From assembly GCF_902506425.1 (NCBI RefSeq), contig NZ_LR732469.1, forward strand, positions 62,001-126,000: 64,000 nucleotides of DNA, given 5' to 3'. The position numbers and the translations under genes are program-made. Under the pieces are notes generated by a model that worked only from the letters and a program-made list of their open reading frames with translations, had not been told where the DNA came from and made no database searches. Shown here piece after piece: positions 1 through 64,000 of the stretch. Source of the DNA: Novosphingobium sp. 9U. Its GTDB lineage: Bacteria; Pseudomonadota; Alphaproteobacteria; Sphingomonadales; Sphingomonadaceae. Positions within the stretch are counted from its first letter, which is position 1. Every line of letters begins with the position of its first letter.

Positions 1-602
1 AGCGTGCGGACACTGTCGTTACCCTCCGCGCGCGAGCGGAACAGTGCGGCTTCTTCATCGCTGATCAGCAGGCTGACGTCCGCGCGGCGGGCGAAGCGGG
101 TCTCCTCCGCGCGTAGCAGGCGCCCCTCCCGCTTCTCGGCCCAGGCTTTCAAGCCACCATCGCGCGAGGCGTAAGCCTCGAACTTGGCGGAGTCGACGTC
201 GACGAAGTCGGCGATCACCCTGCCTTTGAAGTCCTCGGGCACATACTGGCCCATCTGCCCGGAGAAGACGTAGATCGTTGTGATCGGACGCGTGGCTAGA
301 ACCTTGCGGATGTAACCTGCCAACGCAGTCGAATGAAAGGCGGTCAGGCTGATCGGCTTGCCGGTGAGCATGGCCGCCGCAGCGGCAAGCGGCAGCGGCT
401 TGGACCGGTGCACCAGGCAATGGCTCGCTGCCACCCCTGCAAGCGCGCCTTGCTCCGCATAGTCGAGCGCATCGTCCGCGAAGGTGGCGACATGGACCGG
501 CGCCAGGCCGGCGAGATGCTTGAGCACGTTGTGCGAGCGGATCTTGTCACCGCGATCCGGCGGGAACGGGATGCGGTGCGAAATGAACAGGATTTCGGAC
601 AC
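1..602 (-). CDS. XrtA/PEP-CTERM-associated glycosyltransferase, C-terminus outside window
   Basis: About 200 N-terminal residues are visible, beginning with a GTG codon at 602-600 (VSEILFISHRIPFPPDRGDK). The opening SHRIPFPPDRGDKIRS is typical of the TIGR03087 family of sugar transferases of PEP-CTERM/EpsH1 loci, which are GT4-like and probably act at the cytoplasmic face during exopolysaccharide assembly. The stop codon of the upstream FemAB-like gene ends at the base next to this start, so the two are translationally coupled. The GTG start is chosen because of that adjacency and because the family motif begins at once. The gene is truncated by the window edge, so the nucleotide-sugar binding half cannot be inspected. 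Confidence 0.75.
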   Translation of the reverse strand, partial: MSEILFISHRIPFPPDRGDKIRSHNVLKHLAGLAPVHVATFADDALDYAEQGALAGVAASHCLVHRSKPLPLAAAAAMLTGKPISLTAFHSTALAGYIRKVLATRPITTIYVFSGQMGQYVPEDFKGRVIADFVDVDSAKFEAYASRDGGLKAWAEKREGRLLRAEETRFARRADVSLLISDEEAALFRSRAEGNDSVRT

Positions 603-1679
603 TTAGCCCAGGCCTCGGGCGATCCAGGGCCCCAATCGATTGGCGACAGGCAGCGGCAGCTTCTGCCACAGCGCGATCTGCAACTTGTGCTTGGCGCTAG
701 TCGGGTCGGCGTCGCGCGCCTCGCTGCCAGGCGCGGTCCACACGGCGTAGCTCAGCGGTTCGGGCGTAAAGCCCCAGTTACGCTTGAAGTGGTATGCGCC
801 GCTCTCGGTCTTTGAGCGTCCGAAGTCGAACCGTTCGCACCCGCGCCGCCGAGCATGGAGCATCAGCTCGTAATACATGCGATCGTTGGCGCGCAGCCGT
901 CGCGCATCCCAGGTACCGCCGCCCCAGTAGGGCATCACCGCGCCGCGCCAATAGAGCGAGAGCACGCTGGCAACGGGCTGGCCATGGTGCCGCACGGTGA
1001 GGATGTCGGCCTGATCTCCGAAGCCATCGAGCACGGCTTCGAACAGTGCGCGGGGAAACACCGGGGTACCCAGGTTGCGCACGCTTTGCGCGTAGACGGC
1101 GTAGTGAGCGGCGCGATCTTCGGGCGAGGTGCCGACCTCGATCTGGAAGTCGTTGGCCAGGCTCTTGCGAACCTCGGCGCGCTGCTTGCGCGGGATCGCG
1201 GTGAGCTGCGCTTCGTCGTCGGCAGCGAGCGCCGTGACAAAGCCGCAGTGCGATTGCGTGCGCAGCGCCCAGCCCTCGCGATCGTCGCTGACCGGCCCGC
1301 CGCGCAATTCGATGGTCGGGCAGGAATGGCTGGCGGCCAGGCGCTCGGTAGCGGCGAGCAGTTCGGCAGCTTCGCCGTCGTCAGCCATCAGCAGTCCACC
1401 ATCGACGGCAAAGCCGGTGGAGGCCAGCAGCCGTCCGAAGATCGGCGAGTGGATCTCGTTGAGCGGGAGGTAACCGCTGAGAGTTCCCCCGCGCTCAGCG
1501 ACCAGCGCGAGCGCGCGGTTGCCGGTACCCTGCTCCACCGCCTTCAGCCAGGCCGGCAGGTGGAACGGCGTGCCTTGCGGGTGTGCGGCGACGAACCGCT
1601 CGATACCCGCGCGCTCGTCAGGGTCGCGCAGATCGGCGAGCCTTACCGTCGTACGCATAGGTGCGAAGGGCGCGTTCAT
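603..1679 (-). CDS. FemAB-like GNAT-fold protein, XrtA/PEP-CTERM system-associated
   Basis: 358 residues. The sequence resembles the TIGR03019 FemAB-related family of exosortase loci: an N-terminal half with the signature HPQGTPFHLPAWLKAVEQ and a C-terminal half with RLRANDRMYYELMLHA followed by FDFGRSKTESGAYHFKR. FemAB-type proteins transfer an acyl or aminoacyl group; the substrate here is unknown, but the context points to polysaccharide or peptidoglycan modification. The ATG at 1679 overlaps the TGA of the deacetylase gene by four bases (ATGA), which fixes the start. The open frame runs further upstream to 2141, but that part is antisense-like Arg/Ala-rich sequence inside the deacetylase gene. 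Confidence 0.8.
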   Translation of the reverse strand: MNAPFAPMRTTVRLADLRDPDERAGIERFVAAHPQGTPFHLPAWLKAVEQGTGNRALALVAERGGTLSGYLPLNEIHSPIFGRLLASTGFAVDGGLLMADDGEAAELLAATERLAASHSCPTIELRGGPVSDDREGWALRTQSHCGFVTALAADDEAQLTAIPRKQRAEVRKSLANDFQIEVGTSPEDRAAHYAVYAQSVRNLGTPVFPRALFEAVLDGFGDQADILTVRHHGQPVASVLSLYWRGAVMPYWGGGTWDARRLRANDRMYYELMLHARRRGCERFDFGRSKTESGAYHFKRNWGFTPEPLSYAVWTAPGSEARDADPTSAKHKLQIALWQKLPLPVANRLGPWIARGLG

Positions 1680-2548
1680 GCGGCGAGCGCCACGGCGCTG
1701 CGGGTCTCGCGCGCGGCAATCGCGTCCATGCGGCCCCAGGCGAAGTCCCGCACCAACCGGCGCAGCTTGGCCGCCATCACGTCGATGTTGGTGTAATGGC
1801 GAAACCGCGATCGCAGCGGCGCATCCTCCACGCGCGGCTGCTCGGGGTCGACTTCCCACGGGTGGAAGTAAAACACCGCCGGCCGCCCCTCGGCGTTCAC
1901 CTGGCGGATCGCCCAGCGCGAAAAGGCGTAGGGCAGCACCCGAAAGAAGCCGCCGCCGCCCGCTGCCAGGCGCCGCCCGGCGAACATCGCGGTGGTCACG
2001 GGAATCTCCACCAGATCGCGCCGGGCGAGCGGGTGGAACGCGAAGCGCGGCGCCTCGCGCCAGCCATAGTGATCGTGCGCGATCGGCGCGACGCTGGACG
2101 AGTAGACGTAGCCTTGCGCTGCCAATTCCTCGTGCGCCCAAGGCGTGCGCGCATCGATGGAGAAGCTCGGCGCGCGATAGCCGGTGACCGCGACGCCTGC
2201 GGCATCCTCGATCGCACGGCGGCTGATCGCAAGGTCCTGCGCGAAGCTGGCGCGGTTCATGCGGAACACGCGCTGGTGGTCCCAGCCGTGGCTGGCGATC
2301 TCGTGTCCTTGCGCGACGATCCGGCGGATCAGTGCGGGATGACGCTCCGCCACCCAGCCCAAGGTGAAGAAGGTGCCCTTCACTCCCGCGTCATCGAACA
2401 GTGTCAGGATCGCGTCGCAGTTGCGCTCGACACGGGTCTTCAGCCCTTCCCAGCTGTCGCGTTCGATCACCGTCTCGAACGCGCCGACCTGGAACCAGTC
2501 CTCCACGTCGACCGAGAGGCCGTTGATGACTGGTGACGCCGATTGCAT
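1676..2548 (-). CDS. Polysaccharide deacetylase, XrtA/PEP-CTERM system-associated
   Basis: 290 residues, close to the TIGR03006 family. NodB-type metal-dependent deacetylase motifs are visible: SVDVEDWF at about residues 12-19 (Asp17 as the metal/base Asp), ASHGWDH at about 85-91 (His87 and His91 as metal ligands), GYRAPSFS at about 123-130, and FHPWEVD near the C-terminus. The expected role is de-N-acetylation of the exopolysaccharide during synthesis or export. No signal peptide is evident. The ATG at 2548 begins MQSASPVINGLSVDVEDWF, which matches the family start; the 21 extra codons upstream are Arg-rich and not family-like. It is followed by the FemAB gene with an ATGA overlap. Confidence 0.85.
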   Translation of the reverse strand: MQSASPVINGLSVDVEDWFQVGAFETVIERDSWEGLKTRVERNCDAILTLFDDAGVKGTFFTLGWVAERHPALIRRIVAQGHEIASHGWDHQRVFRMNRASFAQDLAISRRAIEDAAGVAVTGYRAPSFSIDARTPWAHEELAAQGYVYSSSVAPIAHDHYGWREAPRFAFHPLARRDLVEIPVTTAMFAGRRLAAGGGGFFRVLPYAFSRWAIRQVNAEGRPAVFYFHPWEVDPEQPRVEDAPLRSRFRHYTNIDVMAAKLRRLVRDFAWGRMDAIAARETRSAVALAA

Positions 2549-2571
2549 GCCTTGAACTCCTGCAGGCGCGA

Positions 2572-3768
2572 TCAGGCCGCGGCGCGGCCTTCGTCGCCGC
2601 TCTCGATCCACTCGATGATCATGGTCAGCGCATGGCGGATAGTGCGGTCCTGCTCGGACAGGCGCGCGTCGAGCGCGGCGATCTGTTCGTCGATCGCGGC
2701 GACAAGCTCTGCGTGCACGGCCTGGCGGTTCTCCTCGCGCTCCTCGACCGTATTGGCGAGTTCCACCACGGCCTGCTGCAGTTCCTGGATCTGCGCATCT
2801 CGCTCTGCCACGGCGACTTCCAGCGCGGCCGTCGCGGCGACGGCGTCGGCGCGATCTTGCTCGGTCGGGCCCGTGGAGGCGACGGGTTGCGCAAGGGGCT
2901 GCGGGGTGGGCTGCTCGACCTTGGCTTTTAGCTGCGGCGACACCAGCGCGATGGTACCATCGTCGTTCAGCTCACCCAAGACTTGCGCCAGCATGGCACC
3001 GTCGATCCGCTCGCGCTGCTCGACCGCGCCCAGCAGCAGCAGGCGGTTCACCACCTGGTTGACGCGCCGCGGGATGCCGCCGGTTGCCTTGTGGATCTCA
3101 GCGAAGAGATGCTCGTCGAAGCTCGGATTGCCGTGCCAGCCGGCGCGGTTCATCCGGTGCTCGATATAGGGCTGGATCTCGTCCGGCTGCATCGCCTCCA
3201 GGTGATGCGTCGCGATCACGCGCTGGCGCAGCTGCTCCAGCTCGGGGCTGTCGAGCAGCAGGCCGCGAAACTCGGGCTGGCCGAGCAGCAGCGTCTGCAG
3301 CAGCGGGTGCGCGCCGAGCTGGAAGTTGGAGAGCATGCGCAGCTCCTCGAGCGCGCCGATCTCCAAGTTCTGCGATTCGTCGACGATCAGCAGGCAGCGG
3401 CGGCCGGCGCGCGCTTCCTCATGCAGGAAGTGCTCGATCATGCCGAGCGCGGTCGCCTTGTCGTGTCCTTCAACTTCAAGGCCGAAGGCATGCGCGACGA
3501 CGTGGACGATCTCCTCGCCGTCCAATGCACTGGTGACTACTTGCGCAGCGGTCAGCATCGCCGGGTCGATCGTCGCCATCAGGTGCGCGACCAAGGTCGA
3601 CTTGCCCGCGCCGACTTCGCCGGTAATGACCACGAAGCCCTCGCCCTGCGCCAGGCCATAGCCGAGGTAGGACAGCGCCTTGCGGTGCGTCAGGCTCTCG
3701 AAATAGAACGCCGGATCGGGAGTAAGCTGGAACGGCCTGGCTTCAAGCCCGTAGAAATCGTCGAACAT
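2572..3768 (-). CDS. XrtA-associated AAA ATPase (ExeA/GspA-like)
   Basis: 398 residues. MFDDFYGLEARPFQLTPDP opens the protein as in the TIGR03015 family of ATPases from exosortase loci, which resemble ExeA. Walker A is GEVGAGKS at about 50-57 and Walker B is CLLIVDESQ at about 124-132, followed by an arginine-rich sensor region (GGIPRRVNQVVNRLL). After about residue 290 comes a Pro/Gln-rich linker, then a predicted coiled coil of about 60 residues (ALEVAVAERDAQIQELQQAV onward). It probably couples ATP hydrolysis to assembly of the polysaccharide export machinery. The start at 3768 is set by family similarity; the upstream 70 codons of open frame are dismissed. It lies 20 bases downstream of the outer-membrane protein gene in the same operon. 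Confidence 0.85.
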   Translation of the reverse strand: MFDDFYGLEARPFQLTPDPAFYFESLTHRKALSYLGYGLAQGEGFVVITGEVGAGKSTLVAHLMATIDPAMLTAAQVVTSALDGEEIVHVVAHAFGLEVEGHDKATALGMIEHFLHEEARAGRRCLLIVDESQNLEIGALEELRMLSNFQLGAHPLLQTLLLGQPEFRGLLLDSPELEQLRQRVIATHHLEAMQPDEIQPYIEHRMNRAGWHGNPSFDEHLFAEIHKATGGIPRRVNQVVNRLLLLGAVEQRERIDGAMLAQVLGELNDDGTIALVSPQLKAKVEQPTPQPLAQPVASTGPTEQDRADAVAATAALEVAVAERDAQIQELQQAVVELANTVEEREENRQAVHAELVAAIDEQIAALDARLSEQDRTIRHALTMIIEWIESGDEGRAAA

Positions 3769-3788
3769 CGTCTCTCTCCTACGGATGA

Positions 3789-5531
3789 TCAGAAGCTGTA
3801 ACGCATGCCAACAAGGGCAGAGGCGGTCCAGATGTCGTCGAGCGGTTCCGGTTGCAACGTGCCGTCGATGCCCACTGCCGCCGTGGCGCGCAGGCGGGCG
3901 GTGAGCAGGCGGTAGTAGCTCGCCGAAGCGCCGACGTTGGTGATGTCGTCCAGCAGCAAGTCGTCGCTCTTCAGCCACTGCGCATAGCCGTTGGTGGACC
4001 AGCCGGATTGCGGATCGATGCGGCCGCTGAGGAACGCGGCGAGCCAGTAATTCTGGTCCACTACGCCGTTCGCCGATGCGAGCACAGTGCCGCGTGCCGC
4101 CAGGAACTTGCGCCGATCATAGCCCGCGCCGATGCCGGCATCGAGCCCGCCCATCTTGAGCGTGTAGCTCGCCGCCACGCCGCGGGCGCGGAAGGTTGCC
4201 GAGCGGATCGAGCCGAGCGCCCCTGCCAGGCAGCCGTTGCCGCTGAGTGTGGAAGCACAGCCGCGCAGCTCGCCCGAGATGGGATCGCGCACCGCTTCGA
4301 AATCTTCGGGCAGGCCGTCGAGCAGGCGCGTGACCTGGCCGCCAAATCCGGCTACGTTGTCGTAAACCATGACGTTCAGCGCGCTGCGGTCGTTGGGCGC
4401 GTAGGTCAGCGTACCGTTGAAGCTGGTCGAGCCATAGCGGCGGCCGACATGCGCGGTCAGTGAGGTGCGGCGACTCGGACGCCACATCACTCCGACATCC
4501 CAGATCAGGCCGTCGACGTCGTAGGCGATCTGGCGCGGTGCGCTGTCGTCGGTAACGTAGCGTCCATTGCGCACCAGCGGCGCGCCATTGGGCCCACGCA
4601 CCGCGTCGCGGCTGGAGATCTCGACATCCTCGTAGCCGAGTGCGCCGGTGACCTGGAGGTCGCGGTTGATCGGTACCGTGACGATGCCGCGCGCCTGCAT
4701 GTCGCGCACGCGCTGGTCGAGGTTGGAGACATCTTCCTGGTAGAAACTGCCCGCCGCGCCCAGGCCGACCGGCAGCACCGTGCCGGGGGCCACCATCGCG
4801 GACAGATCGGCGATCTGCACGACGCTCTCGTCGAACACGTCGAACGAGCCGAGACCCAGGTCCTCGCCGTTGAAGTCGAAGTTGTTGTCCTGGTCGACCT
4901 TGGTGTAGCCGGCCCGGTAGTTGGCCGAGAGCGCGACATCGCCCGCGCGCGTCGCGAAAGAAGGGCCGGCATAGACCGAGTAGATCTTGGTGCTGCCATC
5001 GTTGCCGATGCCGCTGCTGCCAAAGCCGACGCCGCCGCGATCGCCGCTCGCCCGAGTGGCCAGCGCGCCGCCCTCGACCGTCAGGCCACGCGCGATGGTG
5101 GTGTAGCCGTTGACGAGGCCGCTGATGGTGTCGCCGTCGCCGGCGCGCTTGCCCCAGCCGAAGTGGTGCTCGTAGCGCACGGACGCTGCCAGCGCATTGT
5201 TGCGGCCGGAGATCGAGGCGTCGACGCCCGCCGCGACCTGAGTGTAGGTCAGCACTTCGTTGCCGGGCGACAGCTCGGCATTCACGATCTGGTTGACCTC
5301 GGCATAGGGGATCACGACCACCTGCTTGCCGCCACCGCCGCGGCCATTGCGGCCTGAACGCGTGGGCTTGCCGGCCTCGGGCGTGTCGCTCGGGGCATCG
5401 GCGCCCGGACCCTCGCTGACGTTGCCATAGCCGATCGACTGCGCCTGCGCGCCAGATGATAGCGCAAGGGCAGGCAGCGCGAGCGCCACCAGCGACGCGG
5501 TCGCCAGGAAGGTGGGGGGCATGATAGTCAT
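3789..5531 (-). CDS. XrtA/PEP-CTERM-associated outer-membrane beta-barrel protein
   Basis: 580 residues. A signal peptide (hydrophobic LVALALPALALSSGAQAQ, likely cleavage after AQA) is followed by a low-complexity Gly/Arg/Asn-rich stretch at about residues 55-70. The rest is a long series of alternating amphipathic strands ending in ALVGMRYSF, a C-terminal Phe typical of outer-membrane barrels. The context and architecture match TIGR03016, the outer-membrane protein paired with the ATPase and tyrosine kinase of exosortase loci. Two cysteines near residues 420-430 could form a disulfide in an extracellular loop. ATG 5531 overlaps the kinase stop as ATGA. The family has no proven biochemical function; a porin-like role in polysaccharide secretion is inferred. 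Confidence 0.8.
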   Translation of the reverse strand: MTIMPPTFLATASLVALALPALALSSGAQAQSIGYGNVSEGPGADAPSDTPEAGKPTRSGRNGRGGGGKQVVVIPYAEVNQIVNAELSPGNEVLTYTQVAAGVDASISGRNNALAASVRYEHHFGWGKRAGDGDTISGLVNGYTTIARGLTVEGGALATRASGDRGGVGFGSSGIGNDGSTKIYSVYAGPSFATRAGDVALSANYRAGYTKVDQDNNFDFNGEDLGLGSFDVFDESVVQIADLSAMVAPGTVLPVGLGAAGSFYQEDVSNLDQRVRDMQARGIVTVPINRDLQVTGALGYEDVEISSRDAVRGPNGAPLVRNGRYVTDDSAPRQIAYDVDGLIWDVGVMWRPSRRTSLTAHVGRRYGSTSFNGTLTYAPNDRSALNVMVYDNVAGFGGQVTRLLDGLPEDFEAVRDPISGELRGCASTLSGNGCLAGALGSIRSATFRARGVAASYTLKMGGLDAGIGAGYDRRKFLAARGTVLASANGVVDQNYWLAAFLSGRIDPQSGWSTNGYAQWLKSDDLLLDDITNVGASASYYRLLTARLRATAAVGIDGTLQPEPLDDIWTASALVGMRYSF

Positions 5532-6607
5532 TCCCTGTATCCGTAATAGGTGCCGAAGCTACGGCCGCTGGGGCTGAACTGCGCGGCGTTGAGCAGCAGC
5601 TGGATGTTCGGGCACGAGGACAGCAGTGAGACCGCGTCTTCCAGCGCGCCCTGTCCGGTGCTGTCGGCGCGCACGATCACCACCGCCTGGCCGACGTACT
5701 TGGCAAGCTCTGCCGCCGGCGAGGCCGCGAGCGCGGGCGGCGAATCGAAGATCACCATGCGGTTGGGAGCGCCGTGCGTCAGCCGCTCCAGCACCTTTTC
5801 GGTACGGGCGCTGGACAAGTATTCGCTGTCGTTGGTGGTGGTGTCGCCGGCAGGCAGGACCCACAGCCCGGGAATGTCGGTGGCGAGCACGAAATTGGCG
5901 ACGTCCGCCGTCTCGTCCATCAGCGCGTCCATCAAGCCCGGTCCACCTGGCAGGCCGAGTGCGGAGAGGATCGACGGCTTGGCGAAATCGGCATCGACCA
6001 GCAGGACGTCGCTGTCCTTCTCGGCCGCGATCGACAGCGCCAGGTTGGCGGCGCAGTAGGTCTTGCCCTCGCCCGGATGGGGAGAGCTGATCAGCACGCG
6101 CTGCGCCTTCGTACCGGCCTTCTGGCGGCGCAGTTCGCTGGCCTGCACCATCAGCTGGCGCTTGACGATGCGGAACTCCTCGAGGAGCGCGGTAACCGAG
6201 CCCTCGGGCACGATCAGCCCGCTCTCGCGCAAGTGCTCGCGATCGATGGCGTGGCGCTCGCCAGAGAAGATGGCGGGGGCGGCGGGCGGTTCTGCCGCAA
6301 CCTCGCGTTCCCGTTCCCCGTTCGGGTCGAGCGAAGTCGAGACACGGGGTTCCGGCGCAAACGTGTCTCGACTCCGTTCGACACGAACGGGAGTGGGATC
6401 AATGGCTTTTGCAGCCGCCGGAGTGGGTGCCTCCGCCACCTTCTTCGCCCGCAACACCGGCTCGCGCTTGGGAGGCAATGCCTCAGGCCGCGGAGCCGCC
6501 ATGTAGCGCTTGAAGTCGAACCGCTCGGCCGCGCGCTCGATCAGCGAGTCGCGCGCAGGCTCGGCCTTGTCGCGCAGCGGGAGGGGGATCTTGCTCTGGT
6601 CGGTCAT
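5528..6607 (-). CDS. XrtA-associated tyrosine autokinase (Wzc/CpsD-like)
   Basis: 359 residues, TIGR03018-like. It has Walker A (ISSPHPGEGKT, about 173-183), Walker A-prime (VLLVDADF, about 201-208), a further Asp motif (VIFDSPPAL) and a C-terminal tyrosine cluster GTYYGYRE as the likely autophosphorylation site. Such BY-kinases control polymer length and export with the chain-length protein encoded just upstream (gap 10 bases). Residues 73-97, in the poorly conserved N-terminal linker, are encoded by a palindromic repeat also found in murB (see the repeat at 6317-6391). Because the insert lies before the kinase core and keeps the frame, the protein should still be functional. Confidence 0.88.
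   Translation of the reverse strand: MTDQSKIPLPLRDKAEPARDSLIERAAERFDFKRYMAAPRPEALPPKREPVLRAKKVAEAPTPAAAKAIDPTPVRVERSRDTFAPEPRVSTSLDPNGEREREVAAEPPAAPAIFSGERHAIDREHLRESGLIVPEGSVTALLEEFRIVKRQLMVQASELRRQKAGTKAQRVLISSPHPGEGKTYCAANLALSIAAEKDSDVLLVDADFAKPSILSALGLPGGPGLMDALMDETADVANFVLATDIPGLWVLPAGDTTTNDSEYLSSARTEKVLERLTHGAPNRMVIFDSPPALAASPAAELAKYVGQAVVIVRADSTGQGALEDAVSLLSSCPNIQLLLNAAQFSPSGRSFGTYYGYRE
6317..6391 (-). repeat. Protein-coding palindromic element, copy 1 (inside tyrosine autokinase)
   Basis: A 75-base near-perfect inverted repeat. The left arm is 6318-6346 and the right arm is 6362-6390, with a 15-base centre. The arms begin CCGTTCGGGTCGAGCGAAGT and end GACACGAACGG. Read on the minus strand it encodes VRVERSRDT...RVSTSLDPNG. 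The same 73-base core and the same peptide pattern occur at 62933-63005 inside murB. The length and in-frame position resemble the Rickettsia palindromic element concept; identity of the element family is inferred. Confidence 0.85.
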
Positions 6608-6617
6608 TGTCCGTTCC

Positions 6618-8135
6618 TCAAGCCACCATGCCGCGCTGGATGAATTCGACCGCGAGCAGCAGCACGAACAGACCGCCCAAGGCCGCCGTGCCGCCGTACC
6701 AAAGCTTCAGCCGCTTCGCGCGGAGGCGCCGGGCCGAGTCGGTCAGCGTCTGCGAGATTGCGCCCAAGACCGGCAGACCGGTGGTCCGCTCCAGCCCCGC
6801 CGTGGTGGCGAAAGTCGAGCGCAGCTTGCCCATGCCGAACGCCGCGCCGGCTCCGCCGACCAGGCCGACGATCAGGACGCCCAACAGCAGCACGGGGCGA
6901 TTGGGAGCCGTGGGCGCACGCGGCGTTGTCGGCGGATCGACCACCTCGAACTTCACCGCCTCACGCTCGGTCTTGATCTCGCCGCGCAGCCGCAGCTCCT
7001 CGCGGTCCTGCAGGAGCTTGTCATACTGATCCTTCAGCACCGCGTAGTCGCGGCTGATCTTCTGCGCTTCGGCCGCAGCCTCGGGGTTGTCGAGCGCCTG
7101 CGCGGTCAGCTGCGCGATCTCGGACTGGAGCCCGGCCCGGCGCGACGTCAGCGCCTGCACCGTCGCCTGCCGATCGGCGCGCATCGATTCTAGCGAGCTG
7201 TACGCCGGGTTCGGCACGCCGCCGCCGCTCGCTGCTTCTTGCGCGGCAGGTGACTTCAGCGCCGCCACCTGGTTGCGCGCGGCGATCACGTCGGGGTGGC
7301 TTTCGGTAAGGCCGCGAGCACGCATGGCAGCAAGGTCCGCCTCGGCGCGCGCCAGCGATGCGGAAGCACCGCCGCCCGCACCTGCCAGCGTGCGCGGCGT
7401 GCCGGCAAGCTGGCCGTTCATCGCCGCTGCCGCGCTCTGCGCCGCGACAAGGTCGGCCTCCACGCCGCGCAGTTCGCTGCGGGCCGAGTCGAGCCGGGCC
7501 GAGCTGTTCGCTCCCCCTGCCGCCATCTCGGGATGCGCCTGCTCGAACACACGGCGGCGGTTCTCGGCCGCTTCCAGCTCTTTCTCGCGCTGCGCCAATT
7601 GCCCATTCACGAAGTCGAGCGTCTCGGTCATCTCGCCGCGATTGCCGGAGAGGTTCTCCTCGCGGAAAATGTCGATCAGCTTCTGCGCCACCGCCTGCGC
7701 GACCTTCGCGTTCTCGGCATCCGAGAGCGAGCTGTCGTTCGACACGGCGGTGATGTTGAAGAGGTTGTCCTGCTCGCTGACGACCTTGATGTTGTCGGCG
7801 AGGCTCAGCACCGCGGCCTCCATCGCTTTGGGCGACTCGATGCGATCGCCAAGCTCCGTGGCGCGGATGACCTTCTCCAGGTTCACTGCGCTGGTGAGCG
7901 TCTGGCGGATGCGCTCGATATCGCGCTTGCGGTCGGCAACCCCGATGCCGACTTGCTCGGCCAGTGCGTCATCCAGCTGGATGAAGATGCGCGCTTGCGA
8001 TTCGTAGCTGTTGGGGATCAGCGCCACGACCAGCCAGCCGAGCAGGCAGATCGCCCAGGCGACGGCCAGCGCCAGCCACTTGCGGTGCCAGACGGAGTGG
8101 ACTGCCGCGAGCGCTTCTTCGTAAATCGAGTTCAT
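6618..8135 (-). CDS. XrtA-associated polysaccharide chain-length determinant protein (Wzz family)
   Basis: 505 residues, TIGR03007-like polysaccharide co-polymerase. A membrane segment lies at about residues 20-42 (LALAVAWAICLLGWLVVALI) and a second close to the C-terminus (GGLFVLLLAVEFI). Between them is a large periplasmic region rich in heptad-like helices (for example NGQLAQREKELEAAENRRRV). A conserved Pro-rich stretch before the second half (VVDPPTTPRAPTAPNRPVLL) and a following hydrophobic segment are typical of Wzz proteins. It acts in the inner membrane with the tyrosine kinase encoded immediately downstream and the export lipoprotein upstream to set polymer length. The start ATG 8135 gives a usual cytoplasmic N-terminus. 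Confidence 0.88.
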   Translation of the reverse strand: MNSIYEEALAAVHSVWHRKWLALAVAWAICLLGWLVVALIPNSYESQARIFIQLDDALAEQVGIGVADRKRDIERIRQTLTSAVNLEKVIRATELGDRIESPKAMEAAVLSLADNIKVVSEQDNLFNITAVSNDSSLSDAENAKVAQAVAQKLIDIFREENLSGNRGEMTETLDFVNGQLAQREKELEAAENRRRVFEQAHPEMAAGGANSSARLDSARSELRGVEADLVAAQSAAAAMNGQLAGTPRTLAGAGGGASASLARAEADLAAMRARGLTESHPDVIAARNQVAALKSPAAQEAASGGGVPNPAYSSLESMRADRQATVQALTSRRAGLQSEIAQLTAQALDNPEAAAEAQKISRDYAVLKDQYDKLLQDREELRLRGEIKTEREAVKFEVVDPPTTPRAPTAPNRPVLLLGVLIVGLVGGAGAAFGMGKLRSTFATTAGLERTTGLPVLGAISQTLTDSARRLRAKRLKLWYGGTAALGGLFVLLLAVEFIQRGMVA

Positions 8136-8154
8136 GTTCCTGCCCCCACCCTGC

Positions 8155-8796
8155 TCAGAACATGCTTTCGGGGATGATGATCACGTCACCGGGCGCCAGC
8201 ATGACGTTGGCTTTGCTGTCGCCCTTCTTGAGCAAGTCGCCCAGCTTCACCGCGAACTCGGTCTGCTTGCCGGTGGACTTGTCGAAGCGGATCAGCCGCG
8301 CCTTGTTGCCCGCCGCGTATTCGGACAGGCCGCCCACCGCGATCATCGCGTCGAGCAGCGTCATGTTGGCGCGATAAGGGATCGAGGCCGGCTTCTCGGT
8401 CGCGCCGACGACGCGGATCTGCTGGCTGAAGGTGCCCGCGAACTTGTCGACGATCACCGAGACCAGCGGCTCTTGGATGTACTGCGAGAGCTGAAGGCGG
8501 ATGTCCTCGGCCAGCATCGAGGGCGTCTTGCCCACCGCAGGCATGTCGGTGATCAGCGGCGTGGTGATGCGCCCGTCGGGCCGGACCTGGACCTTGGCGC
8601 CAAGCTCGGGATTGCGCCACACGAAGATCGTCAGCTCGTCCAGCGGGCCGATCACGTACTCTTCGCCCGGCCCTTCCTGCATCGACACGAAGGACGCCGG
8701 CGGCAGCTGTGGCCCGCTCGCGGTCGAGCAGCCGGTCAGCACCAGGCTTACCATCGCGCTGCCGGCCAGAAGACGGGCGAGGCGTACGTTCGGCAT
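8155..8796 (-). CDS. Polysaccharide export outer-membrane lipoprotein (Wza/BexD family)
   Basis: 213 residues. A lipoprotein signal with lipobox LTGC (Cys at about residue 21) is followed by a polysaccharide biosynthesis/export domain (EEYVIGPLDELTIFVWRNPEL, VRPDGRITTPLI) and a soluble-ligand-binding beta-grasp segment (VVGATEKPASIPYRANMTLLDAM). It matches the exosortase-locus export family TIGR03027. Two in-frame ATGs exist at 8802 and 8796; the AGGGA upstream is only 2 bases from the first but about 8 from the second, so 8796 is chosen. This is the first gene of the minus-strand export operon. Confidence 0.88.
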   Translation of the reverse strand: MPNVRLARLLAGSAMVSLVLTGCSTASGPQLPPASFVSMQEGPGEEYVIGPLDELTIFVWRNPELGAKVQVRPDGRITTPLITDMPAVGKTPSMLAEDIRLQLSQYIQEPLVSVIVDKFAGTFSQQIRVVGATEKPASIPYRANMTLLDAMIAVGGLSEYAAGNKARLIRFDKSTGKQTEFAVKLGDLLKKGDSKANVMLAPGDVIIIPESMF

Positions 8797-8832
8797 GGAC
8801 ATATCCCTGTGACGCCGACCATTCACGCGGTC

Positions 8833-8846
8833 GGCTGAAATCAGCC
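8833..8846. promoter_or_regulatory. 14-base palindrome upstream of the export operon
   Basis: GGCTGAAATCAGCC, arms GGCTGA/TCAGCC around AA, sits 37 bases upstream of the export lipoprotein start in the 5' leader or promoter zone. It could be an operator or a small leader hairpin. No regulator is encoded next to it, so the role is only suggested by position. Confidence 0.3.
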
Positions 8847-9001
8847 TCCGCTATCCCGCCAAAGGGTGAATATTAGGTTAGGGAAACCGCGTGGTTTGGC
8901 CCGGTCCCGCTTTGGGACGGGCGGGCTGGGGAGGGTTAAGGGTGTGCCCGGCCGGTGCGAGGAGGCGCGAGTGGCAGGCGCTCTGCTATATACCGACCAT
9001 C

Positions 9002-9137
9002 CGTCATCCTGAACTTGTTTCAGGATCCATCGTGCCCCCTAGCCGGAACGTCACCGGCGTAAACCTACTGCACGCTCCGGTGCTCACAGCACAACGCGCC
9101 GAGGCGAGATGGACCCTGAAACAAGTTCAGGATGACG
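9002..9137. repeat. Pair of inverted 30-base palindromic repeats
   Basis: 9002-9031 (CGTCATCCTGAACTTGTTTC...) and 9108-9137 are inverted copies of one another with one or two differences. Each contains the smaller palindrome CCTGAA..TTCAGG. The 76 bases between are unrelated. This is a REP/BIME-like arrangement of a repeat common in sphingomonads. The rest of the 8847-9258 interval shows no convincing gene; short frames there lack coding character. Confidence 0.75.
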
Positions 9138-9258
9138 GCGTGTTTGGGTGGAAAGCCGTCATCCGCTCAGGCGGGTGCATGGTTGTTTCGCGCACTGTTT
9201 ATCTTCGATCCACCAAGGCTCCGTTGTAAAGCTCAGTCGATTGTGCTGATCTGATGCA

Positions 9259-9756
9259 ATGAGACGAACTCGATACAGCTTCGTCGTCCTTGCTTTCGCG
9301 ACCATCTGGATAAAGGAGCCGGCTGCTGCCTGCGTACCGGCGAATTACAGCCCCACGGCCGCCCGAGCCGAACAGAATGCCTTCGAGCATTTCCACGAAG
9401 CGAATAGCGTCTACGAAGGCGTTCTTCTTGGGTGGCACGATTATGAAGATGGCGGAAGGCTATTGGTATTGAAGGCCTACAAAGGTCCTGCTGCGCCGTT
9501 TGATGTTGTAAGCTTACCGGGCGGCTCCAGTTGTTACAAAGAGGTTGCCCCATTTTCCGCAGGCGTCTGGGGTCAAAGCTTAGCCGTGGACACGTTTGAT
9601 GGCTTTGAGGAGCAGAGGACCGTCGATATCTGGAAGAAACATGGGTTCGTAGAATCTGGAGCACTTACTCCAATTCGCCAATTCTATTCCGTCATCGCAA
9701 TGGCGGTGAGCGCACTTGTTATTGTCCTCCATTCTCTGGTAAAAAAAGGCGGCTGA
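9259..9756 (+). CDS. Hypothetical secreted or membrane-anchored protein
   Basis: 165 residues, not assigned to a family. The N-terminus looks like a signal peptide (RRTRYSFVVLAFATIWIKEPAAAC) with the mature protein starting near Cys25. The middle has YEGVLLGWHDYEDGGRLLVLKAYKGP and a second cysteine in GGSSCYKEV, a Cys-strand-KxYKG-Cys pattern that recalls small TIMP/NTR-like OB-fold secreted proteins (weak inference). A C-terminal hydrophobic segment (SVIAMAVSALVIVLHSL) followed by Lys residues would be a membrane anchor. Base composition looks lower in G+C than its neighbours, and an insertion sequence lies directly downstream, so recent acquisition is possible. Overlapping minus-strand frames lack a signal or domain features. 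Confidence 0.5.
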   Translation: MRRTRYSFVVLAFATIWIKEPAAACVPANYSPTAARAEQNAFEHFHEANSVYEGVLLGWHDYEDGGRLLVLKAYKGPAAPFDVVSLPGGSSCYKEVAPFSAGVWGQSLAVDTFDGFEEQRTVDIWKKHGFVESGALTPIRQFYSVIAMAVSALVIVLHSLVKKGG

Positions 9757-9897
9757 GCTGACACCACCTGCACTTCGCCGCCGGCTTAAGATCGCCCTCA
9801 GTTCGGCACGAAATGTCTGCAATTGATGCCGTGGACGGCGCTCCACCCCAAGCGGAGTCGGGTTTAATCTGCTCCGCCCAAGTGGAGGAGAAGTGTC

Positions 9898-10923
9898 ATG
9901 GCGGATGTACACGTTATCGGGTTAGACATTGCAAAGTCGGTCTTCCAGCTGCACGGGCTTGATGGTGCAGGAGCCACCGTTCTGCAGAAACGGCTGAGCC
10001 GAGCCCGACTGCTACCCTTCTTCCAGAAGCTACCACCATGCCTGGTCGGGATAGAGGCGTGTGCAACCTCTCACTATTGGGCTCGTGAGATTGCCCGGCT
10101 TGGGCACGAGGTGAGGCTTATGCCGGCGCAATACGTAAAGCCATACCTGAAGCGGCAGAAGAACGACATGGCAGACGCGGAGGCGATCGCCGAAGCGGTC
10201 ACCCGGCCCAACATGCGCTTCGTGGCAGGCAAGGATCCGCACGAGCAGAGCGCGATGATGCTGCACAAGGTGAGGCTGATGCTCAACCGTCAGCTGGTTA
10301 TGCTCACCAATGCCATTCGCGCCCATATGGCCGAATTTGGCATCGTTGCGCCTGTCGGCCGTCTTGGCGTCGATCGATTGTTGGCGGTGATTGAAGACGA
10401 GACCGATCATCGCATCCCTGAGGCAGCGCGTCAGTGCCTGCAGATGCTCGTTGCCCAGTTGAAGGTGGTCAAACAGCAGATCCTCGAGAACGACCGCCGT
10501 GTCCTTGCCCTTGCCCGTTCAAGCGAGCTGGGCAGGCGGCTCATGGCAGTGCCTGGCATCGGGCCGCTCGTCGCATCGGCGCTGGTCGCATGCGTTCCAG
10601 ACCCATCAGTCTTTCAATGCGGACGCAACATGGCAGCCTGGATGGGATTGGTGCCTCGGCAAAACTCGTCTGGCGGCAAGGCGCGGCTGGGATCGATTAC
10701 CAAGGCTGGCAACCGCTATCTACGGCAGATGCTGTTTGCTGGCGCCATGGCCGTAATCCGACGAGCCATGCAGAGCACGCAACGTACATGGCTCGTCAGC
10801 TTGCTTGACCGTCGCAAGCCTAAGGTCGCGGCGATGGCATTGGCGAACAAGAACGCTCGGATCGCATGGGCCATGATGACGAGCGGGGACGCTTATCGTG
10901 GGCCAGCCGCTATCGCTGCATAA
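9898..10923 (+). CDS. IS110-family transposase (DEDD recombinase)
   Basis: 341 residues, full length for the family. The N-terminal RuvC-like domain shows the acidic tetrad Asp10 (IGLDIAK), Glu53 (VGIEACATS), Asp90 and Asp93 (NDMADAEAIAEA). The C-terminal Transposase_20 domain has a helix-hairpin-helix (LMAVPGIGPLVASALVA, about 215-231) and the Ser-containing SSGGKARLGSITKAGNRYLR segment at about 257-276 that supplies the nucleophile in this family. A good Shine-Dalgarno (GTGGAGGAG) precedes ATG 9898. No frameshift or stop is seen, so the gene looks active. Confidence 0.93.
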   Translation: MADVHVIGLDIAKSVFQLHGLDGAGATVLQKRLSRARLLPFFQKLPPCLVGIEACATSHYWAREIARLGHEVRLMPAQYVKPYLKRQKNDMADAEAIAEAVTRPNMRFVAGKDPHEQSAMMLHKVRLMLNRQLVMLTNAIRAHMAEFGIVAPVGRLGVDRLLAVIEDETDHRIPEAARQCLQMLVAQLKVVKQQILENDRRVLALARSSELGRRLMAVPGIGPLVASALVACVPDPSVFQCGRNMAAWMGLVPRQNSSGGKARLGSITKAGNRYLRQMLFAGAMAVIRRAMQSTQRTWLVSLLDRRKPKVAAMALANKNARIAWAMMTSGDAYRGPAAIAA

Positions 10924-11165
10924 AGCTGCCTGGCTGAAAGCCAGCTTAGAGGTTGGAAAGGGCAAAGGAGCTATTGCACGAACGCCGGTCGACACCGCCG
11001 GATCAGACCACCCTATAACGCCCACGCACCTCTAAGTGCGAGCAATTGATCAGGGATCCGGTCCGCGAAAGGCATTATGGCCAGCGGCAACAACACGCCG
11101 CATCAAAAGGCCGGACACATGGCCGCACCGACCACCAAGTGCATGCACTCAGAACCCTTGCCAAC
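10924..11165 (+). ncRNA. Candidate bridge/seek RNA region of the IS1111-type element
   Basis: In the IS1111 group the guide (bridge or seek) RNA is encoded in the non-coding DNA 3' of the transposase gene. This 242-base stretch lies exactly there, has no reading frame of interest, and contains several local inverted repeats (for example GCTGGCTTTCAGCC-like arms just after the stop codon). The call rests on position and the known family arrangement; exact RNA ends and guide loops were not resolved. Confidence 0.4.
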
Positions 11166-11220
11166 GGAGCGCCGTCCACACATGGGCGATTGCTGCCGCT
11201 CACAGATACAAGTTCGATCG

Positions 11221-12447
11221 TTAAACCAGCATCTCCATAGCCGCACCCTGCCCCAGAAACGCCGAGGGACTCGCGCTCGCGCCATACGCCCCGGCGCAGA
11301 AGACCGCGACGAGATCGCCGGCTTCGGCATGCGGGAGCCCGGCCTTGTCGGCCAGGCGGTCGAGGGGGGTGCACAGGCAGCCGACGACGCTAGCTTCTTC
11401 CTCGACCGCGGCCTCGTAGCGTGTCGCGATCGCGACGGGGTAGTTGCGCCGAACCACAGTGCCGAAGTTGCCCGAAGCCGCCAGCTGGTGGTGCAGGCCG
11501 CCGTCGGTGACCAGGAACACCTCGCCATGGCTCACTTTGCGGTCGACGATGCGCGTGATGTAGACGCCTGCCTCGCCTACGAGATAGCGGCCCAGTTCAA
11601 TGCAGAACTCGGTCTCGCGCAGTTCATCGGGCAGAGCGGCGAACTGCTCGGCCAATCGCTCGCCCACGAGGGCGACGTCGACCGGCACGTCGCCTGGAAA
11701 GTAGGGGATGCCCATGCCTCCGCCCAGGTTGCAGTGCGGCAGCGGCACGCCGCTTTCTCGCGTCAGCTGCGCTGCCAACGCGATCGCCTGCGCCTGCGTG
11801 TCGGCGACCGCGGAGGCATCGAGCGCTTGGCTGCCGGCGAAGATGTGGAAGCCACGCCATTCGGCTCCGGCGCCAGTGATCTCGCGCGCGAGCGCAGGCA
11901 CCCGCTCGGCATCGATGCCGAACTGCTTCGCCCCGCCGCCCATCTTCATGCCCGAGCCCTTAAGGTCGAACGAGGGATTGACGCGGATCGCCAGCCGCGG
12001 TGTCGTGCCCAGCGTCTCGCCGATGGCCAGTGCGCGCCGCGCCTCGGCCTCGCTCTCCAGGTTGAGCGTCACGCCTGCAGCGATGGCGGCTTCCAGCTCG
12101 CGATCGCGCTTGCCAGGCCCTGCGAAGCTGACGCGCGCGGAAGGTATCCCAGCCGCCTGCACCAGTGCGAGTTCCCCTCCAGAGGCGATGTCGAACCCGT
12201 CCACCAGTCCGGAGAACAGCTCCAGCACCGGCCCGAACGGATTGGCCTTCACCGCATAGTGCAGCGCCAGCCGCTCGGGCATGGCCGCGCGCAGCTGGGC
12301 AACGCGCGTGCGGATCAGGTCGGCGGAGTAGAGGAACAGCGGTGTCTCGCCGGCCTCCTCCACCCATTCGGTCACCGGCCGACCGGCGACGGCCAGCACG
12401 CCATCTACGCTCTCGTAGCCTGCCGGAATCGGCCCTAGCGGCTTCAT
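11221..12447 (-). CDS. PLP-dependent decarboxylase, exosortase A system-associated
   Basis: 408 residues, matching TIGR03099, a relative of diaminopimelate/ornithine decarboxylases (fold type III). The cofactor lysine lies in HYAVKANPFG (about residue 68). Other marks are HIFAGSQ, the phosphate-binding GGGMGIPYF, ELGRYLVGEAG, and the C-terminal VGCLCTPLDRL plus GAYGASASPSAF segments equivalent to the Cys and Tyr regions of DapDC enzymes. It would decarboxylate an amino-acid-like substrate that has not been identified. ATG 12447 overlaps the acyl-CoA ligase stop as ATGA, so the two genes are coupled. Confidence 0.9.
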   Translation of the reverse strand: MKPLGPIPAGYESVDGVLAVAGRPVTEWVEEAGETPLFLYSADLIRTRVAQLRAAMPERLALHYAVKANPFGPVLELFSGLVDGFDIASGGELALVQAAGIPSARVSFAGPGKRDRELEAAIAAGVTLNLESEAEARRALAIGETLGTTPRLAIRVNPSFDLKGSGMKMGGGAKQFGIDAERVPALAREITGAGAEWRGFHIFAGSQALDASAVADTQAQAIALAAQLTRESGVPLPHCNLGGGMGIPYFPGDVPVDVALVGERLAEQFAALPDELRETEFCIELGRYLVGEAGVYITRIVDRKVSHGEVFLVTDGGLHHQLAASGNFGTVVRRNYPVAIATRYEAAVEEEASVVGCLCTPLDRLADKAGLPHAEAGDLVAVFCAGAYGASASPSAFLGQGAAMEMLV

Positions 12448-13955
12448 GCGGCGAGCTCCTGCTGGAGGCCGTTGCGGTCGATCTTGCCATTGGGGCCGAC
12501 CGGCATCGCCTCGCGCCAGTGGATCAGCCGCGGCTGCATGAAGTTCGGCAGGTCCTGCGCCAGGCGCTTGGGCAGAGCGTCGCGCGCGTCCGGCGCACCG
12601 GGCGATGGCCTCACCACCAGGTGCACCGCCTGGCCCAACCGCTCGTCGGGCACGCCAAGCGCCACGGCTTCGATGACCAGCCCCGTCGAGAGCGCGGCCT
12701 CCTCAAGCTCCTGCGGGCTGATGCGATTGCCGGCGGACTTGATCATCGCATCGCGCCGCCCAACGAAATAGAGCAGCCCTTCCCGGTCGCGCCGAACCCG
12801 ATCGCCTGACCACACGGCCATGCCGCCATAGCGGGACGCCGCCGGTGCCGGCCTGAACCGTTCGGCCGTGCGTTCGGCGTCCTGCCAGTATCCTTGCGCA
12901 ACCAGCGGGCCACAGTGGACGAGTTCGCCTTCTACATCGTCAGCGGCGACTGCGCCGGCATCGTCGATGACCAGGATTTCGGCATGCGGAATGGCCTTGC
13001 CCATCGAGGTGGGATGGGCGTCCACCATGTCGGGATCGAGATATGTCGAGCGGAACGCCTCGGTCAGGCCATACATCGGGAAGAGCCGCGCTTTTGGGAA
13101 GAGAACGCGCAAACGGCGTACGAGATCGACCGTCAGAGCGCCGCCGCTATTGGTCAGTCGTCGCAACCTGGAGGCGGTCTCGACGGGCCAATCGAGTTCG
13201 GTCAGCTGCACCCACAGCGGCGGCACCGCGGCGAGCGTTGTGATGCCGTGCTTCTCCACCGCCTTCATCACGTCGCGCGGCACCAGGTAGTCGAGCGGGA
13301 CCACGCAGCCACCCGCGTACCAGGTGCTGAGCAGCTGGTTCTGGCCATAGTCGAAGGACAGCGGCAGCACCGCCAGCGTGCGATCGTCCGCAGCGAGCCC
13401 GAGGTAGTCGGCCACGCTCTCGGCACCCAGCCACATGTTGGCATGGCTCAGCATTACGCCCTTGGGCCGCCCGGTGGAGCCGCTGGTGTAGAGGATCGCC
13501 GCCAGCGCCTGCGGATCGCCCGAGGACGGCGGCAGCGCGCGCCCGAGGGACTGGGCGGCGTCCAGCGCCGCCGCTTCTTCCACCAAGGCACAGCTTTGCG
13601 GCACATCGCCCGGCTCCAGCGTCTTTAACCGCGCCGGCGTGCCGATCAGCATGGCCGCGCCGCTGTCTGCCAGGATGTGCGCCACTTGCGCGCGCTTCAG
13701 CAGCGGGTTGACCGGCACGTGGACCAGCCCGGCTCGCGCCGCGGCGAGCGGCATCAGGCAGGTCAGCTCGCCCTTCGCAGCCCACGTCGCGATGCGAGCG
13801 CCCGGTTCGGCTTGCTCCGCCAGCCAGCCGGCCAGCACGGCGACACGCGATCTTAAGGTCTCGTGGTTAATCGTGCCCTCGCGCAGCACCAGGGCTGGCG
13901 CATCGGCCGCCCCTCGCTCGGCGAGATGGTCGAGCGTCTGGATCTGCGCAGGCAT
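12444..13955 (-). CDS. Acyl-CoA ligase (AMP-forming), exosortase A system-associated
   Basis: 503 residues, TIGR03098-like. It has the AMP-binding P-loop YTSGSTGRPKG at about 156-166, the adenylate motif FPMYGLTEAFRSTYL, the hinge SGDRVRRDREGLLYFVGRRD and the catalytic C-terminal lysine in GPNGKIDRNGL. It should activate a carboxylic acid as an acyl-adenylate and load it on CoA or on the acyl carrier protein encoded 1.1 kb away. ATG 13955 (MPAQIQTLDHLAERG) is the family-like start; the frame stays open to 14924 but that part is antisense to the GNAT gene. The divergent GNAT gene begins within 30 bases. Confidence 0.9.
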   Translation of the reverse strand: MPAQIQTLDHLAERGAADAPALVLREGTINHETLRSRVAVLAGWLAEQAEPGARIATWAAKGELTCLMPLAAARAGLVHVPVNPLLKRAQVAHILADSGAAMLIGTPARLKTLEPGDVPQSCALVEEAAALDAAQSLGRALPPSSGDPQALAAILYTSGSTGRPKGVMLSHANMWLGAESVADYLGLAADDRTLAVLPLSFDYGQNQLLSTWYAGGCVVPLDYLVPRDVMKAVEKHGITTLAAVPPLWVQLTELDWPVETASRLRRLTNSGGALTVDLVRRLRVLFPKARLFPMYGLTEAFRSTYLDPDMVDAHPTSMGKAIPHAEILVIDDAGAVAADDVEGELVHCGPLVAQGYWQDAERTAERFRPAPAASRYGGMAVWSGDRVRRDREGLLYFVGRRDAMIKSAGNRISPQELEEAALSTGLVIEAVALGVPDERLGQAVHLVVRPSPGAPDARDALPKRLAQDLPNFMQPRLIHWREAMPVGPNGKIDRNGLQQELAA

Positions 13956-13982
13956 GAGGACAACTCCGAGGGCGATCGAAAA

Positions 13983-14996
13983 GTGGTGAACGTCGAATAT
14001 CACGACGATCTTAAGGAAGTGCAATCCGACGCAGCACTGGCGCGGTTGCTCTCCCCTGAGATGCAGAGTGCGCCGTTCGATCGGCTCGAATGGTGGCGCT
14101 TGCTGGATGAGCATTGCGGCCTCTCGCCACGGCTGGCTGTCGCCCGCAATGGGGTGGGGAGCGCCGTGCTGCCGCTTACCGGCACAGGGCCGCACCTGAC
14201 GCAGCTTTCCAACTGGTACACCTTCCGCTTTCGGCCCGTCGTAAGTCCAGGCGCCGAGGCCCTGCTGGCGGATCTCGCGCGTGACCTGTCCAGCCGTGCG
14301 CGGCGGCTCACCCTCACCGGCTTGCCCGAGGAGGATGCCGATCAGCTGGAAACGGCATTCCGCGCTGCAGGCTGGCTCGCCTGGCGCGAGCAGAGCGACG
14401 TCAACCATGTGCTCGAAGTCGCCGGGCGCGACTATGCCGCTTTCCTCGCCGGGCGGCCGGGCAAACTGCGCACGACCCTCAAGCGCAAGTCGGGCAAAGT
14501 CGTGACGCAGGTCCTCACCCGCTTCGACGCCGATGTATGGGCCGCCTACGAGGAGATCTACGCCGAAAGCTGGAAGCCCGAGGAAGGGTCGCCCGCGTTC
14601 CTGCGCGCGTTTGCACAGGCTGAGGGTGAGGCCGGACGGCTGCGCCTTGCCGTCGCCCATGCTGCCGATGACTCTAGCGGCCCTGCCCTCGCAGCGCAGA
14701 TGTGGACGGTCGAGGGCGGCACCGCCTTCATCCACAAGCTCGCCCACCGCGAAAGCGCTAAGCCGCTGTCGCCCGGCTCGGTGCTGAGCGCCGCACTGTT
14801 CCGCCATGTCATCGATGTCGACACCGTCACGCTGGTGGACTTTGGCACGGGTGACGATCCCTACAAACGCGATTGGATGGAGCAGGTCCGCCCGCGCTAC
14901 CGGCTCGACCTCGTCCGCCCGCAAGCGCCGGCGAACTGGCCCGTTATCGCGCGCCGCATGGTGCGCTCCCTTGCCGCAACTGCGAAGCGCGGCTAG
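13983..14996 (+). CDS. GNAT/FemAB-like acyltransferase of the polysaccharide locus
   Basis: About 337 residues. It has an Acetyltransf_6-type fold with FDRLEWWRLLDEHCGLSPRLAVARNG near the N-terminus, the GRPGKLRTTLKRKSGKV segment, and the C-terminal VDFGTGDDPYKRDWMEQVRPRYRLDL that is typical of BioF2/CelD-like GNAT proteins. The substrate is unknown; with the neighbouring acyl carrier protein it may move an acyl group onto a sugar or lipid. No ATG is available at the family start, so GTG 13983 (GAGGG 10 bases upstream) or GTG 13986 is used. The homologous region begins at once (VEYHDDLKEV). Confidence 0.7.
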   Translation: MVNVEYHDDLKEVQSDAALARLLSPEMQSAPFDRLEWWRLLDEHCGLSPRLAVARNGVGSAVLPLTGTGPHLTQLSNWYTFRFRPVVSPGAEALLADLARDLSSRARRLTLTGLPEEDADQLETAFRAAGWLAWREQSDVNHVLEVAGRDYAAFLAGRPGKLRTTLKRKSGKVVTQVLTRFDADVWAAYEEIYAESWKPEEGSPAFLRAFAQAEGEAGRLRLAVAHAADDSSGPALAAQMWTVEGGTAFIHKLAHRESAKPLSPGSVLSAALFRHVIDVDTVTLVDFGTGDDPYKRDWMEQVRPRYRLDLVRPQAPANWPVIARRMVRSLAATAKRG

Positions 14997-15055
14997 AGCG
15001 CCCCGGTTTCAAATACCGCCCAAGAACAGAGTTTCGCGAAAAAGCTGGGAGACCC

Positions 15056-15319
15056 ATGTCCGACGACACCGATCTGTTGCTGCGTCGCATCCTGACGGAC
15101 GTGCTCGGCCTCAAGCAGAACCAGGCCGCCGACTTCACGGACGAGACCGGCCTGTTCGGCCACTTGCCCGAGTTGGACTCGATGGCGGTGGCCGGCCTCC
15201 TGACCGAACTGGAGGACCGCCTCGACATCGTCATCGACGACGACGAGATCGATGGCGAGATGCTGGAGACCTACGGCGGCCTGCTCGCCTTCGCCAAGGC
15301 CAAGCGCGAACAAGCATGA
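15056..15319 (+). CDS. Acyl carrier protein, exosortase-locus type
   Basis: 87 residues, a normal ACP length, strongly acidic in the second half. The phosphopantetheine serine is in PELDSMAVAGLL (about residue 42), the expected DS[ML] motif at the start of helix II. It most likely carries the acyl group activated by the AMP-forming ligase in the same locus. AGCTGGGAG precedes ATG 15056 at 6 bases. Its TGA overlaps the ATG of a 23-codon frame (15316-15387) that leads into the next hydrolase gene. Confidence 0.88.
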   Translation: MSDDTDLLLRRILTDVLGLKQNQAADFTDETGLFGHLPELDSMAVAGLLTELEDRLDIVIDDDEIDGEMLETYGGLLAFAKAKREQA

Positions 15320-15387
15320 AGGCGCTGCGCCTCGCTTGCGGCCAGTTGAGGCCCGGCCAGGCACGGCAGGAACACCAACCGCGATGA
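15316..15387 (+). CDS. Possible 23-codon coupling ORF between ACP and hydrolase genes
   Basis: MKALRLACGQLRPGQARQEH plus three residues. Its ATG overlaps the ACP stop (ATGA at 15316) and its own TGA overlaps the ATG of the hydrolase at 15384 (ATGA again). This double overlap could carry ribosomes across the 64-base gap by termination-reinitiation. The peptide itself resembles nothing known and may be coincidental. Confidence 0.25.
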   Translation: MKALRLACGQLRPGQARQEHQPR

Positions 15388-16055
15388 CGCCGCGCACCTG
15401 GGCATGCCCGCTCGCTAGCGGTAGCACGACTGAAGAATATGCGCTCGCCTTCGACAACGGGCGCGCCAAGCGCCTCCTGATCGTGCCCGCGCTGTTCGAC
15501 GAGGCCAATCGGCTGCGCCGCTACACGGTAGAGGTCATGCGCCGGCTCGATGGCGCCGGGATCGACTGCTTCCTGCCCGACCTGCCCGGTACCAACGAGA
15601 GCCTGCAGCCGCTCGAGCGTCAGGAGCCGCAGGATTGGGTCGAGGCCATGACAGCAGCGGCACGGGTCTTCGGCGCCACGCATGTCCTCGGGCTACGCGG
15701 CGGCTGTCTGTTCACGCCGCCGGGCTTGCCGGCGCTGCACTATGCTCCGGCCAAGGCAGCGGGCATCCTGCGCCAGATGTTGCGCGCCCGCACGCTGTCG
15801 GCGCGCGAGGCCGGACGCGAGGAGACCCGCGAGGGACTGATGGAACTCGCACTGAGCCAAGGGATCGAATTGGCCGGACACCGGCTCGGGCGCGACTTTA
15901 TGCGCCAGTTCGAGACGCTGTCGCTGCGCACGGACGCGCTCGAGATTGCGCAGGACACCATCGGCGGCTCCGGCCTGTGGCTGCGCGCAGAGCCCGGCGA
16001 AAATGCGGCTCAAGCCGACGCCCTCGCGGCCGCGATCGCGATGGCACTCGCGTGA
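15384..16055 (+). CDS. Alpha/beta-hydrolase-like protein, probably exosortase A hydrolase 2
   Basis: 223 residues. The gene position and the pattern AKRLLIVPALFDEANRLRRYTVEVMRRL followed by DLPGTNESLQPL and QDWVEAM resemble the exosortase-A-associated hydrolase 2 family (TIGR03101). The expected nucleophile elbow reads VLGLRGGCLF: the central residue of G-x-x-x-G is Arg instead of Ser or Cys, so classical hydrolase activity is doubtful. It may act as a non-catalytic partner of hydrolase 1 encoded just downstream. ATG 15384 is used; the frame extends upstream into the ACP gene but that part is not family-like. Family assignment is moderate because the sequence is divergent. Confidence 0.6.
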   Translation: MTPRTWACPLASGSTTEEYALAFDNGRAKRLLIVPALFDEANRLRRYTVEVMRRLDGAGIDCFLPDLPGTNESLQPLERQEPQDWVEAMTAAARVFGATHVLGLRGGCLFTPPGLPALHYAPAKAAGILRQMLRARTLSAREAGREETREGLMELALSQGIELAGHRLGRDFMRQFETLSLRTDALEIAQDTIGGSGLWLRAEPGENAAQADALAAAIAMALA

Positions 16056-16071
16056 GCAGCGGATCGCGCAT

Positions 16072-16848
16072 GTGAGGCGGCATCTCACCTTCACTTGCGA
16101 GGGCACGCAGCTCGTCGCAACGCTGGACGAGGCGCCCGGCAGCACGGGCCTGCTGCTCGTGACGGGCGGCAACGAGGTGCGCTCGGGCGCATGGGCGGGA
16201 CAAGCGCAGTTCGCCGCACAAGTCGCCGCTGCCGGCTATCCGGTGTTCCGCTTCGATCGGCGTGGCTGTGGCGATAGCGAGGGCGTCAACGCCGAGTTCC
16301 GCTCCAGCGCGCCCGACCTCGGCGCCGCGCTTGCGGCCTTCCGGGCCGAGTGCCCCCGGCTCACGCGGGTCGCCGGCATGGGCAACTGCGATGCCGCCAG
16401 CGCGCTCATGCTGGCGGGCGGCGCAGGCTGCGACGGGCTGATCCTGTCCAACCCGTGGACCTTCGAAGCCGACGCGGCGGACGAAGCGCCGCCGCAAGCC
16501 GTGCGCAGCCACTATCGCGATCGCCTCAAGGACCTGGGCGCAATTAAGCGACTCCTGACCGGCCAAGTCGCGATCGGTCCTTTGCTGAAGAGCCTGCTGT
16601 CTGCGGCCCGGCCCGCTGCCGCACCCAGTTCGCTCGCGCAGGAGATGGCGGCAGGCCTTGAGGCCTATGCAGGACACGTTCGCTTCCTTGTCGCCGATCG
16701 CGATCGAACCGGGCAGGCCTTCGCGGCGGCATGGGGCAACTCGGCGCCGATTGGCCGCTGCCCGGGCGCGACGCATAGTTTTGTCGAGGCCGACGCGCGT
16801 GCGTGGTTACTCCAACAAACCCTTCGCGCCTTGCAGGAACTTGGCTGA
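16072..16848 (+). CDS. Alpha/beta hydrolase, exosortase A system-associated hydrolase 1
   Basis: 258 residues, TIGR03100-like. LLLVTGGNEVRSGAWAGQAQFA and FRFDRRGCGDSEG are the characteristic N-terminal motifs. The nucleophile elbow AGMGNCDAASAL carries Cys where most alpha/beta hydrolases have Ser, as in dienelactone hydrolases. The acid and His are probably in VADRDRTG and GATHSFVE. The start is GTG 16072 (VRRHLTFTCEG), 16 bases after the previous stop; an ATG further upstream would add antisense-like residues. It would release or transfer the acyl product of the locus; the true substrate is unknown. Confidence 0.78.
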   Translation: MRRHLTFTCEGTQLVATLDEAPGSTGLLLVTGGNEVRSGAWAGQAQFAAQVAAAGYPVFRFDRRGCGDSEGVNAEFRSSAPDLGAALAAFRAECPRLTRVAGMGNCDAASALMLAGGAGCDGLILSNPWTFEADAADEAPPQAVRSHYRDRLKDLGAIKRLLTGQVAIGPLLKSLLSAARPAAAPSSLAQEMAAGLEAYAGHVRFLVADRDRTGQAFAAAWGNSAPIGRCPGATHSFVEADARAWLLQQTLRALQELG

Positions 16849-17194
16849 GCCTTCCTGACCGCGGCGATGATCGCTGACTTGCTACTGCAAGCGCAAGTGA
16901 CGGGATCCTAATACGTGAGCAACGGCGCGCCGCATGATCTGCCAGCGACTGTGTGCCCCGCGCATCTCGGCCTCGATTACTCGCCGTCGCCACAATCCTG
17001 CCGCACCGCAGCATGCTGCCCTTCGCAAATGCTCGAGCCGCCAAGAAAAACGCTTGTTCGCCCGCCACTTCCTCCAGTGCACAAATGTCACACCTTCGCC
17101 GCATTGCGGTAAGCTGCTGCAACTCCGCACCCCTCAGCCGCATTACACGGCCTCATCGGCAAGGCCGGTGATGCTTTGAAATCGGAGTTTGAGA
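16849..17194. other. Non-coding interval after the polysaccharide locus
   Basis: About 346 bases without a convincing gene. Short frames on both strands are Cys/Pro/Arg-rich and have no ribosome-binding site. The last part must hold the promoter and leader of the outer-membrane protein gene at 17195, but no clear -35/-10 pair could be picked out. No tRNA or strong hairpin was seen. Confidence 0.6.
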
Positions 17195-17755
17195 ATGAAG
17201 AAGTTTCTGTTCGCTGCGGCCCTCGCTGTGTCGATGCCCGCCGTTGCCGTAGCGCAGGACGCCAGCACCGCGACCGCGCCCGACGGCACGCCCGCTTTCG
17301 GGATCGAGCCCTACGTCGGCGTGCTGGGCGGCTGGCACCAGTTCGACAAGGACAGCGAGTTCGGCAGCCCTCGCGGTGGCCGTATGGACGGCGCCCTGAT
17401 CAGCGGCGTTGCCGGGGTGAACATTCCGCTCGGCCCCGTGTTCGTCGGCGCTGAAGGCAACGCGACCAAGGGCTTTGGCGACATCGATTGGGAATACGGT
17501 GCACGCGGCCGGATCGGTGCCCGCGCCGGCGACAGCGGCATGATCTACGTGTCGGGTGGCTACCAGTGGGTCAACGGCAAGCGCGCCTATGGCGACCACA
17601 GCGACTGGATGTACGGCGTCGGCGTGGAAGTCGGTCCCAAGGACATCGGCCTGGGCGGTATCACCACCAACAGCGGCATCCGTCTGCGTCTGCAGGCCGA
17701 GACCTACGACTTCGACAGCATCCGTCCCATGGCGGGCGTGATCGCGCACTTCTGA
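17195..17755 (+). CDS. Small outer-membrane beta-barrel protein
   Basis: 186 residues. A clear signal peptide (MKKFLFAAALAVSMPAVAVA, cleavage before QDAS) is followed by alternating strands such as IEPYVGVLGGWHQF, GPVFVGAEGNATKGF, YVSGGYQWVNGKRA and GVGVEVGP, ending in VIAHF with the terminal Phe of outer-membrane barrels. Eight strands would fit the length, as in OmpA/OmpX/opacity-type porin-like proteins. GGAG lies 7 bases before ATG 17195; a TTG six bases upstream is ignored. No specific ligand can be named. Confidence 0.75.
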   Translation: MKKFLFAAALAVSMPAVAVAQDASTATAPDGTPAFGIEPYVGVLGGWHQFDKDSEFGSPRGGRMDGALISGVAGVNIPLGPVFVGAEGNATKGFGDIDWEYGARGRIGARAGDSGMIYVSGGYQWVNGKRAYGDHSDWMYGVGVEVGPKDIGLGGITTNSGIRLRLQAETYDFDSIRPMAGVIAHF

Positions 17756-17762
17756 GCGGATC

Positions 17763-17785
17763 GGGGCCGGCCGCTGGTCGGCCCC
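17763..17785 (+). terminator. Hairpin after the outer-membrane protein gene
   Basis: GGGGCCG/CGGCCCC arms (17763-17769 and 17779-17785) with a 9-base loop, 8 bases after the TGA, followed by GCCTTCTT. The T-run is weak, so termination is probable but not certain. Confidence 0.5.
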
Positions 17786-17807
17786 GCCTTCTTGGGAATG
17801 CACAGGA

Positions 17808-17874
17808 CCGAGCTGTCATCCGGGGCGCACCTGCATTCACGCAAGCGAGCCACCGAGACCGGATGACAGTTCGG
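17808..17874. repeat. 16-base inverted repeat between convergent genes
   Basis: CCGAGCTGTCATCCGG at 17808-17823 and CCGGATGACAGTTCGG at 17859-17874 pair with one mismatch around a 35-base loop. A second small hairpin, GGCCTTT/AAAGGCC at 17873-17894, abuts it. The position between two converging genes suggests a transcription stop region for both strands. Confidence 0.5.
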
Positions 17875-17906
17875 CCTTTCTCTTTACAAAGGCCGCAGCG
17901 TCGAGA

Positions 17907-18890
17907 TTACTCCGCCGCCTCCTTCTGCGCTTCGGCAAATTCCTTTTCCTGCAGGTAGCGCTCCGCATCGAGCGCGGCCATGCAGCCGGTTCCAGCCGCC
18001 GTCACCGCCTGCCGGTATGTGTGATCCATGACATCGCCGCATGCGAAGACGCCGGGAATCCTGGTCTTGGGCGTGCCGGGCTCCACTACCAGGTAGCCGC
18101 TCTCGTCCGTGTCGAGCTTGCCTGCGAACAGCGCCGTCGCTGGGGCATGGCCGATCGCGACGAAGGCACCGTCGGTTCCGATCTCGCTCTCTTCGCCGCT
18201 CACCGTGTCGATCACCGCGACGCCGCGCAGTTCGCCGGTGGCGTGATCGCCGACGAAGCGCTCGACCCGCTTGTTCCACACGACCTTCACGTTGGGGTGC
18301 GCGAACAGGCGATCCTGCAGAATCTTCTCGGCCCGCAGCGAATCGCGCCGATGCACGAGCGTCACGTCGTTCGAGTGATTGGTGAGGTACAGCGCCTCTT
18401 CCACCGCGGTATTGCCGCCGCCGATCACCACCACCTTCTTGCCACGATAGAAGAAACCGTCGCACGTGGCGCAGGCGCTGACACCCTTGCCCGACAGCTC
18501 CATCTCGCCCGGCACGCCCAGCCACTTGGCCTGCGCGCCGGTGGCGATCACCAGCGTCTCGCCTTCGTAGATGTCCCCGCCATCGCCGATCGCGCGGAAG
18601 GGCTCGCCGCGGCTCGGACCATCCAGATCGACCGAGACGATCGTGTCCCACAGCATGCGCGTGCCGACATGGACGGCCTGCGCTTCCATCTCCTGCATCA
18701 ACCACGGCCCCTGGATCACGTCGCGAAAGCCGGGATAGTTCTCAACATCGGTGGTGATGGTCAGCTGGCCGCCGGGCTGCAGGCCCTGCACGACGATCGG
18801 CTTCATGCCGGCGCGCGCTCCGTAGATCGCGGCAGACAGGCCAGCCGGGCCGGAGCCGATGATGAGCATGCGGGTGGTATGCGTAGCCAT
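17907..18890 (-). CDS. trxB: Thioredoxin-disulfide reductase
   Basis: 327 residues, the normal length of low-molecular-weight TrxB. It has the FAD-binding GSGPAGLSAAIYGARAG (about 12-28), the redox pair Cys140-Ala-Thr-Cys143 (SACATCDGFFYRG), the NADPH-binding IGGGNTAVEEALYL, HRRDSLRAEKI, and the C-terminal FACGDVMDHTYRQAVTAAG. It reduces thioredoxin with NADPH in the cytoplasm. ATG 18890 is preceded by GGAGG at 7 bases; the 13 codons upstream are rejected for lack of a ribosome-binding site. Confidence 0.97.
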   Translation of the reverse strand: MATHTTRMLIIGSGPAGLSAAIYGARAGMKPIVVQGLQPGGQLTITTDVENYPGFRDVIQGPWLMQEMEAQAVHVGTRMLWDTIVSVDLDGPSRGEPFRAIGDGGDIYEGETLVIATGAQAKWLGVPGEMELSGKGVSACATCDGFFYRGKKVVVIGGGNTAVEEALYLTNHSNDVTLVHRRDSLRAEKILQDRLFAHPNVKVVWNKRVERFVGDHATGELRGVAVIDTVSGEESEIGTDGAFVAIGHAPATALFAGKLDTDESGYLVVEPGTPKTRIPGVFACGDVMDHTYRQAVTAAGTGCMAALDAERYLQEKEFAEAQKEAAE

Positions 18891-19057
18891 GAAAAAACCT
18901 CCGGCTCGCGAGATAGCGATCCGGCCCATGCTTTGCCAATCTTGCGGGCTGCAGGGAATTGTTTGCTGTCCACAACTGCGATTTGCGACGGTCAGGTGGG
19001 CTCGGCCCTATGAACCACTAGGCGGAACCCTCGGCGCCGCCCGGCATTGCATCTGCC

Positions 19058-19852
19058 ATGATCGATAGCGCTTCGCAGAACGCACGCAGCAGCCGCTGGC
19101 CCGCACGGCTGTGGGTGGTACGCCATGGCCAGAGCGCGGGCAACGTCGCCCGCGATGCCGCGCATGCAGAGGGCATGCTCCGCATCGACCTCGACGTGCG
19201 CGACGTGGACGTGCCGCTCTCCGACTTGGGCCAGCGTCAGGCGCAGGCGCTTGGGCGCTGGTTCGCCGACGCTCATGAGGACGATCGTCCCGAGGTCATC
19301 CTATGCAGTCCATATGTGCGCGCCCGCGAGACGGCGCGACTGTTCCGCGATGCCGGCGGGGCAGCTCAGGAAGAGCCGATCTGCGGTGACGAGCGCCTGC
19401 GCGAGAAGGAGTTCGGCATCCTCGACGGCCTGACCACCGCCGGCCTCCTCGCCGACGAGCCACAGCAGGCCGAGTTCCGCCGCCTCCTGGGGAAATTCTA
19501 CCATCGCCCGCCCGGCGGCGAGAGCTGGTGCGACGTGATCTTCCGTTTGCGCTCGCTGCTCGACACCGTTTCGCTCCATTATCATGGCCGGCGCGTGCTG
19601 ATCGTCGCGCACCAGGTGGTGGTGCTCTGCCTGCGCTACATCATCGAGAATCTCAGCGAAGAGGAGATCCTGGCGATCGACGCGCAGGGCGATGTCGCCA
19701 ACTGCTCGGTTACCGAATACGCCTTCGATCCAGGATTCGGCCGGGAGGGCGGCCTAAAGCTGGTGCGCTACAATGCCACTGCTCCGGTGGCCGACGATCC
19801 TTCCGCGCAAGTCACCAGCGAGCCCGACGCCATGGTCGGTGCTCGCGGATGA
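19058..19852 (+). CDS. Histidine phosphatase family protein (phosphoglycerate mutase-like)
   Basis: 264 residues. The catalytic motif VVRHGQSAGN (His at about residue 22) and a second histidine in IVAHQVVVLCLR place it in the branch-1 histidine phosphatases. LCSPYVRARETARLF and DERLREKEFGILDGLT are further family marks. It is probably a broad phosphatase rather than a glycolytic mutase. Its TGA overlaps the ATG of the NAD(P)H-hydrate dehydratase gene, so the two are co-translated. Confidence 0.85.
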   Translation: MIDSASQNARSSRWPARLWVVRHGQSAGNVARDAAHAEGMLRIDLDVRDVDVPLSDLGQRQAQALGRWFADAHEDDRPEVILCSPYVRARETARLFRDAGGAAQEEPICGDERLREKEFGILDGLTTAGLLADEPQQAEFRRLLGKFYHRPPGGESWCDVIFRLRSLLDTVSLHYHGRRVLIVAHQVVVLCLRYIIENLSEEEILAIDAQGDVANCSVTEYAFDPGFGREGGLKLVRYNATAPVADDPSAQVTSEPDAMVGARG

Positions 19853-20730
19853 CGCCGCTCGACGACCAGTGGCTTGCCGATCATCCGCTGCCCGGGATCG
19901 AGCACGACACCGACAAGAACAAGCGCGGGCGCCTGCTGATCGCCGGCGGATCGGAGATCGTGCCGGGCGCGCTGCTGCTATCGGGCGAGGCCGGCTATCG
20001 TGCCGGTGCCGGCAAAGTGCAGCTCGCCCTGCCCGCCTCGGCCGCCACTGGGGTCGGCATCAGCATGCCGGAGGCAGCGGTCTTCCCGCTTCCGGTCAAC
20101 GCTCAGGGCGAACTGGGACCCTCACCGGAAAAGCTGGGAGAACTGATCGGTCGCTGCGATGCCCTGGTCCTCGGGCCCGGTATGGGCAACGGATCCAACG
20201 TGCACGCGCTGATCGAGGCCGTGCTCGAGCACAAGGACGCGGGAGTTGCGCTCCTGCTCGATGCTGCAGCGATCGTTGCGGCGCCCGACTTCGCCGATGC
20301 CTTGCGCGGGTGGAGCGGTCCCTTGGTCCTCACTCCACATCCCGGTGAGATGGCCGGGCTGATGAAGTGCGAGGCCGAAGAGGTCTGCGACGAGATGGCG
20401 GCGCAGGCGGCGGAACGCTTCGATGCGACGGTGCTGCTGAAGGGTCCCCGCACCGTGGTGGCGACCAGCGGCGGCCCAGTGCTGCAGTTCCACGGCGGTG
20501 GTCCCGGTATGGCGACGGGCGGCTCGGGCGATGTGCTCGCCGGCGTGATCGGCGGCTTGCTAGCGCGCGGGGCCGACGCCCAAGTGGCTGCGGCCTGGGG
20601 CGTGTGGGCACATGGTGAATCCGGGCGCATTCTGGCCCGCAGCGTGGCGCCGATCGGCTTCCTCGCGCGCGAGTTGCTGCCGGCGATCCCCGCCTTGCTC
20701 TACGCGCGAGAACCACAGCAGGAGAGCTGA
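19849..20730 (+). CDS. nnrD: ADP-dependent NAD(P)H-hydrate dehydratase
   Basis: 293 residues. It has a ribokinase-like fold with KRGRLLIAGGSEIVPGALLLSG near the N-terminus, LVLGPGMG, VLTPHPGEMAGLM, VLLKGPRTVV and the nucleotide/catalytic GMATGGSGDVLAGVIGGLLARG. It repairs hydrated NAD(P)H using ADP. Unlike E. coli Nnr, the epimerase (NnrE) domain is not fused; this is a stand-alone dehydratase. ATG 19849 overlaps the phosphatase stop by four bases (ATGA). Confidence 0.9.
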   Translation: MTPLDDQWLADHPLPGIEHDTDKNKRGRLLIAGGSEIVPGALLLSGEAGYRAGAGKVQLALPASAATGVGISMPEAAVFPLPVNAQGELGPSPEKLGELIGRCDALVLGPGMGNGSNVHALIEAVLEHKDAGVALLLDAAAIVAAPDFADALRGWSGPLVLTPHPGEMAGLMKCEAEEVCDEMAAQAAERFDATVLLKGPRTVVATSGGPVLQFHGGGPGMATGGSGDVLAGVIGGLLARGADAQVAAAWGVWAHGESGRILARSVAPIGFLARELLPAIPALLYAREPQQES

Positions 20731-20743
20731 ACCCGGCTGCGGG

Positions 20744-21793
20744 TCAGGTTACGCGCAGGCGCCTGGCCATGGTCTCGTCATCCATCATTCGGGTGCCGCG
20801 CAAGTGGCTGAGGCGCACGCCGGTGCAGGTCATCTTGAAGTGGGTGAAATCCTCGTACCACTCCAGCCCGGCCGACGACTTGCCCGAGACCTGCTCCCAC
20901 AGGGCCACGGTCTCGTCATGCGAGCCCATGCCTTCGAGCGGCGCGCCATGGGTCGAGTTGGGGCCGTGCATGGTCTCGGCGATCACGCAGAACCACGCAA
21001 GGTCGTGCAGCGCGCCGCCAAGCGAAGGTTGCTCCCAATCCATCACTGCCACGACCTTGCAATCATCGCCGAACATCATGTTGCCGATCCGCGCGTCCCC
21101 CCAAACGAGGCCATCGGGCTGGTGCTCGGGCCACTCGGACTTGAGCCGCGCCAAGCCCGCACGCAGGATCGGCTGCGGTTCCACGTCTTCCAGCCAGTCC
21201 ACGAAGCGGGTGTACTTGTCCCACTCCTGCGCCAGACCGCGGCGGGCATGCTCCGGCCCTTCAAGGAAGCCGAAGCCTTCGGTTGAGACCGTCTGGATCA
21301 GCGCCAGTTGCGTTACCGCATCGTGCCACAACGTCCGGCGCTGCTCGGGGCTGAGCTCAGTCATCCAGCCGCTGCGCGCGTAAGGGGGAATGCTGACGGG
21401 AACGCGGCCCTGCTTCTTCTCCATCACGAAGAACGGCTTGCCCAGCACGGCCGGATCGGCCTCGAACCACAGCGGCTCGGCGACACGGACGCGGCCGTCC
21501 TCGTGCAGCGCCTTCATGATGCGGTACTGCTCGTCGAACAGATTGTCGGGGAAGACGGTGAACTTCTCGGGCTTGATGCGCACGACGCAGCCCTTCACCC
21601 GCTCAATGCCGCCTTCGGCCCAATGCGCATCGAACAAGATCGTCTCGTGCGACTGACCGGCTCCGCGCGGATAGGCGAAGTTGTCGAGGCGAAGATCGCG
21701 CGCTTGCGGCAGCTTGCGTCCGAGCCAGTCCCGCAGGTCGCGCGAGAGATCCTCCAGATCACGGGTTTCCGGCGCTACGATCACATCGGACAT
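20744..21793 (-). CDS. APH-family phosphotransferase (ACAD10-like)
   Basis: 349 residues. The kinase-like fold is marked by GGIERVKGCVVRIKPEK, FFVMEKKQG, the catalytic-loop variant LVWGDARIGNMMF (Trp where HGD has His; Asp and Asn kept) and the metal-binding VVAVMDWEQPSLGGALHDLAWF. The family includes proteins that phosphorylate hydroxyacyl-CoA or related acyl substrates, sometimes beside acyl-CoA metabolism genes. Here an IclR regulator and an acyl-CoA ligase follow. ATG 21793 (MSDVIVAPETRDLEDL) is the family-like start. A perfect 16-base palindrome lies 25 bases upstream. Confidence 0.82.
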   Translation of the reverse strand: MSDVIVAPETRDLEDLSRDLRDWLGRKLPQARDLRLDNFAYPRGAGQSHETILFDAHWAEGGIERVKGCVVRIKPEKFTVFPDNLFDEQYRIMKALHEDGRVRVAEPLWFEADPAVLGKPFFVMEKKQGRVPVSIPPYARSGWMTELSPEQRRTLWHDAVTQLALIQTVSTEGFGFLEGPEHARRGLAQEWDKYTRFVDWLEDVEPQPILRAGLARLKSEWPEHQPDGLVWGDARIGNMMFGDDCKVVAVMDWEQPSLGGALHDLAWFCVIAETMHGPNSTHGAPLEGMGSHDETVALWEQVSGKSSAGLEWYEDFTHFKMTCTGVRLSHLRGTRMMDDETMARRLRVT

Positions 21794-21817
21794 GCGGCAC
21801 TCCCAACCTGCGCATCT

Positions 21818-21833
21818 ATTCGCTATAGCGAAT
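21818..21833. promoter_or_regulatory. Candidate IclR operator upstream of the phosphotransferase gene
   Basis: ATTCGCTATAGCGAAT is a perfect 16-base palindrome 25 bases upstream of the phosphotransferase ATG. A 13/16 match (TTTCGCTATTTCGAAT) lies just upstream of the iclR gene itself at 22774-22789, which suggests one regulator binds both. Confidence 0.6.
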
Positions 21834-21912
21834 TTCTTTTCGGCAGTATGATCGGGATACGTTGCAGCCTCTCGCGGGTCAACCCGGCGCGAGAGTTCTT
21901 CGGCCAGCGATG

Positions 21913-22767
21913 TCAGTCTTCGCTGTCGACCGATCGTCCGGACAGAAAGTCGGAGACGCGCTGACAGGCAGCGCTCAGGCGCTTGCCGGCCACTTGCAGT
22001 TGGGCGCCGCTCTGCGCGTCGTGGAAGCCCGCCATCAACAGCGCGATCGTGACCTTGCCGCGCGCGTCGTAGATCGGCGCCATGATCGCCGCGAGCGGAT
22101 AGCGAGTCCCATCCTCCACCTGCAGCAGCGGGATCACCGGCGGATCGTCCCGTGCGGTCCGCAGCGGGGAGGACACGTTCTCGAACGACGGCTCCACGCC
22201 CGGTCGGCGCACCAGACCGATATAGCCATGCTCGCGCGTGAACTCGATGCCCGCCGCCAGCAAGTCGCTGCGCTCCTGGGTGGCGTCCGGGATGTTGCGC
22301 TCGAGCCAAGCAGTGGCGTCCTTGGGTGCGCGCGCGAAGAAAACAGGGGCTTGCGCCATCGTCAACGGCATGCGGGTGCCCAGCGGCACCGGGTAGCCGA
22401 CGTGGTGCGCGCTGGTCGCCCGCTCGCGCAAGTGCATCATGTCGCCTTCGAGGAAGTAGGCACCGCAGATCACGTCGAAGTCATCGGCGATCGCGCGCAT
22501 CTCGGGCTGGGCGACCTGCAGCGGCGAGAAGTGATCCGCCGCCGTGCGCCCGATCGCTGCCAGCGCCGGGCCCAGGACGTAAGTCTTGTCTCCAGTGCGA
22601 TAGAGATAACCGACATCGACCAGGCCGGTCAGCAAGGCGTGGCAAGTCGCACGGCTGAGCTTGAGCGCGCGGACAAGGTCGGTCAAAGCGAAGGCTTGCC
22701 CCGGATGGTCGGCAATGAAGTTCAGGATGGCGGCGACGCGGCGCACACCCGGAGAAGACCGCGACAT
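21913..22767 (-). CDS. IclR-family transcriptional regulator
   Basis: 284 residues. The N-terminal winged helix-turn-helix (VRRVAAILNFIADHPGQAFALTDLVRALKLSRATCHALLTGLVDVGYLYR, about 8-57) is followed by the IclR effector domain (VGYPVPLGTRMPLTMAQAPVFFA; IYDARGKVTIALLMAG). It lies between an APH-like phosphotransferase and an acyl-CoA ligase, all on the minus strand, and probably controls both in response to an aromatic or acyl metabolite. A candidate autoregulatory site lies 7 bases upstream of the ATG. Confidence 0.88.
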   Translation of the reverse strand: MSRSSPGVRRVAAILNFIADHPGQAFALTDLVRALKLSRATCHALLTGLVDVGYLYRTGDKTYVLGPALAAIGRTAADHFSPLQVAQPEMRAIADDFDVICGAYFLEGDMMHLRERATSAHHVGYPVPLGTRMPLTMAQAPVFFARAPKDATAWLERNIPDATQERSDLLAAGIEFTREHGYIGLVRRPGVEPSFENVSSPLRTARDDPPVIPLLQVEDGTRYPLAAIMAPIYDARGKVTIALLMAGFHDAQSGAQLQVAGKRLSAACQRVSDFLSGRSVDSED

Positions 22768-22773
22768 ACAAAC

Positions 22774-22789
22774 TTTCGCTATTTCGAAT
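22774..22789. promoter_or_regulatory. Candidate IclR autoregulatory site
   Basis: TTTCGCTATTTCGAAT matches 13 of 16 positions of the perfect palindrome at 21818-21833 and sits 7 bases before the iclR start codon, a position suited to autorepression. Confidence 0.5.
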
Positions 22790-22898
22790 TCAGCGGGTAT
22801 GTCGTTGTGTGGCGCGCGTCAATAGCACGGAGTCCCCGCCTGGGGATCGGTGCCACGAGCGACAACTGTGCGCTTGCCACCAGCTGGCAGAGCAGAAG

Positions 22899-24458
22899 CT
22901 AAACCGCCCTACCCAGCCGCTGCGCCAGCATCGCTGCGATCTCGCGCCGGGCGATCTTGTTGCTGTGGAGCAGCGGCACTTCCTCGCGCGTGAAGGCGAC
23001 GTAGGCGCGCGGCACCTTGTAGCCCGACAGGCGCTTGCGCAGTTCCGCCTCGATCGCCGAGAAGTCGAGCTCGGCGCCGTCACGCGGGACCACTGCGGCC
23101 ACCAGCAGTTGGCCGCGCTCCTGGTCGGGCAGGCCGAGCACGAAGGCGCTGTGCACGCCCTCCAGCGTTTGCATCTCCATCTCGACTTCAGCGGGCGAGA
23201 CGTTGGACCCCATGGTCTTGATCATGTCGCCGCTGCGGCCGACGAAGTGGATGCGCCGGCCCTCCGGCCGCTCCTCGACCAGGCACATGTCGCCGGTCTT
23301 GATGTAGCCATCGGCGGTGTAGTAGCCCGCCTTCTCCAGCTTGTGCAGGCCGGTAGCGACGGGATATCCGCGCAGCTGCATCTCGCCGACCTGGCCGTCC
23401 CCGACCTGCTGGTCCTGCTCGTCGGCGATGCGCACGTCGTAGCCCGGCGCAAAATGGTCCATCGGCGCACAGACAGGGTAACCGGGCGCGCGGAACTCGT
23501 CGCCGTGGGAATAGGGTCCCAATGTCTCGCTCATGCCCAGGCCCCACCAGGGCTTGGGCGCCCTGGACAGCAGCGCCAGGTCATCGTCCGACAGCACTGA
23601 CCCGAAAGCCATCCGGCTGTTGCTCATAGTGCGCTCGGCACAGACGGTGACCGCGCCCGCCTCCCAGTTGGGCACCAGCCACATCATCAGCCCGCCGACC
23701 CAGAACATCGGCATCATCGCCTGCTTTTCCTGACCTTTCTCCAGCGCGAACATGCCCTTGAGGTAGTGGCTGCGGAACAGCACCGGGCCGTGGTTGTGCT
23801 TGACGCCCTTGGGCAGCGCCATCGAGCCGGACGTGTAGATCTCGACGATCTGGTCGGATGTGTGCACCTCGCTCTCGACCCCGCGCAGGAAGTCGTCGTC
23901 GATCGCCGCACCCGCCTCGGTCAGGAAGTCGAGGCTGCGGAATGTCGGCGGGAGGTTCTCGCCATGCGAGATGATCCAGCGCAGATAAGGCACCTTGGCG
24001 ATGCGCAAGTCCGGATCGGTGCCGGTGGCGAGTTCAGGCAGCGCCTCGCAAAGCCGCTCGACGTAGTCCTTGCCCAGCAGTTCGCGCTGCACATAGAGGC
24101 CGTGAACGTCCGACTGGCGCAGCACGCGCACCAGTTCATTGGCGCGGATCAGGGTGCTGATCGGGATGGCGATAGCGCCGATCCGCGCGGCGGCGGCGAA
24201 CCACACGGCGAAGCGCGGACCGTTGCCGCAGATAAAGCCGATGCGGCTGCCCTTGCCCACTCCGCGCGCCAGCAAGCCGCGCGCGATCTGAGCCGACTGC
24301 GCGTCGAGTTCGGCGAAGCTGGCGGACTCATCGGGGATCGAGGCGTCGCGCAGCACGATGGCCGGCGCATCGCCGTAGGCCGCGGCGGCTGCGCGGATCA
24401 GTTGCGGGAACGTGGTCGCCTGGTGCGGGTCGTTCGGCACGGCGGGCTCCTGGCTCAC
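22899..24458 (-). CDS. Acyl-CoA synthetase (AMP-forming), IclR-linked
   Basis: 519 residues. The P-loop reads EIYTSGSMALPKGVKHNHG (about 208-226), with Met-Ala in place of the usual Thr-Gly/Glu. Later motifs are GLGMSETLGPYSHGDE, GYIKTGDMCLVEERPEGRRIHFVGRSGDMIKTMGSNVSPAEVE and the C-terminal lysine in LLHSNKIARREI. It activates an unidentified carboxylic acid with ATP and CoA. Half-sites resembling the IclR palindrome (TTTCGACTATTCGCC at about 24569 and ATATCGAATAG at about 24603) lie upstream, so it may belong to the same regulon as the phosphotransferase. Confidence 0.85.
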   Translation of the reverse strand: MSQEPAVPNDPHQATTFPQLIRAAAAAYGDAPAIVLRDASIPDESASFAELDAQSAQIARGLLARGVGKGSRIGFICGNGPRFAVWFAAAARIGAIAIPISTLIRANELVRVLRQSDVHGLYVQRELLGKDYVERLCEALPELATGTDPDLRIAKVPYLRWIISHGENLPPTFRSLDFLTEAGAAIDDDFLRGVESEVHTSDQIVEIYTSGSMALPKGVKHNHGPVLFRSHYLKGMFALEKGQEKQAMMPMFWVGGLMMWLVPNWEAGAVTVCAERTMSNSRMAFGSVLSDDDLALLSRAPKPWWGLGMSETLGPYSHGDEFRAPGYPVCAPMDHFAPGYDVRIADEQDQQVGDGQVGEMQLRGYPVATGLHKLEKAGYYTADGYIKTGDMCLVEERPEGRRIHFVGRSGDMIKTMGSNVSPAEVEMEMQTLEGVHSAFVLGLPDQERGQLLVAAVVPRDGAELDFSAIEAELRKRLSGYKVPRAYVAFTREEVPLLHSNKIARREIAAMLAQRLGRAV

Positions 24459-24616
24459 GTTGGGCTTCCTCTCATGTTCTCTATCGACACGTGTTTAGTC
24501 CAGTTGCAGCAGTGCGTGAACCCGCAGGATGGCGCGCGAGGTTTGCTGGAACCGAGTGCGAGGACTAGTTTCGACTATTCGCCTGTGCAAACGATTTGTC
24601 ACGATATCGAATAGAT

Positions 24617-24754
24617 GTCCTCCCCGGTGCGGGAGGGGGACCGGCGCCGCAGGCGCTGGTGGAGGGGAGTCTCGCCAGCGCGTGAGGTTCGTTGAGGGGG
24701 CGACTCCCCTCCGTCGCGCACTGCGTGCGCGCCACCTCCCCGGCCCGGGCAGGT
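24617..24754. repeat. Long palindromic intergenic repeat, copy 1
   Basis: About 138 bases beginning TGTCCTCCCCGGTGCGGGAG and ending CTCCCCGGCCCGGGCAGGT, with an internal GGTGGAGGGGAGT...CTCCCCTCC inverted pair. The same overall design (outer CCTCCCC arms, inner TGGAGGGG/CCCCTCCA arms) recurs at 36070-36208 and 61904-62048. It is a BIME/REPIN- or MITE-like element. The rest of the 24459-24759 gap holds only upstream sequence of the ligase gene. Confidence 0.7.
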
Positions 24755-24759
24755 CAGGT

Positions 24760-26145
24760 TCAGCTCTCCGCGAAGGCAAACGGCTGCGGCGGCCGCCGAT
24801 ACTCATCGGTTAGGATCTCGCGGCCGATAGGGGGAGCCGAACGGGCCTCGCACTCGGCGCGATGGCAAAGCCGGCAAGTCACCCCGATCGGCGTCGGCAC
24901 CGGCTGCGGCTCTTCGCGCGTATAGCCGAGCCGTGCTGCCTCAGGCGCTGCGCAGGCAAGCGCGATCGCGCGCAAGGTGCGGCCCTGCCCTCGCCCCGCG
25001 GCGCCAACTGTCCGCGCGATCGAGAAGAAGCGCTGGCCATCGGGCAATTCGAGCCACTGTGTCAGCACCTCGCCCGGGCTGCGGAATGACTTGTGCAGGC
25101 TCCACAAGGGACAGCCGCCGCCATGCGATGCGAAGGGGAAGCCGGCGCCGTCCAGGCGCTTGGAGACGTTGCCCGCTTCATCCACCCGCAGGAAGAAGAA
25201 AGGCACGCCCTCCTGTCCGGTACGCTGCAGCGTGGTGAGCCGGTGCGCCACCTGCTCATAGCTAGCGCCGAACACGCCGGCAACCGCCTCGATATCGTAG
25301 CCGCGCGCCTCGACGGTGCGGAAGAAGCGGTCGTAGGGCATGACCAACGCCCCGGCAGCGTAGGCGGCGAGCCCGCGGCGCACGAGCGTCTCGGCCGTCT
25401 TGCTGGAGAACGCATCCTCGCGCAGCACCTGGCTGATCTCGCTGCGCAGGGCCGTGTAGGCGACGTGCAGTGCAATCTGGAACGCGCGTGCGGACGGGTC
25501 GAGCGTGTCGGCGATCAGCAGCTGCTGATTGTGCCGGTCGAACCGGCGCAGCGCATCGACCAGCACGTCCGGAGGCAGGAAGCGCAAGCGCACGCCCTTC
25601 TTGGCGAGGAACTTGGCCGCGCCGCCTTCCTTGTCGATCTCTGCAGCCAGGTCCTCGGCGCGGCGATCGAGGCTGTCGATGTAGTTGCGCCGCGCGGCGA
25701 GGAACGCCTGGGCCTCGGCCACCGGATCCTGCGCTTCGCCTTCGTTCCCGCCTGCGCGTCGCTGTGCCAGTGCCTGCTGCTCGCGCAGATAAGCACCGTG
25801 CAGGCGCAGCAAGGCTTCGGAGATGCCGGGGAAACTGGTCGCCAGGTCGGAGACTTCCAGCGGCGGCATGTCGATGTCGGAGAAGATTGGGTCGCGCAGC
25901 ACGTCGGCGATGCGCCGCGCGTAGCTCTCGCCATCCTCGCTGGCGAGATCGGTGACATCGAGCCGGTAAGTGCGCGCCAGGCGCAGCAGCATGTCGGCGG
26001 TGACCGGGCGCTGGTTGCGCTCCAGCAGCGCGATGTAGGAGGGCGAGATACCCAGGTCCTCGGCCATGACCTGCTGGGTCAGGCCGAGTTCGCGGCGCAA
26101 GCGGCGCAGGCGAGGACCAAGGTAGAGGGGGCGTGCTTCAGCCAT
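24760..26145 (-). CDS. ScfR/RamB-type transcriptional regulator
   Basis: 461 residues. An N-terminal XRE-type helix-turn-helix (LGPRLRRLRRELGLTQQVMAEDLGISPSYIALLERNQRPVTADMLLRLA, about 8-56) precedes an IrrE-like domain (FQIALHVAYTALRSE) and a C-terminal cysteine-rich segment CRLCHRAEC. This is the layout of the short-chain fatty acyl regulators (ScfRs) such as RamB, MccR and PccR. RamB controls isocitrate lyase in Corynebacterium, and here isocitrate lyase is the divergent neighbour. ATG 26145 (MAEARPLYLGPRL) is the family-like start; 33 upstream codons run through the operator region. Confidence 0.88.
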   Translation of the reverse strand: MAEARPLYLGPRLRRLRRELGLTQQVMAEDLGISPSYIALLERNQRPVTADMLLRLARTYRLDVTDLASEDGESYARRIADVLRDPIFSDIDMPPLEVSDLATSFPGISEALLRLHGAYLREQQALAQRRAGGNEGEAQDPVAEAQAFLAARRNYIDSLDRRAEDLAAEIDKEGGAAKFLAKKGVRLRFLPPDVLVDALRRFDRHNQQLLIADTLDPSARAFQIALHVAYTALRSEISQVLREDAFSSKTAETLVRRGLAAYAAGALVMPYDRFFRTVEARGYDIEAVAGVFGASYEQVAHRLTTLQRTGQEGVPFFFLRVDEAGNVSKRLDGAGFPFASHGGGCPLWSLHKSFRSPGEVLTQWLELPDGQRFFSIARTVGAAGRGQGRTLRAIALACAAPEAARLGYTREEPQPVPTPIGVTCRLCHRAECEARSAPPIGREILTDEYRRPPQPFAFAES

Positions 26146-26170
26146 ACAATGGTCTTTGTCATAGCTGCAC

Positions 26171-26197
26171 AACTTTACAAGGATCATCTGTAAAGTT
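26171..26197. promoter_or_regulatory. Candidate ScfR/RamB operator between regulator and isocitrate lyase genes
   Basis: AACTTTACA and TGTAAAGTT (26171-26179 and 26189-26197) are perfect 9-base inverted arms around 9 bases. They recall the TTTGCAAA-like half-sites reported for ScfR regulators. The site lies 25 bases upstream of the regulator start and about 90 upstream of the isocitrate lyase start, so it can serve both divergent genes. Confidence 0.65.
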
Positions 26198-26284
26198 TGA
26201 CACGGCGACTCCGTCTGCCATTCCGCCGCACGCACCTGCAGCATAGGTGACCCTCAACGCATCACCGCATGAGGACCACCGAAA

Positions 26285-27871
26285 GTGACTTACCAGCAGA
26301 CCATCGCCGAAGCCGGCCAGACGATCGAGACCGAACGCAATTGGGACGGGATCGAAGCCGAGTCCGTCGCGCGCATGCGCCTGCAGAACCGCTTCCGCAC
26401 CGGCCTCGACATCGCCAAGTACACCGCCAAGGTGATGCGCGCCGACATGGCCGCCTACGATGCCGATCCGGCCAACTACACGCAGTCGCTGGGTTGCTGG
26501 CACGGCTTCATCGGCCAGCAGAAGCTGATCAGCATCAAGAAGCACTTCGGCACCACCAAGGGCCGCTACCTCTACCTGTCGGGCTGGATGGTCGCGGCGC
26601 TGCGTTCCGAGTTCGGCCCGCTGCCCGACCAGTCGATGCACGAGAAGACCTCGGTTCCCGCGCTGGTCGAGGAGCTCTACACCTTCCTCAAGCAGGCCGA
26701 CGCCCGCGAGCTCGGCGGCCTGTTCCGCGACCTCGACAAGGCGCACGAGGCCGGTGACGAGCTGGAAGCCAAGCGCATCGAGCATGCGATCGACAACTAC
26801 GAGACGCACGTCGTGCCGATCATCGCCGACATCGATGCGGGCTTCGGCAATGCCGAGGCGACTTACCTGCTCGCCAAGAAGTTCATCGAAGCCGGCGCCT
26901 GCTGCCTGCAGATCGAGAACCAGGTCTCCGACGAGAAGCAGTGCGGCCACCAGGACGGTAAGGTTACCGTTCCGCACGAGGACTTCATCGCCAAGATCCG
27001 CGCCATCCGCTATGCCTTCATGGAACTGGGCGTCGATGACGGCCTGATCGTCGCGCGCACCGACTCGCTGGGCGCCGGCCTCACCAAGCAGATCGCCTTC
27101 ACCCGCGAAGCCGGCGACATCGGCGACCAGTACAACAGCTTCCTCGATTGCGACGAGGTCACCAGCGTCGGCCACGGCGAAGTGCTGATCAGCCGCGATG
27201 GCAAGCTGCTGCGCCCCAAGCGCCTGCCTTCGAACCTCTACCAGTTCCGCTCGGGAACGGGCGAGGACCGCTGCGTACTCGACTGCATCGAGGCGCTGCA
27301 GAAGGGCGCCGACCTGCTCTGGATCGAGACCGAGAAGCCGCACATCGCACAGATCGGTGGCATGGTCAGCCGCATCCGCGAGGTGATCCCGAACGCCAAG
27401 CTGGTCTACAACAACTCCCCCAGCTTCAACTGGACGCTGAACTTCCGCCAGCAGGTGTTCGACGCCTGGACCGCAGAGGGCAAGGACCTGTCTGCCTACG
27501 ACCGCGCACGCCTGATGAGCGTGGACTATGACGGCACCGAGCTGGGCATTGAAGCCGACGAGCGCATCCGCACCTTCCAGAAGGACGCGGCGCGCGAGGC
27601 GGGCATCTTCCACCACCTCATCACCCTGCCGACGTATCACACCGCCGCGCTGTCGACCGACAACCTGGCCAAGGAGTACTTCGGCGAAGCGGGCATGCTC
27701 GGCTACGTCAAGGCCGTGCAGCGCGAGGAAATTCGCCAGGGCATCGCCTGCGTCCGCCACCAGAACATGGCCGGCTCCGACATCGGCGACGACCACAAGG
27801 AGTACTTCGCCGGTGAAGCCGCTCTGAAGGCCGGCGGCGCGCACAACACGATGAATCAGTTCGCCGCCTAA
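26285..27871 (+). CDS. aceA: Isocitrate lyase
   Basis: 528 residues, longer than E. coli AceA (about 434) but normal for the long alphaproteobacterial type. The catalytic cysteine is in DEKQCGHQDGKV (about residue 220; Gln replaces the second Lys of the usual KKCGH). PIIADIDAGFGNAEATYLLAKKFIEAGA is the metal/substrate region, and NNSPSFNWTLNF is the conserved Asn-Ser-Pro-Ser motif. It splits isocitrate into glyoxylate and succinate for growth on acetate or fatty acids. The start is GTG 26285, with GAGGA upstream. Malate synthase is not in the window. Confidence 0.95.
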   Translation: MTYQQTIAEAGQTIETERNWDGIEAESVARMRLQNRFRTGLDIAKYTAKVMRADMAAYDADPANYTQSLGCWHGFIGQQKLISIKKHFGTTKGRYLYLSGWMVAALRSEFGPLPDQSMHEKTSVPALVEELYTFLKQADARELGGLFRDLDKAHEAGDELEAKRIEHAIDNYETHVVPIIADIDAGFGNAEATYLLAKKFIEAGACCLQIENQVSDEKQCGHQDGKVTVPHEDFIAKIRAIRYAFMELGVDDGLIVARTDSLGAGLTKQIAFTREAGDIGDQYNSFLDCDEVTSVGHGEVLISRDGKLLRPKRLPSNLYQFRSGTGEDRCVLDCIEALQKGADLLWIETEKPHIAQIGGMVSRIREVIPNAKLVYNNSPSFNWTLNFRQQVFDAWTAEGKDLSAYDRARLMSVDYDGTELGIEADERIRTFQKDAAREAGIFHHLITLPTYHTAALSTDNLAKEYFGEAGMLGYVKAVQREEIRQGIACVRHQNMAGSDIGDDHKEYFAGEAALKAGGAHNTMNQFAA

Positions 27872-28000
27872 ACATCAACGGGAGTTCGCCAGATGACACT
27901 TAACAGCGGACACCTGAAACTTCCGGACGGGGCGTTGCTGCCGCTCGCCTCGTTCGCCAGCCCCGCTCAGACACGCGAGCACAGGATAGGAGACGTGACC

Positions 28001-28168
28001 ATGACCACCACGACCGAACCGAGCCGCGCCCGCGCGGTACTCTCGAACGAGGACTTCAAGCTTCTGCAGGAAGCCGTCGTCTATTACATCAAGGCGCATG
28101 AGGACGATCCGATCTCGTCCAAGTACGCCAACCTGCATCACCGTCTCGGCAGCGCTATCCGCCGCTGA
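28001..28168 (+). CDS. Small hypothetical protein downstream of isocitrate lyase
   Basis: 55 residues: a polar N-terminus, then a probably helical stretch (LSNEDFKLLQEAVVYYIKAHEDDPISSKYANLHHRLG). It lies before the terminator shared with aceA, so it is probably co-transcribed. An in-frame ATG at 27893 with a strong GGGAG site would give 91 residues; both starts are possible, and 28001 is chosen because the first 36 residues look like leader sequence. No family was recognised. Confidence 0.55.
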   Translation: MTTTTEPSRARAVLSNEDFKLLQEAVVYYIKAHEDDPISSKYANLHHRLGSAIRR

Positions 28169-28199
28169 ACGGTCGCCGTTTTCCTGGGGAGGAAAGCCT

Positions 28200-28231
28200 C
28201 GGCCCGTCGCGCTACCCAGCGTGGCGGGCCG
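28200..28231 (+). terminator. Rho-independent terminator of the isocitrate lyase operon
   Basis: A 14-base-pair stem (28200-28213 with 28218-28231, two G-T pairs) and ACCC loop are followed by TTTCTCGTCT, 32 bases after the small gene's stop. The length and T-rich tail make this a strong intrinsic terminator. Confidence 0.85.
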
Positions 28232-28394
28232 TTTCTCGTCTAGTCGAAAGGAGGCCGGCGGGCTTCCGAACCACTTGCCAGGCACTTCGCACTCGCCCGC
28301 AGAGGCAGTGCAGCCATCCCGACCGGCACGCGTTTAAACCCAACGCATTCATGGGCATCTTGCCAGCGAGTGCGGGACAGGCAGAGTGCTGGCG

Positions 28395-29495
28395 ATGCAG
28401 ACCCCGACCACCGCGCATATCAATGCGATCGGCACCGCCGTACCGCCACATGATGTCCACGCCGCCTTCAACCACATGATCGAGCCCATGCTCACCGATC
28501 GCCGATCGCGCGCGCTGTATGAACGCATGGCCAAGCGCTCGGGAATCGAGAGCCGTTACTCCTTCATCGAGCCGGTGGTGAACGATGCCGGCGAGATGGC
28601 CGACACCGGCCAGTTCTATAGCATGGACGATTTCCCCAGCACTGCTCGGCGCATGGAACGATACGAGCAATGGGCGCCCGAACTGGCGCTGCAGGCGATC
28701 GACCAGCTCGATGACGGCATCGCCGACCAGGGCATCACCCATGTCGTGGTGGCCAGCTGTACCGGGTTCGTCGCGCCCGGTCTCGACCAGATCCTGATAC
28801 GCCGCACCGGCATCGATCCCTCCGCCGAGCGCACCTTGGTAGGGTTCATGGGGTGCTATGCTGCGGTCAACGCGCTGCGGCTGGCGCACCACATCGTGCG
28901 CTCCACGCCTGAGGCGCGCGTGCTCGTGGTCAACGTCGAGCTGTGCACGCTGCACCTCCAGAACACCGACCAGATCGACAAGCTACTCGCCATGCTGCTG
29001 TTCAGCGACGGCGCGACTGCGGCGCTGGTAACGGCCGAGCCCAAAGGCATCGCGCTCAAGGACTTCCGCCCAGCCGCCATCAAGGGATCGGAGGAACTCA
29101 TCACTTGGCGGATCGGCGACCAGGGCTTTGCCATGCACCTCGATGGCCAGGTGCCGATTCGCATCGCCGAAGCGCTGCAGCACGAGCGTACGCGCAATGA
29201 TGCCGACGGCATCCTGCGCGGGCAATCGACCGCCGACTACGACCTGTGGGCGGTCCACGCCGGTGGCCGCTCGATCCTGGATGCGGTTGAACGCGGGCTG
29301 GAACTACCGCCCGAAGCGCTGGAGCCTTCGCGCACGGTGTTGCGCGAAAAGGGCAACATGTCTTCGGCCACCCTGATGTTCGTGCTGGCCCGCATGCTGG
29401 CGGCGCGCGAGGAAGCACAGGGCGAGCGCAAGGGCCTGGGGATGGCATTCGGACCCGGGCTCGCAGCGGAAACCTTCCGCTTCAGCCTGCTCTGA
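28395..29495 (+). CDS. Type III polyketide synthase
   Basis: 366 residues, chalcone/stilbene synthase superfamily. The catalytic triad is visible as Cys154 (GFMGCYAAVNALR), His288 (LWAVHAGGRSILDAVE) and Asn321 (REKGNMSSATLMFV); the C-terminal GMAFGPGLAAETFRF is the GFGPG loop variant. It would extend an acyl-CoA or acyl-ACP starter with malonyl-CoA to a pyrone, resorcinol or similar phenolic lipid. It heads a three-gene operon with a methyltransferase (2-base gap) and a flavoprotein, as in the srsABC phenolic-lipid operon of Streptomyces griseus. ATG 28395 is used; GTG 28386 in frame is an alternative. Confidence 0.93.
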   Translation: MQTPTTAHINAIGTAVPPHDVHAAFNHMIEPMLTDRRSRALYERMAKRSGIESRYSFIEPVVNDAGEMADTGQFYSMDDFPSTARRMERYEQWAPELALQAIDQLDDGIADQGITHVVVASCTGFVAPGLDQILIRRTGIDPSAERTLVGFMGCYAAVNALRLAHHIVRSTPEARVLVVNVELCTLHLQNTDQIDKLLAMLLFSDGATAALVTAEPKGIALKDFRPAAIKGSEELITWRIGDQGFAMHLDGQVPIRIAEALQHERTRNDADGILRGQSTADYDLWAVHAGGRSILDAVERGLELPPEALEPSRTVLREKGNMSSATLMFVLARMLAAREEAQGERKGLGMAFGPGLAAETFRFSLL

Positions 29496-29497
29496 CC

Positions 29498-30202
29498 ATG
29501 CCCGACTTGCGCCGCCGTTCGCAGACGCCCGAGTGGATGGACGGAGCCGATGTCACCGTGCAAGACTTCGCAGCCTGCGTGAAGGATCTGGCGGCGGTGA
29601 ACACGGTCACCCTCGCGCGCGGCCCGACGCTGCAGTTTGTCGCCGATGCGGTGCGTCACGCGAAAGGCATTCCCACGATCCTCGACGTAGGTTTCGGCGC
29701 GGGCGACATGCTGCGCGCGATCGCTCGCATGCTGCGAAGCAAGGGATTGGCCGCAAGGCTTATTGGCATCGATCTCAATCCCCGCAGCGAGCCGGTCGCG
29801 CGAGACATGACCCCGGCCGATCTACCGATCGAGTGGCACACCGGCGACGCCTACGCCTGGGCGGAAGCGGAGCGCCCCGATCTCATCATCAGCTCCCTGG
29901 TCACGCACCACATGGACGATGCCGAGATCGTTCGCTTCTGCGCCTGGATGGAAGCGACGGCACGGCTCGGCTGGTTCGTCAACGACCTGCACCGCCACGC
30001 CGTGCCCTGGTACGGCTTCAGCGCCATGGCCGCGCTGGCACGCTGGCATCCCTTCGTGCGCCACGACGGTCCGCTCTCGATCGCCCGCAGCTTCCGGCGC
30101 GACGAGTGGCTGGCGCTGCTTCGGCAGGCGGGCATCGGGCAAGCGGCGACCATCCAATGGCGCTTCCCCTTCCGTTACTGCGTGGAGCGCCGGAAATGGT
30201 AG
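29498..30202 (+). CDS. SAM-dependent methyltransferase of the polyketide operon
   Basis: 234 residues. Class I motif I is TILDVGFGAGDMLRAIARML (about 61-80), motif II is LIGIDLNPRSEPVARD, and the post-motif region is PDLIISSLVTHHMDDAEI. The N-terminus ELxD-like segment (ACVKDLAAVNTVTLARGPTLQFV) resembles methyltransferases found beside bacterial type III synthases. It probably O- or C-methylates the phenolic product. The next gene starts inside its last codons (7-base overlap), showing tight coupling. Confidence 0.85.
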   Translation: MPDLRRRSQTPEWMDGADVTVQDFAACVKDLAAVNTVTLARGPTLQFVADAVRHAKGIPTILDVGFGAGDMLRAIARMLRSKGLAARLIGIDLNPRSEPVARDMTPADLPIEWHTGDAYAWAEAERPDLIISSLVTHHMDDAEIVRFCAWMEATARLGWFVNDLHRHAVPWYGFSAMAALARWHPFVRHDGPLSIARSFRRDEWLALLRQAGIGQAATIQWRFPFRYCVERRKW

Positions 30203-31302
30203 CGCCGGTGGTGGTGATCGGTGGCGGTCTCGCCGGGGCCGCGGCGGCCACGCGCCTCGCCCGCACAGGGCAAGCGGTCACCGTGATCGAGCGCGAGGGC
30301 GGACCGCATGAAAAGGTCTGCGGCGAATTCCTATCGGTGGAGGCGTGCCAAGACCTCACCGACCTGGGGCTGCCCCCTGAACATCTTGGCGCCGTCGCCA
30401 TCGATCGCTTGCGGGTGCTGCATGGGCGGCACAGCGTCGAGGCCCCGCTCCCGTTCGTCGCGCGCGGGCTCTCACGCGCGATCCTCGACGAGGCACTGCT
30501 GGAGGCCGCCAGCCAGGCCGGTGCCGAAGTCCTCCGCGGTGTCCGCGTGACCGGGCTGGACGGCACACGGGTGCTGACCTCCGCCGGCGAACACCGCGCC
30601 GCCCACGTCATGCTCGCCACCGGCAAGCACGACTTGCGCGCAATGCCGCGAGGCGCGCCGGCGACGCGCGAAGGTTATGTCGGCTTCAAGATGCACTGGC
30701 GGCTCTCCCCTGCCGCTCTCACAGCGCTTGGCAGTGCGATCGAGCTGGTGTTGTTCGGGCAAGGATACGCGGGGCTGCAGCGGGTCGGCGCTGCCGAGGC
30801 GAACCTTTGCCTCGTGGTCCGGCGTAGCCACTTCGCCGACCTTGGCGGAACTTGGGAGGCCTTGCTGGCGCACCTCCTGCTCGAGCCGGGGCTGGCCTCG
30901 CGCCTGGCCGATGCGCAGCCGCTGCTCGCCAAGCCACTTGCCATCGCCAACCTGCCGTATGGGCACCTCTACCAGCCCCGATCCGATAACGATGCGGTGT
31001 GGCGGTTGGGAGACCAGGCGGCGATGACTGCCTCGCTCAGCGGAGACGGCATGGCGGTCGCGCTGCGCAGTGCCACACTGGCGGCGGACCTTTTTGCGCG
31101 CGGCGCGAGTGCGGCGCAGTTCCACCGGCAGCTGGCGGCGCAAGTGGGCCCGCAAGTGCGCCGCGCCATGGCGCTTCAGCGCATGTCCGAACGCCCGCTG
31201 GCGCTGCGATTGGGGCTGCGCGCCGCACGCTTTTGGCCCGCATTGCTGACCCATGGCGCCCAGGCGACACGTCTTCCTGCTTACCAGACGACGAAAGTAT
31301 AA
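30196..31302 (+). CDS. FAD-dependent oxidoreductase of the polyketide operon
   Basis: 368 residues. It has the dinucleotide-binding VVVIGGGLAGAAAATRLARTGQAVTVIERE at the N-terminus, the HEKVCGEFLS motif of the geranylgeranyl-reductase/halogenase-like group, and GDQAAMTASLSGDGMAVALRSATLAAD as the second FAD site. It probably hydroxylates or otherwise oxidises the phenolic lipid to a quinone, as SrsC does. ATG 30196 overlaps the methyltransferase end. No terminator was picked out after it; the next gene starts 81 bases downstream. Confidence 0.88.
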   Translation: MVAPVVVIGGGLAGAAAATRLARTGQAVTVIEREGGPHEKVCGEFLSVEACQDLTDLGLPPEHLGAVAIDRLRVLHGRHSVEAPLPFVARGLSRAILDEALLEAASQAGAEVLRGVRVTGLDGTRVLTSAGEHRAAHVMLATGKHDLRAMPRGAPATREGYVGFKMHWRLSPAALTALGSAIELVLFGQGYAGLQRVGAAEANLCLVVRRSHFADLGGTWEALLAHLLLEPGLASRLADAQPLLAKPLAIANLPYGHLYQPRSDNDAVWRLGDQAAMTASLSGDGMAVALRSATLAADLFARGASAAQFHRQLAAQVGPQVRRAMALQRMSERPLALRLGLRAARFWPALLTHGAQATRLPAYQTTKV

Positions 31303-31383
31303 CAGACGTCGACGAAGACGAGCGCGCTTTACACACAAGTTAACCTTTTCCGTTCAACTTCGGCGAGGTTTAGTGGGGCGCGG

Positions 31384-33489
31384 ATGAAACTCGACTTCGG
31401 AGAAGGCTCTCTGCTGGGAGCCGCTGACTTACATTCCATGCAGTCGCTCGAAGCAGCGATGACCGCCGCGCACCTTGCCGAGCAGCGGCTGCGCGAAGCG
31501 ATCGACCTGTTGCCCGAAGGCGTCGTCTTCCTCGACGCCGAAGGTCGCTACATCCTTTGGAACCAGCAATACGCCAAGATCTACGCCGTTTCGGCCGACT
31601 TGCTCGAGCGTGGCGGCCGTTTCGCCGATACTCTGCGCGTCGGCGTAGCGCGCGGTGACTATCCCGATGCTATCGGGCGCGAGGACGAGTGGATCGCCGA
31701 GCGCCTGGCCCGAATGTCGGAACCTTCCTCCCGCCATGAGCAGCGACTGGCAAACGGCCGGCGCATCCTGATCGAGGAGCGCAAGACGTCGGACGGCGGC
31801 ACTATCGGCCTGCGCGTCGATATCACCGACATGCGCGAGAGCGAGGAAGCTTTTCGCCTCCTGTTCGAGCGCAATCCTGTCGCCATGGTCGTGTACGACA
31901 TCGAGAGCCGCCGCGTCCGCTCGGCCAACCAGTCGGCGTCCGACTACTTTGGCTATTCGGCCAGTGCCATGGCGGGCCTACCCGCCAGCACGCTGTTCGC
32001 CGATCAGGAATGGCCGCGCGCGCATGACATGCTGTCGATGGACTCCAGTGGCCTGGGCGAAGTCTGGCAGATGCGCTGTGCCGGCGGCCTCACCGGAGAG
32101 GCGGTGGTCTCCACCCGTCTTTCGCAGCTCGAAGGCTACCCCGCGACGATCGTCTCGTTCTTCGACATTACCGAGCGCCGTCGCATCGAGCAGCGCATGG
32201 AGCACATGGCGCGCCATGACGAGCTGACCGGACTCGCCAATCGCGGCCATTGCCGCGCACACTTGCGTGCTACGCTGGAGCAGGCGGGATCGGACGAGAC
32301 CGTCACCCTGGCGCTGGTCGACCTCGACCACTTCAAGGCGGTGAACGATACGTACGGCCATCACGTCGGCGATGCGCTGCTGACCGACGCGGCACGCAGG
32401 ATGGCGGAGCTGGTGCCGGAAGACGCTCTACTCTGCCGGATCGGCGGCGACGAATTCGCGGTGATCTTTCGCCGCTCAAGCCGGACTCAGGCCGAGATTG
32501 TCTCACGCTCGATCATCGCCACGCTGTCGCAGCCGTTCCATGTGCAGGGCAACGTGCTGCACATCGGCGCGACCATCGGCTTTGCCACCTCTCCCTACGA
32601 CAGCAGCGATCCCGAGACACTGCTGCGCTATGCCGACCTTGCACTCTATGCCGCCAAGGGTGAGAAGCGCGGCACCTGCCGCAGTTTCCAGCTGGGCATG
32701 GACGCGGCCGCGCAGGAGAAGACGCGGCTGGAGAACGACTTTCGCGATGCGCTCAAGCTCGGACAGCTCCACGTCCACTACCAGCCGCTGATCGACCTTA
32801 CCACCGGTGCGGTCGAGTGCTTCGAGGCGCTGCTGCGCTGGCAACATCCGGTGCGCGGCCCCGTCTCGCCCGACGTCTTCATCCCGCTGGCCGAGGAGAT
32901 CGGCCTGATCGATGCCGTCGGCCGCTTCGTGCTGCACACTGCCTGCCGCGAGGCGAAGAACTGGCCCGAGCACGTGAAGCTGTCGGTCAACGTCTCGCCG
33001 CTCCAGTTCCGCAACGGCAATCTCATCAGCACGGTCATCAACGCGCTCACCTCGGCGAACTTACCGCCCGAGCGGCTGGAACTGGAGATCACCGAAGCCG
33101 TGCTGATGGAAAAGGGCCCACGCCCTTCCGCCATCATCCGCAACTTGCGCACGTTCGGCATCGGCATCGCGCTCGACGACTTCGGCACTGGGTTTTCGTC
33201 GCTGAGCTATCTGCTCAATTACCCTTTCACCAAGATCAAGATCGACAAGTCGTTCATCCTGAACCTCGAGCGTGAAAGCAATTCGCGCGCGGTGATCCGC
33301 GCCGTGATCGGCCTTGCCCGCAATCTCGGGCTGACCGTCACGGCCGAGGGCATCGAGCACGAAGTGGTGCGGGATTACTTGCGGGACGAAGGCTGCATGC
33401 AGGGCCAGGGCTATCTGTTCGGCAAGCCCACTCCGGCTTGCGACCTGCAACGCTACCTGGAAACGGACGCGCAGCGCGACGCCGCCTGA
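31384..33489 (+). CDS. PAS-PAS-GGDEF-EAL cyclic-di-GMP signalling protein
   Basis: 701 residues. A first PAS domain (LLPEGVVFLDAEGRYILWNQQYAKIY, about 40-65), a second (RLLFERNPVAMVVYDIESRRVRSANQSA, about 157-185), a diguanylate cyclase domain with intact RIGGDEFAVIF (about 352-362), and a phosphodiesterase domain with ECFEALLRW (about 478-486) and DDFGTGFSSLSYLL follow in order. There are no membrane segments, so it is cytoplasmic. Both catalytic signatures look intact, so the direction of activity cannot be told. It may connect c-di-GMP to exopolysaccharide production, which is an inference from the genome context only. Confidence 0.93.
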   Translation: MKLDFGEGSLLGAADLHSMQSLEAAMTAAHLAEQRLREAIDLLPEGVVFLDAEGRYILWNQQYAKIYAVSADLLERGGRFADTLRVGVARGDYPDAIGREDEWIAERLARMSEPSSRHEQRLANGRRILIEERKTSDGGTIGLRVDITDMRESEEAFRLLFERNPVAMVVYDIESRRVRSANQSASDYFGYSASAMAGLPASTLFADQEWPRAHDMLSMDSSGLGEVWQMRCAGGLTGEAVVSTRLSQLEGYPATIVSFFDITERRRIEQRMEHMARHDELTGLANRGHCRAHLRATLEQAGSDETVTLALVDLDHFKAVNDTYGHHVGDALLTDAARRMAELVPEDALLCRIGGDEFAVIFRRSSRTQAEIVSRSIIATLSQPFHVQGNVLHIGATIGFATSPYDSSDPETLLRYADLALYAAKGEKRGTCRSFQLGMDAAAQEKTRLENDFRDALKLGQLHVHYQPLIDLTTGAVECFEALLRWQHPVRGPVSPDVFIPLAEEIGLIDAVGRFVLHTACREAKNWPEHVKLSVNVSPLQFRNGNLISTVINALTSANLPPERLELEITEAVLMEKGPRPSAIIRNLRTFGIGIALDDFGTGFSSLSYLLNYPFTKIKIDKSFILNLERESNSRAVIRAVIGLARNLGLTVTAEGIEHEVVRDYLRDEGCMQGQGYLFGKPTPACDLQRYLETDAQRDAA

Positions 33490-33594
33490 CGGGTAACGGT
33501 CACCGCCCGGTGCTTTCGCCCGGCACGGGCCTGGCCCACCCGGACGACATCGCCCGCCCGCATGCGCAGATCTGCGGCTGCCAGCTATCAATCC

Positions 33595-34242
33595 TCACAC
33601 AATGACGGCGCGGCGGCAGAACTCCCAGATTACGCCGGCCAACTGATCGCGGCGGGCGCGGTCGGGCTGGCCGCCTTCCTCGGCGAGCAGCTCGACGTGG
33701 ATGGTCGCAGAGACGAAGTTGTAGACCAGGCTGGCCTGCAGGCGCGGGTCGCATTCGCGCAGCAATCCCATGGCGACACCCTTGGCCAGTTCCTCGGCGA
33801 TCAAGGCGATCAGCGGGCTCAGCGCCTTTTGCAGTTCCTGCGGCCGGCTCTCCGCCAGGCGCAAGTGCTCGCGGCTGAGCGCGGCGCTGCGCCGCCCGGT
33901 GCCCGGCCCGCCGAAGCCCAATTGGCCGATGACCAGCCCGTCGACGATCCGCCGCAGCGCCTCGACAGGATCGGCGGCGTGCTCCGCCTCTTGCCGGAAG
34001 TGCTCGGCCGCGAAGCTCAGCGTGCGCTCGAACACCGCCAGGACCAGATCGTCCTTGCCGTTGAATTGCTCATAGAACGCCCGCCGCGCCAGCCCCGAGC
34101 GCAATAGAACGGCGCGGATCGTCAGCCCTTCCAGACCGCTCTCGTCCAGCAGTTCGTCCGCCGCACGGATCAGGGCGTCGTTGCGCTGCGGGTTGCTTCC
34201 CAGGCTCGGCGGCTCCGCCTTTGAGGACGTCAATGTATCCAT
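33595..34242 (-). CDS. TetR-family regulator divergent from ferredoxin/P450
   Basis: 215 residues. The helix-turn-helix NDALIRAADELLDESGLEGLTIRAVLLRSGLARRAFYEQFNGKDDLVLAVFE (about 21-72) is typical TetR. The C-terminal ligand domain ends VIWEFCRRAVIV. ATG 34242 is supported because upstream codons are not TetR-like. It diverges from the ferredoxin gene, and a palindrome overlapping that gene's leader is its likely operator, so it probably represses the P450 unit. Confidence 0.88.
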   Translation of the reverse strand: MDTLTSSKAEPPSLGSNPQRNDALIRAADELLDESGLEGLTIRAVLLRSGLARRAFYEQFNGKDDLVLAVFERTLSFAAEHFRQEAEHAADPVEALRRIVDGLVIGQLGFGGPGTGRRSAALSREHLRLAESRPQELQKALSPLIALIAEELAKGVAMGLLRECDPRLQASLVYNFVSATIHVELLAEEGGQPDRARRDQLAGVIWEFCRRAVIV

Positions 34243-34374
34243 GTTGTGAAAGCTACGCCGGATCGCCTTCAGGGTCCAGCCACGCGACGTTACGCATCCA
34301 TGCTGGGCATGAACTGCGCGATGACGCTCACGACCGATACATTGACTAAACCGCCCCACCCGTTTAAAACATTC

Positions 34375-34389
34375 GAGAACGATGTTCTC
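34375..34389. promoter_or_regulatory. Candidate TetR operator before the ferredoxin gene
   Basis: GAGAACGATGTTCTC, perfect 6-base arms around GAT, ends one base before the GGAGAG ribosome-binding site of the ferredoxin gene. Binding would block transcription or initiation of the ferredoxin-P450 operon. Confidence 0.55.
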
Positions 34390-34399
34390 AGGAGAGTGT

Positions 34400-34726
34400 A
34401 TGCCCAAGGTCACTTACGTGGCGCACGATGGCACGGAGACGCAGGTCGATGTGCCCGCGGGTGAAAACGTCATGCGCGGCGCGCTGTACAATGGCGTGGA
34501 TGGCATCGTCGGCGAATGTGGCGGCGGCCTCTCGTGCGCCACCTGCCATTGCTATGTCGACGATGCCTGGACCGATCGCGTAGGCGGTCCTTCATCCGCG
34601 GCCGAGAGCGAACTGCTGGAGTCGGTCGCCACGGAACTGCGAGCCACTAGCCGGCTCAGCTGCCAGATCGACGTGACCGAGGCGCTAGACGGCCTCGTCG
34701 TGCACACGCCCGAAACCCAGTACTGA
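34400..34726 (+). CDS. [2Fe-2S] ferredoxin (adrenodoxin/putidaredoxin type)
   Basis: 108 residues. Cluster ligands are Cys40, Cys46, Cys49 and Cys88 (GECGGGLSCATC and RLSCQI), spacing C-x5-C-x2-C as in P450-type ferredoxins; His50 and Cys51 follow. It should donate electrons to the cytochrome P450 encoded 13 bases downstream. ATG 34400 has GGAGAG just upstream; an in-frame ATG at 34382 lies within the operator and is rejected. No ferredoxin reductase gene is nearby, so a shared reductase must serve it. Confidence 0.93.
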   Translation: MPKVTYVAHDGTETQVDVPAGENVMRGALYNGVDGIVGECGGGLSCATCHCYVDDAWTDRVGGPSSAAESELLESVATELRATSRLSCQIDVTEALDGLVVHTPETQY

Positions 34727-34739
34727 GCAGGAGCGAGAC

Positions 34740-35999
34740 ATGCCGATCGACGCCGCCAATCCCGTCCCGCCGACCCTCCCGCGCCGCGCCGGACCCGATC
34801 AGGTTCCTGAGCATATCGCGCCCGAACTGGTCCGCTCGGCCGGGATCACCTTCGCGCCCGACTTCCTGAAGGCGCCGCACGACTTCATGGCGGACCTCCA
34901 CAAAGACTTCCCACCGATCTGGTACGACGTCTCGCCCTTCCAGAACGCCTGGAACGCCATCAAGCACGAGGATGCGCTGTTCGTGCTGCGCAATCCGGAG
35001 ATCTTCTCCAACGAAGGCGCCACGCCTTTCCCGCGCGATCCGGACGACTACTTCTACTTCATCCCGATCGAGATCGACCCGCCGCACCATCGCAAGTACC
35101 GCAACATCGTCGATCCGATGCTCAGCCCCAAGGGCGTGCTGGCGCTGGAAGAGCGCATCCGCGCTCTCGCCAACGACCTCATCGACGAGGCGATCGAGGA
35201 TATGCGGACCAAGGGCGAGTGCGAGTACACCACCGCCTTTGGCCGGCCGCTGCCGGTCTCGGTGTTCCTCGACATCATGGGCCTGCCCCAATCGATGCGC
35301 GACACCTTCGTCGACTGGGCGGTGAACCTGCTCCACTCGAACGACCGCGCGATCATGGCGCAGTCAATGAAGAGCATCTCGGACTACCTCAAGCAGGCGA
35401 TCGAGGAGAAGAAGGCCAACCCCGACGACGGCGTCGTCAGCCGCATTGCCCATGCCGAGTTCGACGGTCGCCCGCTGTCGGACAAGGAAGTGTTCGGGTT
35501 CGTCGTGTTCCTGTTCATCGCCGGGCTCGACACCGTCTTCGCGACCTTGAACAACATCTGGATGTACCTGGCCGAACATCCTGAAAAGCGGCAGGAGATC
35601 ATCGATCGCCCGCAGGACATCGACAAGGTGGTCGAGGAACTGCTGCGTCGCTGGTCGGTGACCTTCTCGGGCCGGGTGCTGGCGCAGGACTACGAGATGC
35701 GCGGCGTGCAGATGAAGGCAGGCGACCGCATCACTTGCGTGCTGCCCGCCTGCAACTTCGATCCGGAGGTCTTCCCCAACCCGCTGGAGGTAGACTTCGA
35801 CCGCCCGCGCAAGACGATCCTGGCCTTCACTGTCGGCGTCCACAGCTGCATGGGCGCGCACCTTGCGCGTCTGGAAGTGAAGATCGCGCTCCAGGAATGG
35901 CTGAAGCGCATTCCGGATTTCGAGATCAAGCCGGGCTATGAGATCGAGTACCGCCCCGGCGGCGTGGTCGGGCCGGAGTACCTGCCGCTGGTGTGGTGA
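34740..35999 (+). CDS. Cytochrome P450 (class I bacterial)
   Basis: 419 residues. The heme loop is FTVGVHSCMGAHLAR with Cys370; the I-helix oxygen motif is FIAGLDTVFATL; the K-helix ExxR is VEELLRR. There is no membrane anchor, so it is soluble. The substrate cannot be deduced, but the ferredoxin partner immediately upstream and the TetR repressor suggest inducible oxidation of a small hydrophobic compound. The alpha/beta hydrolase on the other strand downstream could handle its product, but it is separated by a repeat. Confidence 0.95.
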   Translation: MPIDAANPVPPTLPRRAGPDQVPEHIAPELVRSAGITFAPDFLKAPHDFMADLHKDFPPIWYDVSPFQNAWNAIKHEDALFVLRNPEIFSNEGATPFPRDPDDYFYFIPIEIDPPHHRKYRNIVDPMLSPKGVLALEERIRALANDLIDEAIEDMRTKGECEYTTAFGRPLPVSVFLDIMGLPQSMRDTFVDWAVNLLHSNDRAIMAQSMKSISDYLKQAIEEKKANPDDGVVSRIAHAEFDGRPLSDKEVFGFVVFLFIAGLDTVFATLNNIWMYLAEHPEKRQEIIDRPQDIDKVVEELLRRWSVTFSGRVLAQDYEMRGVQMKAGDRITCVLPACNFDPEVFPNPLEVDFDRPRKTILAFTVGVHSCMGAHLARLEVKIALQEWLKRIPDFEIKPGYEIEYRPGGVVGPEYLPLVW

Positions 36000-36069
36000 G
36001 TGGACGGAGCTGGCATGCTTCGACAAGCTCAGCACGGGCGCTGTCTGGCTGAGCGCGCTGATTTCTGAA

Positions 36070-36208
36070 GATCCTCCCCTCTAAGGGGAGGTGGCAGCGC
36101 GGAGCGCTGACGGAGGGGTGTCCCCCTCTCCGCCGTGTGCATCTCAGGCGGTGACACCCCTCCACCACGGCCTACGGCCGCGGTCCCCCTCCCTTTAAGG
36201 GGAGGATC
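36070..36208. repeat. Long palindromic intergenic repeat, copy 2
   Basis: About 139 bases; outer arms GATCCTCCCCTCTAAGGGGA and the complement TCCCTTTAAGGGGAGGATC, inner arms GGAGGGGTGTCCCC and GGTGACACCCCTCC. It belongs to the same design as the repeats at 24617-24754 and 61904-62048. Just before it (36019-36040) is a short REP-like CTTCGACAAGCTCAGCACG. The whole 36000-36287 interval is repeat plus spacer, with no gene. Confidence 0.7.
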
Positions 36209-36287
36209 GGGTCTATGCTGTGGGGGAGCGAGGTGCCTCATCGCCGCTTAGCATGATCTTGTCGATGGCCCCCAGCCGACCTCGCAA

Positions 36288-37148
36288 TCAACCGCGAGCC
36301 AGCACCCGCTGGAGCGCCCGTTCGAACGCCACGGGCCGCTCGTACATCGCCCAGTGCCCCGCGTCCGCCACGACCTCGAATCCGGCATCCGGGCAGACCG
36401 AGTGCAAGGCGGCCTCCTGCAGCGCAGGGTCCGGATGCGGTCGGTCGAACTCACCCCAGATCGCGTCCACCCGGCAGCGCACGTCGAGGAGGATGCGCAG
36501 CAACTTGTCCGGCATGACCATGTCCGAAGCGATCAGTCGCGCGCGGTGAGCATTCGGCAGCAGCATGTGGATCGCCAGCGCGTCGGCGCTGTCGGGGTGA
36601 TGGAGCATCAGCCCCAGCAGGTTGCTCTTGAGCACCGCCGTGCGCTCGTCGCCGCGCAGGCCGCTCACGCGCTGGAGGTGGATCGCCCCGTGCGGCGTGT
36701 CCAGCCCACCGCAGCCCGCCAGAATCAGCCGCCGCGCGACTTGCGGATGATAGGCCGCAAGGTGCGCGAAACACACGCCGCCAAATGAAAAACCGCACAG
36801 GTCCGCAGGCACGCCGGTGCCCAGTATCTGGTCGAGACCCTCGGCCAAGGCCTTGGCAATTCCGCGATGATCGGGCGTCTCCGGAAGCGCCGAATCCCCG
36901 TGGCCGGGCAGATCAACGGCGATGACGCGGCGGGTGCGAGCCAGGTTATCGATGTTGCGCACCCAGTGCTGCCACGAGCCTTGGGCCCCGTGCGCCAGGA
37001 TCAGCGGCTCACCAGCGCCCCACGCTCGCCAGACCACCGTGCCGTCGCCGCAAGGTGTCTCGATCCGCTCGGCCTTCGCTTCAAGGGCGTCCAGCGTGGC
37101 TTCCGCCGTATCCGCACCAGCCGCTGTCCGGTCGCTTGCCATGTCCAT
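36288..37148 (-). CDS. Alpha/beta hydrolase
   Basis: 286 residues. The oxyanion region is LILAHGAQGSWQHWVRNI, the nucleophile elbow is CGFSFGGVCF (Ser at about residue 143), the acid is probably Asp in WGEFDRPHP and the base His is in ADAGHWAMYERP. This is a typical esterase, lactonase or meta-cleavage-type hydrolase without signal peptide. ATG 37148 or ATG 37142 may be used. Two divergent genes share the region upstream (MATE start at 37280). Confidence 0.85.
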   Translation of the reverse strand: MDMASDRTAAGADTAEATLDALEAKAERIETPCGDGTVVWRAWGAGEPLILAHGAQGSWQHWVRNIDNLARTRRVIAVDLPGHGDSALPETPDHRGIAKALAEGLDQILGTGVPADLCGFSFGGVCFAHLAAYHPQVARRLILAGCGGLDTPHGAIHLQRVSGLRGDERTAVLKSNLLGLMLHHPDSADALAIHMLLPNAHRARLIASDMVMPDKLLRILLDVRCRVDAIWGEFDRPHPDPALQEAALHSVCPDAGFEVVADAGHWAMYERPVAFERALQRVLARG

Positions 37149-37279
37149 CCGATGCTCTCCTCAGGCACAGCAAAGCATGGCCGCGCTGGACTTGTGAAGC
37201 ATCGGCGGCATGGACGCACGGTCATCGCCGCCACGCTGCGCCGATTGACGTGGCGCGACAGGATCGCCACGCGGCAGGC

Positions 37280-38626
37280 GTGACCGCCACCTCGTCCTCC
37301 CCCACGCGCCTGGTCTGGGCGATCGCGCTTCCGGCGATGCTGACCAACGTCGCAACCGCGCTGTTCGGGCTCGCCGACATGTGGACCATCGGACAACTCG
37401 GCAGTGCGCCGGCGCAAGGCGCAGTGGAGCTGGGCGCGAAGTACATGATGGGCCTGCTCAACGTGTTCAACTTCCTGCGCACCGGCACCGTCGCCCTCAC
37501 CGCTCAGGCAGCGGGGCGCGGCGATGCACAGGCGCAGGCTGCGACCCTGGCGCGGGCCCTTGCGGCGGCAGGAGCGATCGGCGCGGCGCTTCTGATGGCG
37601 ATGCCCCTCGCCATACCCTTCGGCCTCGACCTGTTGGAAGCGCATGGCTCGCTGCGCAGCGAGGCCGGGCACTACATCGCGATCCGCTATTGGGCCGGGC
37701 CGATCTGGCTGGTGAACTGCGTGCTGGTCGGCTGGCTGATCGGGCGACGCCGGCTGCGCGCCGTGCTTGCCGTCGAGATCGCAGCCAACGCCGCCCACAT
37801 CGCGCTCGATCTGACGTTCGTGCTCGGGCTGCATATGGGCGTCACGGGTGTTGCCGCGGCGACGGTGAGTTCCGAGGTGCTGAAATGCGCCCTGCTCGCC
37901 GCACTGGTCGTGCGCGAGCCCGAGGCGCGCCATGCCCTGGCCGCTGCCCGCCAGCGCTCGACCTGGGCGGCGCAGGCCTTGCGCGCGCTGTTCGCCATCA
38001 ACCGAGACCTGTTCCTGCGAACCGTGCTGCTCACTGCCGCGATGCTGCTGCTGGCCCGCAGCGGCGCGCAGCGTGGCCCCGTGATGCTGGCGGCCAACGG
38101 CATCCTGTTCCAGTTGTTCATGCTCGCGACGCTGATCCTCGACGGGATCGAGAGCGCCGCGCAAGTGCTCTGCGGCGAGGCGCTGGGCGCGCGCAACCGC
38201 CGCCGCTTCGGAGAGGTGCTGCGCGCGTCTCTGGTGTCGGGTGGCGCAGTCGCGATGGCGCTGGCAGCGATCGCGCTCCTCGCCGGCAGCACTCTGGCGT
38301 CACGGTTCAGCACCGATCCGCAGGTCGTCGCCACCGCAGCAGCGCACACCGGGTGGCTGGTTGTGCTTCCGCTCGCCGGCGTCGCATCTTTCGTGCTCGA
38401 CGGTGTGTTCGTAGGCGCGGGCTGGACGCGGGCGATGCTCGGCACGATGCTCCTGGCGATGATCGTCTACGTCGCGCTGCTGTTCTGTGCCGTGCCGCTG
38501 GGCAACCATGGATTGTGGCTGGCGTTCAGCGCGTTCTTCGTCGTGCGCGCAGCAGGGCAGATCGTCGTCATGCCCCGGCTGCTGCGCCGAGACCTTGGCG
38601 AACTCGGCCCTTCACAGCCGCGCTGA
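37280..38626 (+). CDS. MATE-family efflux transporter (DinF-like)
   Basis: 448 residues with about 12 hydrophobic segments, the first being LVWAIALPAMLTNVATALFGLADMWTIGQLG, which is the characteristic MATE/DinF opening. Later features are a Gly/Ala-rich repeat of the first half beginning about residue 235 (INRDLFLRTVLLTAAMLLLARSG). It exports drugs or metabolites using a Na+ or H+ gradient. The start is GTG 37280, because the family N-terminus follows directly and no ATG fits; the open frame upstream is antisense to the hydrolase. Confidence 0.85.
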   Translation: MTATSSSPTRLVWAIALPAMLTNVATALFGLADMWTIGQLGSAPAQGAVELGAKYMMGLLNVFNFLRTGTVALTAQAAGRGDAQAQAATLARALAAAGAIGAALLMAMPLAIPFGLDLLEAHGSLRSEAGHYIAIRYWAGPIWLVNCVLVGWLIGRRRLRAVLAVEIAANAAHIALDLTFVLGLHMGVTGVAAATVSSEVLKCALLAALVVREPEARHALAAARQRSTWAAQALRALFAINRDLFLRTVLLTAAMLLLARSGAQRGPVMLAANGILFQLFMLATLILDGIESAAQVLCGEALGARNRRRFGEVLRASLVSGGAVAMALAAIALLAGSTLASRFSTDPQVVATAAAHTGWLVVLPLAGVASFVLDGVFVGAGWTRAMLGTMLLAMIVYVALLFCAVPLGNHGLWLAFSAFFVVRAAGQIVVMPRLLRRDLGELGPSQPR

Positions 38627-38668
38627 GTTTTATATACCGGCGGATACCATATCCGAAAGGGCATCTGC

Positions 38669-39466
38669 TTGCGCCGCATCCTGATCGTGCTTGTCGCACT
38701 CGCCGTGCTCGTCGCAGGAGTTGCTCTGTTCCAGCGCGGGCGACCTGCCACGCAAGCGGCGCCAGTGGTCCTCGCCGCCGCCAGTCTGCAGGAGTCGCTG
38801 GGGGCCGCAGCCAAGGTCTGGGCAGCCGAAGGTCACGCAAAGCCCGTGCTCTCGTTCGCAGCCAGCTCGGCGCTCGCGCGGCAAGTCGCAGCGGGCGCAC
38901 CCGCGGACCTGTTCATCTCGGCGGATGAGGAGTGGATGGACACGCTCTCGGCCAAAAGGCTGATCCGCCAGGAGAGCCGCGCAACGCTGCTGGGCAACAG
39001 CCTTGTGCTGATCGCACCTGCCGCCAGCAGCGTAGACCTGAAGCTCGCTCCCGGCATGCCGCTCGCGCGTGCACTCGGCAACGGGAGGCTGGCGCTGGCC
39101 GATCCTGCCGGAGTGCCGGCGGGGCGCTATGCCAGGCAGGCGCTGGAGAAGCTGGGCGCATGGGATCAGGTGTCGGACAGGATCGCCGCCGGCGACAGCG
39201 TGCGTGCTGCCCTCGCCCTGGTTGCACGCAACGAGGCGCCGCTCGGCATCGTCTACGCGACGGACGCCAAGGCCGAGCCGAAGGTGCGCGTGGTCGGCAC
39301 TTTCCCAGCCAACAGCCATACGCCGATCACCTACCCGATCGCGACACTGAAGACGGCGCGCAGCCCCGATGCGGAAGCCTTGCGGCAGTTCCTGCTGTCA
39401 CCCGAGGCGCTGGCGGTGTTCCAGCGCTATGGGTTTACCCGGCCACCAGCGCTGAAGTCCACCTAG
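38669..39466 (+). CDS. modA: ModA-like molybdate-binding periplasmic protein
   Basis: 265 residues. An N-terminal membrane segment/signal (RRILIVLVALAVLVAGVALF) precedes a type II solute-binding fold with VVLAAASLQESLGAAAKVWA, FAASSALARQVAAGAPADLFISADEEWMD and LADPAGVPAGRYARQAL, all ModA hallmarks. It delivers molybdate (or tungstate) to an ABC importer, but modB and modC are not adjacent. The start is TTG 38669 with AAGGG 7 bases upstream. The end overlaps the converging EmrB-like gene by four bases. Confidence 0.85.
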   Translation: MRRILIVLVALAVLVAGVALFQRGRPATQAAPVVLAAASLQESLGAAAKVWAAEGHAKPVLSFAASSALARQVAAGAPADLFISADEEWMDTLSAKRLIRQESRATLLGNSLVLIAPAASSVDLKLAPGMPLARALGNGRLALADPAGVPAGRYARQALEKLGAWDQVSDRIAAGDSVRAALALVARNEAPLGIVYATDAKAEPKVRVVGTFPANSHTPITYPIATLKTARSPDAEALRQFLLSPEALAVFQRYGFTRPPALKST

Positions 39467-41016
39467 TGCGAGGCCGCTGGAGCAGCGCCCTTGGGCGGTC
39501 TCGGGGCGATCCAGATCGCCGAGGCAGCGAGCAGCAGCACCACGGCGGCGACCATGAACAAATGCGTGGTGCCTACTGCCATGCCCTGGTTGGTGACCAA
39601 TTGCTCCAGTGCGGCGCGCGCCTGGTCGACGCTGAAGCCGCGCTCCTGCATGCGCGTCATCACTTCGGGAGCGCCGTTGAGCTGACCCGCCATCTGCGCC
39701 GTGTCCATCCGTGCCTGGTTTGACCAGTACGTCGTAACCAGGGCCGTCGCTACCGCGCTCGCAAGCGTGCGCCCGAAGTTGGCAATGCCCGCGGCCGACG
39801 CGGTCTCCTCGGGATCGACCGAACCAAGGCTGATCGTCGTCAGCGGCACCATGAACAGCGACACACCCGCGCCTTGCAGAAGCTGGGGCAGCGCCAGGGT
39901 CCAGAACGTCGCGTCGGTTGACCACCAGAGCGCGCGCAAAACCGAGCAGACTCCGATCCAGCTCACGCCGATGAAGACCAGCAGCCGCGGGTCGAACTTC
40001 TTCATCAGGTTCGGCACGATCGGCGACATGACGACAGCCAGCACGCCGCTGAACGCCATCACGAAGCCGGCGTTGGTGGCCGTGTACCCCAGCGACGTCT
40101 GCAGCCACTGCGGGATCACGACGACCGACGAGAAGTACGTTCCGAACGCCAGGATCAGAGATAGTGTCGAGGCGGAGAACCCGCCGTGACGGAAGACCTT
40201 GAGATTGACGATCGCGTCCTCCTCGGTCAGCTCCCAGATGACGAACAGCGCGAAGAAGATCGCCGCGATCACCGCGCAGGCCACGATAAACGGAGAGGAG
40301 AACCAGTCCTCCTCGCGGCCCTTGTCCAGCATGATCTGGAAGGCGCCGACCCAGATCACCAGCAGCACCAGACCCGTCGCGTCGATGGGGCGCTTCTCGG
40401 TCGGGGTCTCGGTGCCACGCAGCATGATGACGACGCCGAAGAAGATCGCGATGATGATCGGCGCGTTGATGAAGAAGATCCAGTGCCACGACCAGTTATC
40501 ACTGATCCAGCCACCGAGGATCGGGCCTAGGATCGGCGCGACGACGACGGTCATCGCCCAGAGCGCCATGGCCTTGGGATGCATCTCCTTGGGGAAGATA
40601 CGCAGCATCAGCGTCTGCGTCAGGGGCATCAGCGGACCGCCGCAAAGGCCCTGGCCGATGCGGAACGCGACCAGCATGCCCAGCGTGCTCGAGAAGCCGC
40701 ACAGAACCGAGAAGAGGCCGAAGCCCACGAGCGAGAACACGAAAGTGCGCAAGGTGCCGAAACGCTGCGCGAGCCAGCCCGTCAGCGGCACGCAGATCGC
40801 CTCGGCCACGGCATAGGAGGTGATCACCCATGTGCCGGTCGAGACCGAGACGGCCAGGCCGCCGGCGATGTGGGGCACCGAGACGTTGGCGATCGTCAGG
40901 TCCAGCACGACGATGAAGTTGGCCATCGCCAGCACCAGGCCGGCAATGAGCAGCTTCACGCCGTGAAAGGCGCGAGGCTGCTCCGAAGCGGCGAAGAGCC
41001 CCTTGGCGCCCATCAA
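39463..41016 (-). CDS. EmrB-type MFS drug exporter (DHA2 family, 14 TMS)
   Basis: 517 residues with about 14 hydrophobic segments. ANFIVVLDLTIANVSVPHIAGGL opens it with the DHA2 motif D1; GWLAQRFGTLRTFVFSLVGFGLFSVLCG is motif A and VVVAPILGPILGGWIS is the motif C region. It pumps hydrophobic drugs or acids across the inner membrane and works with the HlyD-like adaptor encoded immediately upstream (ATGA overlap at 41013) and the NodT-type outer-membrane channel. Confidence 0.92.
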   Translation of the reverse strand: MMGAKGLFAASEQPRAFHGVKLLIAGLVLAMANFIVVLDLTIANVSVPHIAGGLAVSVSTGTWVITSYAVAEAICVPLTGWLAQRFGTLRTFVFSLVGFGLFSVLCGFSSTLGMLVAFRIGQGLCGGPLMPLTQTLMLRIFPKEMHPKAMALWAMTVVVAPILGPILGGWISDNWSWHWIFFINAPIIIAIFFGVVIMLRGTETPTEKRPIDATGLVLLVIWVGAFQIMLDKGREEDWFSSPFIVACAVIAAIFFALFVIWELTEEDAIVNLKVFRHGGFSASTLSLILAFGTYFSSVVVIPQWLQTSLGYTATNAGFVMAFSGVLAVVMSPIVPNLMKKFDPRLLVFIGVSWIGVCSVLRALWWSTDATFWTLALPQLLQGAGVSLFMVPLTTISLGSVDPEETASAAGIANFGRTLASAVATALVTTYWSNQARMDTAQMAGQLNGAPEVMTRMQERGFSVDQARAALEQLVTNQGMAVGTTHLFMVAAVVLLLAASAIWIAPRPPKGAAPAASH

Positions 41017-42218
41017 CGGCGGCCGCTGCTCAGGTCGATGGTCGCCTCCATCGACAGGCCCACGCGCAAGGGATGCTCGCGCAGTTCCTTGGGATCGAGC
41101 TGGATGCGCACGGGCAGGCGCTGCACTACCTTGATCCAGTTGCCGGTGGCGTTCTGTGCCGGGATCAGCGCGAAGGCCGCGCCGGTCCCGCCCGAGAAGC
41201 CCACGACCTTGCCATGGTAGACCACGTCATCGCCATAGAAGTCCGAAGTGACTTCGACATTCTGGCCGCTGCGCACCTTGCCCAGCTGGTCTTCCTTGAA
41301 GTTGGCGTCGACGTAGAGCTGTTCGACAGGCACGACCACCATCGCGACGGTGGCATTGGTCACGCGCTGGCCAACCTGCACGGTGCGCTGAGCGATCACG
41401 CCGTCGATCGGCGCGCGGATCACCGTGCGGGCCAGGTCGAGCTTGGCGGTGGCAAGACGCGACATTGCCGCGCGCACTTCGGGCGCCTCGTTGACCGCGA
41501 GGCCCTGGGTGGCGGCGCGGCTGGCGGTTTCCTCCTGGCGAGCGCTAATCGCATCGGCGCGAGCCTGGCTGATGCTTGCTTGCGCCTGACGCACCGCGGC
41601 TTGGGCGGACGCGAGCGCATTGCGCGCACTGGTCAGCTCTTCACCGGAGACGGCGCCACTGCCATCCAGATTTGCGCGGCGCTGGTAATCCGTGCGTGCT
41701 TTCGCCAGGTCGGCTTGGGCGGCGGCGAGACGCGCTTGGCCTTCCGGGATGGCAGCCTCCTTCGCGGTTGCCGATGCCCCGGCGGCAGAGCCTTGGGCCC
41801 GCGATTGGGTGTAGCGCCGCTGCGCCATGCTCAGCATTGCTTCGGCTTCGGCCACGGCGATCTTCTGGTCGGCATCGTCCAGCCGCATCAGCAGCTGACC
41901 CTTGCGCACGGGTTGGGTATTCACCACCGCCACTTCGACCACCTGCCCCTGCGTCAGCGGCGTGATCTGCGCATTCTCACCCGCGACATAGGCGTTATCG
42001 GTCGAGACCGAGCGACTGCCGATAAGGAGCTGATAGGCGAAATAGAGCAGTCCGATCACCACCACGGCCACGACCAGCCCGATCAGGAGCGGCTTGCGGC
42101 GAGACTTGTCCATCACCGCGGCGGAGGCGCCGCTGGCACCGGGCTTGCTGTCATGGCCAGGATGGCCACTCTGGTCCTGATCCTGGCCGGCAGGGCGGTC
42201 CTGCACGTCGTCACTCAT
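41013..42218 (-). CDS. EmrA/HlyD-type membrane-fusion protein
   Basis: 401 residues. A cytoplasmic Gln/Asp-rich tail and one membrane segment (LLIGLVVAVVVIGLLYFAYQLLI, about 45-67) come first. Then the barrel-sandwich hybrid domain (TDNAYVAGENAQITPLTQGQVVEVAV) flanks an Ala/Gln-rich coiled coil (SMAQRRYTQSRAQ ... SQARADAISARQEE), and a beta-barrel domain ends with ATIDLSSGRR. It bridges the EmrB-like pump to the NodT-like channel. It overlaps the channel gene by 8 bases (42211-42218). Confidence 0.92.
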   Translation of the reverse strand: MSDDVQDRPAGQDQDQSGHPGHDSKPGASGASAAVMDKSRRKPLLIGLVVAVVVIGLLYFAYQLLIGSRSVSTDNAYVAGENAQITPLTQGQVVEVAVVNTQPVRKGQLLMRLDDADQKIAVAEAEAMLSMAQRRYTQSRAQGSAAGASATAKEAAIPEGQARLAAAQADLAKARTDYQRRANLDGSGAVSGEELTSARNALASAQAAVRQAQASISQARADAISARQEETASRAATQGLAVNEAPEVRAAMSRLATAKLDLARTVIRAPIDGVIAQRTVQVGQRVTNATVAMVVVPVEQLYVDANFKEDQLGKVRSGQNVEVTSDFYGDDVVYHGKVVGFSGGTGAAFALIPAQNATGNWIKVVQRLPVRIQLDPKELREHPLRVGLSMEATIDLSSGRR

Positions 42219-43674
42219 CGGTAGAGACCTTCTCGTTCATGTCTTGCGCAAAGCCCCCACCAAGCGCGCGCTTCAGCGCGACTTCGGTGGAAAGGGTGCG
42301 GAAATGGGCATCGATCGCGGCCTGGCGGGACTCTATGGCGACCTGCTGTGCGCTCAGCGCCTCGATGAAGCTGGAGAGCCCGGCGTCGTAGCGCTTGTTC
42401 GCCAGGTCGTAAGCGCCCTCGGCTTCACGCCGAGCCGCGACGGCGTCCACCTCCTGCGCGCGCGCCGCGTCGCGGCTGGCGAGCGCGTCGGCGATCTCGC
42501 GCAAGGCGTCGACCACGGTGGCATTGTAGTCCGCGACCGCCAGATCGAAGCTGCCGCGCGCCTGGCGATACTCACCCCGAATCCGGCCGCCATCGAAGAT
42601 CGGCAGGCTGAACGCGCCGCCGGCATTGCCGTAGGTCGATCCGCTATCGAACAGGTTGGACAGGCCCAGTGAAGTGAGCCCGATCAGGCCGCTCAGCGAA
42701 ATGTTCGGCAGGTATGCGGTCTTGGCGATGTCGATCCGCTTGCCCGCCGCTTCCACCCGCAGGCGCGCCGCGACGATGTCCGGGCGGCGCCCCGCAAGAG
42801 CAATGCCCGCGTCGGTCGGCAAGGGCGTTTCGGGAAGCTGCGAGATTGCACTCGGCGTGATCGCGAGACCACGGTCCGGCCCGGCTCCGAGCAGCGCCGC
42901 GATCGCGTTGCGCCGCGCGGCGATCTGCTCGCGGTTGGCGGACAGGGCGATGCGCGAGCGCAGCGTCTCGGCCTGGCTCTGGCGCACCGGCGACTGGTTC
43001 TCCAGCCCCTGCTCGGCCCGGCGGCGGGTCAGCGCGCCCAGGCTCTCGCGCGACTGCGAGGCCTGCACCAGCGCCTCGTCACGGGCGAGCAGCCGCGACA
43101 GGTCGAAGTACGAGGAGACTACATTGCTCGCCAGGATCAGCGAGGCCTGGCTGGCGTCCGCCTGAGCGGCCTCGGCCTCGGAGGTGGCGGCGGCCAGCAG
43201 CTTGCGGCGGCGCCCCCACAGGTCCAGGTCGAAGTCTCCTGTCAGCGCCAGGTTGCCGGTGCTCTTCCAACCCTTCGGTACGAACTCGGACGGTATGCCG
43301 TTGTTGTAGCTCTGCTTGGTCACACCAGCAGACCCTCTCGCGCCGATCTGCGGCAAGGTGTCCGCGCCGGTCACTTCGGCGGCGCCCCGCGCCTGGCGGA
43401 CACGCGCCTGCGCAGCCGCGACGTCCGGCGATCCGGCCAGCGCCTCTGCCACCAGCGCATCGAGCTGGGGATCGCCGTAGGCCCGCCACCATTGCTCCCG
43501 CGGCCATGCGGCGGCCGGATCGGTCGCGCGCGCAAACGTCTGAGCGGTAGCGAGCGTTGCCGGCGGGCGCGTTTCCGGCCTCGCTCCAAGGTTCGGCAAG
43601 CCGCAGGACGCGAGCGCCGTAGTCATGGCCAGAAGCGCAGGGGCCCCGACTCGTGTGATTGTTTGAACCGTCAT
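42211..43674 (-). CDS. NodT-family outer-membrane efflux lipoprotein
   Basis: 487 residues. Signal peptide with lipobox LASC (Cys at about residue 24), then two outer-membrane efflux protein domains with the typical WWRAYGDPQLDALVAEALAGSPDV and GRRPDIVAARLRVEAAGKRIDIAKTAYLPNISLSG motifs. It is the TolC-like channel of the tripartite EmrAB system. ATG 43674 (MTVQTITRVG) gives a good lipoprotein signal; the 13 codons upstream are in the regulator leader and are dismissed. First gene of the operon. Confidence 0.92.
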   Translation of the reverse strand: MTVQTITRVGAPALLAMTTALASCGLPNLGARPETRPPATLATAQTFARATDPAAAWPREQWWRAYGDPQLDALVAEALAGSPDVAAAQARVRQARGAAEVTGADTLPQIGARGSAGVTKQSYNNGIPSEFVPKGWKSTGNLALTGDFDLDLWGRRRKLLAAATSEAEAAQADASQASLILASNVVSSYFDLSRLLARDEALVQASQSRESLGALTRRRAEQGLENQSPVRQSQAETLRSRIALSANREQIAARRNAIAALLGAGPDRGLAITPSAISQLPETPLPTDAGIALAGRRPDIVAARLRVEAAGKRIDIAKTAYLPNISLSGLIGLTSLGLSNLFDSGSTYGNAGGAFSLPIFDGGRIRGEYRQARGSFDLAVADYNATVVDALREIADALASRDAARAQEVDAVAARREAEGAYDLANKRYDAGLSSFIEALSAQQVAIESRQAAIDAHFRTLSTEVALKRALGGGFAQDMNEKVSTDE

Positions 43675-43722
43675 GTTGCAGTGCGAAATCGTCCTCCGGG
43701 TTGCATCTGTCAACGAAAAACT

Positions 43723-43736
43723 GTACTTGCCGGTAC
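43723..43736. promoter_or_regulatory. Candidate TetR operator in the efflux/regulator intergenic region
   Basis: GTACTTGCCGGTAC has 4-base inverted arms GTAC around 6 bases and lies 3 bases before the tetR ATG in a 65-base divergent spacer. For the plus strand TTGCAT (43701) and TACTTG (43724) are spaced by 17 bases as a possible -35/-10. Short arms keep the confidence low. Confidence 0.35.
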
Positions 43737-43739
43737 GGT

Positions 43740-44363
43740 ATGGAAATCGTCACCAGCAAGCGCGAGCAAAACAAGCAACGACGCCGCACCGGCATCGTGG
43801 AGATCGCCACACGTTCATTCCTGGAGCGGGGGTATGCAGCGACTAGCATGTCCGCCATCGCCGACGAGCTTGGCGGTTCCAAGGCGACACTGTGGTCGCA
43901 CTTCGCCTCGAAGGAGGATCTGTTCACGGCTGTAGTGGACGATCTTGTCGCGCGCTTCTCGGTCGAGATCGAGCAAGCCCTGACCCACGACAGCTTCACC
44001 GTGGAAGGCCTGCGCCGGTATTGCTTGCGGTTCCTAAGCAAGCTGATGGGTGAACAGGCGATAGCGCTTTTCCGGCTGATGATCGCCGAAGGCGAACGGT
44101 TCCCCGAGATCGTCGCCGTGTTTCATGCGCGCGCGCCGGTGAAGATGCATGCGGCAGCCGTAGCCTACTTTGCCACCCGCTTCGCCGAGCAGGAGGCCGT
44201 GACGCTGGCCCGCCTCACCAACGCGGCGCTGGTGGGCTACAGATCGCAGGCGCTGACCCGCCCCACCCTGCCCGATGAGGCAGAGATCGAGACGTTCGTG
44301 GACGACTTCATTGCCCATCTGCGCCTACCCGCATACCGTGACGCGCAAGAAGGCGGCATGTAG
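43740..44363 (+). CDS. TetR-family regulator of the EmrAB-NodT operon
   Basis: 207 residues. Helix-turn-helix RTGIVEIATRSFLERGYAATSMSAIADELGGSKATLWSHFASKEDLFTAVVDDL (about 17-70), then a TetR_C/AefR-like effector domain (LMGEQAIALFRLMIAEGERFPEIVAVFHARAP). Divergent from the nodT gene over 65 bases, so it is very probably the local repressor. ATG 43740 is the family-like start. Confidence 0.9.
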   Translation: MEIVTSKREQNKQRRRTGIVEIATRSFLERGYAATSMSAIADELGGSKATLWSHFASKEDLFTAVVDDLVARFSVEIEQALTHDSFTVEGLRRYCLRFLSKLMGEQAIALFRLMIAEGERFPEIVAVFHARAPVKMHAAAVAYFATRFAEQEAVTLARLTNAALVGYRSQALTRPTLPDEAEIETFVDDFIAHLRLPAYRDAQEGGM

Positions 44364-44408
44364 CGGCTGCCTCGTGCGGCCGGCAGGGCCGACAATGCAG
44401 GAGCCCGC

Positions 44409-47400
44409 GTGTCAGCACCCGACCTTTCGCTTCTTGGCAAACGCCGGCTCGGGCCGATGTTCGCCGTCCAGTTCCTCGGCGCCTTCAACGACAACCTGCT
44501 GAAATACGCGCTCGTCTTCATGGCGAGCTTCACGATCTACGCCGGTGAGCCGGACAAGGCCGGGCAGCTCGGCCTGATCTCGACGGCGCTGTTCATCCTG
44601 CCATACTTCCTGTTCTCGTCGATAGCCGGACAGCTTGCCGATCGGATCGACAAGGCACGCCTCGTCCGCCTGGTGAAGATCGCCGAGATTGCGATCATGC
44701 TGCTGGCCCTCGCCGGCTTTTGGTTCCAGTCGATCCCGATCCTGCTCGTGTGCCTGTTCGGCATGGGCGTGCATTCGACGGTGTTCGGGCCGGTCAAGTA
44801 TTCGATCCTGCCCCAGCACCTGCACCCGCAGGAGATCATGGGCGGCACTGGCCTGGTCGAAGGCGGAACGTTCCTGGCGATCCTGGGCGGGCAGCTGCTC
44901 GCCGGCTTCATCCCGCCGTGGGAGGCCGGGGTCGTCGCAGTCTGCCTGGCGGCGATCGGCCTCGCGATGAGCCTCGCCGTACCAGCCGCGCCGCCTTCGG
45001 GCGCAAGCCGGCCGATCGACTTCAACATTGTCCGCGGCACCTGGGCGGTGCTCAGGACGGCGCACAATGGCCGGGGCGTGTGGCTGGCGATCCTGGGCAT
45101 CAGCTGGTTCTTCAGCGCCGGCGCGGTGCTCACGATCGAGTTCGCGCCGCTGGTCTCCGGGCACTTCGCCGGCAGCCAGCATGTCGTGAACCTGCTGCTG
45201 GCGGTGTTCTCGGTGGCGGTAGCGCTGGGCTCGCTGGCGGTGAACCGGCTGCTCAAGGGCGAAGTCTCGGCCCGCTACGTTCCCGTAAGCGCGCTGCTGA
45301 TGGCTGCCGGCCTCATCGACCTGTGGCTTTCCTCGCGCGCATTCCAGCCGCAAGTGCCGGGCGCGAGCGTCGAGCAGTTTCTCGCCAATCCCGGCAGCTG
45401 GCGAGTGATCGCGGACCTTGTGGTCACCGCCTTTGCCGGCGGTATGTTTATCGTGCCGCTCTATGCCATCCTGCAGGTCTTCACGGTGCCGGAGCAGCGC
45501 TCGCAAGTCGTCGCGGCGAACAACATCGTCAACGCGGCCGTCAATGTGCTCGTGGTCGCGGTGGCCGCACTGCTGGTGTCACGCGGGCTCGACATCCCCG
45601 GCGTGATCGGCACGCTAGGATTCGCGACGCTGGCGGTGGCCCTGATCAGCATCTGGCTGCTACCCGAAACCGTGTTCAAGACGGTGGTGCGCTGGGTCCT
45701 GCGCGCGCTCTACCGCGTCGAGCTGAGCGGCGCCGAGAACATGCCCAAGGAGGGCGAGCCGGCCGTCGTCGTCGTCAACCATCTCAGCCTGCTCGACGGC
45801 GTGCTGCTGGGTGCCTTCCTGCCCGGCAAGCCGACTTTCGCGATCAACACGCAGATCGCGAAGTCCTGGTGGGTCAAGCCCTTCCTCAAGCTGTTCGAGG
45901 CTTTCCCGGTCGACCCGACCAACCCGATGGCGGCCAAGGCGATGGTCCGCGCGGTGAAGGAGGGCAAGACGCTGGTCATCTTCCCTGAGGGCCGCATCAC
46001 CGTCACCGGCGCGCTGATGAAGGTGTTCGACGGCCCCGGCATGGTCGCCGACAAGTCGGGCGCGCCGATCGTGCCGGTGCGCCTCGACGGCCCGCAGTTC
46101 ACGCCCTTCTCGCATCTCAAGGGGAAGGTGAGGACCAAGTGGTTCCCCACGATCACCATCACTGTCCTGCCGCCCCGCCACTTCGAGATCGAGGGCGAGA
46201 TGAGCGCCCGCCAGCGCCGCGCCGTCGCCGGGCGGCGGCTCTACGACGTCATGAGCACGATGATCTTCGACACCTCGCACACGCATGAGACGCTGTTCGC
46301 CGCGCTGTGCGAGGCGCGCCACATGCACGGCGGCCATGCGCCGATCGTCGAGGACACGAAGCGTGAGCCGCTGACCTATGATCGCCTGATCCTGGGCGCC
46401 GAGCTGGTGGGCGAACAGCTCGCCTACGTGACAAAGCCGGGCGAGAACGTCGGCGTGCTGCTGCCCAACGTCGCGGGCGTGACGCTCGCGTTCTTCGGCT
46501 TGCAGGCCGAGGGCCGGGTGCCGGCGATGCTGAACTTCACCGCCGGGCAGGCGAACCTCGTCTCCGCCTGCCAGACCGCGTGCATCGCCACCGTCGTCAC
46601 CGCGCATGCCTTCGTCGAGCAAGGCAAGCTCCAGCCGGTGATCGCCGCGCTGGAGGCGGACGGCCGGCGCGTGCTCTACCTGGAGGACATCGCCAAGCAG
46701 ATCGGCACCGGTGCCAAGCTGTGGAAGCTGCTGACCAAGCTGGGCGCCGCCAGCCGGCACAAGGCGCGCCGGATCTCACCGGACGCCCCCGCAGTGGTGC
46801 TGTTCACCAGCGGCTCGGAAGGGACGCCCAAGGGCGTGGTGCTGACGCATCGCAACCTGCTGTCCAACTGCGCGCAGCTGGCCGCGCGGATCGACTTCAA
46901 CCCATCCGACATCGTGCTCAACGCGCTGCCGGTGTTCCACTCTTTCGGGCTGACCGGAGGCACGCTGCTGCCGATCTTCAACGGCGTGAAGACGGTGCTC
47001 TACCCCAGCCCGCTGCATTATCGGATCGTGCCGGCGCTCGCTTACGACGCCAATGCGACGATCATGTTCGGCACCGACACGTTCCTCGCCGGCTATGCGC
47101 GCATGGCGCACAGCTACGACTTCTACTCGCTGCGCTACATCTTCGCGGGCGCCGAGCGGGTCCGCGACGAGACCCGCCGAGCCTATGCCGACAAGTTCGG
47201 CCTGCGCATCCTGGAAGGCTACGGCGCCACGGAAGCCGGGCCGGTGATCGCCGTGAACACGCCGATGCACTTCAAGGCGGGCACGGTCGGGCGACTGCTG
47301 CCGGCGATCGATCAGCGGCTCGATCCCGTCGAAGGCATCGACGAAGGCGGACGCCTGTTCATCCGCGGGCCGAACGTCATGGCGGGCTACCTGCTCGCCA

Positions 47401-47852
47401 GCGACCCCGGCAAGCTGCAACCGCCGGAAGGTGGCTGGCACGACACCGGCGACATCGTCACCATCGATGACGAAGGCTTCATCGCCATCAAGGGCCGCGC
47501 CAAGCGCTTCGCCAAGATCGGCGGCGAAATGGTCTCGCTACCGGCGGTCGAGGGCTATGCGAGCAAGTTGTGGCCGGATGCCGAGCACGCGGTGGTCACC
47601 CGGCCCGATCCGAAGAAGGGCGAGCAGCTGGTGCTGTTCACCACCCAGCAGGGGGCGGAGGGCAAGGCGCTACAAGCCTGGGGCCGCCAGAATGGCGTCA
47701 CCGAACTGATGCTGCCGCGCGACGTGCGCGTGGTCGATACGCTGCCGGTTTTGGGCACAGGTAAGCTGGATTACGTGACGATGGCCGAGCAAGCGAAGGG
47801 CGGCGCCAAGACGGCCGAAGCCGAAGAAGAAGAAGCGCCCGACGAAGCTTAA
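44409..47852 (+). CDS. Trifunctional MFS / lysophospholipid acyltransferase / acyl-ACP synthetase (Aas-like)
   Basis: 1147 residues. Domain order: a 12-TMS LplT-like MFS module (about 1-425; FLGAFNDNLLKYALVFM), a PlsC acyltransferase module with VVNHLSLLDG (about 456) and FPEGRITVTG (about 525), and an AMP-binding acyl-activating module with LFTSGSEGTPKGVVLTHRN (about 796), GATEAGPVIAVNTP and GRAKRFAKIGGEM. It combines lysophospholipid flipping, re-acylation at position 2 and fatty-acid activation, processes done by LplT and Aas in E. coli. GTG 44409 has AGGAG 7 bases upstream. The acidic EEEEAPDEA tail is unusual. Confidence 0.9.
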   Translation: MSAPDLSLLGKRRLGPMFAVQFLGAFNDNLLKYALVFMASFTIYAGEPDKAGQLGLISTALFILPYFLFSSIAGQLADRIDKARLVRLVKIAEIAIMLLALAGFWFQSIPILLVCLFGMGVHSTVFGPVKYSILPQHLHPQEIMGGTGLVEGGTFLAILGGQLLAGFIPPWEAGVVAVCLAAIGLAMSLAVPAAPPSGASRPIDFNIVRGTWAVLRTAHNGRGVWLAILGISWFFSAGAVLTIEFAPLVSGHFAGSQHVVNLLLAVFSVAVALGSLAVNRLLKGEVSARYVPVSALLMAAGLIDLWLSSRAFQPQVPGASVEQFLANPGSWRVIADLVVTAFAGGMFIVPLYAILQVFTVPEQRSQVVAANNIVNAAVNVLVVAVAALLVSRGLDIPGVIGTLGFATLAVALISIWLLPETVFKTVVRWVLRALYRVELSGAENMPKEGEPAVVVVNHLSLLDGVLLGAFLPGKPTFAINTQIAKSWWVKPFLKLFEAFPVDPTNPMAAKAMVRAVKEGKTLVIFPEGRITVTGALMKVFDGPGMVADKSGAPIVPVRLDGPQFTPFSHLKGKVRTKWFPTITITVLPPRHFEIEGEMSARQRRAVAGRRLYDVMSTMIFDTSHTHETLFAALCEARHMHGGHAPIVEDTKREPLTYDRLILGAELVGEQLAYVTKPGENVGVLLPNVAGVTLAFFGLQAEGRVPAMLNFTAGQANLVSACQTACIATVVTAHAFVEQGKLQPVIAALEADGRRVLYLEDIAKQIGTGAKLWKLLTKLGAASRHKARRISPDAPAVVLFTSGSEGTPKGVVLTHRNLLSNCAQLAARIDFNPSDIVLNALPVFHSFGLTGGTLLPIFNGVKTVLYPSPLHYRIVPALAYDANATIMFGTDTFLAGYARMAHSYDFYSLRYIFAGAERVRDETRRAYADKFGLRILEGYGATEAGPVIAVNTPMHFKAGTVGRLLPAIDQRLDPVEGIDEGGRLFIRGPNVMAGYLLASDPGKLQPPEGGWHDTGDIVTIDDEGFIAIKGRAKRFAKIGGEMVSLPAVEGYASKLWPDAEHAVVTRPDPKKGEQLVLFTTQQGAEGKALQAWGRQNGVTELMLPRDVRVVDTLPVLGTGKLDYVTMAEQAKGGAKTAEAEEEEAPDEA

Positions 47853-47890
47853 CCCTCATCCTCGCGCGCCGGGGGAGAGGATGAGGGTTA
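47850..47890. terminator. Bidirectional terminator with both stop codons in the stem
   Basis: A perfect 14-base inverted repeat, TAACCCTCATCCTC (47850-47863) and GAGGATGAGGGTTA (47877-47890), separated by 13 bases. The TAA of the Aas-like gene is the first three bases of the left arm and the TAA of the converging epimerase gene is the mirrored end of the right arm. Confidence 0.75.
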
Positions 47891-48796
47891 CATCCAGCCT
47901 TGCTCGTGATACCAGTCCGCAGTGGCTTTTAGCCCGGAACGCGTCTCGACTTGCGGCTCCCAGATCGCCGGCGGCACGCCAGCCGCCGGATTGCCGGTCC
48001 AGTCCGGATGCGCGAGATACGCCGCGCGATCCGCCGTCATCTTCGCCCCCTTGCCGCGCAGGAAGCCGTCGATCCCCGCCGCCCGCCGCAGCGACTTCGC
48101 CGACAAGCCCAGCACCCGCGGGCGCCGGCCCACGGCCCAGCCGATCGCCAGCGCCAATTCGCGGTGCTCCCAGCCTCCAGGCCGACCATCGTCAGGTTCG
48201 AACACCGCCTGGCTCACGCCCTCGCCGCCGGGCAGCAGCGCCAGCAGCAGGCGCCCCAAGTCCTCGACGTGGATCAGCGATGCCTTGCCCTCTCCAGGCA
48301 CCGGCACGACTCCCCATCGCGCCGCGCGGAACAGCTCGAACATATCCTTGTCGTGCGGGCCATAGATTGCGGGCGGACGCACCACCGTCCAGTCGAGCAG
48401 GCTCGCCTTGACGATCTTCTCGCCCTTCGCCTTGGACGCGCCATAGGCCGAGAGGCCCGGTTCCCGCGCCGACAGCGAGGAGACGTGGACGAAGCGACCG
48501 ACGCCTTCCTTCAGCGCCGCGTCGACCAGGTTCAGCGTGCCGAGCACGTTGCCGGTCTCGAACCCTTGCGGATCGGGCGCGTTGACCACCCCCGCAACGT
48601 GAACCACCGCATCGACGTCGCGCACCAGCTCGGCCAAGGCGGCGCGGTTCTCCAGATCGCCGATGATCCACTCCACCCCCTCGCGCGGTACCTGCTTGGC
48701 ACGCGCGAGCGCCACCAGCTGATGCCCTGCGGCGAGCGCAAGATCGACGAATGCCCGGCCGACGAAGCCGGTCCCTCCAGTCAGGGCGATGATCAC
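47888..48796 (-). CDS. NAD(P)-dependent epimerase/SDR (NDUFA9-like)
   Basis: 302 residues. Rossmann motif ALTGGTGFVGRAFVDLALAAG near the N-terminus and an extended-SDR-like YGASK (Tyr-x3-Lys) followed by VVRPPAIYGPHDKDMF. LVALARAKQVPREGVEWIIGDLEN is a typical atypical-SDR segment. It may act in lipid or sugar metabolism or quinone-related assembly; the substrate is unknown. GTG 48796 overlaps the proB stop as GTGA, so it is translated after proB. The longer frame upstream is antisense-like. Confidence 0.85.
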   Translation of the reverse strand: MIIALTGGTGFVGRAFVDLALAAGHQLVALARAKQVPREGVEWIIGDLENRAALAELVRDVDAVVHVAGVVNAPDPQGFETGNVLGTLNLVDAALKEGVGRFVHVSSLSAREPGLSAYGASKAKGEKIVKASLLDWTVVRPPAIYGPHDKDMFELFRAARWGVVPVPGEGKASLIHVEDLGRLLLALLPGGEGVSQAVFEPDDGRPGGWEHRELALAIGWAVGRRPRVLGLSAKSLRRAAGIDGFLRGKGAKMTADRAAYLAHPDWTGNPAAGVPPAIWEPQVETRSGLKATADWYHEQGWM

Positions 48797-49923
48797 TTCA
48801 GGACCAGCTGGTCGCGATGGATGACGGCAGAGCGTGGGGCATAGCCGAGCAACGCAGCATGCTCGCTGGAGTGCCGCCCTTGCAGCCGTTCGCACTCGTC
48901 GGAGCCGTATTCGGCCAGCCCGTGGGCGAGGACCTGACCATCCTCGGCGCAGATCGCCACCGGATCGCCGCGCTCGAACGGACCGGCGACCCGAGTCACA
49001 CCCTTGGCCAACAAGCTGGACCCGCGCGCCAGAGCCGCCGCTGCGCCCGCATCGACGGTAAGCTCGCCCTTCAGCCGCAAGCGTCCGCCGAGCCATGCCT
49101 TGCGCGCACCGGCGCGACGCCGCGTGCTGAACAATGTGCCGATGCCCTGCTGCGCCGCGCGCGCGATCGGACGATCGTGGGTCCCGTTGGCGATCACCAG
49201 CGCGATGCCGGCCAGTTCGGCGATCTCGGCCGCTTGGAGCTTGGAACTCATGCCGCCCGAGCCCATGCCGGACGCAGAGTCGCTGCTCGCCATTGCGCGA
49301 ACCTCGGGCGTCACGCCCTGCACCTGCGGGATCAGCTGCGCGCCAGCATCTCGCGGATTGCGATCGTACAAACCGTCGACATCGGAGAGCAGCAGCACGG
49401 CGCTTGCCTGGGCTGCCTGCGCCACGCGCGCCGCCAGCCGGTCGTTGTCGCCAAAGCGGATTTCCTGCGTCGCGACGGAGTCGTTCTCGTTGATCACCGG
49501 CACCGCACCGGCGTCCAGCAACCGCGCCAGGGTGGCCGTGACGTTCAGGTAACGGCGGCGATCTTCCAGGTCATCCAGAGTCAGCAAGATCTGTGCGGCG
49601 GTCACGCCCTCGCCGCCCAGCAGTTCGGCCCACAGTCCCGAAAGCGCGATCTGGCCGACGGCCGCGGCGGCTTGCGCATCGGCCAGGCTGCCGCGCCCAC
49701 CCTTTTCGAGCTTCAGCCGCCCTGCCCCCAACGCGATCGATCCAGAGGACACGACGATTACACGCTGCCCACGCGCCCTTGCTTCGGCAATCTCTGCGAC
49801 CAGTCCCTGCAACCACGTGCGCCGCGCACCATCCGGCCCGACCAGCAGCGACGATCCGACCTTCACCACCAGAAGCGGGCACAGTGCGGCGTCGGCAAGG
49901 TCGGAGAGGCGGGCAATCGTCAT
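48793..49923 (-). CDS. proB: Glutamate 5-kinase
   Basis: 376 residues, the usual length for ProB with a PUA domain. N-terminal kinase: VVKVGSSLLVGPDG, VIVVSSGSIALGAGRL, PVINENDSVATQEIRFGDNDRLAARVA and GSGGMSSKLQAAEIA; C-terminal PUA from about residue 285 (KGELTVDAGAAAALARGSSLLAKGVTRVAGPF). It performs the first step of proline synthesis. ATG 49923 (MTIARLSDL) is preferred over an ATG ten codons upstream. proC is 3 kb away; proA is not in the window. Confidence 0.95.
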   Translation of the reverse strand: MTIARLSDLADAALCPLLVVKVGSSLLVGPDGARRTWLQGLVAEIAEARARGQRVIVVSSGSIALGAGRLKLEKGGRGSLADAQAAAAVGQIALSGLWAELLGGEGVTAAQILLTLDDLEDRRRYLNVTATLARLLDAGAVPVINENDSVATQEIRFGDNDRLAARVAQAAQASAVLLLSDVDGLYDRNPRDAGAQLIPQVQGVTPEVRAMASSDSASGMGSGGMSSKLQAAEIAELAGIALVIANGTHDRPIARAAQQGIGTLFSTRRRAGARKAWLGGRLRLKGELTVDAGAAAALARGSSLLAKGVTRVAGPFERGDPVAICAEDGQVLAHGLAEYGSDECERLQGRHSSEHAALLGYAPRSAVIHRDQLVLK

Positions 49924-50033
49924 GGGAGCGCCAGCCTCTAGGCAATTCGCCAAGTCATGGAAAGCGCATGCATGCGATGCGCGGCACGGGTTGTCGTGGA
50001 CGAAATCTCTTTCGCCTTACATGCTCACGACGT

Positions 50034-51092
50034 TCAGAGCGGCGACCAGGGTGCCTCGTCTTCCTCTTCCTGCTCACCCTGCGGCCGTTCGGTGACCGTC
50101 GCCGCCGGCAGGTGCGCGATCACGGCGTCGAGGAGTTCGTCCATCCCCTCGCCCGTCGCACCGGAGATCGCGAAAACCTCATCCGCGCCGGCGTCCTGCA
50201 ACTCCTCGGCGAAGCTCGCCGCGAGTTCCGGATCGGCGAGGTCGAGCTTGTTGAGCACGATCAGCCGCGGCTTCTCGTCCAGGCCACCGCCGTACGCGGA
50301 CAGCTCTTCCTCGACGATCTGCATCGCCTCGGCCGGGTCAGTGCCGGCAATGTCGATCAGGTGGATCAGCACGCGGCAGCGCTCGATATGGCCGAGGAAA
50401 CGGTCGCCGATGCCGGCACCGTCCGCCGCGCCGGCGATCAGGCCGGGGATATCGGCGAGCACGAATTCGCGGTTCTTGTGGCGCACCACGCCCAGCTGCG
50501 GGTGCAGCGTCGTGAACGGGTAGGCGCCGACTTTGGCGCGGGTGTTGGTCAGCTGGTTGATGAAGGTCGACTTGCCGGCGTTGGGCAGTCCGACCAGGCC
50601 AACGTCGGCGAGCAGCTTCAGCCGCAGCCAGACATAGGCCTCCTCGCCGGGCAGCCCCGGCTGATGCTGGCGCGGCGCGCGGTTGGTGCTGGTCTTGTAC
50701 GAGGCATTGCCGCGTCCGCCGAGGCCACCTTCGAAGAACACCACGCGCTGGCCAGCTTCGACCAAGTCGGCGAGCACGGTGTCGCGGTCTTCGTCGTCGG
50801 CGATGATCTGGGTGCCGACCGGCACCTTGATCACCAGGTCCTTGCCCTGCGCGCCGTTGCGGTCCTTGCCCATACCATGGCCGCCGCGTGGGGCCTTGAA
50901 GTGCTGGGTGTAGCGGAAGTCGATCAGGGTGTTGAGCCCGGCGACCGCCTCGAACACAATGTCGCCGCCTTTGCCGCCATTGCCGCCATCGGGACCGCCA
51001 TACTCGACGTACTTCTCACGCCGGAAGCTGACAGCGCCCGGGCCGCCGGCGCCTGCGCGGATGTAGATCTTGGCTTGGTCGAGGAAATGCAT
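50034..51092 (-). CDS. obgE: Obg-family GTPase
   Basis: 352 residues. The Gly-rich Obg fold (MHFLDQAKIYIRAGAGGPGAVSFRR ... GGPDGGNGGKGGD) covers about 1-157, then the GTPase domain with G1 VGLPNAGKSTF, G3 DIPGLIAGAADGAGIG and G4 NKLDL. An acidic C-terminal tail (QGEQEEEDEAPW) follows the G domain. It acts in large ribosomal subunit maturation and growth control. It lies downstream of tRNA-Ala but is separated from it by a terminator hairpin. Confidence 0.96.
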   Translation of the reverse strand: MHFLDQAKIYIRAGAGGPGAVSFRREKYVEYGGPDGGNGGKGGDIVFEAVAGLNTLIDFRYTQHFKAPRGGHGMGKDRNGAQGKDLVIKVPVGTQIIADDEDRDTVLADLVEAGQRVVFFEGGLGGRGNASYKTSTNRAPRQHQPGLPGEEAYVWLRLKLLADVGLVGLPNAGKSTFINQLTNTRAKVGAYPFTTLHPQLGVVRHKNREFVLADIPGLIAGAADGAGIGDRFLGHIERCRVLIHLIDIAGTDPAEAMQIVEEELSAYGGGLDEKPRLIVLNKLDLADPELAASFAEELQDAGADEVFAISGATGEGMDELLDAVIAHLPAATVTERPQGEQEEEDEAPWSPL

Positions 51093-51148
51093 GGCGATTC
51101 CGGTCCGGTAAGCTCAGCGGCCTGTCCAGCGGTCCGCGCAAATGCGAA

Positions 51149-51170
51149 CGGCCGCATCGATGTGCGGCCG
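51149..51170 (-). terminator. Terminator hairpin downstream of tRNA-Ala
   Basis: CGGCCGCA/TGCGGCCG arms (51149-51156 and 51163-51170) with a 6-base loop, 21 bases beyond the tRNA 3' end on the minus strand and followed by TTCGCATTTG. It should end the tRNA transcript; the T-run is broken, so efficiency is uncertain. Confidence 0.65.
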
Positions 51171-51191
51171 ATCAGCGTCGATTTCAATTAC

Positions 51192-51267
<76 letters not shown>

Positions 51268-51355
51268 GTTCCAGCAATCGCGCGAGAGGGCTTGGCCCCG
51301 GCTCGCGAGCGGCCCCGTTAGCGAAGAGGCCGCGTCAAGGAAAGTGATATTTCGC

Positions 51356-52090
51356 TTACTGCGGCTGCACCGCCGGCGGGCCGGGGCGCGCAGTGGTCGT
51401 CGTGTTGCGCGCCTGGTCCGGCGCGACCACCACGATGCCGCCGTACTTGGCCTGCCATGCGGCAAGGTCCGCACGATACTGGTCGTAGGCGTCGAAGAAG
51501 GCCATAAACGGCGCTTCGATCTTGGCGAGGCCCTGCGGTGCATAGCCCTCGATCTGACCGGCCGGGACGGCCGCGATCTCGGTCGCAAGCGCCAGGGCCG
51601 CATTGCAGAACGTCGATTTCACCGGCGGCACCGCGAAGAAGTTGTAGACCTGCGTCTGGTAGGTCTCACGCTCGCGGGTGCCCGACTTGCCGAACGCGCC
51701 GTTGAAGTTCTTGGTCAACTCGGCATTGGCCTTGTCGAGCGACTTGTCGTGGACCTTGAGGAAGTCCTTGTAGCCCGCCAGGATCGGCGCGTACTCAGGC
51801 TCGACGCAGTTGAGCGCGGCGACATTGTAGGCAGAACGTAAGTTCCACACCGCCTGGGCGGTCGACACGCTGGAGTTCACGGTCTTGCGAGTGCCATCGT
51901 CCGCCGCCTCGGGGATCCGCATGTTCAGCGGCGCTCCCATCGGCGGCTGTGGCTGCGGTGGGATGACCACCACGGGCGGGGGCGGCGGCGGGGGCGTCTT
52001 CTGGGCGCAAGCTGCCAGGACGCTGATCACCGCGAGCGGTGCAAGCTTCAAGAAACTAAGGGAAAATCCCTTGGTATTCGGACGCGTCAC
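51356..52090 (-). CDS. Hypothetical lipoprotein
   Basis: 244 residues. A lipoprotein signal ends in VLAAC (Cys at about residue 27), followed by a Pro-rich linker (KTPPPPPPPVVVIPPQPQPP) that would space the protein from the membrane. The rest is mostly helical (STAQAVWNLRSAYNVAALNC; FLKVHDKSLDKANAEL; YDQYRADLAAWQAKYG), with two cysteines about 90 residues apart. No family was recognised. GTG 52090 with GGAG upstream gives a proper signal; the upstream ATG would add 27 unlike residues. Confidence 0.7.
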   Translation of the reverse strand: MTRPNTKGFSLSFLKLAPLAVISVLAACAQKTPPPPPPPVVVIPPQPQPPMGAPLNMRIPEAADDGTRKTVNSSVSTAQAVWNLRSAYNVAALNCVEPEYAPILAGYKDFLKVHDKSLDKANAELTKNFNGAFGKSGTRERETYQTQVYNFFAVPPVKSTFCNAALALATEIAAVPAGQIEGYAPQGLAKIEAPFMAFFDAYDQYRADLAAWQAKYGGIVVVAPDQARNTTTTARPGPPAVQPQ

Positions 52091-52149
52091 CGGCCCACTC
52101 CGCACATTCTGAGATATTCCATCTAACCGCTTAGCCCGACAAAGCAAAC

Positions 52150-52176
52150 GCCCGGTGCGACCGAGTCGCACCGGGC
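52150..52176 (-). terminator. Strong terminator after the Bax-inhibitor-1 family gene
   Basis: A perfect 12-base stem GCCCGGTGCGAC/GTCGCACCGGGC (52150-52161, 52165-52176) with a 3-base loop. On the minus strand it is followed by GTTTGCTTTGT, 55 bases after the upstream gene's stop. This is a classic intrinsic terminator. Confidence 0.85.
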
Positions 52177-52230
52177 ACTGCCAATCACCTGTGGAAGATT
52201 CGCGAGGAGGTCCGCGGCTTCCGTTCGTTC

Positions 52231-52971
52231 TCAGTCGCGCTGACCCATGAAGCTCAGCAGGAACTGGAACATGTTGATGAAGTCCAGGTACAGGCTGAGC
52301 GCGCCGAGCACGATCGCCTTGCCCGCGAACTCGGTGCCGGCGAGCACGTAGTACTCCTGCTTCAGGCGCTGGGTGTCATACGCGGTCAGGCCTGCGAAGA
52401 TCAGCACGCCGAGGACCGAGATGCCCATCTGCAGCGCTGACGAACCCACGAAGATGTTCACCACCGAAGCGACCAGGATGCCGACCACGCCCATGATCAG
52501 GAACGAGCCCATCGCGGACAAGTCCTTCTTGGTGGTGTAGCCGACCAGGCTCAGGCCCGCGAACGCTGCGGCCGTCGCGAAGAACGTGGTCGCGATCGAG
52601 GCGCCGGTGAAGACCAGGAAGATCGACGAGAGCGACAGGCCCATCACGATCGCAAAGCCCCAGAACAGCGCCTGCAACGTCGAAGTGCGCATGCGGTTGG
52701 CGCCAAAGCTCATCGCCATGACGAAGCCGAGCGGCGCCAGCATGATCACCCACTTTAGCGGCGAGGTCAGGACCTGCAGCGCGAGGCCCGACTGCGCGAA
52801 CAGCATCGCCACCACGCCAGAGAGCAGCACGCCCGAAGCCATGTAGTTGTAGATCGACAGCATGTGCCGCCGCAGGCCGGCGTCGTAGCCGGCGCGGGTA
52901 CCCGTGCGGGCGCCCAGGCTCGGGGACGCACCGAAGCCCGTACGGGGCTGGGGGTCGTTCCAGTTAGCCAT
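52231..52971 (-). CDS. Bax inhibitor-1/YccA family membrane protein
   Basis: 246 residues with a short polar N-terminus and seven hydrophobic segments (for example YMASGVLLSGVVAMLF, WVIMLAPLGFVMAMSFG, ALFWGFAIVMGLSLSSIFLVF). TAYDTQRLKQEYY and ALSLYLDFINMFQFLL are the conserved BI-1 C-terminal motifs with the Asp residues of the pH/Ca2+ sensor. In bacteria the family includes YbhL and the FtsH-modulating YccA. ATG 52971 is chosen; 25 further codons upstream overlap the promoter region. Confidence 0.92.
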   Translation of the reverse strand: MANWNDPQPRTGFGASPSLGARTGTRAGYDAGLRRHMLSIYNYMASGVLLSGVVAMLFAQSGLALQVLTSPLKWVIMLAPLGFVMAMSFGANRMRTSTLQALFWGFAIVMGLSLSSIFLVFTGASIATTFFATAAAFAGLSLVGYTTKKDLSAMGSFLIMGVVGILVASVVNIFVGSSALQMGISVLGVLIFAGLTAYDTQRLKQEYYVLAGTEFAGKAIVLGALSLYLDFINMFQFLLSFMGQRD

Positions 52972-53086
52972 TTCAAACTCCTTTCCGGCATCGCCCAATG
53001 CGATGGTTTCCGGACGTTCTCGAATATCGTCCTGTGCCGGCGACAATTCAAGAACAACCCGAACCGGAATAGCGTAACGAAGTGTG

Positions 53087-53905
53087 TCAGCCGCGCGAGT
53101 CAGCCTGGCGCGCTTCGCGGCCCATTTCCGCCGATCGCCGCTCAGCAGCCCTCATTGCCGCCTCGACCAGGCGCACCAGTGCGCTGTCGGCGTCTAGCAC
53201 GTCCAGCCCGGCCTGGGTCGACCCGCCTGGGCTGGCGACACGCCGCGCCAGCTCTCCCGGCCCATGCTCCGATGACGCAGCGAGGAGTGCCGCACCTTCA
53301 GCCGTCGCCAGCGCCAGACGCTGCGCCTGATCCTCAGCCACCCCGAGTGCGACGGCCCCAGCGGCCAGCGCGTCGATGTAGCGATACACGAAGGCAGGCC
53401 CGCAGCCTGCGAGTGCGGTCACGGCATCGAACAAGTCCTCGCTCGCGAGCCATTCGGGGGTGCCGAGCGGCTGCAGCAGGGTCGTTACCGCTTGACGGCC
53501 CGCTTCATCGAGCCCCTGCCCAGCCAGAGCAAGCGGCGAGCGGCCGATCGCTGCGGCCAGGTTGGGCATGATCCGCACGATCCCGCCCGCATCCGGGAAG
53601 CGCGCCGCAAGCGTCGCCAGTTCCACACCCGCCAGGATCGAGAGCAGCACCGTGCCTCGTCCCAGTGCCGGAGCGACCTGAGGTGCGACGGCGTCGAGCA
53701 GTTGCGGCTTTACCCCGAGCAGCACGACGTCGAAGTGGCCTGGCGGTACCTCGCGCACCAGCGTCACGCCCGTGGGCACCGCGGCCATGCCAGGATCGGC
53801 AACGGTGATCCGCTCGGGCGCCATGCCTCCGGCGAGCCAGCCTTGCAGCATCGCCCCACCCATGTTGCCGCAGCCGACGATCAGCACTCGGTTCAGGTCA
53901 GCCAT
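53087..53905 (-). CDS. proC: Pyrroline-5-carboxylate reductase
   Basis: 272 residues, normal for ProC. NAD(P)-binding VLIVGCGNMGGAMLQGWLAGG at the N-terminus, VKPQLLD and IVRIMPNLAAAIG in the middle, and the dimerisation/substrate region FDAVTALAGCGPAFVYRYIDAL and RVASPGGSTQAGLDVL near the C-terminus. It makes proline from pyrroline-5-carboxylate with NAD(P)H. The YbjN gene lies 9 bases upstream in the same direction, so they form an operon. Confidence 0.95.
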   Translation of the reverse strand: MADLNRVLIVGCGNMGGAMLQGWLAGGMAPERITVADPGMAAVPTGVTLVREVPPGHFDVVLLGVKPQLLDAVAPQVAPALGRGTVLLSILAGVELATLAARFPDAGGIVRIMPNLAAAIGRSPLALAGQGLDEAGRQAVTTLLQPLGTPEWLASEDLFDAVTALAGCGPAFVYRYIDALAAGAVALGVAEDQAQRLALATAEGAALLAASSEHGPGELARRVASPGGSTQAGLDVLDADSALVRLVEAAMRAAERRSAEMGREARQADSRG

Positions 53906-53914
53906 GGCGATCGC

Positions 53915-54436
53915 TCAAGCCTCGCCCGCAGCGTCGACGAGCGCGGCGGCGAGCGCCTCGGCGGGGGTCTTGTCGCCCCACAGGATGAACTGGAACACCG
54001 GGTAAAAGCGGTCGCACTCATCGATCGCGGCTTCCACCACCGTCTGCGCCTGCGCCGGCCCGAGCAGCCCGTCCTCGCCCAGCATCAGCCCGTGACGGTA
54101 GAGCACGACCCCGCCGTTCGACCACATGTCGAAGTGCCCCAACCACAGCTGCTCGTTGATCAGCGACAACGCCTCGAACATCGCCTGGCGCTTGGCTTCA
54201 GGCACGCGGATCTCGGGCAAGCAGAGCAGCTGGAGCACGCGGTCTTCGGCACGCCAGATCGCCTGGAACTGGTAGGTCGCCCAGCTGCCCTTCACTTCGG
54301 CGGAGATCTCGTCCTCGCCGGCATATTCGTGCGGCCAGTCACGCGCTTCGAACAGCGCCGCCAGCATCTCCACCGGAGCGGCTTCCTCTTCGCGTTCGAT
54401 CTCGTCCCCAACGCTTCTCATATATCCCGACATCAC
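53915..54436 (-). CDS. YbjN domain-containing protein
   Basis: 173 residues. EMLAALFEARDWPHEYAGEDEISAEVKGSWATYQFQAIWRAEDRVLQLLCLPEIRVPEAKRQAMFEALSLINEQLW fits the YbjN family, which adopts a secretion-chaperone-like fold and is common in alphaproteobacteria next to proC. Function is unproven; a chaperone or sensory role is the usual suggestion. The start could be the second codon Met or Met6; 54436 is kept as the longest. Confidence 0.85.
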   Translation of the reverse strand: MMSGYMRSVGDEIEREEEAAPVEMLAALFEARDWPHEYAGEDEISAEVKGSWATYQFQAIWRAEDRVLQLLCLPEIRVPEAKRQAMFEALSLINEQLWLGHFDMWSNGGVVLYRHGLMLGEDGLLGPAQAQTVVEAAIDECDRFYPVFQFILWGDKTPAEALAAALVDAAGEA

Positions 54437-54569
54437 GCCTCCATGACGTGGCTACGATTGCGACGGCAGGTGTGCGCTGCACAATCGCCAGACCGCACAC
54501 GCCTGCGCAAAACTCGACAAGCCTGTGAACAGCGTGTGGATAAGCCGCGGGTATTAACCAGCGGCACGC

Positions 54570-56732
54570 CTATTTGGCTGCAAGCGCGTCCACGACTTGT
54601 CCTGCGGGGCTGGTCCAAACAAAGGCGCCGTCGAACTCGGCCTTCTTCGACAGAGCCACGAAGGCGCTCGCCGCCTTCTGCGTTTCAAACGGTCCCACCA
54701 GGATACGGTTGGTGCGGCCCATGTCGCTGACCGATGCCTGCCGGCCCTTGAACAGCGCAGGGTTCGCCTTCACGAACCGCCGCCAGTCGAAGGCGATCGC
54801 CGACTTGTCCCGGCCCACGCCGATCTGCACCCAGATGCGGCTGGGATGGCTCGGAGCGGCCTTCTTGACGTCCGCCTTCTTGTCCTTGGCGCTGGCATTC
54901 TTGCTGCCGGCCTTGTCCTTGGCACCAGCCTTCGCGTCGTCCTCGACCACGTCTTCGGCGAGCTTGGCCGCCGCGCCCTTCTTGCCGCCTGCCTTGGCGG
55001 GGTCCGTCTTGGCCAGGTCAGCTTTCGTCTTCTCGGCCGCGAGTTTCGCAGTCTCGGCCTTCGACTTGCCGGGCTTGGCCGGTTCGGTCTTCGGAGTGTC
55101 CGGCCTGACGAGTTCGGGTGCTCGCTGCGGCAGCGCCTGTGCGCGAGCGATTGAGCGAATGTCCACCGCGCCCGCGACCGGAGCCGCCGCGGCGCTGGGT
55201 GCGCCCAGGTCGGCAAAGATCTTCTCCAGCGAGACCGGGTCAGGCGGCGTTTCGGATGGAGCCGGCGCGCTCGAAGGCGTCGATGCAGCGAGACGACCGA
55301 GATCGAACCCGGGTGCCGGCAGCGGTGAGGCCGGCGCGCTGGCGAGTGCCGGCGTGCTCGCGGTTAAAACCGATGTCGGTGTCGGAGCAGGCGTGGGCGT
55401 AGGTGCTGGCGTTGTGGCGGCGCTTGGCACCGGTGCCTGCACCAATGTCGACGAGGGCAGCTGGATCGAGCCCGTCCGGACGGTTGCCGCACGCGACGGC
55501 TGCACCGCTGTGAGCGTCTGTCGCGTCGGTTCCGGCTCAGGCGCCGTGGCCCTGGGCGTCTGCAAGCCGGCAGCACTGGCAACGGGCACCGGCGCTGGCG
55601 TGGATTGGGTCGGAGCCGACGGCGCCGGCTGAGGCGAGCGTGATGCCAGCGCCGGGTTCGTGCCACCGACCGGCGGCAGTTCGCCGTCGCGGTCGATCGC
55701 CGGCATCGGCTCGGGCGGCGCAACACGCGGATTGGCCTCGGCACGCGCAAGCTGCGCGGTTTTCTCCTGTGCGCGGCGCTGCGCACGCGTGAGCGGACGC
55801 GCCTCTGTCGGCTGTGACGTGGACGCCGCCCTCTGACCGGTGCGGCTGCGCCCGCTGCCAAGCGCCTTGCCTTGTGGGATGAGCGCCGCGTCTGCGGCGG
55901 CAAGCCGCGTTGTCGGCGTGAAGGCAGCGATGGCGGGGTCGTCGCGCCCGATCTCGGACGCACGGGGGAACTTGCCCAAGTTCGCCGCGGCTGCCTGTTG
56001 CGCGCGGGTGAGCCGGGGCATGTAGCGCAAGTACGGCGTCACGCTCTGCGCCAGGGTCCCGGGCAGGATCGCGTTGACGGTGTCGACCGCTTCCTTGGTC
56101 TTGCCCTCGATCGCAAGGGCGAAGGCATGGCTGCGCCAGCCCGGCTTGTCCTGCTTGCGCAACAGCGGCATCAGCGTGGCCTCCGCGCCCGCCGTATCGC
56201 CGGCGATCGCTTGGCTGACGCCCAACCGGCGACGCGTTTCATCGTCGTCCCGGCGGCTGAGCGCAGTCCGGTAGTACCTCTGCGCCGTGACCGGATCGCC
56301 GACGAGGTCATAGGCGAGCCCCCGGTCAGCCGTTACGTCCAGCGACGAGCCACCGGCTTCGGCCTGCGCAAACAGGGGAATAGCCTGAGTGGGATTGCCT
56401 TGCAGCACCAGCGCGCGCGCAAGTCCGGCCTTGATGCGCGGATTGTTCGGGGAGATGCCGTCGGCGCGGGTGTAGAACCCCGCCGCCGCCTCCGGGTCGC
56501 CCATAGCGTTGGCAGTGTCACCTGCCTCGATGAGCGCCTGAAAATCGCGCGGATCGCGCGCCAGCCGCGCCAGCGCCGCATTCAGCCGCTGCGACTCCGC
56601 GCTCGGCATGCCTTGCACCACCGGCCGCGACACCGACGGCAGCGACTGCGCCATCGTCGCAGACGGGCACAGACTCACGCCGGCCGCAGCGGCGCTAGCG
56701 AGCCAGGCGGCAAGGCTGCGGCGGAACTGCAA
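54570..56732 (-). CDS. Secreted TPR- and SPOR-domain protein
   Basis: 720 residues. A signal peptide (LQFRRSLAAWLASAAAAGVS ... ATMAQ) leads to TPR-like helices (about 45-240: ALIEAGDTANAMGDPEAAAGFYTRADGISPNNPRIKAGLARALVLQGN), then a long Pro/Ala/Thr/Lys-rich disordered region (about 280-630), and a C-terminal SPOR domain (RIWVQIGVGRDKSAIAFDWRRFV ... RILVGPFETQKAASAFVAL). SPOR domains bind denuded septal peptidoglycan, so a division-site role is likely and fits the nearby fts cluster. The start is TTG 56732, just before the signal peptide; the ATG further upstream would put 90 odd residues before it. Confidence 0.8.
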   Translation of the reverse strand: MQFRRSLAAWLASAAAAGVSLCPSATMAQSLPSVSRPVVQGMPSAESQRLNAALARLARDPRDFQALIEAGDTANAMGDPEAAAGFYTRADGISPNNPRIKAGLARALVLQGNPTQAIPLFAQAEAGGSSLDVTADRGLAYDLVGDPVTAQRYYRTALSRRDDDETRRRLGVSQAIAGDTAGAEATLMPLLRKQDKPGWRSHAFALAIEGKTKEAVDTVNAILPGTLAQSVTPYLRYMPRLTRAQQAAAANLGKFPRASEIGRDDPAIAAFTPTTRLAAADAALIPQGKALGSGRSRTGQRAASTSQPTEARPLTRAQRRAQEKTAQLARAEANPRVAPPEPMPAIDRDGELPPVGGTNPALASRSPQPAPSAPTQSTPAPVPVASAAGLQTPRATAPEPEPTRQTLTAVQPSRAATVRTGSIQLPSSTLVQAPVPSAATTPAPTPTPAPTPTSVLTASTPALASAPASPLPAPGFDLGRLAASTPSSAPAPSETPPDPVSLEKIFADLGAPSAAAAPVAGAVDIRSIARAQALPQRAPELVRPDTPKTEPAKPGKSKAETAKLAAEKTKADLAKTDPAKAGGKKGAAAKLAEDVVEDDAKAGAKDKAGSKNASAKDKKADVKKAAPSHPSRIWVQIGVGRDKSAIAFDWRRFVKANPALFKGRQASVSDMGRTNRILVGPFETQKAASAFVALSKKAEFDGAFVWTSPAGQVVDALAAK

Positions 56733-56877
56733 GGTGGCTGAAATCCTTCTTAAAACCGGACGCCTGCAATCAAGACAAGCCGCCGGTTCCGTACGACCGT
56801 GCCGATCGATGACACAGCCTGCTTCGATCCCGGATCCATGCCACGCTCGATCTGAACGAGGCTGGAACAGGCACGCG

Positions 56878-56899
56878 GGAAGGGCCGAAGCGCCCTTCC
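56878..56899 (-). terminator. Hairpin just after ftsZ
   Basis: GGAAGGGC/GCCCTTCC arms (56878-56885, 56892-56899) with a CGAAGC loop, 12 bases past the ftsZ stop. No clear T-run follows on the minus strand, so it may terminate weakly or protect the mRNA end. Confidence 0.5.
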
Positions 56900-56910
56900 T
56901 GCGCATGCGC

Positions 56911-58518
56911 TTACTGGTTGTTCTGACGCCCGAGGAAGCGCGGGATGCTGATCGAGCCGCTGTCGTCCTCGCTCTCGTCCTCGGTCGCCGCCGGCTTGGC
57001 ACCGCGCGAAAGGTTGGACATGCGCTCGAACAACGTGCTGCCCGTGGAGGCAGGACGCGGCGCGGGCGCTGCCGGGGCAGGAGCCGCCGGAGCAGGCGCT
57101 GCAGCAGCCGGCTCGGACAAGAACGTGCGGCGGCGGCCGGGTGCCGGTGCCGGCTCGCTGGCTTCTTCCTGCAGGTTCAGCTCGTCTTGGCGACGAGCCT
57201 GAGGTGCCGGGGCGGGCTGCGCTGCACCCAGGCCGACGGGCGGGCGAGCCGGGCTCGGTGCGGCGCTACCGTAGCCGGCATCCTCGCCACCCAGTTCCTC
57301 GGCACCGCCCAAGTCGAACGCGCTGTCCTCTTCACCCAGTTCGGCGTCCGATCCCAGGTCGAACGGCTCTGCCGCGGGAGCCGCAGCAGCGGGCGCGGCA
57401 GGCGGAGCGGGCGGCGTATAGGCAGATGCGGGCGCCGGGCTGTAGGTCGGCGTTGCGGCAACCGGCTGAGCCGGCTGCGCCGCACCCGGACGAACGGGCC
57501 CGCGCGAACCGCTGAAGCTGACGGGGCGCGCCGCGATCTCGGCCTGCTCGGCCGATTGCTCTATTCCGGTCGCAACCACCGAGACGCGGATCTTGCCCTG
57601 CAAGTCCGGATTGAACGCCGAACCCCAGATGATGTTGGCATCCTGGTCGACCAGCTCGCGGATGTGGTTCGCAGCCTCGTCGACTTCGAGCAGCTTCATG
57701 TCGTCGCCGCCGATGATCGAGATGATCACGCCTTTGGCGCCCTGCATCGACACGCCGTCGAGCAGCGGGTTGGCGATGGCGCGCTCCGCAGCCTCCAATG
57801 CACGGTTCGGGCCTTCGCCCTCGCCGGTGCCCATCATCGCCTTGCCCATCTCGCCCATGACCGAGCGCACGTCGGCGAAGTCGAGGTTGATGAGGCCGGG
57901 CATGACCATCAGGTCGGTGATCGAGCGCACGCCCTGCTGCAGCACCTCGTCGGCGAGCCCGAAGGCCTCCTTGAAGGTGGTGTCGGCCTTGGCTACCAGG
58001 AACAGGTTCTGGTTCGGAATGACGATCAGCGTGTCGACATGCTTCTGCAGCTCGTCGATGCCCGTCTCGGCCGAGCGCATGCGGCGCGTGCCTTCGAACA
58101 TGAACGGCTTGGTGACGACGCCCACGGTCAGCACGCCCTTGTCGCGCGCGGCCTTGGCGATGATCGGCGCGGCGCCGGTGCCGGTACCGCCGCCCATGCC
58201 CGCGGCGATGAACACCATGTGCACGCCTTCCAACAGGCGGTCGATCTCCTCGATCGTCTCTTCCGCGGCGGCGCGGCCGACTTCGGGACGCGAGCCTGCA
58301 CCCAGGCCTTGCGTGATGTCGGGGCCGAGCTGGATGCGGTTTTCCGCGATCGAGCTGTTCAGCGCCTGCGCGTCGGTGTTGGCGACGATGAAGTCGACAC
58401 CTTCGATCTGCGCCTGGATCATGTTGGCGATAGCATTGCCGCCAGCGCCGCCAACGCCAATCACGAGGATCCGGGGACGCAGCTCTTCGATCGCCGGCGG
58501 TCCGATATTGATGCTCAT
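56911..58518 (-). CDS. ftsZ: Cell division protein FtsZ
   Basis: 535 residues, longer than the about 380 of E. coli because of the tail. GTPase core: [15 protein letters not shown], the tubulin signature [20 protein letters not shown], and the T7 loop [11 protein letters not shown]. After about residue 320 comes a Pro/Ala/Gly-rich linker of some 200 residues, as usual in alphaproteobacteria, then the conserved C-terminal peptide [11 protein letters not shown] that binds FtsA. It polymerises at midcell. ATG 58518 gives [18 protein letters not shown] 193-base gap separates it from ftsA upstream. Confidence 0.97.
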
Positions 58519-58711
58519 TCTACTCTCCTGGCAGACACGCGCGGGAAGGAATTCTTGACCAAGTCTGATGGCACAGCCCTGCGCGAACAAGCAAAGCGCG
58601 GCAAGGGTTTGTCCACAACGAACGGGCGCTTACGCGGGGCATTTCGGCGCAGAGGTCGGTACAGGTGGCCTGCCGCCCTCTCCCATTCGAGCCGAACAGG
58701 GCAAGAAGCCG

Positions 58712-60022
58712 TCAGAAGTATTCACGAAACGCGCGGTAGATGCGGCCGACGGTGCCGAGACGCTCGGCGCGCACGCTGGTCTGGCGGCGCTTGCTAAGCG
58801 TGCGGATGTCAATGGGATCGGCCGATGCATAGAGCACCAGGCCCGCCAGCGTGGAGAAGCCGGGCTTCACATGCGCCTCGGCCAGTCCGCTCAAGTGCGG
58901 TACGCGGCCGATCCGCACCGGCTTGCCGAGCGCGGCCTGCGCATAGTCGGCCAGCCCCACCAGCTCCGCGCCACCGCCGGTGAAAACCACTTGCTTGCCG
59001 CGCTGCCCGTTGAAACGCATCGCCTTGAGCGCCTTGTTGACCTCTTCCATCAACGAGCCGAGCTGGCCGGTGATGACGGCGATCAGTTCGGCTCGCGGAA
59101 TGCGGTTCTTGTCGTCGGCATGGCGCGCGACCGGGCCGGTTTCTTCCTCGCCGGGCGCGTTGACCGGGATCATCTCGCGATGGTCCGCCGGGCTGGCGAG
59201 CGCCGACCCGTTAACGCACTTCAGCCGCTCGGCCTGAAAGCGGCGGATGCCGAAGGCCGAGGCGATCGCGTCGGTGACATCGGCCGAGCCCATGGGGATC
59301 GCCGTCAGCCCGGTCAGCATGCCTTGCGAATAGACGGCGACATTCGTGACCTCGGCGCCGAATTCGACCAGCGCCACGCCCAGGTCCCGCTCCTCGGGGG
59401 AGAGGCAGGCGTGGCCCGCCGCGATCGGGGAGCCGACCACCGCCTCGACCTCCAGGTGCGCGGACTGCACCGCCTCGGTCAGGTTGCGGATCGGCGCGCC
59501 GTCCGCGAGCATGATGTGGATGTCGACGCCCAGACGCTCCGCATGCAGCCCCTTAGGATTGGCGACGCCGTGTGCGCCGTCTAGCCGATACTGCGCGGGC
59601 TGCGCGTGGAGCACCATGCGCCCGTCGGGCCGGATCACGTCGCGTGCGGAGCTGAGGAGCATGTCAATGTCCTCCTGCTCGATGCGGCGCCCGCCGATCT
59701 CGGCATCGACTTCGGCGACCTGGCTGGCGAGACCCGCGCCCGAGCAGCCGATCCACACGCGCTGCACCGAAGTATCGGCCATCTTCTCCGCCCGGTCGAT
59801 CGCATCGCGGATCGCGTACGTGGCAGCCGTCATGTCGGTGACGTAGCCGCGCCGCACGCCCTGGCTGGCGCGGTGACCGGAGCCGAGCACCACCACCTCG
59901 CCCACGTCCGAGATGCCGGCAACGATCGCCGAGATGCGGAACGAGCCGATGTTGACCGCACCGAACACGCGGCTGATGCGCGGCTGCGACGTGCGCGGGA
60001 CCGAAGAACGCGAAGTCGCCAT
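58712..60022 (-). CDS. ftsA: Cell division protein FtsA
   Basis: 436 residues. Actin-like ATPase fold: VFGAVNIGSFRISAIVAG (phosphate 1), RGYVTDMTAATYAIRDAIDRAE, DLGVALVEFGAEVTNVAVYSQG (phosphate 2) and VVFTGGGAELVGLADYA (adenosine motif). The C-terminus YRAFREYF is the amphipathic membrane-targeting helix. It anchors FtsZ to the membrane. ATG 60022 overlaps the ftsQ stop (TGATG). Confidence 0.95.
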   Translation of the reverse strand: MATSRSSVPRTSQPRISRVFGAVNIGSFRISAIVAGISDVGEVVVLGSGHRASQGVRRGYVTDMTAATYAIRDAIDRAEKMADTSVQRVWIGCSGAGLASQVAEVDAEIGGRRIEQEDIDMLLSSARDVIRPDGRMVLHAQPAQYRLDGAHGVANPKGLHAERLGVDIHIMLADGAPIRNLTEAVQSAHLEVEAVVGSPIAAGHACLSPEERDLGVALVEFGAEVTNVAVYSQGMLTGLTAIPMGSADVTDAIASAFGIRRFQAERLKCVNGSALASPADHREMIPVNAPGEEETGPVARHADDKNRIPRAELIAVITGQLGSLMEEVNKALKAMRFNGQRGKQVVFTGGGAELVGLADYAQAALGKPVRIGRVPHLSGLAEAHVKPGFSTLAGLVLYASADPIDIRTLSKRRQTSVRAERLGTVGRIYRAFREYF

Positions 60023-60951
60023 CAATTGTCCCCTGCCTTGCGCGTGGCCCCAGCCTTGAGCGCGGCTGCCTCCGCCTCACGACCAGGAATACGAAGATAG
60101 ATGCGATCGCCCGCGCGCATGTCGAAGATCGTCACCTTGCCGCCCAGCAGCCGGTTGGTGCCGTCGAGCCGCGCGAACGAGACCAGAGCACCCGCCGACT
60201 CGCGCTCGCCCTCAGGCAAGGCAAGGACCTGTCCGGTCTTGAACGTCACGTTCCAGCGGCGATTTCCGATCCATTCAGCCTCCTGCACGCGGGGCTTCAA
60301 TGCCGGCGCGGCGTCGAGCAGCTTGGACAGCGCCACGACCTGCTGGCCTGCGCCCATCCCCGAGACGATCAGCTTGCCCTGCGCCCGCCCGCGCGCCACC
60401 GTCTCCAGCTCGTGCCCGGTGTCGTCGATCAGCACGAAGCGATCGGCCTTGCGCAGCACTGCGTGCGGCTCGCGCTCGACGATGTCGATCACCAGGGTGT
60501 CCGGCAGCTGGCGCGAGACGCGTGCGTCCTTGACCCACGAGAGCGCGAGCAGGTCCTGACGCAGGCTCTCCAGATCGACCAGCGGCATCGCCCGATCCTG
60601 CTGGGCTAGCGCGCGCTCGTAGACCTTCAACTCGTTGATGTTCTTGACGCCGCGGACGTCGACGTGGCGCACTTCGAAGCCGGCATCCGAAGCGACTTGC
60701 GCCAGCTGCAGCCCCGCGAAGCTGGGCAGCCCCGCCGCGGACGCGACCACCCAGGCCAGCAGCGCCGCGCCCGCCAAGATCAGGATCAGGAACATGCGAT
60801 GCAGCTGCGCTTCGGTGAAGGGCAGCGCCGCCATCGCCATGTCCACGGCCGACCCGGTCCGCGCCTTGGCCTGGCTGACCTTGGCCTTCTTGTCCTGTGC
60901 AGCGGCGGTCTTGCGGACGGTCGTCGCCTTGCGGCGGATGGTCTGGCTCAT
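60022..60951 (-). CDS. ftsQ: Cell division protein FtsQ
   Basis: 309 residues. A basic cytoplasmic tail, one transmembrane helix (MFLILILAGAALLAWVVASAAGL, about 53-75), then the POTRA domain (FEVRHVDVRGVKNINELKVYERALAQQ) and the FtsQ domain (LSWVKDARVSRQLPDTLVIDIVEREPHAVL). It recruits FtsB/FtsL and later divisome proteins in the periplasm. ATG 60951 overlaps the ddl stop as ATGA; the 60 codons before it are rejected. Confidence 0.93.
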   Translation of the reverse strand: MSQTIRRKATTVRKTAAAQDKKAKVSQAKARTGSAVDMAMAALPFTEAQLHRMFLILILAGAALLAWVVASAAGLPSFAGLQLAQVASDAGFEVRHVDVRGVKNINELKVYERALAQQDRAMPLVDLESLRQDLLALSWVKDARVSRQLPDTLVIDIVEREPHAVLRKADRFVLIDDTGHELETVARGRAQGKLIVSGMGAGQQVVALSKLLDAAPALKPRVQEAEWIGNRRWNVTFKTGQVLALPEGERESAGALVSFARLDGTNRLLGGKVTIFDMRAGDRIYLRIPGREAEAAALKAGATRKAGDN

Positions 60952-61901
60952 GGCGACTTCGCCTTTGCGCGCGCGTCGGTCAGGGCCTCGGCAATGATTG
61001 CCTCGACCAAGTCGGGATAGTCCATGCCGCAAGCCTTGGCCTGTTCCGGCACCAGGCTGAGCGGAGTCATGCCCGGCTGCGTGTTGACCTCCAGCAGGAA
61101 CAGCCCTTCGGCACCCTGCTCGTCGTCCCACCGGAAGTCGGAGCGGCTCGTTCCCTTGCAGCCCAGCAGCTTGTGTGCGCGCAAGGCGATGTCCTTGCAG
61201 GCTTGGGTAATCTCGTCCGGGATCTCGGCGGGGCAGACGTGCTCGGTCATGCCCTCCGTGTACTTGGCGTCAAAATCGTAGAAGCCTGACTTGGGCTTGA
61301 GTTCGGTTACCAGAAGCGCGCGATCTCCGATCACGGCCGTCGTCAGCTCGCGCCCGCGGATGAATGGCTCGGCGAGCAGCTGGTCAAAGTCCTGCCACGG
61401 ACCCTTCGCGCCGCGAGCGATCGGGTTGCCGTAGTTTCCCTCAGCAGTGACGATTGCAACGCCGACCGACGAGCCTTCGTTCACCGGCTTGAGCACATAT
61501 GGCCGGGGCAGCGGATCGCGCTCGAAGATCTCCTCGCAGGCGACGATGCGACCACCGGGCATGGGGATACCGTGCGGCACGAGCGCCTGCTTGGTCAGCT
61601 CCTTGTCGATGGCGATCACCGAGGTCGCGAGGCCCGAGTGCGTGTAGGTCAGGCCCATCAGGTCCATCATGCCCTGGACGGTGCCGTCCTCACCCGGCGC
61701 GCCGTGGAGCGCGTTGAACACGACGTCGGGCTTGGCTTCGGCGAGCTTCACCGCCACGTCGCGACCCATGTCGAGCCGGGTGACGCGGTGGCCCTTGCTC
61801 TCCAGCGCCTTGGCCACGCCCTCTCCGCTCATCAGCGAGACCGGCCGCTCGTTCGACCAGCCGCCCATGAGCACCACGACGTGGAGTTTGGGGAGCGTCA
61901 T
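60948..61901 (-). CDS. ddl: D-alanine--D-alanine ligase
   Basis: 317 residues, ATP-grasp ligase. N-terminal VVVLMGGWSNERPVSLMSGEGVAKAL, ATP-binding YVLKPVNEGSSVGVAIV, omega-loop region LLAEPFIRGRELTTAVIG and the catalytic end LLEVNTQPGMTPLSLVPEQA. It makes D-Ala-D-Ala for the peptidoglycan precursor. Its stop overlaps the ftsQ start. A 145-base palindromic repeat fills the gap between its start and murB. Confidence 0.96.
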   Translation of the reverse strand: MTLPKLHVVVLMGGWSNERPVSLMSGEGVAKALESKGHRVTRLDMGRDVAVKLAEAKPDVVFNALHGAPGEDGTVQGMMDLMGLTYTHSGLATSVIAIDKELTKQALVPHGIPMPGGRIVACEEIFERDPLPRPYVLKPVNEGSSVGVAIVTAEGNYGNPIARGAKGPWQDFDQLLAEPFIRGRELTTAVIGDRALLVTELKPKSGFYDFDAKYTEGMTEHVCPAEIPDEITQACKDIALRAHKLLGCKGTSRSDFRWDDEQGAEGLFLLEVNTQPGMTPLSLVPEQAKACGMDYPDLVEAIIAEALTDARAKAKSP

Positions 61902-61903
61902 GC

Positions 61904-62048
61904 TGTCCTCCCCGGCACGGGGAGGGGGACCGCGCGAAGCGTGGTGGAGGGGACTCGCGTCCAGGCGCCATGCACGAGGGACTGCTCGATGCCGAGAGTC
62001 CCCTCCACCGCCGTGCCGGCGGTCCCCCTCCCCGTGCCGGGCAGGACA
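61904..62048. repeat. Long palindromic intergenic repeat, copy 3 (between murB and ddl)
   Basis: 145 bases. Outer arms TGTCCTCCCCGGCACGGGGA and the complement TCCCCGTGCCGGGCAGGACA are nearly perfect, inner arms GTGGTGGAGGGGACTC and GAGTCCCCTCCACC also pair. Same element design as at 24617-24754 and 36070-36208. It lies inside the dcw operon immediately upstream of the ddl ATG (2 bases), so it must form part of the mRNA leader of ddl. Confidence 0.8.
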
Positions 62049-62061
62049 TGCGACGCCATAC

Positions 62062-63024
62062 TCACTTCGTACCCACCCTTTGTATCTCCCACTCGAGCTC
62101 CACGCCCGAGTTGTCCTTCACGCGCCGGCGCACTTCCTCGCCCAGCGCCTCGATCTCGGCGCTGGTCGCGGTGCCGGTGTTGATGAGGAAATTGGTATGC
62201 TTCTCGCTGACCTGCGCGCCGCCGAGGCTCAGCCCGCGACAGCCCGCACGATCGACCAGCTCCCAAGCCTTCTCACCGGGCGGGTTCTTGAAGGTCGAAC
62301 CACCCGTTTTGGAGCGCAGCGGCTGCGAGGCCTCGCGGCTGGCGGAGATGCGGTCCATCTCGGCCTGGATCGCGGCCGGCTCACCGGGGCGACCCTGGAA
62401 CCGCGCGGCGACGACGATCGCACCTTCTGGAAGCTCGGAATGCCGGTAGGTGTAATGCAGGTTGTGGTTGGCTAGCGTGGCCAGCTCGCCCGAGCGCAAG
62501 ACGACATCGCAGTCGACGAGGATGTCCTTGACCTCGCCGCCATAAGCGCCGCCGTTCATCCGCACGAACCCGCCGACGGTGCCGGGGATCGAGCGGAGGA
62601 ACTCGACACCAGCGATGCCGGCATCGCGTGCGGTGGAAGAGACCAGGATGCCCGAGGCCCCGCCGCCGCACTCCAGCGTGACGTCGTCGAGCCGGCGCAC
62701 TTGCGCAAAGGCCTTGCCAAGCCGCACCACCACGCCCGGAACTCCGCCGTCGCGCACGATCATGTTGGAGCCGAGGCCAAGTGCCATGACCGGCACCGCC
62801 GGGTCGAGCCCGCGCAGGAACGCCTGCAGATCGGCCAAGTCTTTTGGCTCGAACAGCCACTCGGCAACGCCGCCCGACTTGAACCAGACGAGCGGGGCCA
62901 GTGGCGCCTCAGGAGTAAGCTTTCCCCTCACCCCGTTCGTGTCGAGCGAAGTCGAGACACGCTGGCCTAGCGCTGCCGTGTCTCGACTGCGCTCGACACG
63001 AACGGAGGTGGGCTCCTGGCCCAT
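62062..63024 (-). CDS. murB: UDP-N-acetylenolpyruvoylglucosamine reductase
   Basis: 320 residues. FAD-binding ALGLGSNMIVRDGGVPGVVVRLG, SIPGTVGGFVRMNGGAYGGEVKDILV and the catalytic-serine region KTGGSTFKNPPGEKAWELVDRAGCRGLSLGGAQVSEKHTNFLIN are intact. It reduces enolpyruvyl-UDP-GlcNAc to UDP-MurNAc. ATG 63024 overlaps the murC stop as ATGA and fixes the start. Residues 7-31 (VRVERSRDT...RVSTSLDTNG) are encoded by the same palindromic element seen in the tyrosine autokinase gene and form an N-terminal extension before the normal MurB core (PLVWFKSGGVAEW). Confidence 0.95.
   Translation of the reverse strand: MGQEPTSVRVERSRDTAALGQRVSTSLDTNGVRGKLTPEAPLAPLVWFKSGGVAEWLFEPKDLADLQAFLRGLDPAVPVMALGLGSNMIVRDGGVPGVVVRLGKAFAQVRRLDDVTLECGGGASGILVSSTARDAGIAGVEFLRSIPGTVGGFVRMNGGAYGGEVKDILVDCDVVLRSGELATLANHNLHYTYRHSELPEGAIVVAARFQGRPGEPAAIQAEMDRISASREASQPLRSKTGGSTFKNPPGEKAWELVDRAGCRGLSLGGAQVSEKHTNFLINTGTATSAEIEALGEEVRRRVKDNSGVELEWEIQRVGTK
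62933..63005 (-). repeat. Protein-coding palindromic element, copy 2 (inside murB)
   Basis: 73 bases with arms CCGTTCGTGTCGAGCGAAGT... and ...CTCGACACGAACGG around a 15-base centre. It has the same length, arm sequence and reading frame as the copy at 6318-6390. It lies only 19 bases after the murB start codon. Confidence 0.85.
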
Positions 63025-64000
63025 CAGGCGGTGACCCGCTCGCCGATTGCGCTCGCGAGCCCGGCGGCCCACTTGGTGATGTCGCCGGCGCCCAGGCATA
63101 CGACCATGTCGCCCGGCCGCGCCGTGCGCGCCAAGGCCTCAGCCAAGTCATCGGCGCCGCTCACGACATGCGCATCGCGATGTCCGCGCGCCTTTAGGCC
63201 AGCCACCAGCGTTTCCGCATCGACACCGTCGATCGGCGCCTCACCCGCAGCATAGACCGGCGTCACGTAGACGGCGTCGGCATCGTTGAAGGCGGTCTGG
63301 AACTCCTCCATCAGGTCGCGCAGGCGGGTGAACCGGTGCGGCTGCACGACCGCGAGCACCCTGCCGCGCACACCCTCGCGCGCGGCCGCGAGCACGGCGC
63401 GGATCTCGACCGGATGATGGCCGTAGTCGTCGATCACGGTCACGCCGTTGACCTCGCCCACCTTGGTGAAGCGTCGCTTGACCCCTCCGAAGCCGGCGAA
63501 GCCGCCGCGTACGATCTCATCGTCGCAACCCATCTCGATGGCGACGGCGATGGCGGCCAGCGCGTTCTGGACGTTGTGACGGCCGGGCATCGGCAGTTCG
63601 ATGCCTTCGATCCGGCGCTGCTCGCCATCGCGCTCGCGCACCACGACGTCGAAGCGGTTGCCGCCCGGCACCGGCGTCACCGCCTCGCCGCGCACATCCG
63701 CCTGCGCGGAGAAACCGTAGGTGATCACCCGCCGATCACGCACGCGAGAGATCACAGCTTGCACTTCGGGGTGGTCGATGCACAGCACCGCCGCGCCGTA
63801 GAACGGCACGTTCTCGATGAACTCGACGAAGCACTCCTTGACCTTGTCGAAGCTGCCGTAGTGTTCGAGGTGCTCGGGATCGATGTTGGTGACGACCGCG
63901 ATGGTGCCGTCCAGCCGCAGGAACGAGCCGTCGCTCTCGTCCGCCTCGACCACCATCCAGTCGCTGGCGCCCAGGCGCGCGTTGGAACCGTAGGAGTTGA
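63024..64000 (-). CDS. murC: UDP-N-acetylmuramate--L-alanine ligase, N-terminus outside window
   Basis: About 325 C-terminal residues are visible; the frame runs on past 64000. [37 protein letters not shown] is the Mur-ligase central domain, [20 protein letters not shown] the hinge before the C-terminal domain, and [21 protein letters not shown] and [13 protein letters not shown] are typical of MurC. It adds L-alanine to UDP-MurNAc. The stop overlaps the murB ATG. Confidence 0.96.

Follow-up and report, generated by a model that had tools for sequence, protein, structure and literature searches.

Two genes of the window, i.e. the whole 64,000-nucleotide stretch of the Novosphingobium sp. 9U genome analysed here, carry a copy of the same palindromic element in frame. 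The first gene (5528..6607, minus strand) encodes a tyrosine autokinase-like P-loop protein of 359 aa, assigned by family matches and an alignment of homologues. It scores 187.9 bits against the NCBIfam model of XrtA-associated tyrosine autokinases (cut-off 230.65) and 23.7 bits against Pfam AAA_31 (cut-off 27), and thus stays below the cut-off in both cases. The element, a head-to-head REP dimer recognised by palindrome scan, fold and covariance model, occupies 6317..6391 (no strand assigned) in the Pro/Ala-rich linker of this protein. The second copy (62933..63005, likewise without strand; palindrome scan and covariance model) reads SVRVERSRDTAALGQRVSTSLDTNG and lies in murB (62062..63024, minus strand), which encodes 320 aa with matches over the cut-off to Pfam FAD_binding_4 and MurB_C. 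The adjacent 3' part of murC (63024..64000, minus strand) runs off the window and was assigned from its C-terminal motif and the gene order, independently of any family search. Since the murC stop codon overlaps the murB ATG (TGATG), the element is located downstream of the coupled murB start.

The initial annotation had described a near-palindrome inserted in frame into the kinase gene ahead of the Walker A core, and all of this is borne out. The best ungapped palindrome at the site spans 75 bp, with 32-nt arms (27 positions paired) and an 11-nt spacer; the murB copy measures 73 bp, with 28 of 31 arm positions paired. Palindrome scores of the two copies are 17 and 22, compared to 12 for the next best 2-kb block of the window and to 8, 9 and 12 for three single-base shuffles of its first 32 kb. 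The predicted RNA fold of the kinase copy reaches a z-score of −5.1, equalled or surpassed by none of 200 shuffles. With up to three mismatches, the arm core GTCGAGCGNAGTCGAGA is found six times in the window, four of these being the arms of the two copies; 1.79 matches are expected on average and none of 100 shuffles reaches six. The covariance model matches 6317–6391 on both strands, this copy having belonged to its training set, and the sole Rfam match at gathering thresholds in the whole window is a tRNA.

Read on the minus strand, the kinase copy gives PVRVERSRDTFAPEPRVSTSLDPNG, which corresponds to residues 73–97 of the protein, and the tyrosine-kinase domain match starts at residue 131 (the Walker A motif was placed by eye). 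Both copies share the reading VRVERSRDT-x-VSTSLD.NG in their host proteins. The murB copy had been reported in the same orientation and reading frame; the frame (VRVERSRDT) is indeed the same, while "same orientation" says little because the element is a near-palindrome. Among the 30 best homologues of the kinase, 25 have no recognisable element peptide, and their Pro/Ala-rich linkers vary in length. The element peptide occurs in the other five, in two of them in degenerate form (P0004, P0005), and P0018 shows a doubtful trace. In the predicted kinase structure, confidence in 10-residue blocks from 61 to 110 is 42, 41, 43, 53 and 50; in MurB it is low over residues 1–55, i.e. beyond the element into conserved sequence. 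Both structure models have low overall quality (mean pLDDT 64 and 69; shallow alignments of 35 and 27 rows).

Architecture and families of the repeat

An alignment of 16 copies resolves the element into a pair of inverted 29-nt arms, separated by a spacer that varies but mostly measures 13 nt. Each arm is a unit with an unpaired CGTT tag, a stem of 5–6 bp and the core GAGCGNAGTCGA, and the two units face each other head to head. In family A, to which the window copies belong, the stem is CGTGTC/GACAC with the 6-nt apex CGAAGT; the four bases ahead of it read CGTT in 189 of 192 arms, and CGTC, CGCC and TGTT in one arm each. The bases ahead of the stem in family B are mostly CCGCT. A single family B unit is also present in the window itself, at 36020–36030 on the minus strand (unit approximately 36014–36036), and reads CGTGCT GAGCTTGTCGA AGCATG.

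The 12-nt core GAGC-N3-GTCGA was found at 250 sites in the collected loci, 218 of which have at least five of six flanking positions paired, in comparison to 0.9 % of random sites. As 205 of these 218 share the stem CGTGTC, they represent one family and are not independent. Of the 38 other sites with the 12-nt core, 13 are paired. A related 11-nt core (N2) is paired at 50 of 125 sites with 15 different left stems, including CATCCT/AGGATG, CATGCT/AGCATG, CACCCT/AGGGTG and GGTGGT/ACCACC. These proportions describe the sample and not the genomes, as the loci were mostly chosen for family A. A single arm has an inconspicuous predicted energy (z −0.66, 49 of 200 shuffles as good), yet the stems of the different families differ and still pair. 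Because pairing persists across different stem sequences, each arm can be assigned to a REP-like hairpin superfamily, and the long palindrome consists of two such units placed head to head. The consensus arm is free of TAA, TAG and TGA on either strand, and four of the 19 copies in the Novosphingobium sp. 9U genome are open in all six frames.

Copy number, distribution and placement

The covariance model, built from 16 copies, gives 38 hits on both strands of the 4.64-Mb genome, which correspond to 19 full copies; as the 16 match by construction, three of them are new. All 19 are inverted pairs, accompanied by one collapsed copy and a few single one-mismatch arms elsewhere. With one mismatch allowed, the arm pattern is present in 88 of 195 genomes of the genus, with counts from none to 96 plus 83 in the genome with the most arms in the genus list (G028, at least 75 copies, 150 candidates scored); a reversed control pattern gave no match among the genus rows listed. 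In a sample of the host's taxonomic family, the pattern occurs in 88 of 298 genomes, representing 41 of 96 genera, and none of 24 genomes from other families of the order contains the element. It was further detected in nine of 72,556 plasmid records, all from Sphingobium and 0.89–1.28 Mb in size, and a phage collection yielded no match.

Presence and absence differ between close relatives. The sister species N. chloroacetimidivorans (G069, species assignment inferred) contains at least 23 arms on one strand. Fourteen distinct places among those listed were examined, of which four are orthologous to copies of Novosphingobium sp. 9U; at two others (L345, L346) the counterpart in the latter lacks the element. 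Target-site boundaries or duplications were not readable at the intergenic empty site or at the RNase R site described below, where the flanks have diverged. The same genome encodes a small gene (L343, 2015–2416) with family A arms at both ends and, in the called frame, the element peptide at its N- and C-terminus.

The genome-wide covariance search and in-gene count proposed in the initial annotation place three of the 19 copies inside genes, all in frame and outside recognised domains: those in the kinase, in MurB and in the E2 component of a 2-oxoacid dehydrogenase. The remaining 16 are intergenic (13 between codirectional, two between divergent and one between convergent genes), many of them 20–50 bp from both neighbours. 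In G028, 61 of 62 element pairs (60 regions) are intergenic, with 41 in convergent, 20 in codirectional and none in divergent arrangement, and the sole in-gene pair forms the C-terminal extension of a gene with weak family matches. Selection against landing in genes is hence strong, since 61 of 62 pairs avoid genes although 89 % of the bases in these regions are coding. Genes were called by a codon-usage script instead of a standard predictor; it chose a later start for the N. chloroacetimidivorans murB and thus put that copy outside the gene, so that the intergenic counts may miss N-terminal cases. With a 29-nt unit that forms 19 full dimers in one genome and is mostly extragenic there as well as in G028, the element has the properties of a REP, i.e. 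a 20–40-bp unit in many copies outside genes.

How the element would be moved is a separate question. REPINs are inverted doublets of REP units with variable copy number, and the element shares both of these features. It could therefore be a REPIN moved by a RAYT transposase that was lost here or is unlinked, which would be compatible with the non-autonomous REP family favoured below and would fill its missing step. In line with this, RAYT-like genes occur in 11 of 47 element-rich and 16 of 148 other genomes (p 0.049), and any Y1_Tnp match in 22 of 47 and 40 of 148, respectively (p 0.019), both without correction for relatedness; G028 itself has a RAYT-like frame of 137 aa. The 27 RAYT-like genomes were picked by eye from the Y1_Tnp matches of the genus, which occur in 62 of 195 genomes. 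However, no Y1_Tnp match and no Y1 transposase was found in the Novosphingobium sp. 9U genome, 36 of the 47 element-rich genomes have no listed RAYT-like gene, and the GTAG tag is absent from the 192 element arms tallied. None of 20 RAYT loci of relatives is flanked by a family A arm (up to five mismatches, flanks up to approximately 2 kb), and the three loci scanned for repeats contain another palindrome of the GGGACTGTCCC type. Overall, mobilisation by a RAYT seems rather unlikely. In L321, L324 and L326, RAYT-like genes are flanked by AAATAGGGACTGTCCCTATTT-type palindromes, which constitute a separate repeat family.

Recurrence at the murC–murB junction and in other proteins

The murC–murB junction was compared in 81 loci, namely that of the window and the 80 best of 514 relatives. 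As the query was the MurB core devoid of the element, the sample was not chosen for the element. A palindrome of the superfamily is located at 17 of the 81 junctions, nine from family A, two from a sister palindrome (FVPSEVEG) and six from family B; at the other 64 no palindrome of these families scored, with possible family A remnants in L188 and L198 counted as none. The commonest junctions measure 23 or 26 bp and have a murB start that overlaps the murC stop. Six repeat-less loci have junctions of 214–337 bp, whose longest coupled frame resembles a small gene in all except L189; in the five others (L184, L186, L191, L231 and L252) this frame of 64–101 codons between murC and murB appears phasin-like by eye.

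From the coupled start, the frame runs through the repeat into MurB in 9/9 family A, 2/2 sister and 3/6 family B junctions. The other three family B junctions (L183, L195 and L214) have a coupled leader of 36, 36 and 47 codons, whose TGA overlaps a new murB ATG. With 14 loci in frame into MurB and three open leaders, the coupled frame is thus open through the repeat at 17 of 17 palindrome-bearing junctions. If translation started after the repeat, each independent event would have a chance of approximately one in three of being in frame. The number of such events is smaller than that of loci, given that family A requires at least six gains or losses on the murB tree (a quick tree with SH-aLRT support only), four of them forced by starred branches. 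At the three restarted junctions, the family B repeat supplies the AAGGATG that holds the new murB ATG, and coupling to murC seems to have been passed on to this start. Their similar flanks possibly reflect one ancestral event, though the tree counts three changes.

The repeat could alternatively lie upstream of the true murB start and merely be annotated as coding, as Di Nocera et al. (PMC3733652) suspect for many N-terminal REPs, which according to their main text are often extragenic. A GTG directly follows the repeat in the window's murB and in L258 and L259, and six further in-frame loci have a GTG or TTG later within 25 codons, so that a later start is compatible with the codons in nine of 14 loci. 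In contrast, the repeat is directly followed by GTC or GTT in L182, L187, L190, L241 and L245, and five of the 14 in-frame loci (L182, L245, L238, L251 and L255) lack any ATG, GTG or TTG over the next 25 codons. Together with the 17 open frames, this lack of a usual start codon suggests that at least some murB copies are translated. The explanation is moreover inapplicable to the kinase, E2, RNase R and IleS, because the insert is internal there, and an annotation artefact is accordingly very unlikely.

In the E2 acyltransferase of Novosphingobium sp. 9U, the element covers residues from approximately 131 to 155 between the lipoyl (5–77) and E3-binding (167–200) Pfam domains and is read in another frame (PFVSSEVET). 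Among 11 E2 rows from ten genomes (rows of G061 and G097 are missing), arms are located in the linkers of G000, G011 and G009, the latter with two in tandem, and in degenerate form in G075; seven rows lack arms. In N. chloroacetimidivorans, the kinase and MurB copies are likewise present, along with additional ones in RNase R and IleS. Its RNase R scores over the superfamily cut-off and just under that of the equivalog (593.2 vs. 597.85), with a match that is split around the insert. The RNase R of Novosphingobium sp. 9U corresponds to residues 1–397 and 432–800 with three bases between them, and hence lacks those 34 residues. In five other genomes, this site harbors short loops (G073, G097, G009 and G061) or a different repeat-like insert (G011). 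The IleS of N. chloroacetimidivorans (791 bits, NCBIfam cut-off 621.4) contains two arms in frame, in outward order and not as the usual dimer, and that of Novosphingobium sp. 9U contains none. A peptide search for further hosts gave 14 candidates, three of them among the matches listed; the one new protein in this listing is TruB of Sphingobium sp. B2D3A (P0242), with the element peptide inside (E 6.6, accepted on sequence). The element thus resides in frame in genes as unrelated as those for the kinase, MurB, E2, RNase R, IleS and, in a Sphingobium, TruB, with two reading frames used (VRVERSRDT and FVSSEVET).

Other peptides were seen at the same tolerant sites. HHPPAPSSEEEG and SPLKGRGLGEG..PLSPTLSP peptides occur in MurB of L253 and L254, RNase R of G011 (L357) and E2 of N. 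chloroacetimidivorans (L364), and are perhaps further palindrome families. In the MurB homologue P0173, an apparent second repeat (HPEPAEG) is, by eye, nested in frame within the element peptide.

Origin of the in-frame copies and comparison with known systems

We consider it likely that the element is a non-autonomous REP family which has largely been purged from genes, with occasional copies being tolerated and translated into a probably neutral peptide. According to this proposal, the dimer would spread through the genome and most genic insertions would be removed by selection. The few survivors would be those that keep the frame and fall into a disordered, inter-domain or loop site, such as the kinase linker, the MurB N-terminus, the linker between the lipoyl and E3-binding domains of E2, the length-variable loop of RNase R and a variable segment of IleS. 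Such a repeat would then be translated as a peptide of approximately 25 residues, and the longer protein would presumably be produced stably.

Conceivably, the segment could instead be domesticated, i.e. its peptide or RNA hairpin could be kept for a function such as tuning of the murC–murB coupling or an advantageous lengthening of linkers. The same murB position is occupied in several lineages and by palindromes of more than one family, and arms recur in the E2 linkers of G000, G009 and G011 as well as, degenerate, in G075. A further argument comes from the kinase copy. Between Novosphingobium sp. 9U and N. chloroacetimidivorans, the element differs at 3.0 of 54.0 nonsynonymous sites and at 4.0 of 21.0 synonymous ones; the corresponding values for the kinase domain are 20.0 of 534.3 and 76.0 of 185.7. 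This low synonymous divergence, albeit based on small numbers, is contrary to neutral drift of an old insertion and would speak for copy conversion or a constraint on the hairpin. On the other hand, most relatives manage without the insert (64 of 81 murB junctions, seven of 11 E2 rows, 25 of 30 kinases), the use of two reading frames is unlike a selected peptide, and recurrence at tolerant sites requires no function. Domestication is hence distinctly improbable. A related possibility, which we regard as doubtful, is that the murC–murB junction, the E2 linker and the RNase R loop are repeated capture sites, at which the hairpin tunes coupling and the disordered peptide is selected. If captured and used in this way, selfish repeats would continually supply sphingomonads with linker and leader sequence.

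We therefore do not favour a functional peptide and prefer a REP family that is tolerated in frame. The most useful new point is that in-frame copies recur at tolerant sites. Within a single genus, an essential gene has received members of one repeat superfamily more than once at the same position, with the site being empty in relatives. These entries are natural replicates for asking whether such insertions are tolerated or kept. As a practical warning, segments of approximately 25 residues like VRVERSRDT..VSTSLDTNG in sphingomonad proteins are derived from repeats and should not be taken for conserved domains.

Rickettsia palindromic elements had been named as the precedent, and a comparison by placement reveals the same principle of palindromes in frame in unrelated proteins. 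Yet nearly half of those in R. conorii reside in ORFs according to PMC10969869, whereas merely three of 19 copies in Novosphingobium sp. 9U and one of 62 pairs in G028 are found in genes. As genic landing is this exceptional, a REP dimer fits better than a Rickettsia-like element. Enterobacterial RU elements, as described in PMC2759123, are likewise small repeats with open reading frames that are fused to genes, but they are longer (103–168 bp) and belong to another lineage; this comparison is one of descriptions.

The closest relatives are the REPs of Di Nocera et al. 2013 (PMC3733652), whose main text distinguishes two super-families with intragenic members. A search of the accessible literature for the sequence of the element, or for Novosphingobium or Sphingomonas with this repeat, listed nothing on it, and the main text of PMC3733652 does not mention Novosphingobium. 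The initial annotation was thus right about a dispersed palindromic element in frame in unrelated proteins, and not about a class undescribed in sphingomonads: the same main text describes REPs with a CGTC tag from S. wittichii and S. chlorophenolicum, as well as intragenic REPs from S. alaskensis and E. litoralis, including tRNA synthetase and TruB genes, with TruB listed as REP- or RPE-bearing in other bacteria as well. It further cautions that copies at N-termini may stem from misannotation and considers flexible linkers as possible places of insertion. The CGTC-type REPs described there resemble the element as short hairpins that mostly form head-to-head dimers, are mostly intergenic with some genic members and have no dedicated transposase; the predominance of such dimers also applies to the 19 inverted pairs of Novosphingobium sp. 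9U. In contrast, the tag CGTC (also TGTC or CCTC) given for this super-family differs from the CGTT of family A (189 of 192 arms), and its AT-first stem and loop of 4–5 are unlike those of family A, whereas the ATCCT and CYTGT members of family B would fit better. Family A is hence outside the CGTC definition as stated in the main text, although the same sequence may be contained in the lists of that study. Taken together, the present data agree with the main text of PMC3733652 and add a non-CGTC family, repeated capture at a single junction and evidence for the translation of at least some murB copies.
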